Shown here piece after piece: positions 1 to 64,000 of a stretch of DNA of 64,000 nucleotides. Both the position numbers and the translations under genes were made by a program. The stretch is taken from positions 143,666,961 through 143,730,960 of the forward strand of contig OZ038382.1 in NCBI GenBank assembly GCA_964036045.1, given 5' to 3'. The number at the start of each line of letters is the position of its first letter. Positions within the stretch are counted from its first letter, which is position 1. The notes below the pieces were generated by a model. It had not been told where the DNA came from and did no database searches. It saw only the letters and a list, made by a program, of their open reading frames with translations. Source of the stretch: Eutreptiella sp. 'Long Island Sound 2002'. Taxonomy: Eukaryota > Euglenozoa > Euglenophyceae > Eutreptiales > Eutreptiaceae.

Positions 1-702
1 ACAGCGCATGGTGCGCGCACTCAAGGGTTTGGGGGTTTGGAGCGTTACGCTCCTTAGACAGTAGGGGGTTGACCGTAAATTTCTGAATATCGCCCACAGC
101 GGGCGGCCGTTGCCGAAGGCGAGCAACAAGCCACAGCACGAAAATAAAGGCAAAGGTAGGAACAAAGCCCAAACACCATACATACTCACCCCGAAACGGA
201 AGCACCCTAAAAGGAAAAGGAATAGGGTGGTGGCCATGCGCAAAAGGCGGAGGTGGCCAACCAATTCAGGCTCACAAAAAAAACAGCACCAAAAGCGCGA
301 TGAAAGAAAATGAGGACACAGGCATGCAACGGGAGAGCACACCACCGGCGGACAACCCTGGTGTCTCCAGAACATCTGCCTTCAACCCACATAAACGTAT
401 CGCAACTGCTAGCCTACAAGGAGAGGAAAAAAACCCAAACAGAAATTCCATCTCATGCACTTCACAGCAGGCATGCAACAGTAAACACCTGAAAACAGGG
501 TGCTCCGCCGCTCACCCCACTGTTCACGCGTCGCCATGCTGTTCAGCCCTGAGGGCTTGCTTTCAGTTTTCCCTGCCCTGCAACGGAGGCAACGGAAGAA
601 ATGCAAAAAAGTAACTACCCACTGAAAAAACTACTGCACAACGACGTGAACGTGTCGCAACGCGCCAACATGTCAAAATACTTACGTGTATCTCTTATGA
701 GG
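1..702. other. no gene recognised
   Basis: Several short overlapping ORFs occur on both strands, but none has a recognisable motif or a clear advantage over the others. No repeat is obvious. I see nothing I can name here. Confidence 0.5.
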
Positions 703-1161
703 CTATTCCTTGCCTCCTTGCGTGAGTTCTGTACGGAGCGCCGCATTAGCACGGCGCAGGTCTTCATTATCCCTCTCGAGGCGCTGCTCCCGGCGTTCAG
801 CCACCAACAGCTTGTCATGCTCGTCGTTCAGCGCCTCCTGCGCTTGCCGTAGCTGTGCCTTCGTCAACTTGAGCTGAGCATGCAGTTTTTTCGATGTCCA
901 ATCAAAGTGCTTGCGCTCCTGCTTTAATTCGGGTTGAAGCTCTTCAGTACGTAGCTGCAGCTCCTCATTGCGGCACCTCAGCCGCCACTTTTCAATCTGG
1001 AGCTTGCGATGACGGGGCTGATCCGGCATCGGTTGTCCATGAATCTCAGTTGGCCACTCAGTTTTCAAACTGCTCCATGACACAGGCCTCGATTGCGACG
1101 AGCTTTGCAACGAATCTCGCACTGCACCAGCAGGAACAGGCATACCGACCTCGATTAACAA
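703..1161 (-). CDS. coiled-coil ORF, possible terminal exon
   Basis: An open frame of 152 codons reads on the minus strand. From about residue 50 to the end it is strongly charged, rich in Glu, Gln, Arg, Lys and Leu, with heptad-like spacing, so a long coiled coil is likely. It starts near a possible splice acceptor (AATCGAG before GTCGG), so it may be an exon rather than a whole gene. It lies downstream, in the same orientation, of the MULE fragments at 2.1, 4.3 and 12.7 kb, but nothing proves it belongs to them. No family is recognised. It is rated above background because the frame is long, compositionally protein-like and free of tandem repeats. Confidence 0.35.
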   Translation of the reverse strand: MLIEVGMPVPAGAVRDSLQSSSQSRPVSWSSLKTEWPTEIHGQPMPDQPRHRKLQIEKWRLRCRNEELQLRTEELQPELKQERKHFDWTSKKLHAQLKLTKAQLRQAQEALNDEHDKLLVAERREQRLERDNEDLRRANAALRTELTQGGKE

Positions 1162-1410
1162 GATTCTAATGATCTGAATAATGATCTTGTCTTTGACTTA
1201 AATTTTGGAAATCCTTCACGCATTTTTGAAATCCCTCAAAATCCAGCCTGCAATGAACAACTTGATCACATTACATATTTTCATCTGGTTAATCTGTAAC
1301 AAAAGGCAGTTTTATAATACAAAAACTCTTTGCGTACTATTTTGCTGTCATGCTGGCACTCTGCGCGCGATCCCATCGCAGCACTGTGCGTGCGCTCTTA
1401 TCACAAGGGG

Positions 1411-2095
1411 TGCAGTACAGGCCTCCATGTGCCCCCTAACCCCATGCATGACCCAAAAGCACCACGTGACAAGGGGAAGACGCACGGTGGGAGCGCGCCC
1501 CTTGTCATTGGCCCCCGAGCGGGGCCATATTTCATCCATTCGAGGGGGGGGGAGGGGTGCAGTACAAGCCCCCATGTGCCCTCTAACCCCATGCATGACC
1601 CCAATGCACCACGTGCCAAGGGGAAGAGGCACGGTGGGAGTGCGCCCCTTGTCATTGGTCCCCGAGCGGGGCCATATTTCATCCATTCCAGGGGGGGGAG
1701 GCATGCAGTACAGGCCCCCACGTGCCCTCTAACCCAATGCATGACCCGAAAGCACCACGTGACAAGGGGAAAACGCACGGTGTGAGCGCGCCCCTTGTCA
1801 TTGGCCACCAAGCGGGGCCATATTCCATCCACTTGAGGGGGGGGAGGGGTGCCGTACGGGGCTCCATGTGCCCTCCAACCCCATGCATGACCCCAACGCA
1901 CCAAGTGATAAGGGGAAGACGCACGGTGGAAGCGCGCCCCTTGTCATTGGCCCCCAAGCGGGGCCATATTCCATCCATTCAAGGGGGGGGAGGGGTGCAG
2001 TACGGGCCCCCGTGTGCCCTCTAACCCCATGCAGGACCACAACGCACCACGTGCCAAGGACACGGTGAACCAATGGAGCGCGCCCCTTGTCTTCG
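1411..2095. repeat. 146-147 bp tandem repeat, about 4.7 copies
   Basis: Units start at about 1411, 1558, 1704, 1850 and 1996 with TGCAGTAC or TGCCGTAC, giving periods of 147, 146, 146 and 146 bp. Each unit contains a CACGTG-like site (CACCACGTGACAAG; one copy has CAAGTG), an ATTGG box beside a GGCCCC...GGGGCC palindrome, and a G7-9 run. The ORFs across it on both strands follow from the repeat and are not taken as genes. Confidence 0.92.
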
Positions 2096-2120
2096 CACAA
2101 TGTCACTCAAATTGCATCCT

Positions 2121-2780
2121 TTACTTCTTTGCCTTGCCCTTGCCTTTACCGCCCCCTTTCTTTTGTGCGCCGGTGGTGCAGGGTTCAGAATTTTTTCCAA
2201 GGGAAAGTATGCGGCATCCGTGGTTGGCACGAACCCGGAGTTGGGCGAACATTGCATGCCCATGAACAATGGCACTTGGGAGCCATGTGTGTATAAGTAT
2301 GGATGTAGGATGGGAATTTGACTACTTGGGGTGGCTTGAGAGGAGGGGAGGGTTGGGGGTTGCAATGATTGGGTGCTTGACCTAGCTTGGGAGGAGTGGA
2401 CACCCTGAGACAAACGGGCAATACCGGAGGGTGGTGGAACTGGAAGGGAGGGTGTAAATTGCGAAGGGGGGGGCACCCTGCGAAGCATGTCTACATCATG
2501 ACTCCTCTCTTCATGCATGGGTTGGGCAGCAAGAGGTACTTGAGGGTAAAAGGGGACGAAGGGGGGTACAAACGGGGGGTTGGCGTACACTTGTGGAGGG
2601 GGCGGTGGGGGTGGTGGGACGTTAGAGGCGTCGGGCTCCGCGGTGTTTTTCTTCTTCTTTTTTCCGCCGGCAGCTATCTCCGATGCCTGTCGCTTTTGTG
2701 CTTTGGTGGGTGGCTTTGCTCGATTGTCCGCTTTCAGCTCACCCAACGGTTTTGTTTGCGTGTCAATGGATTCGGGCCCT
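2121..2780 (-). pseudogene. Pro-rich tail exon, possibly of the MULE transposase
   Basis: The minus-strand frame is open from a plausible splice acceptor (TACGTCGCAG at about 2780) and begins with a basic Lys/Gln stretch containing KPPTKAQKRQ and KKKKK. A run of eight prolines and a Pro/Ser/Gln-rich tract follow. Near 2190 a neighbouring frame continues into a Gly/Lys-rich end (GGGKGKGKAKK) that stops at TAA 2121-2123, so a small frameshift or splice is likely. FAR1/MULE proteins often carry a basic or low-complexity tail after the SWIM finger, and the order on the minus strand fits the SWIM fragment at 4.3-4.9 kb. Membership of that gene is inference. It could instead be an unrelated Pro-rich exon. 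Confidence 0.35.
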
Positions 2781-2794
2781 GCGACGTAGAGACG

Positions 2795-3145
2795 CCAGGA
2801 TAGCGTCAGGATGGCGTCGGGATAGCGCCAGCATGGCGTCAGGATAGTGTCAGGATGGCGTCAGGATGGCGTCAGGATGGCGTCAGGATGGCGCCACGAT
2901 GCGTCAGGATTGTTGTCAGGATGCCATCAGGATGATGGGTAGTTTGGCGTCACAATGGCGTCAGGTTGCGTCAGGATGCGTGAGGATGGCGTCAGGAAAA
3001 CGCCAGAATAGCATCAGGATGGCGTCAGCGAGCGCCAGGGTGGCGTCAGGATGGCGTCAGGATGGGTCAGCATATCATGGTGGCGTCAAGATGGCGTCAG
3101 AATAGCGTCAGGATAGCATCAGGATAGAGTCAGGATGGCGGAACC
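2795..3145. repeat. 11-bp minisatellite, GGCGTCAGGAT type, array 1
   Basis: The unit GGCGTCAGGAT is repeated about 30 times with substitutions and small gaps. The frame across it gives Met-Ala-Ser-Gly-Trp-Arg-Gln repeats and is not considered a gene. If the minus-strand exons on either side belong together, this array lies in their intron. Confidence 0.9.
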
Positions 3146-3535
3146 AGGACCTGATGGCATCTCAGGGTGTCAATCAGGCCTCCGGGGTTGATACTTACCA
3201 GAAATAGGTTACAAAGAAAAGATAAAATGTTGTATAAGGTACAAACCTGATGAGATGTTTTGGACATATTTTAGAAGGCTTTAAGGCAGAAAATGCCGAA
3301 AATTGTTTCTTCCAACAGAGAAATATCTTGGCTTTCTGACATAATGATGGTTTAAGGGAATAGTTAGCTCGTTAGAGGGAGGAAACCAACGCGTACTCCC
3401 GAAACCCCATCCGCAGTCCCGATATGAAGAAAATGGTTGACAGGTATGCAATTTACGACTGTTCAGTGTCATTTTGTGTTTGTTCCATTTGATTAAGATT
3501 AGTGGTTGAATTTTTCAGTCTTTTCTGCTTGTGCA
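3146..3535. other. spacer between minisatellite arrays
   Basis: AT-richer unique-looking sequence. No ORF, RNA gene or repeat that I can support. Confidence 0.5.
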
Positions 3536-3880
3536 GGGCGACACAAGAAGCAAGTGAAGAAGAAGGAGAAGAAGAACGGTCAGGAAGCATATGAAGAGAG
3601 AAAGAAGGTGACGAAGAAGACGAAGAAGGAGCACAAGAAGAAGAAGGAAAGAAGAGAAGAAAGAAAAGAAAAAGAAAAGAAGACGGAGACGAAATCCAAG
3701 GCCTGCTTGCCGCTGCTGCTGCTGAAGCTGCCGATGCAGCCGTGCTGCTGGATCTGCTGCTGCTTGCTGCTAGCACTGCTGGTGCTTGCTGGTGGTGGTG
3801 CTGCAACAGCTTGTTGTTGCGGCGGGTGCTGCTGCTGCATGCGCCTGGTGATGCTGCTGCTTGCTGGTGTTGGCGCTACA

Positions 3881-3911
<31 letters not shown>

Positions 3912-3921
3912 TGCTCTGTAT
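3536..3921. repeat. GAA/AAG purine tract followed by CTG-rich tract
   Basis: About 3540-3705 is an almost pure purine strand (GAAGAAGAAGGAGAAGAAG and similar). About 3708-3921 is rich in CTG/TGC triplets, including a run of roughly ten CTG at 3888-3915. Purine strands of this type can form triplex DNA and CTG runs are unstable. The Lys/Glu, poly-Leu and poly-Ser ORFs here are low-complexity artefacts. Confidence 0.9.
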
Positions 3922-3927
3922 GTTATT

Positions 3928-4326
3928 TGATGGATGGCGTCAGGATGGCGTCAGGAATGGTTCACATATGCGTCAGGAAGCGTCAGGGTAGCGTCAGGAT
4001 GGCGTCAGGATGGCGTCAGGATGACGTCAGAAATGTGTGAGGAAAGTGTCAGGGTGGCGTCAGGATGGCGTCAGCGAATGTCAGGATTGTCCAATCGCGT
4101 TAGGAACGCGTCAGGATGCGTCAGGATGGCGTCAGAACGGCGTCACGGTGGCGTTCGGATGCCTCAGGATGGCGTCAGGCAGGCGTCGGAGGTGTGTCAG
4201 GGTAATGGTGTAGGCGTCAGGAGCGCGTCAGGATGTGTCAGGATGCATCAGGAAGGCGTCAGGGTGGCGTCAGGAAGGCGTCAGGAGAATTTAGCGTCAG
4301 GATGGCGTCAGGATGACGTCAAATGA
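3928..4326. repeat. 11-bp minisatellite, GGCGTCAGGAT type, array 2
   Basis: Same unit as 2795-3145, about 30 degenerate copies. TGACGTCA-like octamers arise where units abut, for example near 4022 and 4313. The array ends just before the SWIM-finger fragment that begins, on the minus strand, at higher coordinates. Confidence 0.9.
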
Positions 4327-4339
4327 CGCGGGGCCGGAA

Positions 4340-4930
4340 TCAAATCCATGTCCTCAAAGTAAACCTAGCATCTTCAAAGCGTTCTTGCGAAACAATTGCC
4401 ACGTCCACAAAGGTCGTAGCCAAGGCACTCAATTTCAACCGGTTCCTTATTCCTTGGACCTCCCCTTGGCGTATCAGTAGTGCCGCCTTACCTTCCCCCT
4501 CCGGAACAATGCCTTCCATACTTGGTGCCTCCACGGGACAAGGACCAACATGCTCATGGTTGTGGTAAAGCTTCCCAACCACGTTCTGGGACATAAGCTT
4601 CAACTCCTCATGCATGGGAGGGTCCTCCAAGAAGTATTGGGAATGCACAAGCCCCAAGTGGAAAGTGGCATATGCGTCGTCGCACAGTACCTGCCAAAAA
4701 TGCCTACAAGGTATCCCAAGCATGGTAGTAAACGCACAAGTGCACACCACCTCGCGATACAAGGTGTAGGTGACATGTCCATTGGAGGTCTGGACCGGCC
4801 CCGAGAGTTGAACATAGTGAGCTACATTGGTTCCTTGTCTGAAACTTCAAAGATGAGCGCATTAGCCGGGGGGGTTACCATTGTGGCGGAGAGATCGAAC
4901 TCCAAAAGATCCTCCACCCCCCTTCACCTA
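4340..4930 (-). pseudogene. MULE/FAR1-type transposase C-terminal fragment with SWIM zinc finger
   Basis: The minus strand encodes VCTCAFTTMLGIPCRHF, the CxC...CxH pattern of a SWIM zinc finger, followed by a short acidic region. About 35 residues upstream, LIFEVSDKEP matches the beta-strand lead-in usual before the finger, but it lies in a different frame: one frame ends at TAG near 4830 and the other continues as NVAHYVQLSGPVQ. SWIM fingers of this type sit C-terminal to the catalytic domain in Mutator-like transposases and FHY3/FAR1 proteins and are thought to bind DNA or protein. The fragment lacks the catalytic domain, which occurs on the same strand 7.8 kb upstream at 12.7-14.4 kb. A C6 run at about 4915 also breaks the frame. 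Confidence 0.75.
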
Positions 4931-4933
4931 TGA

Positions 4934-5290
4934 TTTTAAATCTCATTTTGTCACATAACTCAGTATCTGGGCATTTTCGCAAACAGCATGGAAATCTCTA
5001 CATGACTGTGAAGTCAATTTTTGAAAATTCGAATCTTTTGGAGAATGCATTTTTGATCTGGCATCGCACTCACTAAGTATTTCCCGTAATCGCAGATTCA
5101 TTCGCGATTTAGCGGCAGCGACGCGAGCGTAAATAGTTTGTTTGGTCGATTTGGGGCGTACCTTCCACGGCACGCAGTAACTGAGCATATCAGGTTGCGT
5201 AACTAAGCATACTCGACATCCTGAGCACATTTCTGGTCCCCTGCCCTCCCCAGCCGTAAAGTTATAGGCAATTTGCATCCTTTCCCCTCC
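4934..5290. other. no gene recognised
   Basis: A minus-strand ORF of about 110 codons (4943-5278) covers this stretch but shows no motif. I do not support it as a gene. Confidence 0.4.
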
Positions 5291-5295
5291 CTTTT

Positions 5296-6440
5296 GACAC
5301 TAAACACGGCTACAAAGGGCCTTTGTGCGCTCCATTGAACCACGGCACCCATACAAGGGCAATGCTCTGTTGTTAGATGGCCTCCAAAGAGGCATTGTAT
5401 CCAAATAAAATGCTTGTAGCCCTCTTTGCCATCAAGTTATAACACGAATGTGGCTATGTAGAGAAAGGACCTGTTCGGAAGGTCACAATGCCATTTAGGA
5501 AGCATAGGGGGTAGTATGAACAAACAAAACAATCAAAGGGCGACGTATGGTGATAGCACCATGATGCAACACACATTGTACCATGTTGAAAGCCTCTATG
5601 CTGCATTGCCATGAGGATATGTATCTTTTGTGTCTGCTTTTTTGCTGGTATGCATGGACATTCTTGGTGCCTTTGGACACTAAAAACGGCTACAAACGGT
5701 GTTGGTGTGCTCCATAGAACCACGGCACTCATACAAGGGCAATGCTCTATTGTTAGATGGCCTTTCAAGAGGCATTGCATCCAAAAAAAAGCTTGTAGCC
5801 CTTGTAGCCGTGAAATTAGAACATGAATGTGGTTATGTGGAAAAAGAACCTGTTTGCAAGGTGAAAATGCCATTTAGGAAGCGTAAGGAGTACTATGAAC
5901 AAAACAAACGATCAAAGGGCGATGTATTGTGATAGGACTGTGATGGAACACACATTGCATCATGTTGAAAGCCTCTATGTTGCATTGCCATGAGGATATG
6001 TATCTTTTGTGCGTGCATTTTGCTCGTATGCATGGGCATTCTTGGTGCCTTTTGACACTAAAAACGGCTACAAACGGCCTTGGTGCGCTCCAAAGAACCA
6101 CGGCAGCCATACAAGGGCAATGCTCTATTACTGGATGGCCTCCAAAGAGGCATTGCATCCAAAAAAAAGCTTGGTGCCCTTGTAGCCGTGAAGTTATAAC
6201 ATGAATCTGGTTATGTAGAGAAAGAACCTGTTCGGAAGGTGAAAATGCCATTTAGGAAGCATAAGGAGTACTATGAACAAAACAAACAATCAAACGGCGA
6301 CGTATAGTGATAGTACCATGATGGAACACACATTGTACCATGTTGAAAGCCTCTATGTTGCATCGCCATGAGGATATGTATCTTTTGTGCGTGCATTTTG
6401 CTCGTGTTCATGGACATTCTGGGTGCTGTTTGACACTAAA
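5296..6440. repeat. 378-380 bp tandem repeat, three copies
   Basis: The block GACACTAAA(A/C)ACGGCTACAAA recurs at about 5296, 5676 and 6054, and a fourth partial unit starts at 6432, giving periods of 380, 378 and 378 bp. Units differ at scattered positions and small indels. The Cys/His-containing minus-strand ORFs of about 125-139 codons come from this repeat and are not taken as genes. Confidence 0.92.
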
Positions 6441-6443
6441 AAC

Positions 6444-6745
6444 AGGCCTAACTTCAGGGTTTTGGAGTTTTTTGGAGACAAGTCGGGTAAGGGGAGCCCC
6501 CCCCCCCTATTTTGGGGGTGTAGATTGCGAAAGACAATGTCATTCCTGGCAAAAAAACCCGTTATCCGCGGTTTCGTGTCCATAGGCAGGCACACTGCCG
6601 TGCAGCAGTGTTCTGCGGTACTAGCCCAGGGCAGGGAAATATACCCCAAAACAGGCCAAAATTCAGGGTTTTGGAGTTTTTTGGAGGAACGTCGGGTAAG
6701 GGGAACCCCCCCCCCCCTATTTTGGGTGCGCCGAGTCCAAAGTGG
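6444..6745. repeat. 204-bp satellite family, 1.5 copies
   Basis: AAACAGGCC(T/A)AA(C/A)TTCAGGGTTTTGG recurs at 6444 and 6650 (period about 206), and each copy leads to a C8-10 run, TATTTTGGG(GG) and a flank. The same core recurs at 10.8-11.3 and 11.8-12.7 kb. Confidence 0.85.
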
Positions 6746-7335
6746 TGAGAGGATTTGAAGAGCAATATGAAGAGGCCAGGAGGGCATTGTCACAAACAAA
6801 CACTCTTTTGCTTTCTTTGTCCATCTGTGTTGAGTTTTGCAGTGCATTTGCTTGCTTGCTAAGGTACTTTAATGTGCTGATGTACGTAAGAAGGAAGGTT
6901 TATTGTAATATGGATGATGACAACCTATGGGATGACTGGCATCAAAACTGAAGATAGAATGCGACATGCATGATGGTATGGTTGCATTTGTGATGGGGGT
7001 CACTTTCGAATTAGGGGTTTGTTACTGAGGTCAGATTATGAATCACATGGGGCTGTGAGTTGGTTTTGAAAGGACGGAAACCATGGTATTTGCTTCGTTT
7101 GACATTTCACTGTCATGTCTCTGTGTGTCTGGCAGGAGTGGTGCTGTGTTATGGATTTTGATGGTGGATGTTTGTACAAGGATCAGTGTAGGATGTTTTG
7201 GTTGTTGTGCGCAGCCTGGTTGCATGATTGGATGATGGTTGTGGGCAACATGCAATGGTGAGGTCATTTGGAGGTTAGTATGATTGTGTGTAGCAATATC
7301 TTTATGGGGCTCGATGTGCCCATGGGAGTGTGGGT
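6746..7335. other. no gene recognised
   Basis: GT-rich sequence without a convincing ORF or repeat. Confidence 0.45.
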
Positions 7336-8432
7336 ATGAGTGGACCGTGCACGCTTGTGCACATTGTATTCACGCACTGTGCACGCTGCACGCACATTCC
7401 ATGGCTTATTCTGAGGAATGCATGGGTATTTGAGTGTGACGTTGATCGTCCTTGTCACCGTTTCGTTTCGCCAACCAAACTCTTAAGTGCAAAGTCCCTT
7501 TCGCAAGTCCACTTCAAAGAGAATCGGTTTCAACAGGCTAGTACGAAGTCAGCGGACAGCTAAATCCGAGCAGCCTTCATTTGGTCGTTTGTACGTGCAC
7601 AATGCAAGCACACAAGCTGCACATTGCATGCACATGCTGCCCCCACAGCATTCACGCACTGTTTCCACTGCACGCACCTATGCTGCACACTGCATGCACG
7701 CATGGTGCACACTGCACGCCTGCACTGTGCAAACTGCATTCACGCACTGTGCACACTGCACGCACGCATGCAGCACACTGCACGCAAACACTGCGCACAC
7801 TGCATTCATGCACTGGGCACACTGCACGCATGCATGCTGCACACAGCACGCAAACACTACGCACACTGCGGTCACGCACTGTGCACACAGCACGCACGCA
7901 GGCTGCACAAAGCACACAAACACTGCGCACACTGCATTCACCCACCGTGCACACTGCAAGCACGCATGCCGCACACTGCACGCACGCATGCTGCACACCG
8001 CACGCACGCATGGTGCACACTGCACGCCTGCACTGTGCAAACTGCATTCACGCACTGGGCACACTACACGCACGCATGCTGCAAACAGCACGCAAACACT
8101 GCGCACACTGCATTCACGCACTGTGCACACTGCACGCACGCAGGCTGCACACAGCACGCAAACACTGAGCACACTGCATTCACGCACTGTGCGCACTGCC
8201 CGCACGCATGCATGCTGCACACAGCACGCAAACACTGCGCACATCGCACGCAGGCGGTGTGCACACACACTGCATTTAGGTACTGCACACACTGCAGTCA
8301 CGCACTGCTTACACTGCACGCAGGCAGTGTGCACACCGCAAGCACGCATGGTCCACACTGCATTCAAGCACTGTGCACACAACACGCAAACACTCTGCAC
8401 ACCGCACGCATGCACTGCGCACACAGAACTAC
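7336..8432. repeat. 22-bp minisatellite with 66-bp higher-order unit
   Basis: The monomer is about 22 bp (GCACACTGCATTCACGCACTGT and close variants). From about 7575 three variants alternate, ending CACTGT, CATGCT and AAACACTGC, which makes a 66-bp higher-order unit. A few isolated monomers occur at 7340-7400. Because 66 is divisible by 3, ORFs of 327 and 287 codons on the plus strand and 262 on the minus strand stay open. They encode His/Thr/Cys/Ala or Cys/Val/Ala repeats and are not taken as genes. Confidence 0.92.
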
Positions 8433-10655
8433 CTTGGAGCAGAACTACAAGTGTATTGTTCTGCATTTGACCCCTCTATTGTTGTAACCCACCTGCAGCT
8501 TGTGTGTTCATCTAGTGCATTTCTGTTGTTGATTTATTGTCTTATCTGCGTTCCCGTTTTAGATTTGAATCTCCTCAATGCTTCAATTTGAATTCGCCAG
8601 TGAATTCTTAATTTGATTTTCAGAACTCCAGGTATTGAGTTTTGCATTGTTGATGTACTGCTGAATGTGCAGGGTACGCATAATCTTTCATGGTGTTTTT
8701 ACGAGTGCACAGTGATTTTGGAGGCGCAAAGTTTCAATCAATTTTGTTGGTGCGTTGCGGGTTTGCAAGCGTCAGTGATTCAGTTTCTGTCCGTGCCTTG
8801 CTTGCACTGTGTTGCGTTCCGTCATGCACTTGCAATATTGAGTTTGAATTCCTTGAGAATTGGTTCTATCCTTCACGTTGGAGCCGCAATTTGTTAGGGT
8901 TAGGATCGGATATGAAGAACTACTGGAGACCTTTCCGGTGTGCTATGGTCAGTGTTTACAGGGGTGTCAGTGTGGATTGCCCCCCCCCCCCCCGCTGCAG
9001 AGCAGCACCATCAATGCTGTCAATATCGACAGCCAAGCAGCTGCAGTCATTTGTTGGATTGCGGTATTTTGGATTTTCTTCACAGCATTTCAGCATGTTG
9101 TGTTAGTCTTATTGTTTTGTTGTTTTGTGTTTTGTCACTTTTGTTGCCCTGTTTGCAGGATGTAAGTATGAAGGCAGTCAACTAAGGGTCGGGAGACGTT
9201 TTTTCGATCGCCAGAACCCCAGGTCTCATGTTCTGCATTTCGTCGTGTCGTGTGTTTTTTGTGATGCATTGTCCATGCGTGCATTCGTATATGTACCGCG
9301 TTCGTTCGCACGTGCAGTTCCTTCATTCGCTTATCCATGTGTTTGTACGTGCATGGTGTTCCTTTGTTCGTCGGTGCATTGCGTTCGTTCGTACGCGCAT
9401 TGTGTGTGTTCATACATGGATGAGTGATTTCGTGCGTAGATGCCGCTTTGGGCCTCATTTTTTGTTCTTGCTTTGCAGATGCGTTGGAGATGTGGTGGTG
9501 TGTCACTGACAGTCAATGTGGAGTTTCATTTGCAGAGCATATTTCTAGGTGTGCCAGTGCTGGATAGTGTCAGGTACAGGGGGTCTGCTGGTTTGCCGGG
9601 TATGTTAGTGTGCATTCCACAGCATTGCACCCGCTTTCGTTTTGTGAAGCTCTGTAATTGAGTGCAGAGTCTCAAGCAATTAAGAACAGGTTGCTGGTTG
9701 CTGTGATTGAATTTTGGTAATGTTGTGTGTAGTTCACAAGCGATCTGGGGTCTGTGGTGTTTCCTTGTTTAGTAGTAAATGGAGTAGGTCTGCAGGGTTC
9801 TTCAGTGGCGGGGAGGCCACTTAGATGTGCCACCCTCCCCTTCAGTCCAGTTTTTAGTTTTGCTGTTGTTTGCCAGGGGATCTGTTCCAGTGGATAGGCT
9901 TCCCTTCCTTGGCATCTCCTGCTGCTAATGCGACGATCGGAAAACTTCCGGTGGTATGTGGGTCAACTACCGATGTGTGCTGTGGCTGTTGTTTTCTCAG
10001 TTGCCGTCTGTTTTCGGAATGGTAATCAGTGATGATAAGGCAAATGGGCCGCGAATCCAGGTCAGATTTCTGCTTCTCTTCTCCAGATGGATCCCAGGCC
10101 ACTCAAAACGCCCCTCCCAGAAAGGGAGAGGCCAAGGAGAGGGCTATTTCCCGAGAGCGCAGCACCAGGTGCAGCACCGCAGTCCGGGCTCCTAATATTG
10201 GAACATCACCATGACTGCACTCCATCAAGGGAAAAGTATGTCCTCTGACATGTTGGGATACTGGTAAACTTGAGTCATGCGAAACAGCATGTTGTTGCTT
10301 TGGTCGCTCACTGGCGACACGTCTACGGTGACAGATGAATGGCATCTTGAGTGCAGCTGTGCCCCCATTTTAGCCCCCAGTTTAGGCTCCTCATTAGTGC
10401 CACACTGCTGTCTGTCCCTTCACGCTGCTTTCCGTCACGCTGCATTCAATGATAGTAGACATGCATACGGCTAGGTGTATTGGTTTGATAAAATACTTTG
10501 TGGTAACGTGTCCTTTGTGTAAAGAGTGGCCAATGTTTGCATAGGTTTGCGCGGGATCAACTGGCCGAGAGAACAACCAATTATATGGCCTCCGTGATGA
10601 ACAGTTCTCCCTTCGCTCGCACTACATGGCAGTGGCACTACGGATGTCCAGCGAT
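8433..10655. other. no gene recognised; poly-C and degenerate CGTGCATT-type repeats
   Basis: The stretch contains a run of about 13 C at 8977-8992. From 9270 to 9420 there is a loose series of GTTCGTTCGCACGTGCA-like elements spaced 20-40 bp apart. A few ORFs of 80-138 codons have no motif. I find no gene I can support. Confidence 0.5.
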
Positions 10656-11262
10656 GGATACCCCCCCCCCCCTCAAAATCTGGGGTTTTACCCATGAAGG
10701 GACGGAAAGCACCTGACAGAGACATTGGCATTTACATTGGGAAATGTGCAGAAATGGTCATTTGTCTGAGGATTTTTGCAAAAGTACCATATTGCAGGGT
10801 ACCGGTGCAACCTTTTCAGGTGGGTGGAAAATCGCACCGAAACAGACAGGCCAAATTTCACGGTTTGTGTTTTCTTTTGGTCAAACGTCGGCTAGGAGAA
10901 CCCCTGTCCCCTATTCTGGGGGTGTAGAATGCAAAAAGAAAGTCATTACCGGCAAAAAATCCCGCTTGGCTGCGGTTTCGTGGCCATAGGTAGGCACACT
11001 GGCGTGCAACGCAGGCAAATATACGCTAAAACAGGCCAAATTTCAGGGGTTTGGAGTTTTTTGGAGAAAAGTCGGGTAAGAGGTACCCCGCCCCCCAATT
11101 TGGGGGTGTTGATCGTAAAAAACAATGTCATTACTTGGGAAAGAACCCGTTCTGCTGCAGCTTCCTGGCCATAGTCAGGCACACAGGCGTGCAGCAGTGT
11201 TCTGCAGTACTAGCCCAGAGCAGGCAAATATACCCCAAAACAGGCCAAATCCAGGCGCTGAA
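10656..11262. repeat. 204-bp satellite family, diverged copies
   Basis: AAACAGGCCAAAT and relatives recur at about 10844, 11031 and 11237 (spacing 187 and 206). Each is followed by a C-run, TATT(T/C)TGGGGG core, for example CCCCTATTCTGGGGGTG at 10908 and CCCCCCAATTTGGGGGTG at 11090. An isolated C14 run and AAAATCTGGGG lie at 10660-10685. This is the same family as 6444-6745 and 11820-12719. Confidence 0.85.
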
Positions 11263-11815
11263 TCCAAAAATAGTGGGTATGATTGCCTGCTTTTTGCTAA
11301 AGATGTCTCACACCCATGATCCACTGCATTTCATTTTGTTGTCAGAGGCAAGGTGTTTGCAGGGGTGTTTTCTGACAGAGTCCAACACTTCATAGAAGCA
11401 AAATGTCCGTGGTAAGGAACATGAGAGCCTTTTTGGAGGCCTGTCACATGTTTTTGATTTACAGACGGTGCAGATGTCATCAGTGCATTGCGGGGCCCGT
11501 GGATGCATTTTGCTGTCGATTTGTCTGATGGGTGGACCAGGTAGGAGCATCTCTGCATTGCTGTGTTCTTCACATTTCTTGCATCCAAGGCACTGTACTG
11601 GACTCTGTATCATGCAGACCTCTGAGTTATTTCGCAATTTCAGCCATGAATGTTGTTGGTATTGACACGTATACACCCCGTACGGTTGTGCCTGCAACGA
11701 CTTGTGGTTCATATGCCTTCGTGTTTGTCTGTGCGTTGGACTCAGGGACTCAGGGACTCAGGGGGGCAAGTTTGGAGCTAAATCGGATATATAACCATTT
11801 TCAAAAGGTTTTCAT
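11263..11815. other. no gene recognised
   Basis: Short ORFs occur on both strands (up to 138 codons) with no motif. GGGACTCAGGGACTCAGGGG at 11747 is a short direct repeat. Confidence 0.45.
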
Positions 11816-11819
11816 CAAG

Positions 11820-12719
11820 ACCCCCCCTATTTTGGGGGAGCTGAATCCAAAAACAGTGGGTATGGGGCCGAGAGGATATATGGCAAGAGTCATTTCAAGT
11901 AAAAGTTGCATGCAGGTAGTTAGTGCCACGTCTGGTGAAATTTGGTAAAACGCCCCCCCCCCGCGGGGGCCATTTTTTGGAAAAAACGGGTAAATGAGCC
12001 TTTTGAAAATGTTTTTGTGAGGACCCCCCCGTATTTTGGGGGTGCTGAATCCAAAAAACATGCTTTGCGAGTCCAAAAAATTGCTCTTTGGGTACTTTTT
12101 GAGTAAAGTTGTATGCAGGTAGTTAGTGCCTCGTCTGGTGAAATCTGGTAAAACGCCCCCCCCCTGTTGGCCATTTTTTGGAAAAAACGGGTAAATGAGC
12201 CTTTTGAAAATGTTTTTCATGAGGACCCCCCCTATTTTGGGGGCGGTGTATCCAAAACACATGCTGATGGAGTCCAAAAACATGCTTTTCGGCTACTTGT
12301 TGAGTAAAGTTGTTTGCAGGTAGTTAGTCCCACGTCTGGTGAAATCTGGTAAAACGCCCCTGCCCCCCTGGGGGCCATTTTTTGGAAAAAAGGGGTAAAT
12401 GAGCCTCTTGAAAATGTTTTCATGAGGACCCCCCCTATATTTAGCGGCACTGAATCCAAAAAACATGTTGTCAGAGGCCCAAAAATTGACTTCGGGTATT
12501 TTTTGAGTAAAGTTGTATGCAGATAGTTAGTGCCACGTCTGGTGGAATCTGGTAAACGCCCCCCCCCCCCCCGGGGGGGGGGCATTTTTTTGAAAAAACG
12601 GGTAAATGAGCCTTTTGCAAATGTTTTCATGAGGTCCTCCCCTATTTTGGGGGCACTGAATCCAAAAACCATGCCTCTGCAGTTCAAAAAATTCCTTTTT
12701 GGGTACTTTTTGAGTAAAG
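11820..12719. repeat. 204-bp satellite, 4.5 tandem copies
   Basis: The core C6-7 TATTTTGGGGG(T/A)GCTGAATCC recurs with TATT at about 11828, 12032, 12233, 12436 and 12643 (periods 204, 201, 203, 207). Each unit also holds a G/C palindrome (for example CCCCCCCCCGCGGGGGCC) and TTTTGGAAAAAACGGGTAAATGAGCC. The right edge at 12719 cuts straight into transposase coding sequence. Confidence 0.92.
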
Positions 12720-12739
12720 TGACGTTTCGGCCCGTAAAA

Positions 12740-14434
12740 TCTTAGGTGTATGGAGTCAGGAGAGTTGTGAGCGACGGGACAGGCCGGGGACTCGTGTGTG
12801 TCGAACTGCAGCCTCTTCATGTCGTATCCAAAGAAAAGGACCATCTGATGGGCTGCCTCATCCCTGCCCCATGTTGTCAGCCGGTTCCTCATTGCCTCAT
12901 ACAGCATTGAAAAAGTTGTCTGGGCCATCTCATGGCGGGAGCGAAAGGAGCCCGTTGTCACGAGTGTATCCAGACGCTCCCATTGGGAAATCAAGTCCCC
13001 CACAATGACCATCAACGCGTCACAAACGTCGTTCAACTTTTCGCGCTTGGTGAGGCGGCCCTCCTTTGTCCACCTATGGATCCCCTCCAACCGTTTTGTA
13101 GACACAGTCCGTCGTGTGAACACACCCAGCTGAAAACACCGTGCCCAGCGTCGCACCTTGTCCCCCTCCCACGTAGCACTCAAATATGTATGTCCACTTG
13201 AAAAGAATGGGTCGCCCAGAATCTCAACATTCCACATCTGTTGGGAGACCACAATGGCAACTTGGCGGTGTGCACGAACCATGGGGCAGACCAATTTAGT
13301 GAAGGTGTCGTGGCCAAGAACACCTTTCAGGTTCTTGGCCACATTCTTGGCAATGTGCCAGTAACACCAGAAGTGCTTGGCATTGGGGGAAACCGTGGCA
13401 ATGGCCGCCGAAGCCTTCACACATGCATCCGTGAACATGACCACAGGCGCGATGCCCACGGCCGCCAACCAGTGGGTACACTGGTACTCAAAATCGCGAA
13501 TTTCTTCTTGTACCACAATGCCTTGGCCCGTCTGCACTGACTGCCCATAGTTATTGACCGCAAGGAAGAGGCCAATGTTTAGATTATACCTATTACTTTG
13601 ATAGGTAATAGCGTGGAGCATTGGATGTGGGAAGCGCCGAGCAACAGCAATTTGCTCGACGCTCATCCGGAGGACATGGATTAGTTTCCCGGTGTCATCC
13701 TTCACCACATTAATGTACCACCAATGTCTGTCGGGCTTTTCCTCAAGGCGGGTCACCAACTTTTGTCGTAGATGTTTTGTACATCTTTCGCCCTGAGCTC
13801 TATTCCACGCTTCCTCGTGAAGCTGACCATATCCGAGGAGGCATGAAGGATTTTTCCAAGTCCATAATGAGGTCCGCATCCTCAAGGGACAAACTCACCG
13901 GACCAAGGATTTTCTTTTGCTTGGCCGCTTGCGGTGCATGGTTATGTTGCAGGCAGTGTACTTTAGGACTCACGGACCACACCTCACGCATGCCATCCTT
14001 CCGGCGAGAAATGTACACATTGAAGGGATAACAATCCTCCTTTGACTCCGGTGCATATGTTGGCACCGTCCTACTATTCTCAGGAAGGACCCCGGATTGG
14101 GCCACGTTACGATTGTGCTGTTCTGGGCGGCCTACTTTCTGGCAATAAAAATATGCTTGGCCGTTGTTTTTGTCATCCCGACGACTGAGAGCCTAGCCGT
14201 TCTCATCCTGCCAATCTTCCATGCAGTCATAGACTTCTTGGTGACTAGAAGCGGCAAACGCATGCACAACCGGCTCCCAAGTGTCACCGCTCTCCGGAAA
14301 CTTCATGCTGGCATCTTCCTTACATCATCTTCCTCATCGGAGCACGCTTCACATGGGTCTTCCTCCAGGACCTCTGATGGTGCCGGGGACAAGGGAAGGG
14401 GACTGTAGTTGGGCTCAGATGATGTGTCTGACAT
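12740..14434 (-). pseudogene. MULE transposase with FAR1-type DNA-binding domain, degenerate
   Basis: Read on the minus strand from ATG 14434: an acidic N-terminus (MSDTSSEPNYSPLP...), a frame change near 14310, then a FAR1-like DNA-binding region with the WSVSPKVHCLQHNH signature at about 14000-13950. A second frame change at 13800-13880 leads into the MULE catalytic domain. That domain shows a TYQSNRYN block where the first Asp normally sits (here Ile), then MFTDACVKA (second Asp), the HFWCYWHIAKN C-x2-H motif, and RLEGIHR (catalytic Glu). An internal TAG lies near 14190. Coding stops where the 204-bp satellite begins at 12719, before any SWIM finger. The family mobilises DNA by cut-and-paste in the nucleus or, when domesticated, acts as transcription factors. 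The lost Asp, frameshifts and stop argue for an inactive relic. Confidence 0.85.
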
Positions 14435-15240
14435 CTGTGTCTGAGAAATAGCACAACAGATGCGCTTGATGCTGGCATTCATAAAAATATGCTGTTCAGT
14501 CCCAGCAGACTGAAAATGAAGGAAAGTCATTTCTTTTTTTTTCCTCTCATTTTCAGTTATGCAAGCGCAGGCGCCAGATGTGGGCAGATCCTTACCCCTA
14601 CGCGTAGTCCTAAGCCGTAGTCCTGCATAGCCATTCCCGATAGATGGTACCGGCGGCTGTAATAAGACTCACGTGCGGCGCTTTTTGGTCGTTCAAATTT
14701 TGGGAACATCTTCAACAAAAATCCGCGAAATTTGGATTTTATTGGTAGATCTATACCTTTAGAGCTGTCTTATAGCTGGAAGCACCAGAATTTCTGTCAC
14801 AGTGCACTGTACCAGAATTCTTGCGCGGGGGGGCTGGGGCATTTTGGCCCATATGTGGGAAACTTCCAAAGGTGCCGTGCAAATTTTGCAACATTTCTTC
14901 ATGCCAATGTCATGTTTTTTGATTCCGAGCTTTTCTGCTACATTGGCATTACAATTCGCATTAAATGGATGCTCGCGTAGGTCCATTGGAGGTAAAGTGC
15001 CTCTTCAAAAACCAATATTGGAACAATCGATTTTTTTCCTTTTCTGTCAAATTTCTCACCATTATTAGGAGACCTTCTCGGAAATGCCCTGTGGTCACAG
15101 ACCATGAGAAGTTGATTGCAACTCTTTCTCGAAAAGATCGTGCCTTGCGAGGTGCATGGGACATCCTCAATGGAGTTCTCAAAGGTCCAACGCAAGCCGA
15201 AAAGAGGTGAATGATTTCTAAGAACCATATTGCCTAGTAC
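14435..15240. other. no gene recognised
   Basis: AT-richer sequence leading into the pogo-like element. Short ORFs on both strands have no motif, and I could not find terminal inverted repeats by eye. Confidence 0.45.
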
Positions 15241-17500
15241 TTGAAGAAGCTGAAGGAAGGAGGAGTCTGCATTGAAAAGGAGGTTAATGCCCCTCAACCT
15301 GAAGAGTCAACTCCTCGACGTCAACAAGATGTTAAGGTTGATCCTTGGGAGCTATGTGTCCAAGCCTACCAATGGGCGGGTCAAGAAGTAAGTAAAGGGA
15401 AACTAAGTTCTCGTAAAGCTGCTTCTGAGGTGTACCTTCAATTTGGCGTAAACTTGTCTCGCACTATTTGTGCCAAGGCCACCGAAGATGACAGTGCCCC
15501 CCCCCCCCCAACAAGAGAGGGAAGGCTACTCTTGTGCCTGCCGATGTGGAGTGCAAACTTGTCAACTTCTGTGCTGCATTGCAAAGTTTAAACTTTCCAA
15601 TATTTAAGAAAGAGTTAATAGCTTATTGTAATAACTTGATTCAAGGAACTAAGTTGGTTTCCCTGTTCAAGCCGGGGGAAGTTCGCGACAGTTTTTATTA
15701 CAAATGGCTGCGTAGGTACCATGAGAGGCTCGGTACTGCTGCAGCAAAGCCTTTAGAGGTGGATCGCGAAGGATGGACTACTTCAAAGAATGTTGGTAAA
15801 CACTACCAGATCATAGAAGAAACATTTGTTGATTTGGGCTTTGCTTTGAAGAACCCTAGTCACTCAGCAGAGGAGCCTCTTAGTGACTCAATGAAGTTCC
15901 ATCTTTGGGCTGTGGGTCGAATTGTTTCATTCGATGAATCCTGATTCCAATTAGACACGACAGAAGAGGACTAAAACACACGAACAACCATAGCCAAGGA
16001 GTTGTGCGAGAAAGGGCAAACTCATGCAGTTAAGGCGGGTGGCTCCGTCACTGTGGCAGGAGGTAGTCTTGCCTATGACGTTGCTACACCGGCACACATT
16101 ATCTTTGCCGCTGAAAGCATTCAAGCTGGTTGGACCCAGGTGTACCTGCTTTTGACATCCTTGATGTTAGCAACGACCCCCCTCGCGTGTTTGCAGCCAC
16201 TTTTGCACGCAACACCACCGGCACCATGAAACATGATGATGGGGCCATCCGATAGGCTAGTTGGAACATCCTTCTTTTGTTTCAAGGATCCCACGCTGTT
16301 TCCCCCTGCAATCCCCTTGTATTGATTTGTGATGGGCACGGCTCCCACATGATATATGAGTTTCTTATTTTCTGTCGCGAAATGGGTGTTGTGTTGGTGT
16401 TGCGGCCCCCTTACACAACCGCCGCCTTGCAAGGTGAGGATCGTCGTAATTTCAGATTACTAAAGGGAGGTTAGAGAGTTGCACGGCATAAGAAGTCGGC
16501 TGAGTCCATCCTGAAGGCAAGGTACCGTATAGGCTTTGACCACTTTTGCAATTGCCTGTGTGCTCTGTGGCAGAAGGGCTTTTCAATTGACAATAATCAT
16601 AGGGCATGGCATTCCATTAGTGTGGTTGCTTTTACCCGTAAGGTGTATTGGGAGCTCGTGGAGCCCGGGGAAAAGCATGTGCCAAAGTTGACCTTGATGC
16701 ATCTAAATTGAAGGTACAAGACATGTGTCAAACCGTGTTTGGATCAGACAATAGAGAAGAGGTTGTGGACCCCACAACATAAAGCACACACTTGACAAGC
16801 TCCATGTTGTGGGACAAGGGTCCAATCACCTCGGATGTTTGTTGTGCGTTGGATGCGCACGGCTGCGGAGAAGTGAAAGGCAAAGGAGGATGAGGATGCG
16901 AGGAAAAGGCAAGCCAGAGACGATGAGACGGCATCAAAGAAACAAGAGGCTTGCCCCCTCACCTCCACAGGATTGACCTGTGCAGAGGATGAGCACATGT
17001 TGACGGTAGCGCCACTACGAGCTATCCTTCTTAGTCGCAACGAGAAAAACCCCACAGGGAAAGCTGCAATGGTTGAGGCAGTGGTAGGTTGTCTTGGGTT
17101 GCTACCCGTGGCCGATGGAGCACGTAGCTCCAATGCATCACCCGCTCTGAACGTTGGCACACTTGCCTCCAGTTTGCTGCCCCTTACCTTGTTGTCGGAT
17201 ATGTCCTTTCCTTCTTTTCCCATGGCACTGGATTCGTTTTCATGTGCAATGCCGTCATCATCATCAACATCCCTGTTGCCATGGTCTATCCCTATGTCCG
17301 TCCCCAATACCGACTCCAATGCGCTCCGTGTATGCGCTTGCCAGCTTGTGCCGCACGCCCGCTTACGGCGACTTGTGCTTGCCGGACAGAGGCATTGCAC
17401 CGGCAACAAGCTAATGCCTTTGATGATGTGTTCTTCAATTGATTTATTTAATTCGTTGCTTGCAAGATCCATTTTTGTGAGGTTTGTGCAAGGACAGTGA
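15241..17500 (+). pseudogene. pogo-like (CENP-B/DDE_1) transposase relic with SAP-like tail
   Basis: The N-terminal half has a helix-turn-helix type region (VECKLVNFCAALQSLNFPIFKKE...) split by a frameshift at a C run near 15500. The DDE core follows: IVSFDES with the first Asp at about 15935, PLVLICDGHGSH with the second Asp at 16320, and PPYTTAALQGEDRRNF with the third acidic position at 16415. After the core, a charged helical stretch (KAKEDEDARKRQARDDE, about 16880) leads to LTVAPLRAILLSRNEKNPTG at 17000, which resembles a SAP DNA-binding motif. Stops include TGA at 15943, TAA about 15987, TAG about 16254 and 16472, and TGA at 16880; frames also change near 16140-16280. The family moves DNA at TA sites; this copy is dead. 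The 300-codon minus-strand ORF over its tail is a shadow. Confidence 0.8.
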
Positions 17501-17534
17501 CATGAGGACCCAGGGAAACCCTTTGGGCCCCTAC

Positions 17535-19117
17535 TGGCGCGTATCCCATGCCCTCCCTCCTGAATGGCTTTGTGTTTCATGGTATCTAACCCGAGCTGCT
17601 TCCTGGTTTTATGCCGTGTGCCACTGTGAAGCCAATCAGCCGACAATTTGTGTTTGTATTAATTTCATGCAATTTCGGGCATAGAATTTCACGAATGTTA
17701 TTACGGAATTGCTTCCTAGTCAACAGGATACATATGAATCCCCTCCAGAAATTCAGTCGAGGCCTGTCCGCACGCGTGTGCTCGCCTGGTGCTCCTGTTG
17801 TGTGCGCGTGCTCCCTGCTGCTCGGACTATGCTTTAATGCGGGCCGAGCGACTGAAAACTCTTCGGAACGGGTGCTAATAGTGGTAGCTCTATCCTGTTA
17901 CCAAAATGGATACGGATCGGAAGCTAGGGCGACTCCAGTGGAAGATAGAAGGCCTGAGGTTAAGGATCTGGCTAAACCCTGGTGTGGCTCGATCCGCCCA
18001 CACTGGTTGTCGGTCACTGACTGGTACACGTTAATGGGCGCATTTGCTTGGGCAGTGCCACGCCTACGTGTATGGGGGATCACAAGTCCCTGGAAGCTGG
18101 AGGAGTCCTAGTGGAAGAGGAGTGGAAGTGGAAGTGGCTGAGGTAGACGCACCGGAACAGAAGAAAGTACGTCGTTCGTTGCTCCGCAATCCGCAAGTGA
18201 ACTCTTCTTTTTCTTCTTGTGCTTACGTTTGTCACTTTGCCACGTCCCTCCGTTGAGTTCCTCACCCATCTTACGTATCCTATGTTGCAACGGACATTAT
18301 CTTCTTTGAATACTCACAAGTGTATGAATCTTTGAACTCACTGTTTTGCACATTAGCTCCATTCATGCTTGGTGCTCATTACAGGAAGGTTGACAAGCAT
18401 GCTTGAGTGTTGGACAATTGTCTCCTTTGATGATGCAATATATTTGGTTGCATGGCCACATGCATTCATTTCATTCATTCAAGTGACCTTTGCAAGTGTG
18501 GTGCTACAGTGCTTGGTCAGGTTCACTTCCACATATCATGTGTTGGTTCATTGCTTGTTTGTTGATAAAGATCATTGAGTCGCGATTGCTTTCTTCCTGG
18601 ATCTTGTGCCTACTGCCTCTAAGGAGATTGCCCAAGTTTTTTGCTACTCTAGATGAGGAGGTAATTTTGTGAAGTGCTTTGAGGTGAATGTTTTGGAGCA
18701 TCCTTTGCACTTTGTGTCCGTTTGATTGCCGCATCTCCCTAACCGCACGCCTCTCCAAGAAGTAGGTCGATCCTTTGCAATCAGCTTGAACCACGTGAGA
18801 GTGTAGACTAACGGTTTGCCTTCTGTCTAACATGTCAAGGATATCTTCTCGTGGAAGCCGGTTGGAGATGTGGTCCGCCCATGGCGTAGTCTGATTCTTG
18901 GTTCTTTTGATCCTTGCCGTGTGGTTCACCAAGCGCCCACCTTTCCCTAAGAGTTGAGGTCAGGTCTCTACCTCAGGTGAACTTGGGACCCTTCCTCTTC
19001 ATGTGTGGTGCAAGGCAATCGGCTCTCTTCTTCCAAGTGGTTAGGCAACCTCCTCTCCTCTTGGGATAGGGACCCTGTCCTCTCCTCTTTGGATAGGGAC
19101 ACTTTCTTCTTGGGATA
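17535..19117 (+). repeat. 5' LTR, left part
   Basis: Aligns colinearly with 39690-41272 of the 3' LTR. It begins TGGCGCGTATCCCATG and is interrupted after ...CTTCTTGGGATA by the DNA transposon. The last 60 bp are the start of a CTCTCCTCTTGGGATAGGGA minisatellite inside the LTR. Confidence 0.9.
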
Positions 19118-19210
19118 CCCTGCATGCGCGCTACAGGGTATTGCCGCGCGATGGCTCAGTGCGCACTACAAAACTCTAGCGCGCGTCATGGCGCGCGCTA
19201 TGGCTCGGGG
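19118..19210 (+). promoter_or_regulatory. left TIR and subterminal motif array
   Basis: After CCCTGCATGCGCGCTACAG come further motif copies at about 19143 (TGCCGCGCGATGG), 19161 (TGCGCACTAC), 19178 (AGCGCGCGTCATGG) and 19191 (GCGCGCGCTATGG), spaced 15-20 bp. Subterminal repeat arrays of this kind in other DNA transposons bind the transposase; that role here is inference. Confidence 0.7.
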
Positions 19211-19275
19211 TCTTGGGTTTGTAACCCCATGTCCTAATAAGCAGGGCAAAAACGCCTATGTTTCTAAAATTTCAG

Positions 19276-21199
19276 ATGCTTCCCGCACCGCATGGGACAC
19301 TGTCAATGTCAGGAAAGAATGCCAGCATTTTGGGCCCCCACTATGGGTGGTCCTTGTAGAAGAACGAGGACCCTTTGGCGGACCTAGTTGAGTTTTTTTG
19401 CTCAGGGTCTGCCGTCCAACGGTTTTTGTGGGCCAGGTTGGAAGAAAGGGTCCCCGTGTCTGAAGCAGAGAAGAAGCGTCGCAGGACCGAGGCTGCCAAC
19501 GCCGTCACACCCCTGTCGGTTGTGGACTTGGTCCTGCTCCTGAAGATTCCAAGAAGAAGGTATTATTGCGCGCGCTTTGCATGCGACATCGCTCGCACTT
19601 CCGCTCATAGCACGCGCTTTGTTGATTTGTGCGCGCGCTACGTTCTCATGTTGGGCGCGCTATTTTCCTCAGGTACAAAGATTTGATTACTTTAGCGAGA
19701 AGTAAGGTCCCCACACACCTTTTTTCTCTCCCGTCCTATGCTAGTTTCGCCACAGAATGGAACCAGCTTGCAAGTAGGCAGCTTTTACAGGTTGCCGTGC
19801 ACACAGATGGGGTCACAGTCTTTTCGCAGTGGCCCCTGCAGCACTTTTTTGACTATATATTTTCCTTTGATTCCATTGTTCCTAACCTCCAATACCCCAG
19901 GGAGTGCCAAGGAGAGCTGTGGATCATTGTGAGGGGGGATGGGTTGCCTTGTGGGGGGGAATCGTGGTGCCAAATGTCCATTTCCTTTGCCAACCATGGT
20001 CACTTGGCAAGGATGTTGTCCTACCCCTGGACTGTTAACGTCGCCTTTTGTGGTGAGAAGTCCACCTCTGTGTTGTCCCAGGTCTGGGCTAACAATCTTG
20101 CTTTTCTTCAGAGTGCCCTTGACAGTGGTGTGGTTCCCATCCGGGGTGCATCCAGCCGCTGCAGGACTTTCTGCGGTGGGGATAGCCCTTGGCTGCGTCG
20201 GTTGTCGGGTGTCACTACACATTGGATGGCAGGTAGTCTGTTCACTTACATGACGTGGTGCAAGTCCAGTGCAACATGGTTGCAACAGGATGTGGATAGC
20301 AGTTGCTAGGGCTTATTGGAACTGGGGCCAAGTGCCGGCCCATGGATATTTTTGGTGTTGTCCAGAGCAGGTTGTTGAAGGTGCCTCTGAGGCGGCGTCA
20401 CCTTATACCATGTGTTCTGCACCTTCTGATTTTTGTAGGGAGGCAGGTCACTACCTTGGTACGCAGATTGGCCAAGTCTTTGCGTCCCAGTACTAGGGTC
20501 TCTGTTCAGGCTATTCTTCACAGGTCTGGTTGTCACATGGCACTACAGGGGACGGCAGAGCCAGATGGGGAAGAGACTTGGTGCCTTCTAAAGTTTTGGG
20601 AGGACCTGGCCCCCCTCCTTGGGGGTGACATGAGGATGCACACAGCAGTGGTTGCCATGTACATACTACTGGGGGACATGTATGGCACAATGTTTGAAGA
20701 GGGAGCATTGCAGGCTCCAGAGGTTGCCCTGGCTTTCCAGAGGTGGGTTTGTCCAGAAATAAGATCACCTTATATTAACTGGATGTTGCACGATGCTACA
20801 GTCACTATTCAGGCCATACAGCCCTATGGCATAGGAATGTTTTCGGGGGATCTTTTGGAAGGGAGCAACAGGGTGCTGAAGGACATTTGGTCCTCCTTTT
20901 GTGATACAGGTGGGGGCACAGGAAGCCTCGTGTCGCGCCGCATTAAGATGCTCAGGCAGGTTAATGAGCGTCTGTTCCTGTACTTTGAAGTACCAAGGTG
21001 GAACGGGACCTCCAGAAGCAACCTGTGCAATGCACAGAAATTGGCTGACAACGTTCGGGCATATTTTGCGGATGAGGAACTGTGGTACCGCGCTATTTTT
21101 TTTCCAGCGCGCGCTACATGCTATCTAGTGCGCGCAATGACCACTATCGCGTGCGCTATACTGTTTTCAAGCGCCGCATCCCTTGAAATGGCGATATAA
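19276..21199 (+). pseudogene. candidate DDE-type transposase of the 5.79-kb element
   Basis: The frame can start at ATG 19276, directly after TTTCAG. It reads MLPAPHGTLSMSGKN..., crosses a TAG at 19357, and continues to a GT-AG intron at 19560-19672. The second exon keeps the frame exactly (arginines followed by YKDLITLARSK) and contains WIIVRGDGLPCGG and WCQMSISFANHGHLARM. A frame change near 20290 leads to a third part with YINWMLHDATVTIQAI and GDLLEGSNRVLKDIW. The GDG Asp, and the Glu in LLEGSNRVLK, are plausible members of an acidic catalytic set, as in KDZ- or hAT-like RNase H-fold transposases, but I do not recognise the family. After about 21084 the sequence fills with GCGCGCGCTA motifs and is probably intronic. 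The TAG and the frame change suggest this copy is dead, unless a further intron or recoding is involved. Confidence 0.55.
19560..19672 (+). other. intron 1 (113 bp) with motif array
   Basis: Donor AAGAAG/GTATTATTG and acceptor TTTTCCTCAG/GTACAAAG restore a phase-2 codon and keep the protein frame. Motif copies lie at about 19566 (TTGCGCGCGCTTT), 19611 (GCACGCGCTTT), 19629 (TGTGCGCGCGCTACG) and 19652 (TGGGCGCGCTATT), with a weaker one at 19590. Confidence 0.8.
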
Positions 21200-21356
21200 A
21201 ATTGGAAGTAGCGTGCTATGACTACGCACCACAAATGTGCCTCCAATTGCAAATGCATTGACAGACACAGAGATTTGTTCCTTTTCTGTCCGTTTTTTTT
21301 GGTGTTTTCAATTTTTTTGTTACTGCATTTTCCTTTTTGTAATATTGCTGGAACAG
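21085..21356 (+). other. probable intergenic or intronic spacer with motif array
   Basis: Motif copies at about 21089 (ACCGCGCTATT), 21105 (CAGCGCGCGCTACATG), 21128 (AGTGCGCGCAATGA), 21148 (TCGCGTGCGCTATA) and 21208 (TAGCGTGCTATGA) are followed by a T-rich stretch and a good acceptor, GCTGGAACAG at 21356. Donor phases I tested do not join the flanking frames cleanly, so this may separate two genes rather than two exons. Confidence 0.5.
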
Positions 21357-21383
21357 GGGTACTTTAATGTAGCCCTCTTGCAC

Positions 21384-24300
21384 ATGCAGCCCGTGGGCTG
21401 GGGATATCCGCCTCCTGCAGCACCGCCAACAACTGCTGCAGGGGCCACAGCAGCTGGTGCGACACCGCAACCACCGCCACATGCAGCTGTACAACCGGGA
21501 CTGCAGCAGCTGTCCACGACGCCGTGGAGCATGCAGACACAGGTACTTGCCGTGCGCACTACTGTTTCCGTTGCGCGTGCTACGCTCTTGTTGTGCGTGC
21601 TACCTGTCTCGTTGTGCGCACTACGCAAGTCCTCGTTGCGTGTTTTTTGTCTTGTTTTCCGCGTGCTTTGTCTTGTTTTTCGCAGACGCTGTCCGGGACG
21701 CTGACCCAGTTCTCCCGAACTCAGCCTCTGTGGCCCGCGCCGAAGTCCCCGTTACGAGCTGCCTCATAGCAGCTGTCTCCCATACTGTTCCCCGGTGGGT
21801 CGCCCACCTTGGGCTCCCCAGTGCGCGGCAGTCTTCCAGTGGGCCAAGTGCAGCAAGTGCTCTTCGGCCCACTGCCAGGGCAGCAGCAGCAGCCAATGCA
21901 GCAGCAGCAAGTGCAGTTGCGGCCCAGCAAGTCAGCAGCCCACAACAACAGCAGCAGCAGCAGCAGCAGGTCCAACCAAGACAGCAGCAACCCCAAGTGC
22001 AAGCACAGTTTCAGTCTCCCCCCCCCCCAGGGCCACGTACGGGCTTTGCCTTCAGCAGCGACTTCAGGAACCGAATCTGGCCCAACCAAAACAGCACCAT
22101 CTGCGTTCAAGGGCCTGACTGGGCATGGCTGAAGGACATGAGGCCGGCCTACGTTTTCGAGGTGGCCTTCTACAAGTTCTGGCGCCAAAGGGCCACGGCG
22201 ATTGCCAAGATCCCAGACGAAGCCGTGAAACCCTGCTGGCATGACGAGAGCATTACTGGCCATTGGTGCAGTCTGGCGAACCTGTTGAACCCCTCCGTGC
22301 CCACCCAAGAAAGACAAGCTGCCTGTGGACACTGCAAGGTGGAGGAGTACGAGCTGCTCTTTTCGTGCTGGGCAAGTTACTAGTGGGGTCACGTTGGGAC
22401 CCACACGCCTCCGGGTGCCACCGCAAAGACCGTCCACCACTTCTACTTCAACAAGGACCCACCGAGCTTTATCAACGCAACCGACGTGGGGGCAATGGCC
22501 TTCAAGAACGAGTGTGCCTCGGTGAGAAGTGCGGGAACACGTTTGCTGCGGGGTCAGCCAAGAAAGAAGCCAGTGCAGCAAGGGCACTTGCAACCGGCGC
22601 CAAAGTCAAAGCCACGGCGGTCAAGGACGACAAGCAGCCGCAGCAGCAGCAAGTGCAGCAACAGCAGCAGCTCCAACAGCAGGCAGCCGTGCAGCAGGCA
22701 ATACTGCAGCTGCTCCAGCAGCAGCAGCAGGTGCAGATGGCCCAGCAACAGCAACAGCAACAACAACAACAGGCACAGGCACAGGTATGCGCTATGTTTG
22801 CCATTGCGCGCGCTTTTGACATTGTTGCGCGCGCTCCATTTGCTGTAGCACGTGCGATTTAATTGTTTGCGCGCGCTACCGCCCCACCGTCTGTCCTGTT
22901 GTCACGTAGGTTGGCAGCTTCGAGCAGCTCCTGTGCCTGGGATCCCGCAGAGGGCCGTTGATGATCAGCGTGCCCGGGGACATTGCCGGGCAGTCCAAGC
23001 ATGCGGCCGACTGGCTTGATGGACGGAAGGAGCAAGGCCCCTCACCGGTGCTGGCCCGGGCTAAGCGGCAGATGGAGGAGCTGGAGGTAGACTGGGCAGA
23101 TGCCTTTGCCGTGCCGGAGACAGAATCCGTGACAGTCCCAAGGCCGAAGAAGAAGCGTACCGAAGAGCCAACAGCCACCAGCCACCTACCACCAGCCATC
23201 TCCGCCTCCCACACCGCTAAGCCCCCTCACCCGCCAGGCAAGGTCCTTGCCCAGAAGACCGCCGACCAGCAGCTGATGGCACAGGCGGCACAGAGCGTCC
23301 AACGTCAGGCGGAACAGGCCAAGAAGAAAGAGGACAAAGCAAAGAAGAAGAAGAAGGAAGAGGAGGAAAAGAGGAAGAAGAAGGAGAAGGAAGAGGAAGA
23401 GAGGAGGAAGAAGAAGGAGAAGGAAGAGGAGGAGAAGAGACGGAAGAAAGCAGAGGAGGAGAAAGCAGAAAAGGTAATGCAGTGCGCGCTATCGGTGTCA
23501 ATGCACGTGCTATGCATTTTGTCGCGCATGCTATGCCCCGTATTGCGCGTGCTATGGATGTGCTATGCCTCTGCGCTACTCTTTCCAGGCAAGCAAGACG
23601 GCACCGCAGCAGGCACCCCCGCCGCAGCTCGCGTCAAAGCCAGCACCGAAGCAGCCTGTCCCAGTCCCAGACCAGCCACAAGAAAAAGGAGCTCCGTGCG
23701 GTTTCACCCCACCCAGTACAGCTCCCAAGGCCAAGCAGCAGAGCAAAGCCGACGCGGACAAGCTGGCAACAGATGAGCTCATGCAGCGCCGAGATTGGTC
23801 CTACAAAGACGGCCAGGAGCCTCGGTGGATCATCTACTGCACCACTGCAATGGCGCCGATGATTGTGCAGGGAGCCGAAATCAAGCCAGCAGGGGCCAGC
23901 AGGGCCCCTCAGGACCACGTGGCCGTCATCATCCCCAACGATCAGTCGCGCCCCAGCCAACAAGGGGAGGAGGAGGAGGAGGAGGACGACTGGTCGGAGT
24001 TCATGCCCAGCTGCAAGGTGTTCTCCGCCAAAAGCAAAGCTTATGAGGAGTTGGACAAGTGGCAGTCTTGGCGGGAGACGTACGAGGCTGATGAGATTGA
24101 GGACCTCTGCCCCGACCCAAAAACCATGAGGATGTCCCCATCCAAGCCACCAACCCCAAAGAAGAAGCAGCTCCAAGGAGACCAACCAGCCCAGCCACCA
24201 GCCCCCCCACAAGAAGACGAGGGACCTGCCGAAGCTGCAGCACAAGCAGAAGCACCAGCAGCAGCTGCACAAGAAGAAGAGGCACCAGCCCCAGCAGCAA

Positions 24301-24554
24301 CTGCACAAGAAGACGACGCACCAGCCCCACCACCAGAAGAAGAGGCACCAGCGGCCGCGCCACAAGAAAGAGAAGGAGCAGCCCCGAAAGAAGAAGAGGC
24401 ACCAGAAGGAGCAACCCCAGAAGGCGACCCACGCCCACAAAATAAAGGGAACGCAGCCCCAGCTGCCGCTTGGGCAGAAGACCACAGACCCGAATGGGAG
24501 AAGGAGTGGGATGCTGAAGTGGTGGTCGAAAGCATTAAGGAGATCACTGGATGA
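21384..24554 (+). CDS. Gln/Glu-rich protein 2 of the 5.79-kb element (multi-exon)
   Basis: ATG 21384 opens MQPVGWGYPPPAAPP. Exons are joined by GT-AG introns at 21543-21685, 22785-22909 and 23474-23588, each preserving phase 0. The product has a Pro/Ala-rich start, poly-Gln stretches, then a Trp/Cys-containing region (CVQGPDWAWLKDMRPAY, CGHCKVEEYELLFSCW, FYFNKDPPSF, GEKCGNTFA) that could be a small folded or metal-binding domain. More poly-Gln, a Lys/Glu coiled coil with a KKKR basic cluster (23140-23473), and a long acidic Pro/Ala/Glu tail ending ESIKEITG and TGA follow. TAG codons at 21770 and 22381, plus frame changes in the poly-Gln at about 21930 and near 22520, break this copy or mark unrecognised introns. 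No known family. Its place beside the transposase suggests an accessory DNA- or chromatin-binding role; that is inference. Confidence 0.6.
21543..21685 (+). other. intron (143 bp) with motif array
   Basis: Donor ACACAG/GTACTTGCC, acceptor TTTTTCGCAG/ACGCTG; frame kept. Motif copies at about 21549 (CGTGCGCACTAC), 21570 (TTGCGCGTGCTAC), 21591 (TTGTGCGTGCTAC) and 21612 (TTGTGCGCACTAC), 20-21 bp apart. Confidence 0.85.
22785..22909 (+). other. intron (125 bp) with motif array
   Basis: Donor GGCACAG/GTATGCGC, acceptor TGTCACGTAG/GTTGGC; frame kept. Motif copies at about 22788, 22802 (TTGCGCGCGCTTT), 22823 (TTGCGCGCGCTCC), 22846 (GCACGTGCGAT) and 22867 (TTGCGCGCGCTACC). Confidence 0.85.
23474..23588 (+). 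other. intron (115 bp) with motif array
   Basis: Donor GAAAAG/GTAATGCAG, acceptor CTCTTTCCAG/GCAAGC; frame kept. Motif copies at about 23481 (GTGCGCGCTAT), 23501 (TGCACGTGCTATG), 23520 (TCGCGCATGCTATG), 23541 (TTGCGCGTGCTATG) and 23571 (TCTGCGCTAC). Confidence 0.85.
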
Positions 24555-24906
24555 CAGCGCGCTCTATACCTGGTAGAGCGCGCGCTGTAAATATGTTGCG
24601 CGCGCTACACTGTCTGTGCCCATGAGGACCTGTACTGTTGCACACTTTTCAGACCTTTCAGAAAGTGTTCTTGCATGTGTCCTGGGTTGGGTGAGCAACA
24701 CGGAATGTTTTTGAAAAGCAAGGGGTTTTTGAGAAACACAGGACACTGGAAAAGGCATGGTTTTGAAACATTTTACGGTTTCGAACAATTTGAAAAATGG
24801 GACAATATAGCGCGGTAGAGCGCGGGCAATAAGCGCGCTACAAAGGTGATATTTTTCAAAATTTCCGCGCACTATGGAAAAAAAGCACTGTTGCGCGCAC
24901 GCAGGG
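24555..24906 (+). promoter_or_regulatory. 3' hairpin, right subterminal motif array and right TIR
   Basis: An inverted repeat CAGCGCGCTCTA ... TAGAGCGCGCGCTG (24555-24587) begins at the base after the stop codon. Further motif copies lie at 24597 (TTGCGCGCGCTACAC), 24808-24842 (three, including AAGCGCGCTACAAAG), 24866 (CCGCGCACTATGG) and 24891 (TTGCGCGCACGCAGGG), which ends the element. Confidence 0.7.
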
Positions 24907-26008
24907 TAGGGATACTCTCCTCTCCTCTTGAGATACGGACATTCTACTCCCCCCACGCATAGTGATTCTCTTCTCCACCTGGGATAGGGACATTCTCCTC
25001 TCCCCATCGGATAGAGACTCTCTTCTCTCCTTGGAACAGGGCCTCCATGGATGTGCTCTCATTGGACCCGGGATATCTCTCTTTGTGCACTCACTCTGCG
25101 GGCCGGGTCTAGGTCTCTACATGTGACCCGGGTCATTTGTTTATCCAATTCTCTTACCCAATCCCTCTCCTAGTGCATGCGTTCTCTCATGGGTCATGGT
25201 TAGGCGAAATCCTCCTTCCATACACATGCTCTCCTGGATTGGATTATGGGAAGGTCGAGCTCTTCATGGCATGGATTGGTGAAGGTCTCTCCTATTAATA
25301 GGGCAATATATATGTGCTCTCTTGAGGCGGGACTCCCTCTTTTCGGGATAGGACACTCTCCCCATGGATATACTCTCACGGCTTTTCGAGTATAAATTCT
25401 CTTGGGATTTAGTTGGGGAATGGAGGTGCCACCGGATGAGGTTGGGAGGTATTGGGGAACCAGGTCCATGTTGGACTAGGGAGGAAACCCCGGAACATCT
25501 CTTCGTTGTTGATCCATTGTTTTGGGATGCTTTGGTGTAATCAAATATAATATTTCCCTCTCCGTCCATCCATTGAGCACGTGGGATTCCAGGTCTCCCG
25601 AGGGTATGAGACCAATTAATGTTTGAGGTCAAGTTCTCCATGGTTGCATGTGCATGCTGGACGGTGAGTGCATCTCATATCTCGCGATTGCTTTGCCATT
25701 GACCTCAAGGGGTGTTGAATCATGTGAGGTTAATTCTCCTTTGCCATGTTCCATGAGGATGACCACGACCTTCAAGACCATTGGGAGGTTGAGCAGTTTC
25801 TTTTTAGCCAATTATTGCTTACTGCTTTGTATGTCATTGGATTTTGGTGTACATTCTTTTGTCTTCTTTTATGTTAGGCGGCAAAGGTTGTACGTTTGTT
25901 TGTGTATTGCTGGCAAGCGGTCAAGATAGGGATTCATATTGATTGTCAATGCTTTGATTTTGTGCAGCCGTGTGCCTAGGGAAGGACCACCCCCTAGGAC
26001 ACTCGTAA
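24907..26008 (+). repeat. 5' LTR, right part
   Basis: Aligns with 41271-42364 of the 3' LTR. It begins with the second TA of the transposon target duplication, then GGGATACTCTCC, and ends ...GGACACTCGTAA, where the 3' LTR has CGTCA. Internal sequence starts AAACAAACGTAGC. Confidence 0.9.
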
Positions 26009-26325
26009 AAACAAACGTAGCTGACGCGAACGCGTTCAACGCCGTCGGTGGTCGACAACTCGTTGAGTGACGAGTACTCGGTTGCTGGGCATAGGGCTCG
26101 AGACCGTTGCGGTACCGTGGTGGGGCGCCGTGCTGTCGAAAAGTTGGTGCCTATAGTCTGACGGGGACACCGTCCACGCCACCGGGCAAGTGAGTGCATC
26201 TCCTTGCTGGCGTCCCCTGCCTCAACAGCACAACCTCTTGTTGCTCGCGTTGTCGGAGATCCAGGCTTTCCGCGCCTGCACCTAGACTTCTCTAGGTACG
26301 AGTCCAAGAACTCCTCCCAGACGCC

Positions 26326-26952
26326 ATGGTCAATTGGCAACAAGCGGGCAAGACCTGGCCCAAGCCCCATCCCCATGCGGTAAGATTACTGCAAGGGCTG
26401 ATATGGGACAAGCAGTACCGCCACTCCAACCCCCAATGTGAGGGCCGTGTCCCCCAGACCTTCGAGTTGAGGGAAGATATGGGGGCCGACCGCCTGCAAG
26501 CCCTTGAAGATTGGCTGCAGGTGGAAGGTTATGGCTATCGTTTCCGCCAAAGAAGGTGGCGGGTATGGAGGCTGAACCCCAGGGCCGGGGAAGGGCTGTG
26601 CCTGGACGGGTATCAGGAGGAGGTCGACGACAATGAGTATAGGGCTGGCCAAAGGATCAATGTTTCCATGTGTGACATGATCGAAAAAGAGTTCCGCGAA
26701 CCGGGACAAGAACGCAAATTGCGTAAATCAGCCGGTGATAAGAAGCGGTCATCCGGGGACAAAAAGCGAGACAAGAAATGGAAAGAGTTCCAAGAAATCC
26801 AAGCTGCCCAAGCTAGAGCGCTAGTTCCCATCGTTGAACGCACAACCGCAGAACGCCCGGGCTCGCCATCTACCCCAGGCGAAGATGCCATGGGTGATGT
26901 ACACATGGGCACTCCGAAGCCCACCCAGCCCCTGCCACATCATCATCCTTAG
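26326..26952 (+). pseudogene. Ty3 element gag-region ORF a
   Basis: The first long frame after the 5' LTR has 208 codons from ATG MVNWQQAGKTWPKPHP. It is basic, with KKRSSGDKKRDKK at about residues 140-155. No zinc knuckle is visible. It lies in a different frame from the next ORF (27074), so either a frameshift or the ORF end separates them. Its place at the start of the element suggests a Gag N-terminal region; I do not recognise the fold. Confidence 0.55.
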
Positions 26953-27073
26953 CCCTTGCCGCATCATCCTCATCAACGGCTGCTGCTTCATCTTCATCAG
27001 CGGCCCGTGAACCCACCATTCAGAGCGCCCGATCAACTCCCGATGTGGAAGAATGCGGTAAAAGGGCAGCAGA

Positions 27074-28222
27074 ATGCGAGAGGTGCACTGGGCGCCCTTG
27101 CCATCTCCAGGAACGGCATCGCCTCCTCTGGAACAAGGGGAACAACGAAAGAGGTGGACGGTCAAAGAGATGACGGAACGCCAAAGGGGCCTGGAAGCCT
27201 GGCGACAGGGAATTGAGGAGATCCTCGCGCAAGAAGTGGCGCAAAGAGCCGAGGCCCTCAACGCCGAGATGGTGCGGGAGATCGAAGAGCAAGAAGCGGA
27301 GAAAGAAGAAGCCGAACAAGCGGCAAGGATGGCAGCAGCACGGCGTGCCAAAAGGGAACAAGAGGCGGACGCAAGCCACCACTTGGATGTGGAATCACTG
27401 AAGCGCCCACTTCGTGGTCTGGCTGAAGAATATGGGCGTCGATTCCCATCCGCCTCAAATCCACCGGCCACAGCTCCTGAGGACAACATTACCCTCGACG
27501 ACATTGAAGTCAAGAGTGGGAGCACCGTCACCGATGAAAGAAGCAAGGGGAAGAACAAAGGGAAGAAAAAGACCAAGATGTGCGCCAAGCCCCAACAGTC
27601 CGAGGAGGAGTACTACACGACGTGTGAAGATCGGGACTTCTCCGACTTCCGGGGTCCAGCCGAGGTCATCGTGAGCGCCGTGGCGGCGGGAGGTCAACCC
27701 CCAAGCCATCAGAGCTCGAATGGGATTTTTTTGGACTCCATGGGTGGAAGACCGGGAAGATTGCCTTCAAGAGGATCGCGAAGCCACTCCGGCGAGTCCG
27801 ATGACAGCGTGCGTATCCGACTGCTCCCCGGACACCCACGCGCGGGGCGACTAGATCGAGAACAATTACACGATCGAAAGTCCCAAGACTTCATCGACCG
27901 GTGGTCAGGCATTGATTGGCTCAAGGGAAGAGTGGAAGAGTTGGAGAAGGTCACCGAGAATCTTCAGAAGGAAGCAGCCATCGCCAAGCAAGAGGTGGTC
28001 CGACTCACTGGTGTGGTAGGTGAAGCTCAAAAGACAGCCACACAAGCACTGGAAGAATTGAAGCGCCACGCGCAAGTCGCCATCTCGCTGCAAGATCGCC
28101 TCGATGCGCTCAACTCCGAAGGGCTGGAGGAGCTTGGCAAAGTGCGTGAAGCCTGCCCACAAGCACCACCACGCCGCGGAGACGTTGAGCCCGCAGCGCC
28201 GTCGAGGGCTCTATACCGATAG
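27074..28222 (+). pseudogene. Ty3 element gag-region ORF b, coiled coils
   Basis: 382 codons with two charged helical segments: about residues 30-100 (EEILAQEVAQRAEALNAEMV and onward) and 270-360 (VEELEKVTENLQKEAAIAKQ and onward). A Lys-rich cluster GKNKGKKKTK lies near residue 160. Such coiled coils are common in structural Gag-like proteins of this type of element. No CCHC knuckle is seen. Confidence 0.55.
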
Positions 28223-28318
28223 CGGGAGAGATGGAATTATCCGTCCCGAGCGCCTCCCGATGACCAAGAGTCCGGGATCTCCCAGTCCAGTGCCGCACCC
28301 TCGGCAAGGTCTGGAAGA

Positions 28319-29152
28319 GTGTCGAGTACACCTCCAAGAGCACCACCTCCGAGAGGATACCAAGCTGTGCTGCCGGCGGCTGGCTATCAATGGGTTCGCG
28401 TCCAAGGAAAGTGGCAGCAAGAGAGACTGCCGAGGGTACAAGAACCCCAAAAAAATCCACGGTCGGCGAACCGCTATGAAGAGTTGCAGCGGTATGGACC
28501 GGAAGAAGAAGATGATGACATCGACGTTAGCGACCGCAGTGGGATAAGCTTGGAGGACATGTTGGAACAAGAGTTCGAAGGCCTTCCGCCTCCTTACACC
28601 CAGCTTGAAGAGGAGCGCGACATCGCCCACGACATGGACATTCATGCCCTGGGAACCCAAGCCGCGTATGGAAGAGACCGTTAACGATACGGCCCTCGAC
28701 GCGATTGGGAGCCCCGAGGTCGAGTGCCAATATTGGCAAGCAGCTGACGGGGAGCCGCTGAATTAGAGGACACCCGTGATTTGGTTCCTTCTCGTTGCAG
28801 CGGAGATCCGCTCACTCTCGACCACTTCTTCCAGGCATTGGATATTTATGGCTTGCAGCTATGCGTTGGGATGCCGAGGTCAGACCGAGAGGAACATCTT
28901 TTCAATCGTTTTTGTTACCGCCTCCAAAAAGCCTTGCAAACTTCATACTTGCAAGATTTGGCCGATGCAAAGATCAGGGGCTACAAGCAAGCCAAGAAGT
29001 GGCTCGAGCAGGAAGAAAGAGTCGATGCTCCAGAAAAAGCGTCCAAGCTTTGGAAGGCTGTCACTCTCGTACACAACGGGAATGATATCTTCCTATACAA
29101 ACGGCGGGATTTCCAGCGAGAATACGCTGTAGACAAAGCCGCCTTTGCATGA
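28319..29152 (+). pseudogene. Ty3 element gag-region ORF c/d
   Basis: Two pieces in one frame (28319-28684 and 28781-29152). The first is acidic and Pro/Tyr-containing (GLPPPYTQLEEERD). The second has DHFFQALDIYGLQLCVGM and RDFQREYAVDKAAFA and reads like a helical capsid-type segment. A short interrupted stretch separates them. Assignment to Gag rests on position. Confidence 0.45.
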
Positions 29153-29409
29153 GCCAACCCGGACCGCAAGCTCAAGAGCGAGCGTCAGCGTCCCCAAGGG
29201 ATTCGTGAAGTTCAAACTGAACTCCAAAAAAAAAGGTGGGTCTCAAGGAGTTGCTCGAGAAGATGCTGACATCGGGGAAGAGTCCAAAAGAGGGCATGCC
29301 TCAAGCGGCGTCGCCCTCAACAGCCGCTCATTAGCGGGGCCCTTGCAGCCAAGGGCCCCAGCTGGCGACCCGGCCGCAGGCAAACCCGGCCAGAAGGTCG
29401 GAAGGACGG

Positions 29410-30276
29410 TTGACGAGGCACCATCCTCGGAAAGCTTTCTCGTCTCCTTCACCATCACCAAGTCCTCAAGAGGACGATGAGGAAGAATTACCCCCTCTTC
29501 AATCCGGAAGTGAAAGCAAAGGTGAAGAAGAAGAAAAGACCTGCAGCAGAGTCACCAATGAGCAAGGAGCTGCAGACAGGCCGCCAACCGTAACCTACAC
29601 CCTATACGAGGACCTCATCGAACTGCTTGAGGCACCCCAGAAGCTGGAGCTATTAGGCGTCCGCTTGGTTGGCGGCGAGGGACAGCTCCACTTGCGACTC
29701 CGTGTAACCTTCCAAGGGGTCGAAAGGTTGGTGAGTGTGCTGGTGGACTCGGGAGCCCAAGTCAGTCTCGTGAGGACTGTGCTCTTCACAGCATCTTGTA
29801 TCAGGACGAGCCCTAACCCGGTTTGCTTGAGGGTCGCCAATGGGCAGTACATGGGTGGAGGCAGGACTGAAGCTCACCTTGAGATGGAATTCCTGAACCA
29901 TGAAGACCTGTCGCGACCGGACAAGGGCAAGCGTGTTACCTTGAGTGGTACCTTTTACGAAGTGGACATGGACTGGGATGTTATTATTGGCTATGACTTT
30001 ATGGCGGCCACGGATACAGGTGTACAACAGGCCCAAAGTTCCATGACCCTCTACAACGATGACCGTTTGTCCTGGTTTACCGCCCACCTTGCATTTGAAG
30101 AGAGCCATTGGGCACACGCGGCACGCGAGCAGCTTTGCCGCGTTGTACGGGCAGTCAAACCATGCCAAAGGCCCCTCGACAAATATGGTTTTACTCCCAA
30201 ACCCTTCCAAGAGGCGGTTGCCAGATCGGGAGCAGGCGAGCCATCGGTAGATGCCTTCAGCTCTGCATACTCCTAA
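29410..30276 (+). pseudogene. Ty3 element aspartic protease
   Basis: LVSVLVDSGAQVSLV at about 29727-29770 carries the catalytic D-S-G motif, and WDVIIGYDFMA at about 29970-30005 matches the conserved C-terminal strand of retropepsin-like proteases. It would cleave the Gag-Pol polyprotein. A Ser/Glu-rich linker precedes it. The following 30277-30590 is broken between frames and holds no clear domain. Confidence 0.8.
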
Positions 30277-30591
30277 AGGTTTCCTTTATGCAAGACATAT
30301 TGGCAAACCAAGGACTCCGCATGGTTCAAGCGATGGTATGAGCATTTTTGGGGACTGCTATGGATTCACTGCAACCCAGGATGTGTGCCGCGCGCCAGTG
30401 CAAAATTTAAGTCCAACGGAGCCAAGGCCCGCCTTGTGCTGACGGAGAAAGTGTGGGAAGATGACCGAATGGTGAGGCTCCAAGATGATTTGGAACGTAT
30501 GACCCTAAACTCTTACGATTTTCCGGCGGGTCAGAGCATCTACAAGGATGCTAGGGGCCAAAAATTAGGCGACACGCCCGGCTGAACCACG

Positions 30592-31031
30592 GTGGTGTAT
30601 GTGGACGGCTCACTCTTGGATGAATTGGAAGCCGATATCCAAATGGTTGCGCGAGTAGTTGCCGAGCCCATGCGCTACATGTTCGCAGCACCATCCCAAG
30701 AAGCTGATCAATACACAGAAGGGCGTGATGACCTAACCACCGACGAGCTTGACGCTGTGGTGGGATACATGCACAACCCTATGCACGACATCATGTCTGC
30801 AAAAGGGAGCAAGGATGACACCAAATGGTGGGAAGATGACTCCATCGCCTCGGGCGCCTTTGATGGCAATGCATTTGTCCGTAGAGTGCTTGACCATTGC
30901 GCCGACCAAGATGAGCAGCGAGGAGGAAACGCCCCCACGTTATGGAGATATTTACCGGACAGAATGTGGAATCCATCGTGCCCCCAGAGCCTCTAAGGAC
31001 CCTCGCGCCTTGGACCCGGAACAAGACCAAG
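30592..31031 (+). pseudogene. linker between protease and reverse transcriptase
   Basis: An acidic frame (30592-30996) ends at a stop; the RT frame starts in overlap at 30749. No domain is recognised. A homologous linker occurs between PR and RT in related elements, so this is probably ordinary polyprotein. Confidence 0.4.
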
Positions 31032-31900
31032 TCCACCTGTCCCAAGATACCCATGAGAGGTCCATGGTGCAAGTGGCGACCAAGGTCAAAGCTTTCGCCG
31101 ACTCCCACCCTGGTGTCCAAGCGCTAAGGGAAAAAATCAAGGGAGATTATGCGAAGAACTTCTTCAGTGGAAAGCCCACCAAAGATCCTCCAATTCGTGG
31201 CCCGTATGGCGAAGCAAAAATCCGCCTCCGACATCCACACAAGGTAGTCTGGCAACGTTGGTTCGCTTTGAAGGGAGACCGGCTTGAAGCCATGAAAGCC
31301 AAGCTGAAAGAATTCAGGGAGTGTGGGTGGTTGGAACCATGCACCAGCGAGTGGGCCTCCCCTGCCTTCGTTGTTCCAAAGAAGGTGGCCGGGGAATGGC
31401 GGCTGGCCGTCGACTACCGAGGGCTGAACGAGCAAACGGAGTTCGACTCCTACACCCTGCCCCTCATCAAGGATATGTTGCAGAGGCAACATGGGCGACG
31501 GCTCCTCACGGTGATCGACCTGAAACACGGTTACCACCAAATGCCGTTGGCGCCGGAGTCTCGTGCATGCGCTGCCATGTCTACCCCGCTGGGTCCTCTC
31601 CAATGGAAGGTAATGCCCATGGGATGTGGAAACGGCAATGCGTCTTTCCAACGAACGTTGGAAGACATCCTCAAGCCCGTTGCCGACTGCGCCGATCCTT
31701 TCGTCGATGATATCATCGTTCGGCCAGACACGGAGGGTATGACCGATGAGGAAGTGCTTGCCGCCCATGAAGCTGACGTGAGGAGAGTCTTGGACCTCCT
31801 GGTCTCTTTGCAACTCACCGGAAGTGCCAACAAAGCCACCATCGCAGTCAACGAAGTGGAATTTGCTGGACACGTGGGTGGCATGGGGCAAGGGCAAGCC
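31032..31900 (+). pseudogene. Ty3 element reverse transcriptase
   Basis: The conserved RT blocks are in order: SEWASPAFVVPKK, WRLAVDYRGLNEQT, LTVIDLKHGYHQMPL with the first catalytic Asp, AAMSTPLGPLQWKVMPMG, and DPFVDDIIV with the catalytic F-V-D-D. It copies element RNA into cDNA in the cytoplasm or particle. The frame changes near 31890 into the RNase H part. The catalytic residues look intact, but the polyprotein is broken. Confidence 0.9.
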
Positions 31901-32520
31901 CATTCCCGGCAAGATTGCTGCGGTGGAAAATTGGGAGCGCCCCAAGACAGTCTCGGAGATGCACGCCATCCTCGGATTCTGCAATTACTACACAGGTTAT
32001 GTCCGTATGTATGCAGAAATGGCCGCCCCGATGACAGCCTTGCTGAAAGGCAACCGAGATGAAACCAAGAAGGGCAGCAAGAAGCCCATCATATGGGACG
32101 ATGAAGCCAATGATGCCTTTCAGGCCATGAAGCGCGCTTTGCTTGATAAGCTGAAGCTCTGGCTCATTAACCCCGACAAAGGGTTTGTGCTCCGTACGGA
32201 CGCTTCGGACTATGTGGTCGGAGCGGTCCTCGAGCAAGTGGAGGATGATGGAACCCACGTTCCCGTCGCCTTCTGGAGTCGAGTTCTTGCTCCTGGCCAG
32301 CGCCGGACCTGGACACCCAGAGAAAGGGAGACATACGCCATTATTTGCGCGCTACGTAAGTGGGCAGGACACATCAGACTGCAGCCGGTAGTTGTCTGCA
32401 CGGACCACCAGAGCTTGCAATCTTGGCACAAGGAGCATGAGGATACTCCCTCCGGCCCAGCGTCTCGAAGTGCCTGATGGCATGAGACTTTGGCCAACTT
32501 CGACCTATTAGTTGTGTATG
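31901..32520 (+). pseudogene. Ty3 element RT connection and RNase H domain
   Basis: The RT tail (TVSEMHAILGFCNYYTGYV) is followed by RNase H: FVLRTDASDYVVGAVLEQ (first Asp), RRTWTPRERETYAIICALRKW (Glu) and VVVCTDHQSLQSW (second Asp). A TGA ends the frame at 32475, and the usual continuation (VYVPGKDNTVADCM) is readable in another frame to about 32560. The domain degrades the RNA strand during reverse transcription. Confidence 0.88.
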
Positions 32521-32648
32521 TCCCAGGAAAGGACAACACGGTGGCGGACTGCATGAGCTGATGGGCGTATCCGGCAAGCAAGGGACTGGCGGATGTACGT
32601 GCCAATGGGGACGAGGAAGAAACCAAGGAGGCCAACTGGATCATCGAG

Positions 32649-33722
32649 ATGGAGAGACTGATTGGGGACGAAGGAGTCAAGTGCTTCGTCGTAATGGCAT
32701 CTGAGACCAACACTACCGATCGCGCGGATCGGGCGGTGATGCAAAATATGGCCGAGACAATGAGCATCCGGCCACTCGCGCAAATGCCTGCCAATGACAA
32801 GCCGCAATTGAAGTCCAAGGCTACCTCCTCGACGGATGCAAATCCTTCAACCTCTCAGTCGTGCCTGAAGAAAGCCTGGACGTCCGACTATGCCGACTCT
32901 GAGGCGTGGGCCCAGTATTACAAGGTGATCTCCAGCCCCGACGACGACGAAGAATGGCCCCAAGGACCCTCGGTCGAACATGAAAAAATGTTCTTGAATG
33001 GGAAGCTGCTCGTCCCTGAATCTCATGCCAAAGACCTACTGGATGAGTGGCATCAAGAATTGATGCACCCCAGTGCAGCGAGGCAACGGAGAGACATGGA
33101 ACCAAGGTTCTTGTTTCCTCACGGAGCCCGGGAGCTCCTCAATAAGGTGAAGAGCCACTGCCAAGTGTGTGCCGCCTGCAACCCGGCGAATTACTCGCTA
33201 GCCGGTGATCAACAATGGACGCCGATCCCCGATAGACCCATGGAGTCTGTCAGCATGGATGTTTTCTCTATGCCTGAAGTTAAGGTGGGTAAGGACACTT
33301 ATGATTGTGTAGTCATTGTTGTCGACCGGCATTTGGGCTATCTTGTTGCCGTTCCGGCCAAGAAAGAGGGTCTAACAGCCAAGGAAGTGGCCGAGAAGAT
33401 GATGAATTATTGGTTGACCATTTTTGACATCCCTGCGACGATTTGCAGCGAGAACGCCCCGCAGTTCACGGTTCGGTGGTTGAAGGCCATGTGTGCTTAC
33501 ATGGGTGTATGGCATGCCACGTCCGTAGCACACCTGAGCCGTTCAAATGGCGGAGCTGAAGTGGCCGGTCGCAGGTTTTTGAGAGGCTGCGCAAGCTTCA
33601 CCTGGAGAACCCAAAGAAGAATTGGTTTAAGGGGATGTGGAGAGCCATCCAAGTCTACCACGTCTTGCCCACAACCTCCGGGCTGTCTCGCCATCAAATT
33701 CTCTTTACCAGAAACAGGTTGA
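32649..33722 (+). pseudogene. Ty3 element integrase, altered active site
   Basis: The zinc-binding region has the HHCC pattern (DEWHQELMHPSAARQR ... SHCQVCAAC, about 33045-33180). The core begins ESVSMDVFSMP (first Asp), then IPATICSENAPQF, where the second catalytic Asp of the usual SD-x-G motif is replaced by Glu, then SRSNGGAEVAGR with the third acidic residue. Integrase inserts the cDNA copy in the nucleus. The Asp-to-Glu change and a frame change near 33570 argue against activity. Confidence 0.88.
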
Positions 33723-34417
33723 GTCGCTCCCTTCCTTGGTACACCACCGGTCTCGCCAAAGATGCCGTGGAGGCATTCAAAGAGGCCGAAGACACCGCCA
33801 AACTGGTGAAGGATGCTCTTGAAAAGGAGCATGCTAAGCGGCAAGACAAGACACCCAAGGGCCCCGTCACCTCTCTCAAGGTTGGAGGCCATGTCTGGGT
33901 TGAAAGACCCGGGCCGTTGGGCACTCATTGGACGAAGACTTGGTATACCCCTGGTACGATAGCCAAGAGGGTTGGTCCGAGCACCTTTCTCGTTCAAACG
34001 GGTCCCTCTCAATTCAAAACCCGGCACGAGACTCAATTGAAGGACCGTGTTCGGGATATCACGGGGAAGCACGTGGACTTCCAGTACACCCAACATGAGG
34101 ACGATTCCGACGAGGATGAATACCTTGAGGAGGACGACTATGTCGTTGACAAGGTTTTGAGCCACCGGCCAAACTCCGCCGTCCCGGGTGGAATTGAGTT
34201 CAAGGTGAGGTGGAACGGATACGGGAAGTCTCATGACTCCTGGGTACCTCCCTCATCGTTTGTGCCCCGCATCAACAAAGTGTGGCAAGCCTATCTCGGT
34301 CAAAAGGGCGTCGATATTTCCGCCAAGGACTTGATGGCTCCCATCATCCAGGCTGAGGACGACATCTTGTCCCTCACTGATCCCTTCGTCGATGCATGCT
34401 GTACTATGGGAGGCTGA
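33635..34417 (+). pseudogene. Ty3 element integrase C-terminus and chromodomain
   Basis: This frame continues the integrase tail (GGHVWVERPGPLG and HETQLKDRVRDI form an SH3-like tail), passes an acidic stretch, and ends in a chromodomain: YVVDKVLSHRPNS, then IEFKVRWNGYGKSHDSW. Chromodomains on integrase bind modified histone tails and steer insertion in chromoviruses. It ends ...CCTMGG with TGATAA. Confidence 0.85.
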
Positions 34418-34732
34418 TAACCCCCTTGTCTAGTGTTCTACATCATATTTTTAACTTTTACGATTGGACTTGATTTACTGGTACTTTACAATTGTTCCTT
34501 TGCATGAGACAATTTTTTTTTTGACGTCATACCTTTGAACAATGCCTTTGTGTTTGTATTTTACGGACTTTACCACATGCATGGGCAGGTGCCATACATT
34601 ATATACATTCAGGTCCCCAAGATTCATACTTGGGTAAATTTGGCCCATACGACGTTGCGCAACGGGTGTTGTTGCCATCAGCACTGCAAATCAGTGAGTG
34701 TGTGTGATCAATTCATGGCACTTGTTGAATTG
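34418..34732. other. 3' internal region of the Ty3 element before the nested insertion
   Basis: AT-rich sequence directly after pol. No gene. Ends with the AATTG target duplication at 34728-34732. Confidence 0.6.
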
Positions 34733-35228
34733 TGTAAATATACCGTTGGGGTATATTTGGGTTCTGGCTCTTTTTCCGTGAGTTCTCTTAGTTTTTCAAA
34801 ATCAACTTCCCAAAAGTTCAATCATCCTTCCAAACTCCTTCCTGAGTATCCCACAACGCGAGCACAATGAGCGTCATTCATGATTACAATAAATGAACAG
34901 AGTGTTCATTTAGCATGCCTGCACAACAAAGTACTGCAGGGCCTGCCAACAACAACCTAAATTATGCATGTCGAAAAATATACATGACACTCAGCAATTT
35001 TCTATAATAAAAATGTAATCTTTCAGGCGTGTCCTGCATGCGATATTATCCTGTGAAACTGCAACGCAATCTCTGTGCTGTCTGCGTGCGCGTGCTTCCT
35101 GTCGAGGTGCTTGCGCTCTGTCTGTTTGCGCTTCTGTTTCCTGTTTCTGACTCTTTTACCCCACTGGATTCTGATCTAAAGGGGGGGCTGTCACATTGGT
35201 GTGTGGGTCTGATGCCAAGGGTATTGCA
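34733..35228 (-). repeat. LTR copy A of nested element (3' LTR in element orientation)
   Basis: Bounded by AATTG on the left and the polypurine tract on the right (in minus orientation GGAGGGGAG then TGCAATACC). Matches 37777-38273 along its whole length. Confidence 0.9.
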
Positions 35229-36719
35229 CTCCCCTCCGAAAACGTTTCATGGGGGCACCAACAGTAGACCCCTGAAATGTTTCAAAAAAAAACTGATACC
35301 CTGGCATCTGTCACACTTACCTTACCAACCCCAAACTCGTTGTGGTCCTTCATGGGCCTTATGTCCCTGTAAACCACCCCACTGAGGTGGGTCCTCTCTA
35401 TACTGTTTACGATTGACATGGTATCTACTACGTCGTGGTCCCAAAAATCGTAGCATGGGCCACCTGCACAAATCTCGCCACCGTCAGCAATTTCGTAGTT
35501 GCTGACAAAACGAAAACATAAAAAAAAAACACAAAAAAAACAAATCCAGAAATACCTACAACAGACAGCCTGCAAACAGCACCCTTGCACGAACCTGTAG
35601 TACACAGTAAAAGATGAGCCCTGCCTTTCAGAAGAAATTGCGGTGCACTGCCATTCATGCTGATATACTGAACCCAGCGTGTCCTGAGTTTCGGTACGGG
35701 TATTGCTCTTGCTTGACATGCGACTTGGTGAAAAAGACTACAACAACAAGGTAATGGGCATAGTGCAAGGCACTCTGCAGAACGTGCAGTGTTCCGTGGT
35801 GCCTGGGCTGCTTTAGTGTTTTCCGCCGCGGACAAAGCAGTAAAACCTGGCGCAAAGCTGGGCTCAAAGTCCAGTAATGCCTGGACTATCTCATACATGT
35901 ATGCTGTGGGGTCTCTGGTCACCATCTCCAGTGCTGCGCAGCACCACTCCCGTCAGCAGTGCCGTGGCATGCCATCTGACTCTTCACTGTGGGGAGGGGG
36001 GGGGGCGTCCCTGTCAGCAAGTGTTATGTGTTGTCGTAAGTGTAAAAAAAAACTGAGCTGTGAAGTCCCCTGTTGGTGTGGAATTAAAACTTCCCTGGTG
36101 GCTGATCGCCATGCTGTGCACACAGTCCGCTGTCATGGGTTCTGGCCTTATTCTCTCGTGTCTGGGGATCCTGGAGGGGAATTCTGCCCTCCCTTGACAC
36201 CAAGGGGAAACCCAAGCGCTGCTTGCCGTGACCCTGGGCTTGTGTCTTCTACTGACGTTACTTGCCCCTTCTGGGGTTTCTCCGGCGTAAAAAAAATGGA
36301 ACGGCCTCTGCAGCCACATTCCCATTTCCCAGCCCAGGGGTTGATGCTTGTACGATCCCAGGGCTGTTTTGGCAATCCCCTGCCCCATCTGGTCCGCACC
36401 AATAAAAACCGTGGCGGGGGCCTGCCCAAGGAAAGGGGGCTTCCGACCCCCCTCTGTGGCGATTCTGCCCAGCATGTGTATGTGTCCTAACCCCTGTTGC
36501 CGGCTCAGGCGCTGTGACAAGCCATCTGACCTTCCTGAGCAAGCAAAAATCATATAACCGCGTGTTATTGTGGCCTGCCATCTGGCTCCCCACTCGGTGT
36601 ATGTTCACATTGTAGAAAACGCAAAGAAAGAGAACAAACTGTCAGCACAAGCCGACATAGCCGTGTAAGTTGGAATAAATAAGCTGCACAGGGGATGCAT
36701 CATTACCACGTTTAATTCC
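35229..36719 (-). other. interior of nested LTR element, downstream part
   Basis: Minus-strand ORFs at 35428-35925 (165 codons) and 36014-36553 (179 codons) and others overlap here, with no motif. They could be further exons of the gene starting at 37739 or non-coding filler. No reverse transcriptase blocks are seen in any frame I inspected. Confidence 0.4.
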
Positions 36720-37739
36720 TTAGGAACTCCTCGCTTGTAGTCTTCGTCGCTGTCGTTCTGCCTTCGTTGGGCGCAGTCCTCGATCCTTTCGCCCTCTGGA
36801 TACTGGTGGATTGTCCACAGTGGCCGCGTAACGAACTCCCACGCGTTCGACCCGCTCCCCATTTGTACTTGCCTGCCAGGGGCGTCGCGCTTGGTGTTCA
36901 TGGCCTGGACAGGGGCTTCCTGTCACCTCGTTGAACAGGGACGTGTGCGCCGTTGGCCTGTCATGTTCTTGGTGTTCACCGGCGCCCCTCTGCGGTTCCT
37001 TCAGTTGTTTGTATTTCTCCTTCTCCCAAGCTTCGAGTTGGCGCTGTTCCCATTGGATTCAACGAAAGACATGTGCCGCCGAGTGCGGCTTGTTTTTCCC
37101 GTGCCACTCATACCACTCTCGTCGGCGATCTTGTTTGCTCTTCAATTCCTCCAGCGTCGCCAGTCTCCTTGTCGTCTGCTGGCCACTGCTGGCTGACTCC
37201 TTATCTTCGGGTATGATCAACGCCACTCCTGTCACGATGCACCTCAGCACACCTCCATGCACGAACGCTATGTCACTGTGATACCTCGTGCGCTGCCTGC
37301 AGTCATATTGGCAGCACGCTTGTGTGCGTGGATTATCCTTGAAGAACTTGTCGCACTCTTCCAACATTTGCCGGCGTCTGTCCGTGATGGCCATAAACTC
37401 CTGTCCCGCTGCTGTTACGGGTTGTCCTTGAACGTTGTGCACTCGTGCTTGCGCCTTTCTCGCAATCAGCATCTCCACAATGGCCTCCTGTAGGCTGTCT
37501 TCAACGTCCACGTACTCCGGCGGCTTTTTTTTCTTCTTCTGGGCCGTCACCACAAAATCCTCCCTGTCAGCAGCACGCACATCCTTCTTGACAGCAGTGC
37601 ACGCATCCTTCTTGGCAACAGTGCACACATCCTTCTTGGCAACAGGGCACGCATCCTTCTTGGCAACAGGGCACGAATGTTTCTTGGCGACAGTGCACGC
37701 ATCCTGATGGATGCTCTCGGCTATGCCATGATCACTCAT
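36720..37739 (-). CDS. nested-element ORF with Ala-Lys-Lys-Asp repeats, one internal TGA
   Basis: ATG 37739 opens MSDHGIAESIHQDACTVAKK just inside the LTR. Residues 10-55 are a tandem octapeptide, (C/A)(T/P)VAKKDA, encoded by 24-bp DNA repeats. A basic QKKKKKPPEY segment, a helical region (DSLQEAIVEMLIARKAQ) and a Cys-containing part (ACCQYDCRQRTRYHSD) follow. The frame meets TGA at 37059 and stays open in the same frame to 36720 (IQWEQRQLEAWEKEKYKQ...), so the intact product may have been about 340 residues. No family recognised. As the only long frame of a non-autonomous element, it may be a captured host gene or a Gag-like protein. Confidence 0.5.
37570..37720. repeat. 24-bp coding minisatellite, about 6 copies
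   Basis: CACGCATCCTTCTTGGCAAC and variants repeat every 24 bp, preserving frame and encoding the Val-Ala-Lys-Lys-Asp octapeptide on the minus strand. Confidence 0.88.
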
Positions 37740-37776
37740 TTTCTGTCCGCCCGCGTCCTTCTCGAAGCTAAATGAA

Positions 37777-38273
37777 TGTAAATATACCGTTGGGGTATAT
37801 TTGGGTTCTGGCTCTTTTTCCGTGAGTTCTCTTGGTTTGTCAAAATCAACTTCCCAAAAGTTCCTTCATCCTTCCAAACTCCTTCCTGAGTATCCCACAA
37901 CGCGAGCCCGATGAGCGTCATTCATGATTACAAGAAATGAACAGAGTGGTCATTTAGCATGCCTGCACCACAAAGTACTGCAGGGCCTGCCAACAACAAC
38001 CTAAATTATGCATGCCGAAAAATATACATGACACTCAGCAATTTTCTATAAGAAAAATGTAATCTTTCAGGCGTTTCCTGCACGCGATATTATCCTGTGA
38101 AACTGCAACGCAATCTCTGTGCTGTCTGCGTGCGCGTGCTTCCTGTCAAGGTGCGCGGGCTCTGTCTGTTTGCGCTTCTGTTTCCTGTTTCTGACTCTTT
38201 TACCCCACTGGATTCTGATCTAAAGGGGGGGGCTGTCACATTGGTGTGTGGGTCTGATGCCCAGGGTATTGCA
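37777..38273 (-). repeat. LTR copy B of nested element (5' LTR in element orientation)
   Basis: Starts TGTAAATATACC, ends GGTATTGCA, followed by AATTG at 38274-38278. Confidence 0.9.
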
Positions 38274-38278
38274 AATTG

Positions 38279-39678
38279 TCACTCTATTTGCGTTTCTAAG
38301 CTTCTCCACTTGTTTGACTCACTCCTTCCCCCTGAATTGTGCTGTCTTTTGTTGGGTGGTCCTACATTTGAGCCTTACCCTAACCCTGGAGTAGGTGCGA
38401 GACTTACTACTCCTCTTAACTTCTGCCCGAAAAAAAAAGAACATGTGTGTGCTCACTTCATATTGATCAATTTTGGTATGAATTTCCGTGGTTCAAGACT
38501 TCTAGAATTTGGAGGTTTTGCTCCCTCTTCTCGTTGAGAGGATTCACTTGTATGCCTCTTGACCTGAATTTTGATGTTGCAATGCCTTCCTTTGCTGCAG
38601 AGATGTCTTTACTCATGCTCCAAGCCTCCAAGGTACCCCCTCAACCCAAATTCCTTACCATGAGACGAGATTATGGAACGGAGATCAGTCTTGGGCCGTG
38701 TGTGCTACCAGCGTGCGCGGTCGGACGCCGCTTTCTCAGTGGACTCCAACGAACTACTGCATGTCAAGACCCATGAATTTTTTCGGTGGAGCATGGGGCA
38801 TCTACATCCGCAAAAGCGACACCTCTGCTATATGAGATCGTTCGTAGACTACTTGGTTGCAATTGGAGAGTCTGCGGGGGATATGAAGTTGCGTCAAATT
38901 TGCTTTCCTTCCCTCATCCCAACTATCTGTTGGCTTGTTCCTTGAACCTTTGAGGTCACCTAACCCTATTTTGAGGTTGCTAGACGCAACCACGACATCC
39001 GTTCGTGGTAGCCCCTTCGAAAAATGACATTTCTATTTTTAGGTCACCACTTCTATTTGTAGAACATTTTGTGCTATTTCTATTAGCAAATTTCTTTTTT
39101 TAGAACGCCACCCTACCGCCCCTGTTTCGCAATTCCTCGACGTCCGTAACCACCTAAGAAGTGTGCCGGACGCACTGGTGAGGTCGGTTTCCCTCCAGGT
39201 CCCCTCCATTTCAAGATCCCAGTTTTAGGGTTGTTACTAAAAATAGTAGCAATTCTCGAAAATTTCTCTGGCCCGCCATTTGGACATGTCGTGGAGGTGG
39301 ACAAAACCGTGGATACTCGCAGCCATGCGATCGCAGTGCCTGGTCCAACGGTGCTATCGGTTTCCCTCCCGCTCTCGCCTGGGCCAAATTGGCTGAAAAG
39401 ATTGGTGAAAAAAAAAAAGGAAAATTTTTTTTCCGGGGTCGAAAAAATATTTTTTTTCCGTTTTTCATTTTTTCAGCATTGCGTACCATATTTTGAGGGT
39501 TGTGGATTCAGTGGTGATGATGGTTCGCCTCAACGAAGCGATATGTTCGGAATTGTCGGGTTTTTCAGCTGTTGTCATGTTTGCGCTTCCTGACCAGGTT
39601 GGGCATGGTACACGCTCCCAAGGATCAACAAGGAGCGAGCATACCCCGTCACGTATCCCTGGACCGTGGATATGCTCT
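38279..39678 (+). other. 3' internal region of the Ty3 element, function unknown
   Basis: About 1.4 kb between the nested insertion and the polypurine tract. Frames at 38447-38776 (109 codons) and 38673-38945 (90 codons) look protein-like in places but show no motif. Poly-A and poly-T runs at 39409-39465 end coding potential. An envelope-like or regulatory region can occupy this place in some Ty3 elements; nothing here shows it. Confidence 0.45.
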
Positions 39679-39689
39679 AGGGAGGGGGC
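39679..39689 (+). promoter_or_regulatory. polypurine tract of the Ty3 element
   Basis: AGGGAGGGGGC lies directly before the TGACGGGTATCCC start of the 3' LTR, the expected position of the plus-strand primer. Confidence 0.75.
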
Positions 39690-42364
39690 TGACGGGTATC
39701 CCATGCCCTCCGTCCTGAATTGCTTTGTGTTTCATGGTATCTAACCTGATCTGCTTCCTGGTTTTATGCCGTGTGCCACTGTGAAGCCAATCAGCCGACG
39801 ATTTCTGTTTGTATTAATGTCATGCAATTTCGGGCATAAGATTTCACGAATTTTATTATGGAATTGCTTCCTAGTCAACAGGACAGATATTAATGCCCTC
39901 CAGAAATTCAGTCGAGGCCTGTCCGCACGCGTGTGCTCGCCTGGTGCTCCTGTTGTGTGCGCGTGCTCCCTGCTGCTCGGACTGTGCTTCAGTGTGGGCC
40001 GAGCGACTGAAAAATCTTCGGAACAGGTGCTAATAGTGTTAGCTCTATCCTGTTACCAAAATGGATGCCGATCGGAAGCTAGGGAGGTTCCAGTGGAAGA
40101 TAGAAGGCCTGAGGTTAAGGATCTGGCGAAACCCTGGTGTGGCTCGATCCGCCCACATCGGCTGTCGGTCACCGACTGGTGCACGTTAATGGGCGCATCT
40201 GCTTGGGCAGTGCCACGCCTACGTGTATGGGGGATCACAAGTCCCTGGAAGCTGGAGGAGTCCTAGGGGAGGGGAGTGGAAGTGGAAGTGGCCGAGGTAG
40301 ACGCACCGGAAAAGAAGAAAGTACGTCGTTCGATGCTCCGCAATCCGCAAGTGAACTCTTCTTTTTCTTCTTGTGCTTTGATTTGTCACTTTGCCACGTC
40401 CCTCCGTTGAGTTCCTCACCCTTCTTATGTATCCTATGTTGCAACGGACATTATCTTCTTTGAATACTCACAAGTGTATGAATCTTTGAACTCACTGTTT
40501 TGAACATTAGCTCCATTCATGCTTGGTGCTCATTACAGGAAGGTTGACAAACATGCTTGAGTGTTGGACAATTGTCTCCTTTCATGATGCAATATATTTG
40601 GTTGCATGGCCACATGCATTCATTTCATTCATTCAAGTGACCTTTGCAAGTGTGGTCCTAGAGTGCTTGGTCAGGTTCACGTCCACACATCATGTGTTGG
40701 TTCATTGCTTATTTGTTGATAAAGATCATTGAGTCGCAATTGCTTTCTCACTGGATCTTGTGCCTACTGCCTCTAAGGAGATTGCCCAAGTTTTTTGCTA
40801 TTCTAGATGAGGAGGTAATTATGCGAAGTGCTTTGAGGTTAATGTTTTGGAGCATCCTTTGAACTTTGTGTCCATTTCATTGCCGTATCTCCCTAACCAC
40901 ATGCCTTTTCAAGAAGTAGGACGATCCTTTGCAATCAGGTTGAACCATGCGAGAGTGTAGACTAATGGTTTGCCTTCGGTCCAACATGTCAAGGGTATCT
41001 TCTCGTGGAAGCTGGTTGGAGATGTGGTCCGCCCATGGCGTAGTCAGATTCTTGGTTCTTTTGCCCCTTGCCGTCTGGTTGACCAAGCGCCCAGCTTTCC
41101 CTAAGAGTCGAGGTCAGGTCTCTAACTCAGGTGAACTTGGGACCCTCCCTCTCCATGTGTGGTGCAAGGCAATCGGCTCTCTTCTTCCAAGTGGTTAGGC
41201 AACCTCTTCTCCTCTTGGGATAGGGACCCTCTCCTCTCCTCTTGCGAAAGGGACACTCTCTTCTTGGGATAGAGATACTCTCCTCTCCTCTTGAGATAGG
41301 GACATTCTACTCCCCCCACGGATAGTGACCTTCTTCTCCACCTGGGATAGGGACATTCTCCTCTCCCCATCAGATAGAGACTCTCTTCTCTCCTTGGAAC
41401 AGGGCCTCCATGGATGTGCTCCCATTGGACCCGGATATCTCTCCTTTTGCACTTACTCTGCGGGCCGGGTCTAGGTCTCTACATGTGACCCGGGTCATTT
41501 GCCTATCCAATTCTCTTACCCAATCTCTCTCCTAGTGCATGCGTGCTGTCATGGGTCATGGTTAGGCGAAATCCTGCTTCCATACACATGCTCTCCTGGA
41601 TTGGGCTATGGGAAGGTCGAGCTCTTCAGGGCATGGATTGGCGAAGGTCTCTCCTAGGGCAATATATATGTGCTCTCTTGAGGCAGGACTCCCTCTCTTC
41701 GGGATAGGACACTCTCCCCATGGATATACTCTCACGGCTTTTCGAGTATAAATTCTCTTGGGATTTAGTTGGGGAATGGAGGTGCCATGGGATGAGGTTG
41801 GGAGGTATTGGGGAACTAGATCCATGTGGGACTAGGGAGGAAACCCCGGAAGATCGCTTGGTTGTTGATCCATTGTTTTGGGATGCTTTGGTGTAATCAA
41901 GTATAATCTTTCCCTCTCCGTCCATCCATTGAGCACGTGGGATTCCAGGTCTCCCGAGGGTATGAGATCAATCAATGTTTGAGGTCAAGTTCTCCATGGT
42001 TGCATGTGCATGCTCGACGGTGAGTGCATCTCATGTCTCGCGATTGCTTTGCCATTGACCTCAAGGGTTGGTGAATCATGTGAGGTTAATTCTTCTTGCC
42101 ATGTTCCATGAGGATGACCATGACCTTCAAAACCAATGCAAAGGTTGAGCACTTTCTTTTTAGGTAATTATCGCTGACTGCTTTGTATGTCATTGGATTT
42201 TGGTGTACATACTTTTGTTTTCTTTTATGTTAGGCGGCAAAGGTTGTACGTTTGTTTGTGTATTGCTGGCAAGCGGTCAAGATGTGGATTCATATTGATT
42301 GTCAATGCTTTGATTTTGTGCAGCCGTGTGCCTAGGGAAGGACCACCCCCCAGGACACTCGTCA
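39690..42364 (+). repeat. 3' LTR of the Ty3 element (2675 bp), intact
   Basis: Starts TGACGGGTATCCC and ends GGACACTCGTCA. It preserves the pre-insertion site for the DNA transposon found in the 5' copy (CTTCTTGGGATAGAGATAC at 41261-41279). It contains a CTCCTCTTGGGATAGGGAC minisatellite at about 41210-41400. The short ORFs shared with the 5' LTR are not supported as genes. Confidence 0.92.
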
Positions 42365-43130
42365 TTACATTCTCCCCCATACAGGTACAGGTGAGCAAGA
42401 GATGGCCTGACAGGGCCAGGCAGCAGGTTTTACGACATGTTTCAAAGGACATTCTAGAAAATAAGGGCCACAAAACTCACCGGTGGCGCCAAGTTACCCA
42501 CCCGGGACATTCGTTGCTCCCCCCGTGCAACACGGCGAAAATGGCCGAAACCAGGCGAAAGTCCCCATCATCTTTCACACAATAGCTGAAAGTGAGCAAA
42601 AGACGGCCTGTCACGGCCAAGGATATCCTTTTAGGACATGTTTCGAAGGACATTCTAAAAAAAAGCGCCACAAAACTCACTGGTGGTTCCAAGTTCCCCC
42701 CCCCCCCGCACATTTGTTGTACCTGCAAAAACACTGTGTGCCACTTTGGCAGTCAAAACTTGAGAGCCCCATCCCCCGGCCAAAATACCTCAAAACTAGC
42801 ACAAGACAGCCTAGCACGGCCATGGCTATCCTTTTAGGACATGTTTGAAACGACATGGTCAAAAAATGCGCCACAAAACTCACCGCTGGCGCCAAGTTAC
42901 CCCTACGGGACGTTTGTTGCACCCACCGTGCAACATGGCGAAAATTGCCCAAAACAGGCGAACCCCCCTACCATCCTTCCCAAATGGCTCAATGTGATCA
43001 AAAGACGGCCTGGCATGGCCAAGGACATGATTCTAGTACATGGTTCACGCTACATTCTAAATAAAAAAGCGCCAGAAAAATCACCGGTGGCGCCCAGTTG
43101 CCCCTCCTTGACATAGGTTGTACCTCCGAA
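42365..43130. repeat. 200-bp tandem repeat, about 4 copies
   Basis: ACAAAACTCACCGGTGGCGCCAAG and variants recur near 42470, 42672, 42876 and 43075 (period about 200). Each unit also contains GACGGCCTG(G/T)CA(C/T)GGCCAAGG and TTTTAGGACATG. The Ty3 element appears to have inserted inside or at the edge of this array. Confidence 0.88.
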
Positions 43131-44957
43131 AATACTGTGTGCTACTGTTAGGGTTCGGAACCGGTTTTACCGAGTAATCAGAAAAAACAGTTTTTTGGCA
43201 ATAATTGAAGGTTATTTTCAAAACAACTGCCACAACCGGTTATTTTCGAGACTGATTTGAACCAATTTATTGGAATGGTTCCACATTTTTGGGGTTTTTT
43301 TTGGCAGTACATTTTGTCCAACTTTTGCACTAAACAGAGGCTTTAATAGCAATAATCGATGGCCCATGGTGAATAACCCCTTCTAATGTAGTTTTGATCA
43401 CTCCTTTCCAACTTGTATGGGCCGTCTGCTGCTGATGGCAAGATTTTGGTTGGTAAAGGGAAATCAATCAGAAAAACCGCTTACTTTGAGAACTATTATT
43501 CGGCAAAACGGGTTTTTTTTATAAAAATAATAGTTTGAAACCGGTTATTTTACAAACTACTAGGTTCAAAACCTTAGCTAATGTGCTGCTAAAACCTGGA
43601 GAGCCCCCCCCCTCCCCCACCTAATCTGCTCAAAGTGATCAAATGACGGCCTAGCAGGGCCAGGGATATACTTTTAGGACATGACTCAAAGGGCTTTGTA
43701 AAAAAAACGCCACAGAACTGGCCGGGGTCGCCAAGTTACGTCCCGGGAAAAAACATTTCCCCAAAGAAATTCGAGAACATTTTGGTAAATTTTTACAAAG
43801 TCAAGTTAACACATTGCAAAATGGTTCAAAGCTGATGGGATATGAGTGACAATCCACTAATTCGTTATGTTCTGCACAAAAGAGGCTTTCAAACAACCGG
43901 CCACGGTGGCACCAAGTTATGAATGTTTGGGGGTCGGACGCATGTGATTGTGTATGCAAGTGTGCATTTGGTGAGTTTTGTGTAGCGTTGTTCTATTGTG
44001 CCACCTATGTGGGCCTTCCGGGCCCACTTTTGATGTCAACATGTACCCTTTGATGCCCCGGGGCGTACTGACTGGTAATTGGTGATGATGCGTATGGGGG
44101 TCCCTACCCCTCACGCTAGGGTCAGGAATTTCGGTTTCAGGGGTCCAATAGGCCAGGATGACCCAGAGTACAGAAACGTCACTACCATGTCTTCCTTGGG
44201 GGATTTGATCCAGGCCAAGCCCCCCCTAAAAGCCTTTTGTTGATGTTGAGACTAACTTAATCATTTTTATCACTCTTTTGAAGTTTGAAGTACACTATCT
44301 CAAGGTAACTAGGGTTATAACCCTAGCCCCCCATGAAGGTCACCCCTACCACTCAACTGAGCGGAGGTCTCTTCCTTCATGGAGGTAATACCAAAATAAG
44401 GTAGGCACTTCATGCCTGAGGCCTTGCAGGTTAAGCCTAGTGGTCCCCCACCTCAAGACCCCTATACTGAACTGATTCTACCACTTATTGTGGTTCTACG
44501 TTTTAACTGATTTTGAATTCAGTTGCTTGGCCATGGTGGCCAAGCCATATCCTGTGTCTGGCCTAACTCTTATGCCTCAGATTCCTAACCCACTCCATTT
44601 TATCCAAAAGAGTGCACATGAAGTGCTTGGTGCTACCTTGGAGGCCTGAGTCATGCCATGTTCACATAAAAATCATTTGTTTTACCCATTTGTGATTGAA
44701 TCTTTGTACTTAAGCCTGCTTTGTCTATCTGCAGCCCTTCCGTGATACACTGGATTTCGAAACTATTCATTGATTCGATGCACATCCTGTTCTTGCTTTA
44801 CTTGCTGTTTTGGTCTTTTTTTTCAACACCAAAACTTGCAGGATTTCATCAAAGCCATTAGGGCATAACCAAGGATATCTTTCTGGTAGCAGAGGCATCC
44901 CTTGAGAACCTTTTGAACCGAGTCTGGAAAGTACACAAGCCAAACCCAGTAAACGAA
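43131..44957. other. no gene recognised; CCGGTTATTTT repeats and one 200-bp satellite copy
   Basis: At 43150-43570 the words ACCGGTTATTTT and relatives recur in loose direct and inverted positions. A diverged unit of the 200-bp satellite lies at about 43605-43750. From 43900 to 44957 sequence is mixed and probably the untranslated leader of the retroelement that follows; I could not define its LTR. Confidence 0.5.
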
Positions 44958-47162
44958 ATGTCCACACCATCAGTGCAACTGTCTTCCAGGATTTGGCCAA
45001 TTCGGAGTGTACAAGTACAACTGCGCAGCAGTGGGCCCATCTCAATGAGACAGCCCAAGCTCAGAGTTGCATCTGGGTCTCAAGAAGATCCAGGTCACAG
45101 AAGGGCGGAACAAAAAGCGCCCAGAGAAATACCGTTCACCACTGAGGCCTTAGCGGCCCGTGGTGACAGCCTGCAGCACCTCCGCAGGCGAGTTGCTGTC
45201 TCCATCTCCCGCTCAGCCTGCCCTGCATCTTCGTCTACGGCAATGGGAACCTCTGAGGAACAGGACAAACTGGGAAGGAGAATGGACGAGTACCTGCTCC
45301 ATGAAGAGTACTACAATTCTGTCCGAGGAGAAGATGGAGAGAAACCTCTCGAAGCCTTGGGGTCGCCAACACATACGCACATGGGGTCCTATTGTTACTC
45401 CGGCCCACCTACCGACCTTGCCGACACTGTATCTCTACCCAGGCGACCGAGAGGATCTGCTTGGCGTCCAGAGCTGCCAACAACCATCAGAGCCCCCGAA
45501 GTGTGTCCAGCTTACGTGGAGGATTCCCATCTCCCAGGGCCAACCTATGGTGCCCTGGACCGTACGGCCGAACTACTGACCAAGCTGCTATCCGGGTCCG
45601 AAGATCCAGATGTGACAGCCCTGTCTGAGGCTGTCAGGGCAAAATTTGGTATCACTGAACCCTTACCCAAGCCGGCTTTGGCCTCACCTTCCCTCAGATG
45701 GAGCACGCTTGCTGATGATCTCAAACGATCAAGGGTTTCCAGGTTACTACCCAAGGTCACATGCCCCAGCTGCTTTCATCCCCGTGCCAGAACAGTCCCT
45801 GTCGCTGAGCTACAGGACGTGCCCGTGACAGAGACGGAGAAAAAGGGACTAACAGCTCTGGCACCTCTCGCTTGCAGACCACCCCCCCCTTGAGACCGAA
45901 CCTCAGGGGGTGGGAAGAGTGGCAAACCAATTGCCCAGGCGAACATGCAGCTGGAGGTGCCGGAGTTCGACCCTAAAAACCTGCCCGAATGGGCAGAGCA
46001 ATTTGCTGAGGTTCTTTTACTCACCGGCGAATCTCATGTGGATGTGGCCACTAAATGTTCTCTTTTGAAACGCTCATGCAAAAGGAAATTTGTGCAAAAA
46101 CAGGTGAAGCAGATTGTAGAAACCTGTTCTACTTGGGCTGAGGTTCTCCAAAGATTGGAGAAAACTTTCCCGGTCTACGAAACAGAGCTCAGTGTTCGCA
46201 CACAGATTGAGGAGCTCCATATGCTCCCTGAATTTTCTTCCGCTGCGCGAGTCTCTGAATATGTGTGCGACCTGGAATATCTATTCTCACAAATGATTGT
46301 TGGTGGCTATGGACCCACGGAATCCCACCTGTGGCTGGTGAAAGAAATGCCTACACGTACGTGGGACCATTGCCGCTCCACCTCAGAGAGGAAGAGTCGG
46401 ACCCATACGTACGATGCTCTTGTGGACCTGCTCATCGAACTGGCCCTAGAGAGGGAGAACCACTCCCATATGGAAAAATTCCTCACGAGACACCTGGGTA
46501 GAGGTGCCAACCCTACCCCTGAACGTGGCGAAGGAGAAGAGCCTAAAAATCCCACTAACGGCAACAAGGGTGGTGGTAAAGGGGGGGGTAACCTGCGTGC
46601 CATGAGTGAGGTTAAACCTGAAGCCGGTGCACCCACACTCTTCTACTGTAAAGCTTTCAATGACAAGGGAGGACCCTGTCATGCCCCTGACTGCGACCAT
46701 CGCACTGGTTGTGTGCTGCAACTGAAAAGACAGCAGTCCACTAAAGATGGGAAAACAGTGACCCATCAGGATCATTTCCGGTGTACCATCACCTGTGGGT
46801 ACTGTGGCAAACGTCTTCACTACGAGGACAAATGTCAGATCAAAAAACGTGAGAGTGACCAACACGAACGGCAGGAGGCTGAACGCCAGAAAGCCCAAAC
46901 AGCCACCAGAACTCCCCAGAAAGGGGACAGGGGTGGTAAAGGAGGAGGCAAGGGGGGTGGCAAGGGTAGAACCCCCCACCCCCAGAGGGGCTCATCAGCG
47001 CCCGCTACTTCTCCCTCTCCTGCCGCTGCTGACCCCAAGAAAAGCCCACAGGGGGATACCGCCTCCCCTGAGGGGTCCAAATCCAAGAAGAGCCGACTGG
47101 CCTGGATGGCTCAGTCTCTCGTGGCTGCTGTGGTTGATATGAAATTCCCTGCTGAGGAGTAG
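44958..47162 (+). pseudogene. retroelement 2 Gag polyprotein with CCHC knuckle
   Basis: ATG 44958 opens MSTPSVQLSSRIWPIRS, and the frame runs to TAG 47160-47162 with one internal TGA at 45894. The second part has the capsid-like segment PEFDPKNLPEWAEQFAEVL, a helical region (QVKQIVETCSTWAEVLQR), Gly/Lys-rich linkers, and CGYCGKRLHYEDKC, a C-x2-C-x4-H-x4-C zinc knuckle that would bind element RNA. Length (about 730 codons) is large for Gag because of an N-terminal extension. The family resembles Gag proteins I associate with dinoflagellate Ty3-like elements, from memory. The frame is otherwise intact over its whole length. Confidence 0.85.
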
Positions 47163-48026
47163 GGGGACGGCTCTGAAGAAGATGACTCGGTTTTCTGGAT
47201 CCTCGTGAAAGTCGGGGATCACGTTTTTCAGGCAGTCCCTGACACCGGCGCAACACTCTCTGTACTGGCCCGGTTTCTGCTAAAGACTTTCAAGAAAACT
47301 AAGACAGTCGCCATAAGAGTAGGGGATGGGCGGACCATATATTTCTTGGGGGGTGTCGATGTTTCCATTTGTCTTGGCAACGAAACTGTGACGCAATCCT
47401 GCAGAGTTTTGGACACTGACGCCTTTGACATCGTCATTGGCAACAACTTCCTGCCAAGAGACCCCCAGGTTAAAATGTTGTCTCTCCAACGCCCCTATTC
47501 TCTACACTGCAACTTTGGCAGTGGGCTCTTCTTCGTATCTTTGGAGCTGTCAGGACGAAAAGAGTCTGGGCTGCGCTACGCAGCAAAGACTAACTATCGT
47601 GCTGAAAACTACCAATTGGCCCGTCACGTTCTTGAAAATGGACTGGCGGCCTTGCACGTATCCCTGAATGAGATCCAGGTTGAATTGTTTGCGAGCCAAC
47701 AACTGCACATCATGCAGTTGTATTGCTCGAAACATATGAACAACGCTTTCCGTTTCTTAGGGAAAGCAATGGGCCTAGCGTATGCTAACCCTCCCTTCCC
47801 CCTGCTCGCGAAGGTTCTGAGAAGAATCGCTTATGAAGGAGGAAGGGTTGTCATTTGTACCCCTGACTGGAGTTGTTCTGGTGATCACGCTTATTGGCGC
47901 CAACTGCTGGACCAAATGACTGTGGGAAGAGTGCAACTCCCCGACGCTCCCATCTATGTGCATGAGGATTCAGACGCAGCGATGCAGGCCCCTGAATGGG
48001 CCAGTATCTTATCCATTGTCGATTGA
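47163..48026 (+). pseudogene. retroelement 2 protease plus DIRS-like NPPF domain
   Basis: In the same frame as Gag, directly after its TAG: FQAVPDTGATLSVLA (catalytic D-T-G) and FDIVIGNNFLPRD mark a retropepsin-like protease. About 130 residues on, IQVELFASQQLHIMQLYCSK, GLAYANPPFPLLAKVLRRI and VVICTPDWSCSGDHAYW follow the block order I know from the region after RNase H in DIRS-type elements, with an NPPF word reminiscent of N6-adenine methyltransferase motif IV. In this element it lies between protease and RT. The frame ends at TGA 48024, followed in frame by more coding sequence. Confidence 0.75.
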
Positions 48027-49180
48027 TCCCTCAACCCTGTACCCCTGTGTGATCTGGACGAGGTGCTACTGAAAGAGATCATGGCCAAAAATCGTGGCTT
48101 GACCCTTTTTGATCTCAAAAAACGATCTCCTGAGCACCTTTCAGGCACAGTTACAGGGTGTGAATTCCATGATGACGATCTGGAACCTGCCGCTGTGAAG
48201 GGGGATGCGGACGACCAACTGTCTGAAATCGCCAGCCCTGTTCCCTTCGGTGATCCCAGCTGTGTTGAACCCAAACACAGTGCCTTGCTGGCCCAGCTGT
48301 TGCTGGAAGAGGCAGACCTGGAGTCAACCTCAGAACCAACTTCCCCTGTTGGGAAACCTGTGCTGCACATGCAGCATACTTGCTCAGGTGAACCCGTGGC
48401 TCAGAGTCCTGACGCTCTAGCATGGCCTGCTTCTAATAACATGCCACCGTCAGAGCATGACACTCAGGAACTCTGACCCCTGTTGTACCTGAGGGCCGAA
48501 GGTATTGAGCGCCAGGAACGGATTCAATACCTCAGACAGACCTGGAAATCCTCCATCTGGTCTGAGGAGGACGATGAGTCCTACACGCTACCTCACCCTG
48601 AGATACCCCTAGTGTATTCTCTGTACTATGGGCAACAACATTCCCCTGAGTGGGATGATGGCTCGGTACCTGCTGAAACTGCTGATCGGCAGAAAATGAA
48701 TGAGCGTGGTAAGAGCAACCTCCATGCTGAGGAGGACTTCAGGGAGAAAATCGAGAGTCTGAACGTTGACCCCCGACTGAAGAAACTGCCCCTGACCTAT
48801 GAAAAGGTGTTCGGTGCCCTGCCGCCTCCCCCTTCCTGCAAAAACCTGATCCACATGGACCTGAAACTGAAACTTGAAGTTGAGAAGATGCGAGTGAGAC
48901 ATCGTCCCTATCCCGCTCCTCAGGAACAGGTTGAGGAAATCGAGCGCCAGATCCAGGAAGGCATAGATGCTTGCCTTGTGGAAGAATATAAGAAGGGGGA
49001 CTACCCCCATCATTGCAGTCCCTGCTTCCTGGTTGCTGAAACTGGATGGACTGCCCTGCGACTGGGTGTTGACTATGGTGAAGTCAACAAGAAAACCCAA
49101 AAACATTCAGAGAGTATTCCCAACATGGAAAACACCGTGGAGCGTATTGCCAAATGCCTGTACAAAACCGAAATGGCGCG
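48027..49180 (+). pseudogene. retroelement 2 pol linker and RT N-terminal part, truncated
   Basis: Still the same frame, with one TGA at 48474. After an acidic linker, RT begins: ACLVEEYKKGDYPHHCSPCF, TALRLGVDYGEVNKKT and IPNMENTVERIAKCLYKTEM. This is the finger region and the lead-in to the first catalytic Asp block. At that point the 65-bp minisatellite starts and no palm domain (Y/F-x-DD) follows, so RT is cut before its active site. Integrase is absent from the window. Confidence 0.8.
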
Positions 49181-50445
49181 TTGTTTTGCTTGTGCGGTGT
49201 CCTGGGCCACTTGGCTCCTGTTCGTCGGTCTGCTCGCTCGGTGTGTTGTGTTGCGTGAGCGGTGTCCTGGGCCACTTGGCTCCTGTTCACCGGTGTGCCC
49301 GCTCGGTGCGTTGCTTTGTGTGTGCGGTGTCCTGGGCCACTTCGCTCCTGTTCACTGGTGTGCCCGCTCGGTGCGTTGCTTTGCGTGTGTGGTATCCTGG
49401 GCCACTTGGCTCCTGTTCACCGGTCCGCCCGCTTGGTGCGTTGTGTTGCGTGTGCCGTGTCCCACGCCACTTGGCTCCTGTTCACCGGTGTGCCCGCGTG
49501 GTGTGTTGCTTTGCGTGTGCGGTGTCCTGGGCCACTTGGCTCCTGTTCACCGGTGTGCCCGCTCGGTGCGTTGCTTTGTGTGTGCGGTGTCCTGGGCCCC
49601 TTGGCTCCTGTTCACCGGTGTGCCGGCTCGGTGTGTTGCTTTGCGTGTGTGGTGTCCTGGGCGACTTGGCTCCTGTTCACCGGTGTGCCCGCTTGGTGCG
49701 TTGTGTTGCGTGTGCGGTGTCCCAGGCCACTTGGCTCGTGTTCACCGGTGTGCCCGCGTGGTTTGTTGTGTTGCGTGTGCGGTGTCCCAGGCCACTTGGC
49801 TCCTGTTCACCGGTGTGACCGCTTGGTTTGTTTTGTTGCGTGTGCGGTGTCCTGGGCCACTTGGCTCCTGTTCCGCGGTGTTCCCGCTCGGTGCATTGCT
49901 TTGCGTGTGTGGTTTCCTGGGCGACTTGGCTCCTGTTCACCGGTGTGCCCGCTCGGTGTGTTGTGTTGCGCGTGCGGTGTCCTTGGCCACTTGGCTCCTG
50001 TTCACCGGTGTCCCCGCTCGCTGCGTTGCTTTGTGTGTGCGGTGTCCTGGGCCACTTCGCTCCTGTTCACCGGTGTGCCCGCTTGGGTGCGTTGCTTTGC
50101 GTGTGTGCTATCCTTGGCCACTTGGCTCCTGTTCACCGGTGTGCCCGCTTGGTGCGTTGTGTTGCGTGTGCGGTGTCCCGGGCCACTTGGCTCCTGTTCA
50201 CCGGTGTGTCCGCGTGATTTGTTGTGTTGCGTGTGCGGTGTCCTGGGCCACTCGGCTCCTGTTCACCGGTGTGACCGCTCGGTGCCTTGCTTTGTGTGTG
50301 CGGTGTCCTGGGCCACTTCGCTCCTGTTCACCGGTGTGCCCGCTCGGTGCGTTGCTTTGCGTGTGTGGTATCCTGGGCCACTTGGCTCCTGTTCACCGGT
50401 GTGCCCGCTTGGTGCGTTGTGTTGCGTGTGCGGTGTCCCGGGCAA
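49181..50445. repeat. 65-bp minisatellite, array 1, about 19 copies
   Basis: CTTGGCTCCTGTTCACCGGT recurs every 65 bp (49213, 49278, 49343, 49408 and onward) with CGGTGTCC(T/C)GGGCCA and GTGCCCGCT(C/T)GG(T)GTG parts. Because 65 is not a multiple of 3, each translation cycles through all frames. Two plus-strand frames stay open for over 1.2 kb; these ORFs are not taken as genes. It abuts the truncated RT on the left. Confidence 0.93.
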
Positions 50446-50869
50446 CTTTTTAAGACGTCACAAATCCCTCAGTGCGGAGCCAGTGATACTATCATACAAA
50501 GCCAGAAGCTAATGTACAAAGTCATGGACTCGCATAACCCACGGGCCCCAAAGGCGCCCAGCGGTGTCATGTCGGAGCGGCGGCGGTAACCGAGGGGCAT
50601 TGGGGACCCGCTGGCAGGCGTAGGGATGAGTAATTGAGGGCAGCACGACTTCTGAGCCGCGCAGCTTGCATTGCATGCACCGAATACGTATGACATACGG
50701 AGGGAGGCACATAGGAGCGGTAAGGGTGCGGACACAGGGAGCGATGCATGGAACCAGCAGGGCGCCGTAGGCGCCACAGACGAAGTAAAAGACTTGAGGG
50801 AATGATGTGAGGCAAGTGAGTGAGTCAAGGCGCTGCCTATAGCGTCTTAATTGTCGGGAGTTCCAAGGT
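50446..50869. other. no gene recognised
   Basis: Unique-looking GC-balanced sequence between two tandem arrays. The right RT remainder is not found here. Confidence 0.5.
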
Positions 50870-52395
50870 GAAAAGGGGGGGGATAAACGGAAGTTCTGTC
50901 GGTCTGGACCCTGAAAAAACGCATTTTGGGGTGTCCCAGCGCTTGGTTGATGAGAATTGAGCTGATAATTGAATTCAGCACCCCCGAATTAGGGGGGCCG
51001 GATACCTGAAGTGCCCTGCCGGGCTCACGAGATGAAAGAACCCATTTTTGGCACCGTTTGAGGGGGGTGGATAAACGGAAATTCTGTCGGTCTGGACCCT
51101 GAAAAACGCCCTTTGGGATGTCCCAGCGCTTGGTTGATGAGAATGAGCCTCATAATTAAATTCAGCACCCCCAAATTAAGGGGGGTGGGTACCTAAAGTG
51201 CCCTCCCGGGCTCACGAGGTGAAAAAACCAATTGTCGGCACCGTTTGGGGGGGGCGGGCGTGGAGAAACGGAAATTCTGTCGGTCTGGACCCTGAAAAAC
51301 GCATTTTGGGATGTCCCAGCGCTTGGTTGATGAGAACTAGGCTGATAATTGGACTCAGCACCCCGAAATTAGGGGGGATGGGTACCTGAAGTGCCCTCCT
51401 GGGCTCACGAGATGAAAGAACCAATTTTTGGCACCGTTTTGGAGGGGGGGTGGATAAACGGAAGTTCTGTCGCTCTGGACCCTGAAAAATGCTTTTTGGG
51501 ATGTCCCAGCGCTTGGTTGATGAGAATGAGCTTCATAATTAAATTCAGCACCCCCAAATTAGGGGGGGTGGGCACCTGAAGTGCCCTGCCGGGCTCACGA
51601 GGTGAAAAAACCCATTTTCAGCACCGTTTGGGGTAGGGGTGGACAAACGGGAATTCTGTCGGTCTGGACCCTGAAAAACGCATTTTCGGATGTCCCAGCG
51701 CTTTGTTGATGAAAACTAGGCTGATAATTGGACTCAGCACCCTCAAATTAGGGGGGATGGGTACCTAAAGTGCCCTCCCGGGCTCACGAGGTGAAAGAAC
51801 CCATTTTCAGCACCGTTTTGGGGGGGGGGGGTGGATAAACGGAAATTCTGTCGGTCTGGACCCAGAAAAATACATTTTGGGATGTCCCCGCGCTTGGTTG
51901 ATGAGAATAAGGCTGATAATTGAACTCAGCAACCCCAAATTAGGGGGGGTGGGTGCCTGAAGTGCCCTCCCGGGCTCACAGGGTGAGAGAACCCATTTTC
52001 GGCACCGTTTGGGGGGGGGGGTGGATGAACGGAAATTCTGTCAGTCTGGACCCTGAAAAACGCATTTTGGGATGTCCCAGCGCCTGGTTGATGGGAATCA
52101 GCCTCAGAAATGAATTCTGCATCCCCAAATTAGGGGGGGTGGGTACCTGAAGTGCCTTACCGGGCTCACGAGGTGAAAAAACCCATTTTCGGCACCGTTT
52201 TGGGGGGGGGGGGCAAGCGGAAATTCTGTCGGTTTGAACCCTGAAAAACGCATTTTGGGATGTCCCAGCGCTTGGTTGATGAGACTTAGGCTGATAATTG
52301 AACTGAGCACCCCCAAATTAGGGGGGGTGGGTGCCTGAAGTGCCCTCCCGGGCTCACGAGATGAAAGAACCCATTTTCGGCACCGTTTCGGGGGG
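50870..52395. repeat. 190-bp satellite, 8 copies
   Basis: CTGTCGGTCTGGACCCTGAA recurs at 50901, 51089, 51282, 51472, 51661, 51853, 52043 and 52231 (periods 188-193). Each unit contains GGCACCGTTT before a G6-12 run and CAGCACCCCCAAATTAGGGG. Variation in G-run length explains most of the length differences. Confidence 0.95.
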
Positions 52396-53640
52396 TTGGG
52401 TTGGGTTGGGTTGGGTCAAGGCGTCGCCTGGTCGCCTACCCACGGTCCGCGCCGCCTTCCCTGCGGGACCCGACTGGGCGGCCGTACCCGGGTGTCCGGT
52501 CACAAGGCCTACCGGACTGTTGACCGCCCCCAGACCCCGCGGTGGCGCTCGCGGGCGGGAGATGCCGCCGTGCCTGTGTGTATGTGCCCTTGTGTGTCTG
52601 AGGGGGGGGGGGGAGGGCTGTGGCACACCTGCTTGCTCCATTGTTGTTCGGCGTTGGCGCGGGGAAGTGTGTGCCTGGTGCTCCAGGCCCCGGCAGGGAG
52701 GCTGGAGAGCCTGACGCTGAGCCCGCCGGGGGAGATGTGGGCCTGGGCTCGCAACCTCCACGTCACAAGGACATGCTACCCAACCACTCCACGACTGCCT
52801 ATTGGCACGGGAAGGCGGTGGTACGTGGCACGACTGGGGTCAGACCCGCACTCCTTGACTGCCTTAGGCACAGGTGGTGCTGCCTCGCGGGCTGGGTCCG
52901 GCTCCCACGGCCGAGGGCGTACCCTGGGCAGATGGAGGGGCACCAGGGCACGGAGTGTGCTTCCCTGCCCTGGGTGCCACCAGTGCTGGCTGCACTGGCT
53001 GCGGCGCTACAGCCCGCGTAGACGAGGGGGCCCAGAGGGCACCACACCCGAATGGCCTCTCCGTTGAGGAAGGGGGGGGGGGGCAGGGGTCGGCTGGTGG
53101 CTGTCTGGCCTCCAGGGGTCACCCACAACTGCACTGGAGTGCACGGGGCTGTGCTGGCCTAGGCGTCTGTGATGAAGTTGGAGGGGCACGTGCACACCTG
53201 GAGGTTCCCTGGGCAGGCCGCTCAAGGGATACCCACAGCGGTCAAGCTGTGAGCCCTTCACAGCCTCCACTTTTAGGCCCTGAGGGCGCCGACTCCGTGC
53301 ACCCCTCCCGTCGGGGGCGCAGGCTGGGGGGGGGGGGGGTAGGGTGGTGGATGGGTCTACCTGTTCACTTGTGTGGGAGAGGAGGACCACCTGCTGGGTT
53401 ACCATGCGGGTCCCAGATCCCAACATACTTGTCGCTCGGAGTCCGCTCCCTGAGGGACCTCGATCACCATGTGACGGCCTGCAGTGAGGGTGCGAGGGCA
53501 TGCGGGGGGGGGGGGGGGGGTGCTGGGCCTGCTTTCGGTCCGGCCCCATTTCTGTTGGGGGGGGTGGGGGCAGCAAAAGGTCTGCTCCCCTGTTTCCTGG
53601 TCCCCAAGAGGAACCAGCCCACGGCCTGCACCCTCGCTTT
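52396..53640. other. GC-rich island inside the 190-bp satellite
   Basis: Starts with five TTGGG repeats (52393-52418) and continues for 1.25 kb of GC-rich sequence with G10-16 runs near 52600, 53080, 53330 and 53505. Long ORFs (up to 286 codons) occur in several frames on both strands because stop codons are rare at this composition; none has a motif. The satellite resumes at 53640 within GACACCGTTTGGGG. Confidence 0.6.
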
Positions 53641-54048
53641 GTGGTGGCTGAAATTTGGGCCGACACCGTTTGGGGGGGGGGGGCGTGGACAAACGGAAAT
53701 TCTGTCGGTCTGGACCCTGAAAAACGCATTTTGAGATGTCCCAGCGCCTGGTAGATAAGAATTAGCCTCATAATTGAATTCAGCACCCCCAATTTAGGGG
53801 GGTTGGGTACTTGAAGTGCCCTACCGGGCTCACGAGGTGAAAAAACCGATTTTCAGCACCGTTTGGGGGGGGGGGGGGGGGCAAACGGAAATTCTGTCGG
53901 TCTGGACCCGGAGAAATGCATTTTGGGATGTCCCAGCGCTTGGTTGATGAGAATGAGGCTGATAATTGAACTCAGCACTCCCAAAGTAGGGGGGGTGGGT
54001 ACCTGAAGTGCCCTCCCGGGCTCACGAGGTTTGGTACCCGGGGGGGGG
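53641..54048. repeat. 190-bp satellite, 2 more copies
   Basis: CTGTCGGTCTGGACCC at 53705 and 53896 (period about 192), with the CCCCCAATTTAGGGGGG and TCCCAAAGTAGGGGGG cores. Same family and orientation as 50870-52395. Confidence 0.93.
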
Positions 54049-54715
54049 GGGGTTGAGGTCACATCAAATTCAGTTCGTTATGCTTCACGAACAAATGTAG
54101 CTGCTTGGAAGGGCGGTTGAAGGATGCGTGAATGACGTATGTATGTTGTCAACTGGCTGACTGATTGACCGAGTAGTAGGCAAAATTAGAGTGAGGATGC
54201 TTGATTTTTAAGTGGATGCCCGCGGAAAGTGGTGGAGGACTCGAGGCGGTCGGTGGGGACGGCTGGAAAGAGGTGCACGTTGTAGCCCCATATTCGAAGT
54301 TGTGTCGAGCTGCGTAGCGTAGTGCTGAACGTCTTGGTACCCGCTGAAAGGTGGCGGAGAATTCGAGGTGGTCGGTGGGAACGCCTATGATGGGGTGGAC
54401 GATGTAGCCCCGTTTGGTCGAAGCTGTGCCGCTGTCGTAGTGCTGCGTGAAGTGGCCTGTAGGAGATCCTGCGGAGGAGGGAAGGACGCGGACGGGGAGG
54501 GGTCTGGGAATGGTGCTGACGGGCCCGAGATAAGAAGCGGCTAATCGCCAGGCTGACGCCTCCGACCGTCTTTTCGGGCGGGCTTACGTGGGAGTACTGT
54601 TTGGCAGGGGCGGCTAAACGCCAGGCTGTCGCCTCCGCCTGTCACTTCAGGCGGGCCAGAGTGGGCGGCTTAGTAGCCAGAGCGTCTCCAGCGGTCGTTT
54701 CCGCTGGGCCCAGGT
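54049..54715. repeat. short direct duplications (121 bp x2; about 70 bp x3)
   Basis: CCCGC(G/T)GAAAG(T)GGTGG with GGTCGGTGGG(G/A)ACG appears at 54219 and 54340 (121 bp apart). CGGCTAA(T/A)CGCCAGGCTG(A/T)CGCC-type blocks occur at 54538, 54609 and, diverged, 54667. No gene. Confidence 0.7.
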
Positions 54716-55690
54716 GTGCATGTCCCGGGCCACTTGGCTCCTGTTCACCGGTGTGCCCGCGTGGTTTGTTGTGTTGCGTGTGCGGTGTCCCGGGCCACTT
54801 GGCTCCTGTTCACCGGTCTGCCCAATCGGTGCGTTGCTTTGTGTGTGCGGTGTCCTGGGCCCCTTGGCTCCTGTTCACCGGTGTGCCCGCTCGGTGTGTT
54901 GTGTTGCGTGTGCGGTGTCCCGGGCCACTTGGCTCCTGTTCACCGGTGTGCCCGCGTGGTTTGTTGTGTTGCGTGTGCGGTGTCCTGGGCCACTTGGCTC
55001 CTGTTCAGCGGTGTTCCCGCTCGGTGCATTGCTTTGCGTGTGTGGTGTCCTGGGCGACTTGGCTCCTGTTCACCAGTGTGCCCGCTCGGTGTGTTGTGTT
55101 GCGCGTGCGGTGTCCTTGGCCACTTGGCTCCTGTTCACCGGTGTGCCCGCTGGGTGTGTTGTTTGGCGTGTGTGGTATCCTGGGCCACTTGGCTCCTGTT
55201 CACCGGTCCGCCCGCTCGGTGCGTTGCTTTGCGTGTGCGGTGTCCTGGCCACTTGGCTCCTGTTCACCGGTGTGTCCGCATGGTGTGTTGCTTTTCGTGT
55301 GCGGTGTCCTGGGCCACTTGGCTCCTGTTCACCGGTGTGCCCCCTCGGTGTGTTGCCTGTGTGTGCGGTGTCCTGGGCCACTTGGCTCCCGTTCACTGGT
55401 GTGCCCGCTTGGTGCGTTGTTTTGCTTGTGCGGTGTCCTGGGTTACTTGGCTCCTGTTCACCGGCGTGCCCGCTTGGTGCGTTGTTTTGCGTGTGCGGTG
55501 TCCTGGGCCACTTGGCTTCTGTTCACCGGTGTGCCCGCTGGGTGTGTTGTGTTGCGTGTGCGGTGTTCTAGGATCCTTGGCTCTTGTTCAACGGTGCGCT
55601 CGCCCGGTGTGCTGTGCGGTGTCCTGGGCCACTTGGCTCCTGTGCACCGGTGTGCTCGCTCGGTGTGTTGTGCTGTGGGTTGCGTGTGCT
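54716..55690. repeat. 65-bp minisatellite, array 2, about 15 copies
   Basis: Same unit and orientation as 49181-50445 (CTTGGCTCCTGTTCACCGGT). All three plus frames are open across most of it. Copies degrade toward the right end into TTGTGCTGTG-rich sequence. Confidence 0.93.
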
Positions 55691-56655
55691 GGGCGTCGCT
55701 ACGGGGCGCTCACTCGTCCATCCAGACTGCGGCTGTAGGTGGCCGGCAGGGGCTGGGTACCCTCCAGGCGCACACGCGTCCATCCGGACGGCGGCTGTTC
55801 CGTAGCCGGCAGGGGCTGGGTTTGCTGCCGGGCGCACACACGTCCGTCCGGACGGCGGCTGGTGTTGCTTTGCACCTGTCCTCGTGCCGTGGTTCGTTGC
55901 GTGTTGTGCGCGCTTTCGGGGTTTGCGGCACCAAGCGGCCGTTGCTACTTGGCACCCGTTCGTGTGCCTTGGTCGTGGCTGGCGGCGTGCTTCTCTGGCG
56001 TGCCTCGTGGCCCCGCATGGTGCGCCGCGCCTCGTCCGGTCCGGTCGCTCTCGGTGCTCCAGTTGGCTTTTCCGACACCGTGGTGCCTTTCCCCACTCCG
56101 GGGGCCTGCGCCCCCGGCTTTACTGGGTGGCTGCGCGGGGCATGCGGAGGCCGGCCGAGAACCGGGCTCATTGTGCCTGCCGCTGGACCCCGCCGAGGCA
56201 GGGGCGCTGGGCCCGCTGCGCGTCGTACCCGTTCAGGGCCCTGCGATGGGATTGTCCCTGGCGGGTCCCTCCGGCGTCGGTCTTGGGCTGCGTGCGCTGC
56301 GGTGGTTGGCGTGTGTGGACCCGGTCACTGACGCGTCCGGTTTCCCGTACCGTCCGTCGGTCGACGGGGGACTCGGCCCGTGCACCGGGGCTGTCTCGTG
56401 TGGATGCGGACACCTCCCCTTACGGGTCGGAGGACGCCACACCCGGGTCCCGTGCATGTGTGCGTGTGCTCCTCCGTCCTGGCCGGGTCGGGCGGGCCGG
56501 CCTCCGGGGCGCGTTCTGGTGCGCCCCACATTTTCCTCTGGCCGCTTTGTCTTTCTGCTTTGCTCGGCCCCCCCTGGGTTGGGGTTCCCCTCTTCTTGGT
56601 CGTTTTTTTTGCCCTCCCCCCCCCTTTTGCCTTTTTTTTTCTTGCTCCGTTGTTG
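55691..56655. repeat. GC-rich stop-poor region with 68-bp direct repeats at its start
   Basis: CGTCCATCC(A/G)GAC(T/G)GCGGCTG recurs at about 55716, 55784 and 55850, with GCCGGCAGGGGCTGGGT between. To 56655 the sequence is GC-rich and very poor in TA, so frames stay open on both strands. No protein motif is visible. Confidence 0.6.
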
Positions 56656-57640
56656 TTTTCCGTGCGCCCCCTTTGTCTCCTGCTTTCTTTGGTTTCCGGC
56701 CCCGGGTGCCCTCGGCCTTGGCGCTGTGTGTTGTTTGTTTTGTTGGCCTCGCGCTTCTCGGCTCTCCGTGCGCTCTTGCCTCTTTTTATGTTGCCCGTCT
56801 GGCCGTTCGCTGCTCTCTGGTGGTTGCTGCCCCCCCTTGCCCCGCCTCCTTTGGTGTCTCGCGGTTTTCGTTGCCGCCGCTCGGTGCCTTGTGTTTTTTT
56901 TTTCTCTTCTTGTCCGCGCCCCCGTTGTCTCCGGCTTTCTCTGGTTTCCGCCCCGGGTGCCCTGGGCCTTGGCGCTGTGGATTTGTTTTCCTTTTTTTTT
57001 GGCTTCCCGCTTCTCGGCTCTCCGTGCGCTCTCGCCTGTTTGTGTCTCCTGCTTGGCCGTTGGCTGCCCCCCCCCCCTCCTCCCCTTTTGTGTCTCGCGG
57101 TTTTCTGTGCTGCTGCTCGCTGCCTTTTTTTTTCTTTTCTTCTTTTTCCTCCCCCTGTCTGCGCCCCTGTTGTCTTTGGCTTTCTCTGGTTTCCGGCCCC
57201 GCGTGCCCTGGACCTTGGCGCCGTGTTGTGTTTGCTTTGCTCAGCTCTCCGTGCGCTCCCGCCTCGTTTGTCTGTCCCGCCTGGCCGTCGGCTGCTTCCT
57301 GGTGGTTGCCCCCCCCCCCCCTCCGATTGTGTCTCGCGGTTTTCGTTGCCGCCGTTAGGTGTTCTGTTCTTTTTTTTTTTTTTTTTGTCCTGCGTTGTGC
57401 GCCCCTGTTGTCTCTGGCTTCCTCCGGTTTCCGGCCCCGGGTGCCCTGGGCCACGGCGCTGTGCGTTGTTTACTTTGTTGGCCTCCTGGTTCTCGGCTCT
57501 CCGTGCGCTCTTGCCTCTCTCGTGCTTCCCGCCCGGCCGTTGGCTGCTCCCTGGTGGTTGCCCCCCCCCCCTCTCTTTGTTTCTCGCGGTTTTTGTTGCT
57601 GCCGCTCGGTGCTGTGTGCCGTGTGCTGTGCTGTGCTGTG
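56656..57640. repeat. about 245-bp tandem repeat, 4 copies, pyrimidine-rich
   Basis: CTCTCCGTGCGCTC(T/C) recurs at about 56763, 57019, 57245 and 57496, and GTCTCGCGGTTTTC(G/T)(T/G)TGC at 56850, 57090, 57330 and 57583. Units hold C8-13 and T8-13 runs. The 516- to 691-codon ORFs on both strands follow from lack of stops in this repeat. Confidence 0.8.
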
Positions 57641-58605
57641 TTTCCCTAGGTACGGTGCTGCGACGCGCTGCTGCGCGTTGTGCTGCCCGTTGTAATGCTG
57701 TTGTGTGCTGTGTTGTTTTGTTGCGCTCGTTTGGTGCCGCTGCTTGTTGTGCCGTGCCCTCTGGCGCTGCCCGTTGCCCTGGGGGCCTGTGTTTTGCGGC
57801 GCTGTGTTTTGCGGTTTTCCTCCGCGCTGTGTGCTCTGTGCTGTGTGTGTTTTGTCGTGGCCCGGTGGTGTGCACTGTTGTTCGCCGCTCTGCTTTATGC
57901 TGTGTGTGTCCTGCGGTGCTGTGCTGTGCTTTCCCTGTCCTCTCCGCTCTGTGCGGTGCTGTGCGTTGCTGTGCTGGTGCGCCTGCGTTGTGCTGTTCGT
58001 GTGGTGCATGTTGTTGCTGGCGCCTGTTGCTGTGTGGCGCAGCTGTGTGTTGTGCTGTTTCCTTCGGTGTGCTGTGGTGCGGTGCTGGGTCTGGTGGCCC
58101 GTGGTTGTCTGCTGGTGGCGTTTTTCGGTGTTGGTGTCCCTGTCTGGCCGCATGGTCTGCTTCCCTGTGGTTGATGTGGTTTGCTGTGGTGCCCTGCTTC
58201 CCTGTGTCGTGTTCTGTGGTGCTGTGCTGTCGCGTGGTGCTGTGCTGTTGTGCTTTGCTGTCGTTTTGCAGTGCTGTTGGTGCTTGCTTTGCCCTCCTGT
58301 GGCCTGTCGTGCTGTGCTGTGTTGTGCTGTTGGTTGGCTGTGCTGTATTTTACCCGGTGGTGGTGTCTGCGTGCTGTGGTGCTCTTTCCCTCGTGCTGTA
58401 CGTTCCCAGTGTTCTCCGCTTTGTGCGTTGCTGTGCCACGCTGTGCTGGCTGTAGTTCCCTGCTTCCCTGTGTCGTGTGCTGTGGCCCTGTTCTGTCGCG
58501 TGGCGCCATGCTGTGCTGTGTTGTGCTGTTGGTTGTCTGTGCTTTTTTTTGCCCAGTGGTGGCGTTTGTGTGCTGTGGTGCCCTTTCCCTCCCTGCCGGC
58601 ACACA
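57641..58605. repeat. CTGTG-rich degenerate repeats with a 200-265 bp direct duplication
   Basis: Dominated by TGTGCTGTGCTGT-type words. CCTGCTTCCCTGTGTCGTG occurs at 58196 and again at 58461, and GTGGTGGTGTCTGCGTGCTG at 58358 has a partner near 58556. No gene. Confidence 0.75.
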
Positions 58606-59861
58606 CAAAAAACATCGATTATAACCGTGTGTTACTCCGCGCCCGTCTCTGTGTCGGTTGTTCACGTCGTTGAAGAATCCGGTCTCTTCTTTCGTCGCTG
58701 TCGTCTCGTTTGTCGTTGCTTGAGTTGATGGCGTCGTCCTTGCTTGAGTTTGTCTTGACTTGCTTCGCCTGCAGCGAGACGGAGGGCAAAAGCAGCGAGG
58801 ATGGGGCGGAGAAGGGAAGGGAAGGTACATGGAGAAGAAAACAAAGCGAGAGGGCGCGAGTTCAGGGGCGTACCGTCTCAGAAAAATATTTTTCGGTTTT
58901 TACGCATTGCTCGCGGAGCGTTTTTTTTACATATACGGCGTGTTAGCGGGCATGGGGCACGGCATTCTACTCGTATGCTGATGATGCATATGTGGCCATG
59001 TGCTCATATGCAGGATCATTTCTATAGGTAAAAGTGTCTCCTTGGAAGCCAGGAAAGCTCCAGGTGTACGCTGACACACCAGTGCTGAGCCCCCTAGCAC
59101 CCCAGGGGTAACCCGGGGATGCACAGTGCAAAAACCTCAGTGCTGATGTCAGCTAGTCTGTAGTATCAGGAAATAGCTGCAGCCTGGCCTGGAATTAGCT
59201 ATTTTAGTCACATTTTTAAGGTTTTTGAAGTTTCTAAAACATTTGAAGGTTCATTGAACGTTCAAAGTAATTAGAACCAACGGCGCGGCAGCGGGCGCCA
59301 ATCGTCGCTGTCATTTTTACGACATTCTTTTCTTGACGGAAAATGTCGTGAAGTTGCGTAAAAGCTCCAGAAAAGCCGTTTTTATATCAATTTTTAGTGA
59401 ATTATGATGGATGTTTAGTGTATTTTATGGCATTTTTCATGAAAATGCACTATCTTGCCAAAGTTCTACAGACGTCCTGCTGCGACGGCCGTTCCCTCCC
59501 CTATGGGGGATATTAAGTATAAGACCATAGGTTTTCAGAAAAAATATCATATAGCACCATAATGCCCTCAGGGCTCTAGGCTGGCGCTTGGGGGGAGACC
59601 CATGTTTCAAGTTTTAACCATGTTTTCAACATGGTCATGACATTGTTTGACTTGTTTGACGTTGCTCTGACCCGGAACGGACTTAGACATGTTGACCCCA
59701 GCACAGTTCCTGTCGACGACAGTCGTTGACGACCTGAATCTCAGGTCACAGGGCCTGTGGTGCCCTGATTTACTGTGATGTTTCCTAAAAATTTAATCTT
59801 AGCACATGGATTGGTACTTAGGTATGTTTATATGTGTATTAACCTAAGTTATTGCCTTGTT
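58606..59861. other. no gene recognised
   Basis: Changes to AT-richer, unique-looking sequence. No ORF with a motif. A polypyrimidine tract and AG acceptor (TTTTCTTTCTTCAG) lie at its right end. Confidence 0.5.
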
Positions 59862-59883
59862 TGCCTTCTTTTTCTTTCTTCAG

Positions 59884-60070
59884 GACACCAGATTGTGTCA
59901 TGGGGCGAGCCAAGCTCCTAGAACAATTTGTATTTGCGTGGTATTACGGAATCTCTTGTGCCTACTTGCTCTTTCAATGTGTCTTGAAGAGTGCTCACAT
60001 AGCCTCTAAAATGAGTTGTAACTGCGGTCGCCCACCAAAGCAAGACACCCGATCCAACAACAAGTTCTGA
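59884..60070 (+). CDS. candidate small terminal exon
   Basis: A strong acceptor (GCCTTCTTTTTCTTTCTTCAG, split by one base across 59863-59883) precedes an open frame to TGA 60068-60070. ATG 59899 would give MGRAKLLEQFVFAWYYGISC and onward, with a hydrophobic stretch of about 20 residues and a basic Cys-containing end (CNCGRPPKQDTRSNNKF). It may be the last exon of a gene starting further left. No family recognised. Confidence 0.3.
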
Positions 60071-60509
60071 TCTTATATACACCTACAATTCATTCCACGC
60101 ATATTTTTTGCCTTCACCCCAAGGCAGTACGAGGACTTAATTGAAGCGCGACGCCTTTGACAGACGCGCACACGTGCTATTCCTACGCATGTACAGTATC
60201 ATGAAATGATGAGAATGCTCCGCAGGATAGCCAGGACAGCACACCAAGAGTGCTACGCAATGTTTCTGCTTGTGGGGATTTTATTGCAAAGTTTGTATCT
60301 GACAGAGATGTACATACTTTCCTGTTTGTGTTGCTCAGGGGTGTTGTAAGCCCATGTATTGTCTCTGGCGTTGTGGACCTACGTGACAACCGGAATAACA
60401 AATCAGTACAAGTACTGCAGCTTTGGTCTTTGCCGTCGCTTCCCTTGTTCCTCCCAACTATTTTCTCAAACTGTGATTTTGTCTCAGCCGGAGACCCAGC
60501 AGGAGAATC
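60071..60509. other. upstream region of the CCCH ORF
   Basis: No ORF of note. Possible 5' region or intron of the following gene. Confidence 0.4.
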
Positions 60510-62117
60510 ATGATATGGGCTTCAAACAATAAGTGGGGCAGCAAACTACGGCAGAAGCAAGCACCTCAAAATAGGTCCACTCCACGCCTGTTGCCACCTA
60601 CATGGGCAAGCGCCGCAGAGTCGCCGGGGCCCAAGCACCAGGGCCAGGAATCACCCCAAGGTTCCCCTTCACTGCCGCTCGGACTACCCAAGGGTCCAGA
60701 ACACGGAGCTACCGCCAGACAATGGCCATGTGAACCGAGCGCACCACAAAGGGTGAACTTACAAGACAATACATGCTCTATGTCTGCTGCGCTTGTTGAT
60801 GGTGCTACAGAGCAGAAGCAGAGCTGCGGCGAATGCAGACGCTGTTTGATTGGCTGGTCGTGCGTCAATGCAAGGCTACACAGCCCGCGCCCAACAGAAT
60901 CATGTTCCTGGGATGACATCGTTGCCCGTCTTGTGAAAGAACGTGCTCAGTTTGAAAAGGAGGCAGCCGAAGTCCGAGCTCGCGGGCTCGCCACGAGTGT
61001 CACATGTGAATGTTGCTTCTTTGGTTGCCCTTTCTGTATTGTGTGGGATGAGATCGACGAAGAGAGGAACACTTATGCCGAAGAGCCAAACCACGATGGA
61101 GAAGAGACGCGCGAAGTGTTTCATATTGCAGGGCTGAGAGCGCCAGACGCCGTCCACGTGGTTTTGGAGGATTTCTGGGAAAGTCTACTGGATGTCGCCT
61201 GAAAATCTGGATCCGAGGTTGTGGAGAATCTCTGGGAAGTAACAGCGCAACAGCTGCAAGATATGTTCGGACACGTCGACTCACTGTCTGCTGCGAGGCT
61301 ACTACTGAGCCCAGTCAGGTGCTGGGCTAGGATTTGTTGCAAGGTTCTTTGCGGCGAGTGCGAGCCGTGGCATGATTCTCAGGCGCTGTACGATTTTGTT
61401 TATCTTGTTCTATATAACTTCTGGATGCAAAGTGAAGGGAATGCTATGGTCTCGGGTCATTTGGACAACGAGTTTCAGACTACCTACCACTATGAAGAAG
61501 ACGACGGACAAGAAAATTCTGATGGTAGCGAGCCCATGGAGCTGGACGCTGACGACTACTGGGACTCCTTCATTATCGGTGAGAAAGAACAGTTAGAGTG
61601 GTGGTACCTAAAGAACAGTGGCCCTCAGTTGCAGCTGTACTACACAAATGAGGACTACTACCAAGACCAAGTCGAAGACGAAGAGGCAGAATCAGACGTC
61701 GATGCCGAAGAGGAAGAGGCAGAAGCAGACGTCGAGGCTGATCAGGATGAGGCACAACCAAAGGAATACTACTATCAAGACCAAGTCGAGGAGGAAGAGG
61801 TAGAAGCAGACGTCCATGCCGAAGAGGAAGAGGCAGAGGCAGAAGAAGATGATTACCAGCACCAAATGAAAGGTATCCTCCCAGCCAACTGCAGTGTGGC
61901 GCCGCTCTGGACTGTGAGTCTGTCGAGTGGGGCCCACGAACATTCACAAGAGGAGGGACCTCAAGACGCGTTTGCACAAGGCGTGCATGGAAACTGGGAC
62001 TACGGCTCAGTGGAAGAAAGCCAACACTCCAACCAGTACGCGCAAAAACGTTGGTGCCGTTATGGCAAGGCTTGTAAATATCTGCAGTTTGGACAATGTG
62101 TCTTTCGTCATGTATGA
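60510..62117 (+). CDS. acidic protein with C-terminal CCCH-like zinc finger, internal TGA
   Basis: ATG 60510 opens MIWASNNKWGSKLRQK. The frame runs 230 codons to TGA 61200-61202, then continues in the same frame for 305 codons to TGA 62115. The first part is Pro/Gly-rich, then has two Cys clusters (CGECRRCLIGWSC and CECCFFGCPFC). The second has WDEIDEER-like acidic helices, two imperfect copies of a Tyr/Gln/Glu/Asp repeat (YYQDQVEDEEAESDVDAEEE), and ends KRWCRYGKACKYLQFGQC plus VFRHV. The last follows C-x5-C-x7-C-x3-H, near the C3H fingers of RNA-binding proteins. A single product of 535 residues with one point-mutation stop, two neighbouring genes, or stop readthrough are all possible. Codon choice and lack of tandem DNA repeats make this the most gene-like non-transposon locus here. 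Confidence 0.6.
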
Positions 62118-62258
62118 GAGTGATCACAAGCAGCGGGTCATGGCAGTCGTGGAAGCAAGAAAGGCCCCTCGCAGCGACTTTGACGCCGACAGAGTGAGGA
62201 TTGCAGCAGGGCTGTTTGGAGGAACTGGCCGCAAAGAAGCTTGGTGTCGCAAATTTTG

Positions 62259-62345
62259 AGCACAATGCAGTTGCGCTTCCGCTTGGGCGCCCTGAAACCA
62301 AGCACAATGCAGTCGCGCTTTCTCTTGGGCGCCATGAAAACAAGC
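62259..62345. repeat. 43-bp direct duplication
   Basis: AGCACAATGCAGT(T/C)GCGCTT is repeated 43 bp apart with TTGGGCGCC(C/A)TGAAA following in both copies. Confidence 0.85.
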
Positions 62346-64000
62346 ACTCTGGTCTTCGCTAACGTTTAGTTGGAAGTACAACGCTTTGGTTGATAATTTC
62401 TCGTGTCAGGGTCAGTTGGTCAGTTTTGTTGTTGTTTTGGTTCAGTTGATGGTCAATAGGAGGCTTCGTCGTTTGTTGCAAGCCCTGGCGTTGGCCGTGC
62501 TAACCTCACTCCCCTGACCACTCCCTTCCTTCCCTCGCTCACGCACCATGAATTTCTAGGTCCTTGAGGGAACAAGCTTCACTTGAAATTTTGACTCCAG
62601 TGCCTGACTGACTGTAAATTTATTCAAGCTTCGACTAGTTTTGAGTTATATATAAATGCCTCACCCTCGACTGTCAGATGTGGCCTTTTTTGAACTGTCC
62701 TGATGTCCCATATGTTGTACTTCACATGTTTGATTTGTCCAGGTCTTGGTCTGTTTGTTGGTTTGTTTTATTGTTCCTACAAGGTCAACTGTCCATCGTC
62801 GTTCTGTTTGCCCTTCCAGTGGAGACATCGTATTCAAATGAACGAAGTCCTGGTTTGTTACCTTTTGTTGGAATTTGGGGAGTACAGTACAGGTCCACAA
62901 GGTGTTTGTTTCTCTCATTTTGGTGTTCTTGAAGCAATTTTGAAGTTTGAAGTTGGATTTTGATATTTTCTTGCGAATCAGAGTCCCTGTTCCCTGGCGA
63001 CGCGCTCGGACAGGGTTACGGCGCTCACAACGTGACGCTCTACGCTGCGCTGACAGCGTTTGACTGTCCTGCGCCACCTGTAGCAGGTAATTCTGTTTCA
63101 ATTCTTCAATTTTGCAAATTTTCAAATTTTGCTCTCTTTTTCTGTCGGCGACGCTTGTCGTCGCTTTTCGAAGCGCGAGTGCGTTCGTGGCACTCGTCGA
63201 CACTGGTATTGTGTGTCGACGGCTCTCTTCCAGCGTCCTGCCCAGTTTCAGGGCTTCATCCTGGCCCATTTTGGGTTTTTAGACCTTTTTGGCCTGTTTC
63301 GGGCCAAATGTGCCATTTTTGGCAGGATCGGTCGCAAGCGACAGCTGCGACGCGTGGCGACGCCCTCCGTCGTTCGCCACGGCGCTGCTGGGGCACTCCG
63401 AGTGCGCCTGGCTGTTTTCGAGGTGAGTTTTGATCCTTGTATGTGACTTCAAAGTGTATGAGCCACGAGTTCCCATGTCTCTAAAGTAAGTACGAATTTG
63501 TCAGGAATTGAGCGCAGAAACGCGCCCACCCAAGCGACGAAATTAGGCACTAGGCCCATGGCCTTGCCGTACTCATCTCAAACACCAGAAGTGTTGCAGA
63601 AGCACTCACTGTTTCATTTGCGTGTAAGTGAGTTACGAATGGTCAGAACTTGGTAACAACCTTTCACATCTTTCACCATCCACGCTCAGTGCATCAAGAA
63701 TGACAGTTCACATGACACATGACACATGACTTGCAGAAGTGACCATGATGGTAGTTGAGCAGAGGATTAACCCACTCAATTGCTGTATATCGGCGACCCA
63801 TACAATCCAGTTTTCTTCCGACAAGTCTACTTCTGTTTGGCGACTCAGATCACAGACACTGATAGGTTGTACCACAGTGTCCATTTTGTTCTTGTCTGGG
63901 GACTCATACGTATTACCAGGGTCTCGCGCTGATAGGTACTACCACAGCGGACACCACTCCACGCCACTTTAGCTCTGCACAGTACCTGCGTCTGAATTAG
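62346..64000. other. no gene established; possible exon ending at 63421
   Basis: A plus-strand frame at 62960-63433 (157 codons) ends across TTTTCGAG/GTGAGTTTTG, a good splice donor at about 63422, so an exon may end there. No motif is visible. The rest shows nothing I can name. Confidence 0.4.

Follow-up and report, generated by a model that had tools for sequence, protein, structure and literature searches.

Positions 19118-24906 of the window, the whole 64,000-nucleotide stretch of DNA analysed here, hold a DNA transposon with two genes, whose ends begin CCCTGC and whose target duplication is TA. The window lies on contig 5 of the 2.28 Gb genome that was searched, and the ends of the element, at 19116-19118 and about 24906, are common to its copies. 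The features of the window copy, a member of the family termed W, are as follows:

19116..19117 (left) and 24907-24908 (right), no strand: target duplication TA
19118..19201, + strand: left end, with the terminal repeat from CCCTGC and irregular motif sites up to the ORF1 start (ends common to copies)
19202..19559, + strand: ORF1 exon 1, broken in the window copy (open frames, splice site)
19560..19672, + strand: intron 1, motif array, at a position common to four families (GT..AG)
19673..21086, + strand: ORF1 exon 2, transposase-like; in the window copy the frame is interrupted near 20300
21087..21386, + strand: ORF1-ORF2 spacer, with a motif array within 21087-21220
21387..21542, + strand: ORF2 exon 1, inferred from frame and splice sites
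21543..21685, + strand: intron 2, motif array (GT..AG)
21686..22784, + strand: ORF2 exon 2, rich in Gln, including a globular part that contains Cys
22785..22909, + strand: intron 3, motif array (GT..AG)
22910..23473, + strand: ORF2 exon 3, Lys/Glu-rich
23474..23588, + strand: intron 4, motif array (GT..AG)
23589..24554, + strand: ORF2 exon 4, ending at a TGA stop
24555..24906, + strand: right end; terminal repeat, plus motif sites within 24555-24608 and 24817-24906

The ends of W read CCC..GGG, as do those of a related family, A, and the target duplications measure 2-3 bp at the window copy, L011, L020 and L028 and 2 bp at L039 and L040. Further copies of W were sampled as 20 contig 1 regions taken at exact motif matches, among the first 100 matches listed. 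All 20 contain pieces of the element, full-length or internally deleted; identity is about 91-92% for the longest pieces and between 78%, within a simple repeat, and 100% for shorter ones. The ORF1 stop, TAG, is also the start of the first spacer motif in most of the aligned copies, a pattern from which the window copy deviates. Four copies (L006, L013, L025 and L028) with internal deletions retain both ends and at least one internal array, a retention that may be bias because the copies were found via the motif.

An AG resembling a 3' splice site closely precedes the ORF2 start in three families (L039:3210-3232, L043:3310-3338 and window 21345-21395), so the spacer array may sit within a 5' UTR intron or upstream of a trans-splice site. 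Elsewhere in the window, open frames at 29335-34417 resemble, by eye, a Ty3/gypsy retrotransposon with a chromodomain-like end, and two 65-bp minisatellite arrays with long open frames lie at 49178-50448 and 54714-55671.

Motif density inside and outside the element

A sequence-only reading of the window had described a motif repeated in the ends, spacer and introns of the element and inconspicuous in its exons. A scan of the whole window for TTGYGCGYGCTAY with up to 2 mismatches bears this out, giving 41 rows where 7.1 were expected and the largest of 100 shuffles gave 14; 27 of the 41 fall inside 19118-24906, some rows being the two strands of one near-palindromic site. The 8-mer GCGCGCTA, picked from the W ends alone and scored with up to 1 mismatch, occurs 17 times in the 496 bp of W intron (5, 4, 6 and 2 in introns 1-4; shuffled mean 2.85, largest of 500 shuffles 8) and 7 times in the 300 bp ORF1-ORF2 spacer. 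The 4,557 bp of W exon contain none, with 1.55 expected. Chance as the source of the arrays is rejected by the shuffle counts.

All four introns proposed by the earlier reading are bounded by GT..AG and carry the motif. The spacer carries it too and, in line with that reading, the exons lack it. Its account of the ends fared less well. The left end, credited with about five sites, has 3, irregularly spaced, at a threshold of 10/13 on the commonest bases; sites described in the right 350 bp were recovered at 24555-24608 and 24817-24906, but the non-coding stretch between them, 24611-24800, has none.

The remaining 58,211 bp of the window contain 13 matches, with no 3 sites within 100 bp, and none of the motifs of the four families described below forms a cluster in these other 58 kb, so the motif was rejected as a feature of the surrounding sequence. 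Genome-wide, the motif pattern with up to 1 mismatch has 15,243 + 15,585 matches and the reversed pattern 6,690 + 6,522. The sequence-only reading had named equal motif density in exons or unrelated introns, or copies whose introns lack the motif, as evidence against itself; instead, the exons lack the motif, copies retain it and it clusters nowhere else in the window.

Related families, helical spacing and constraint

P0021, distantly related to ORF1 (33% identity, 54% query coverage), served as the genome query; 145 of 5,160 candidates were scored and eight regions were read, which represent four families: A (L039/L040), B (L043/L044), D (L045/L046) and W (L041/L042). In ORF1 exon 2, A, B and D are 36%, 37% and 34% identical to W, and their dominant repeats are GTTCAACCG, GTTTGAATC and TGCAACTTTG, respectively. 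An 8-mer was derived from the ends of each family, with intron models drawn by hand for GT..AG and an open frame. The A 8-mer occurs 20 times in 880 bp of its own introns (6, 7 and 7 per intron) and 3 times in 4,909 bp of its own exons. For B the counts are 12 in 411 bp of intron (2, 5 and 5) and 4 in 5,307 bp of exon, the right end having been guessed at 7084-7760 of L043, as L044 reads N there. For D they are 16 in 703 bp (7, 1, 6 and 2) and 6 in 3,333 bp, after the terminal repeat of L046 had given the position of the right end and a new 8-mer had been picked; the 8-mer from the left end alone had matched 5 times in introns and 8 times in exons. None of 500 intron shuffles reached the intron count observed in W, A, B or D.

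Scored against the other families, each motif mostly stays near its expected count. B introns depart from this, matching the A motif 8 times in 411 bp (0.8 expected), so A/B specificity is not clean; the W motif is fully unlike those of the other families. A search for additional families yielded eight candidate regions, all of which turned out to be W or B. One locus, L029, is about 71% DNA-identical to D over part of ORF1 and has D-like repeats, by eye, in intron 1. Family A (L039:492-7662 and copies) is highly similar internally with frames mostly intact: 93 matches, from 92 of 8,818 candidates scored, are 95-100% identical in ORF1, mostly with a 506-aa open frame. The family looks young, with recent and perhaps current activity.

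The spacing of about 21 bp reported by the earlier reading was confirmed in W, where 14 of 19 neighbouring spacings (up to 45 bp) are 20-22 bp. Neighbouring sites are phased at 10.5 bp in 4/4 families, with resultants of 0.80 (n=19), 0.79 (29), 0.53 (26) and 0.61 (24) and a mean phase no more than 0.4 bp from zero; draws of uniform spacings reached these values 0, 0, 15 and 1 times in 20,000. Tandem duplication could be an added contributor to the regularity.

Copies were also projected onto the window element, which gave 5 to 19 sequences at the intron and spacer sites. There the average departure from the commonest base is 0.023 for the 260 motif sites and 0.062 for the 372 other sites, a difference matched by 0 of 20,000 circular shifts, and exon bases outside CpG also diverge by 0.023. 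Sites with a variant common to at least two copies number 5.4 per 100 within motifs, 17.2 per 100 elsewhere in introns and spacer and 5.0 per 100 in exons. Bias from the motif-based finding of copies was rejected, since the contrast persists once possible bait sites are removed: divergence is then 0.022 at motif and 0.062 at other sites (0 of 10,000 circular shifts as large) and shared variants 5.1 and 17.2 per 100 (2 of 10,000). Motif sites also have fewer single-copy variants (12.3 vs 21.1 per 1,000), a difference not expected if selection acted on source elements alone. CpG bases vary at 0.025 in motifs and 0.044 in exons. The window is depleted in CpG (observed/expected 0.70), which fits a methylated host but does not demonstrate one.

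In all four families intron 1 interrupts the identical codon, AG|G, which precedes Tyr; its contents differ, and its length is 113, 374, 104 and 204 bp in W, A, B and D. Because position is common and contents differ, sequence comparison makes the intron older than the motif within it. Introners are introns created by insertion of a repeat, and the arrays recall them in that the intron sequence is related to transposon ends, but here the introns interrupt genes of the element itself and intron 1 is older than its contents. The earlier suggestion that the introns were born from end repeats in this way is thus not supported for intron 1, and an introner origin of that intron was rejected.

Encoded proteins and what may bind the arrays

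ORF1 is an unclassified transposase-like protein. With E values up to 5 allowed, Pfam returned no family for any of the A, B and D ORF1 proteins, the window ORF1 gave one chance-level row, and a PDB search for ORF1 returned nothing informative. In an alignment of the four families, with the D/D/E assignment made by eye, only C253, C366 and H256 are invariant Cys/His between D170 and E402, and by eye the C(2)C and H(3-4)H pattern of CACTA transposases is absent between the second D and the last E. ORF2 is rich in Gln, Lys and Glu and gave no informative Pfam match and no recognised DNA-binding domain. It appears to evolve fast, being 18% identical between W and D over 188 aa, where ORF1 retains 34-37%; A and D are 38% identical over 32 aa, and the relatedness of B ORF2 was judged by eye only.

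The proposal that the introns are extra binding arrays is supported by the motif common to ends and introns in 4/4 families, by the constraint on motif bases and by the helical spacing, which together suggest that the introns serve as docking arrays for an element-encoded protein. One double-stranded DNA site, different in each family, would be repeated in ends, spacer and introns, the introns being the in-gene places where sites can gather without altering the proteins. The docking protein would most likely be the fast-evolving ORF2 product and, by analogy with VANC of the VANDAL transposons, we infer that it keeps the whole element open and expressed, combining anti-silencing with autoregulation. 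This reading as a whole is considered probable, with appreciable room for doubt. Counting against it are the single site of one D intron, the D counts from the left end alone, the imperfect A/B separation, the nearly uniform sense of the W intron sites and an ORF2 in which no DNA-binding domain was recognised.

The strongest competitor, though an unlikely one, is that the arrays bind the ORF1 transposase and serve titration or compact folding of the element, with anti-silencing uninvolved. ORF1 is present in every family and the ends, to which transposases and their partners bind, carry the motif, but ORF1 is the better conserved of the two proteins while the W motif differs fully from the others. 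A host protein such as a transcription or chromatin factor would produce identical constraint and helical spacing; it is nevertheless quite improbable, as each of four families in one genome would require a different host factor and none of the four motifs clusters in the other 58 kb of the window.

Two further explanations are given very little weight. A splicing or stability signal acting in RNA would account for the location of arrays inside introns and for the single sense of 15 of 16 scored W intron sites, nearly palindromic though that motif is, and the W introns alone would be compatible with an RNA role. The same motif, however, occurs in the ends and spacer, its spacing tracks the DNA helix, and in A all 6 sites of intron 2 share one sense whereas 6 of 7 in intron 3 have the opposite one; B and D arrays are of mixed orientation, and in A, too, sites of opposite sense share an array. 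An RNA signal was set aside on this evidence of spacing and orientation. It is just as hard to credit that the introns were made from, or passively filled by, functionless copies of the end repeats, introner-like or through tandem slippage. Slippage can yield tandem arrays at near-constant spacing and intron contents do vary between families, but intron 1 occupies the same codon in all four and the motif bases are constrained.

Families A and B may add a further domain to ORF2. The ORF2 frame halts at TGA CTA in A and at TGA CTC in B and then runs on for 195 codons in each (L039:6411-6998 and L043:6493-7080); the two pieces are 32% identical, with similarity beginning upstream of either first Met. 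UGA CUA is a leaky stop context. Among further regions, 14 for A and 5 for B, the stop is unchanged in the 9 and 2, respectively, that match at the site; the other 8 missed it. From these frames, programmed UGA readthrough in A and B is possible. The extra domain has no Pfam match and only chance-level PDB rows, and its AlphaFold2 model is poor (mean pLDDT 35); by eye it is reminiscent of 2-oxoglutarate dioxygenases, a lead only. The D copy that was read has no comparable frame of 110 aa and the W element ends soon after ORF2, so the arrays are independent of this domain. A bolder version of the docking-array reading, a new transposon lineage with introns as helical landing pads for a self-encoded protein, a demethylating domain made, in some families, by UGA readthrough and family-specific address codes, is regarded as improbable; if true, short arrays would strip silencing along the entire element.

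Comparison with known systems

Fungal transposons that carry TET/JBP dioxygenases have been described (PMC12730594), and the likeness is that a transposon may bring an enzyme removing methylation (PMC12730594). The extra domain of A and B differs in having no Pfam match, and W and the D copy have no such frame.

CACTA elements have family-specific end repeats and dissimilar binding proteins (PMC2613891). The present families resemble En/Spm with TNPA and soybean Tgmt* in a putative accessory DNA-binding protein, end motifs that differ between families and short target duplications (PMC2613891), which fall within the 2-5 bp of CACTA/CMCT elements. They depart from them in ends that begin CCC rather than CACTA and are CCC..GGG in W and A, where most CACTA/CMCT elements have 5'-CA..TG-3', in an ORF1 without C(2)C and H(3-4)H, and in a motif that is also present in introns.

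VANC21 of Arabidopsis, which binds YAGTATTAY, occupies introns of VANDAL21 as well as its intergenic and terminal non-coding DNA, and VANC6 targets carry a different motif (PMC5735166); VANC tandem targets are reported to diverge fast (PMC10398659). The common ground is a second element protein and related families with different motifs (PMC5735166, PMC10398659), together with motif arrays in ends, spacer and introns, the motifs of A and B partly overlapping. Binding and loss of methylation were measured for VANC (PMC5735166, PMC10398659), whereas for the present element both are predicted. VANDAL elements encode a Mutator-type transposase (VANA); ORF1 here has no Pfam family, and helical site spacing and the comparison of four families of one genome are further differences. 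Because defining features that were tested are lacking, the element is not filed as VANDAL or CACTA, even if its arrays, by analogy, would work like those of VANC or TNPA.

Binding sites in a transposon's own introns are thus already known: VANC is the case on record in which introns of an element are bound by the protein that it encodes. To this the present data add helical spacing, a constraint test, an ORF1 without classification, the comparison of four families of one genome and an intron older than its motif, a combination not found in any of the open-licence papers searched. The same layout with an unclassified transposase-like protein and four motifs suggests that the VANC strategy is older, or arose more than once. 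The four families supply matched protein-motif pairs for testing the joint change of a DNA-binding protein and its sites, and transposon introns would gain a positive role as safe places for binding sites.
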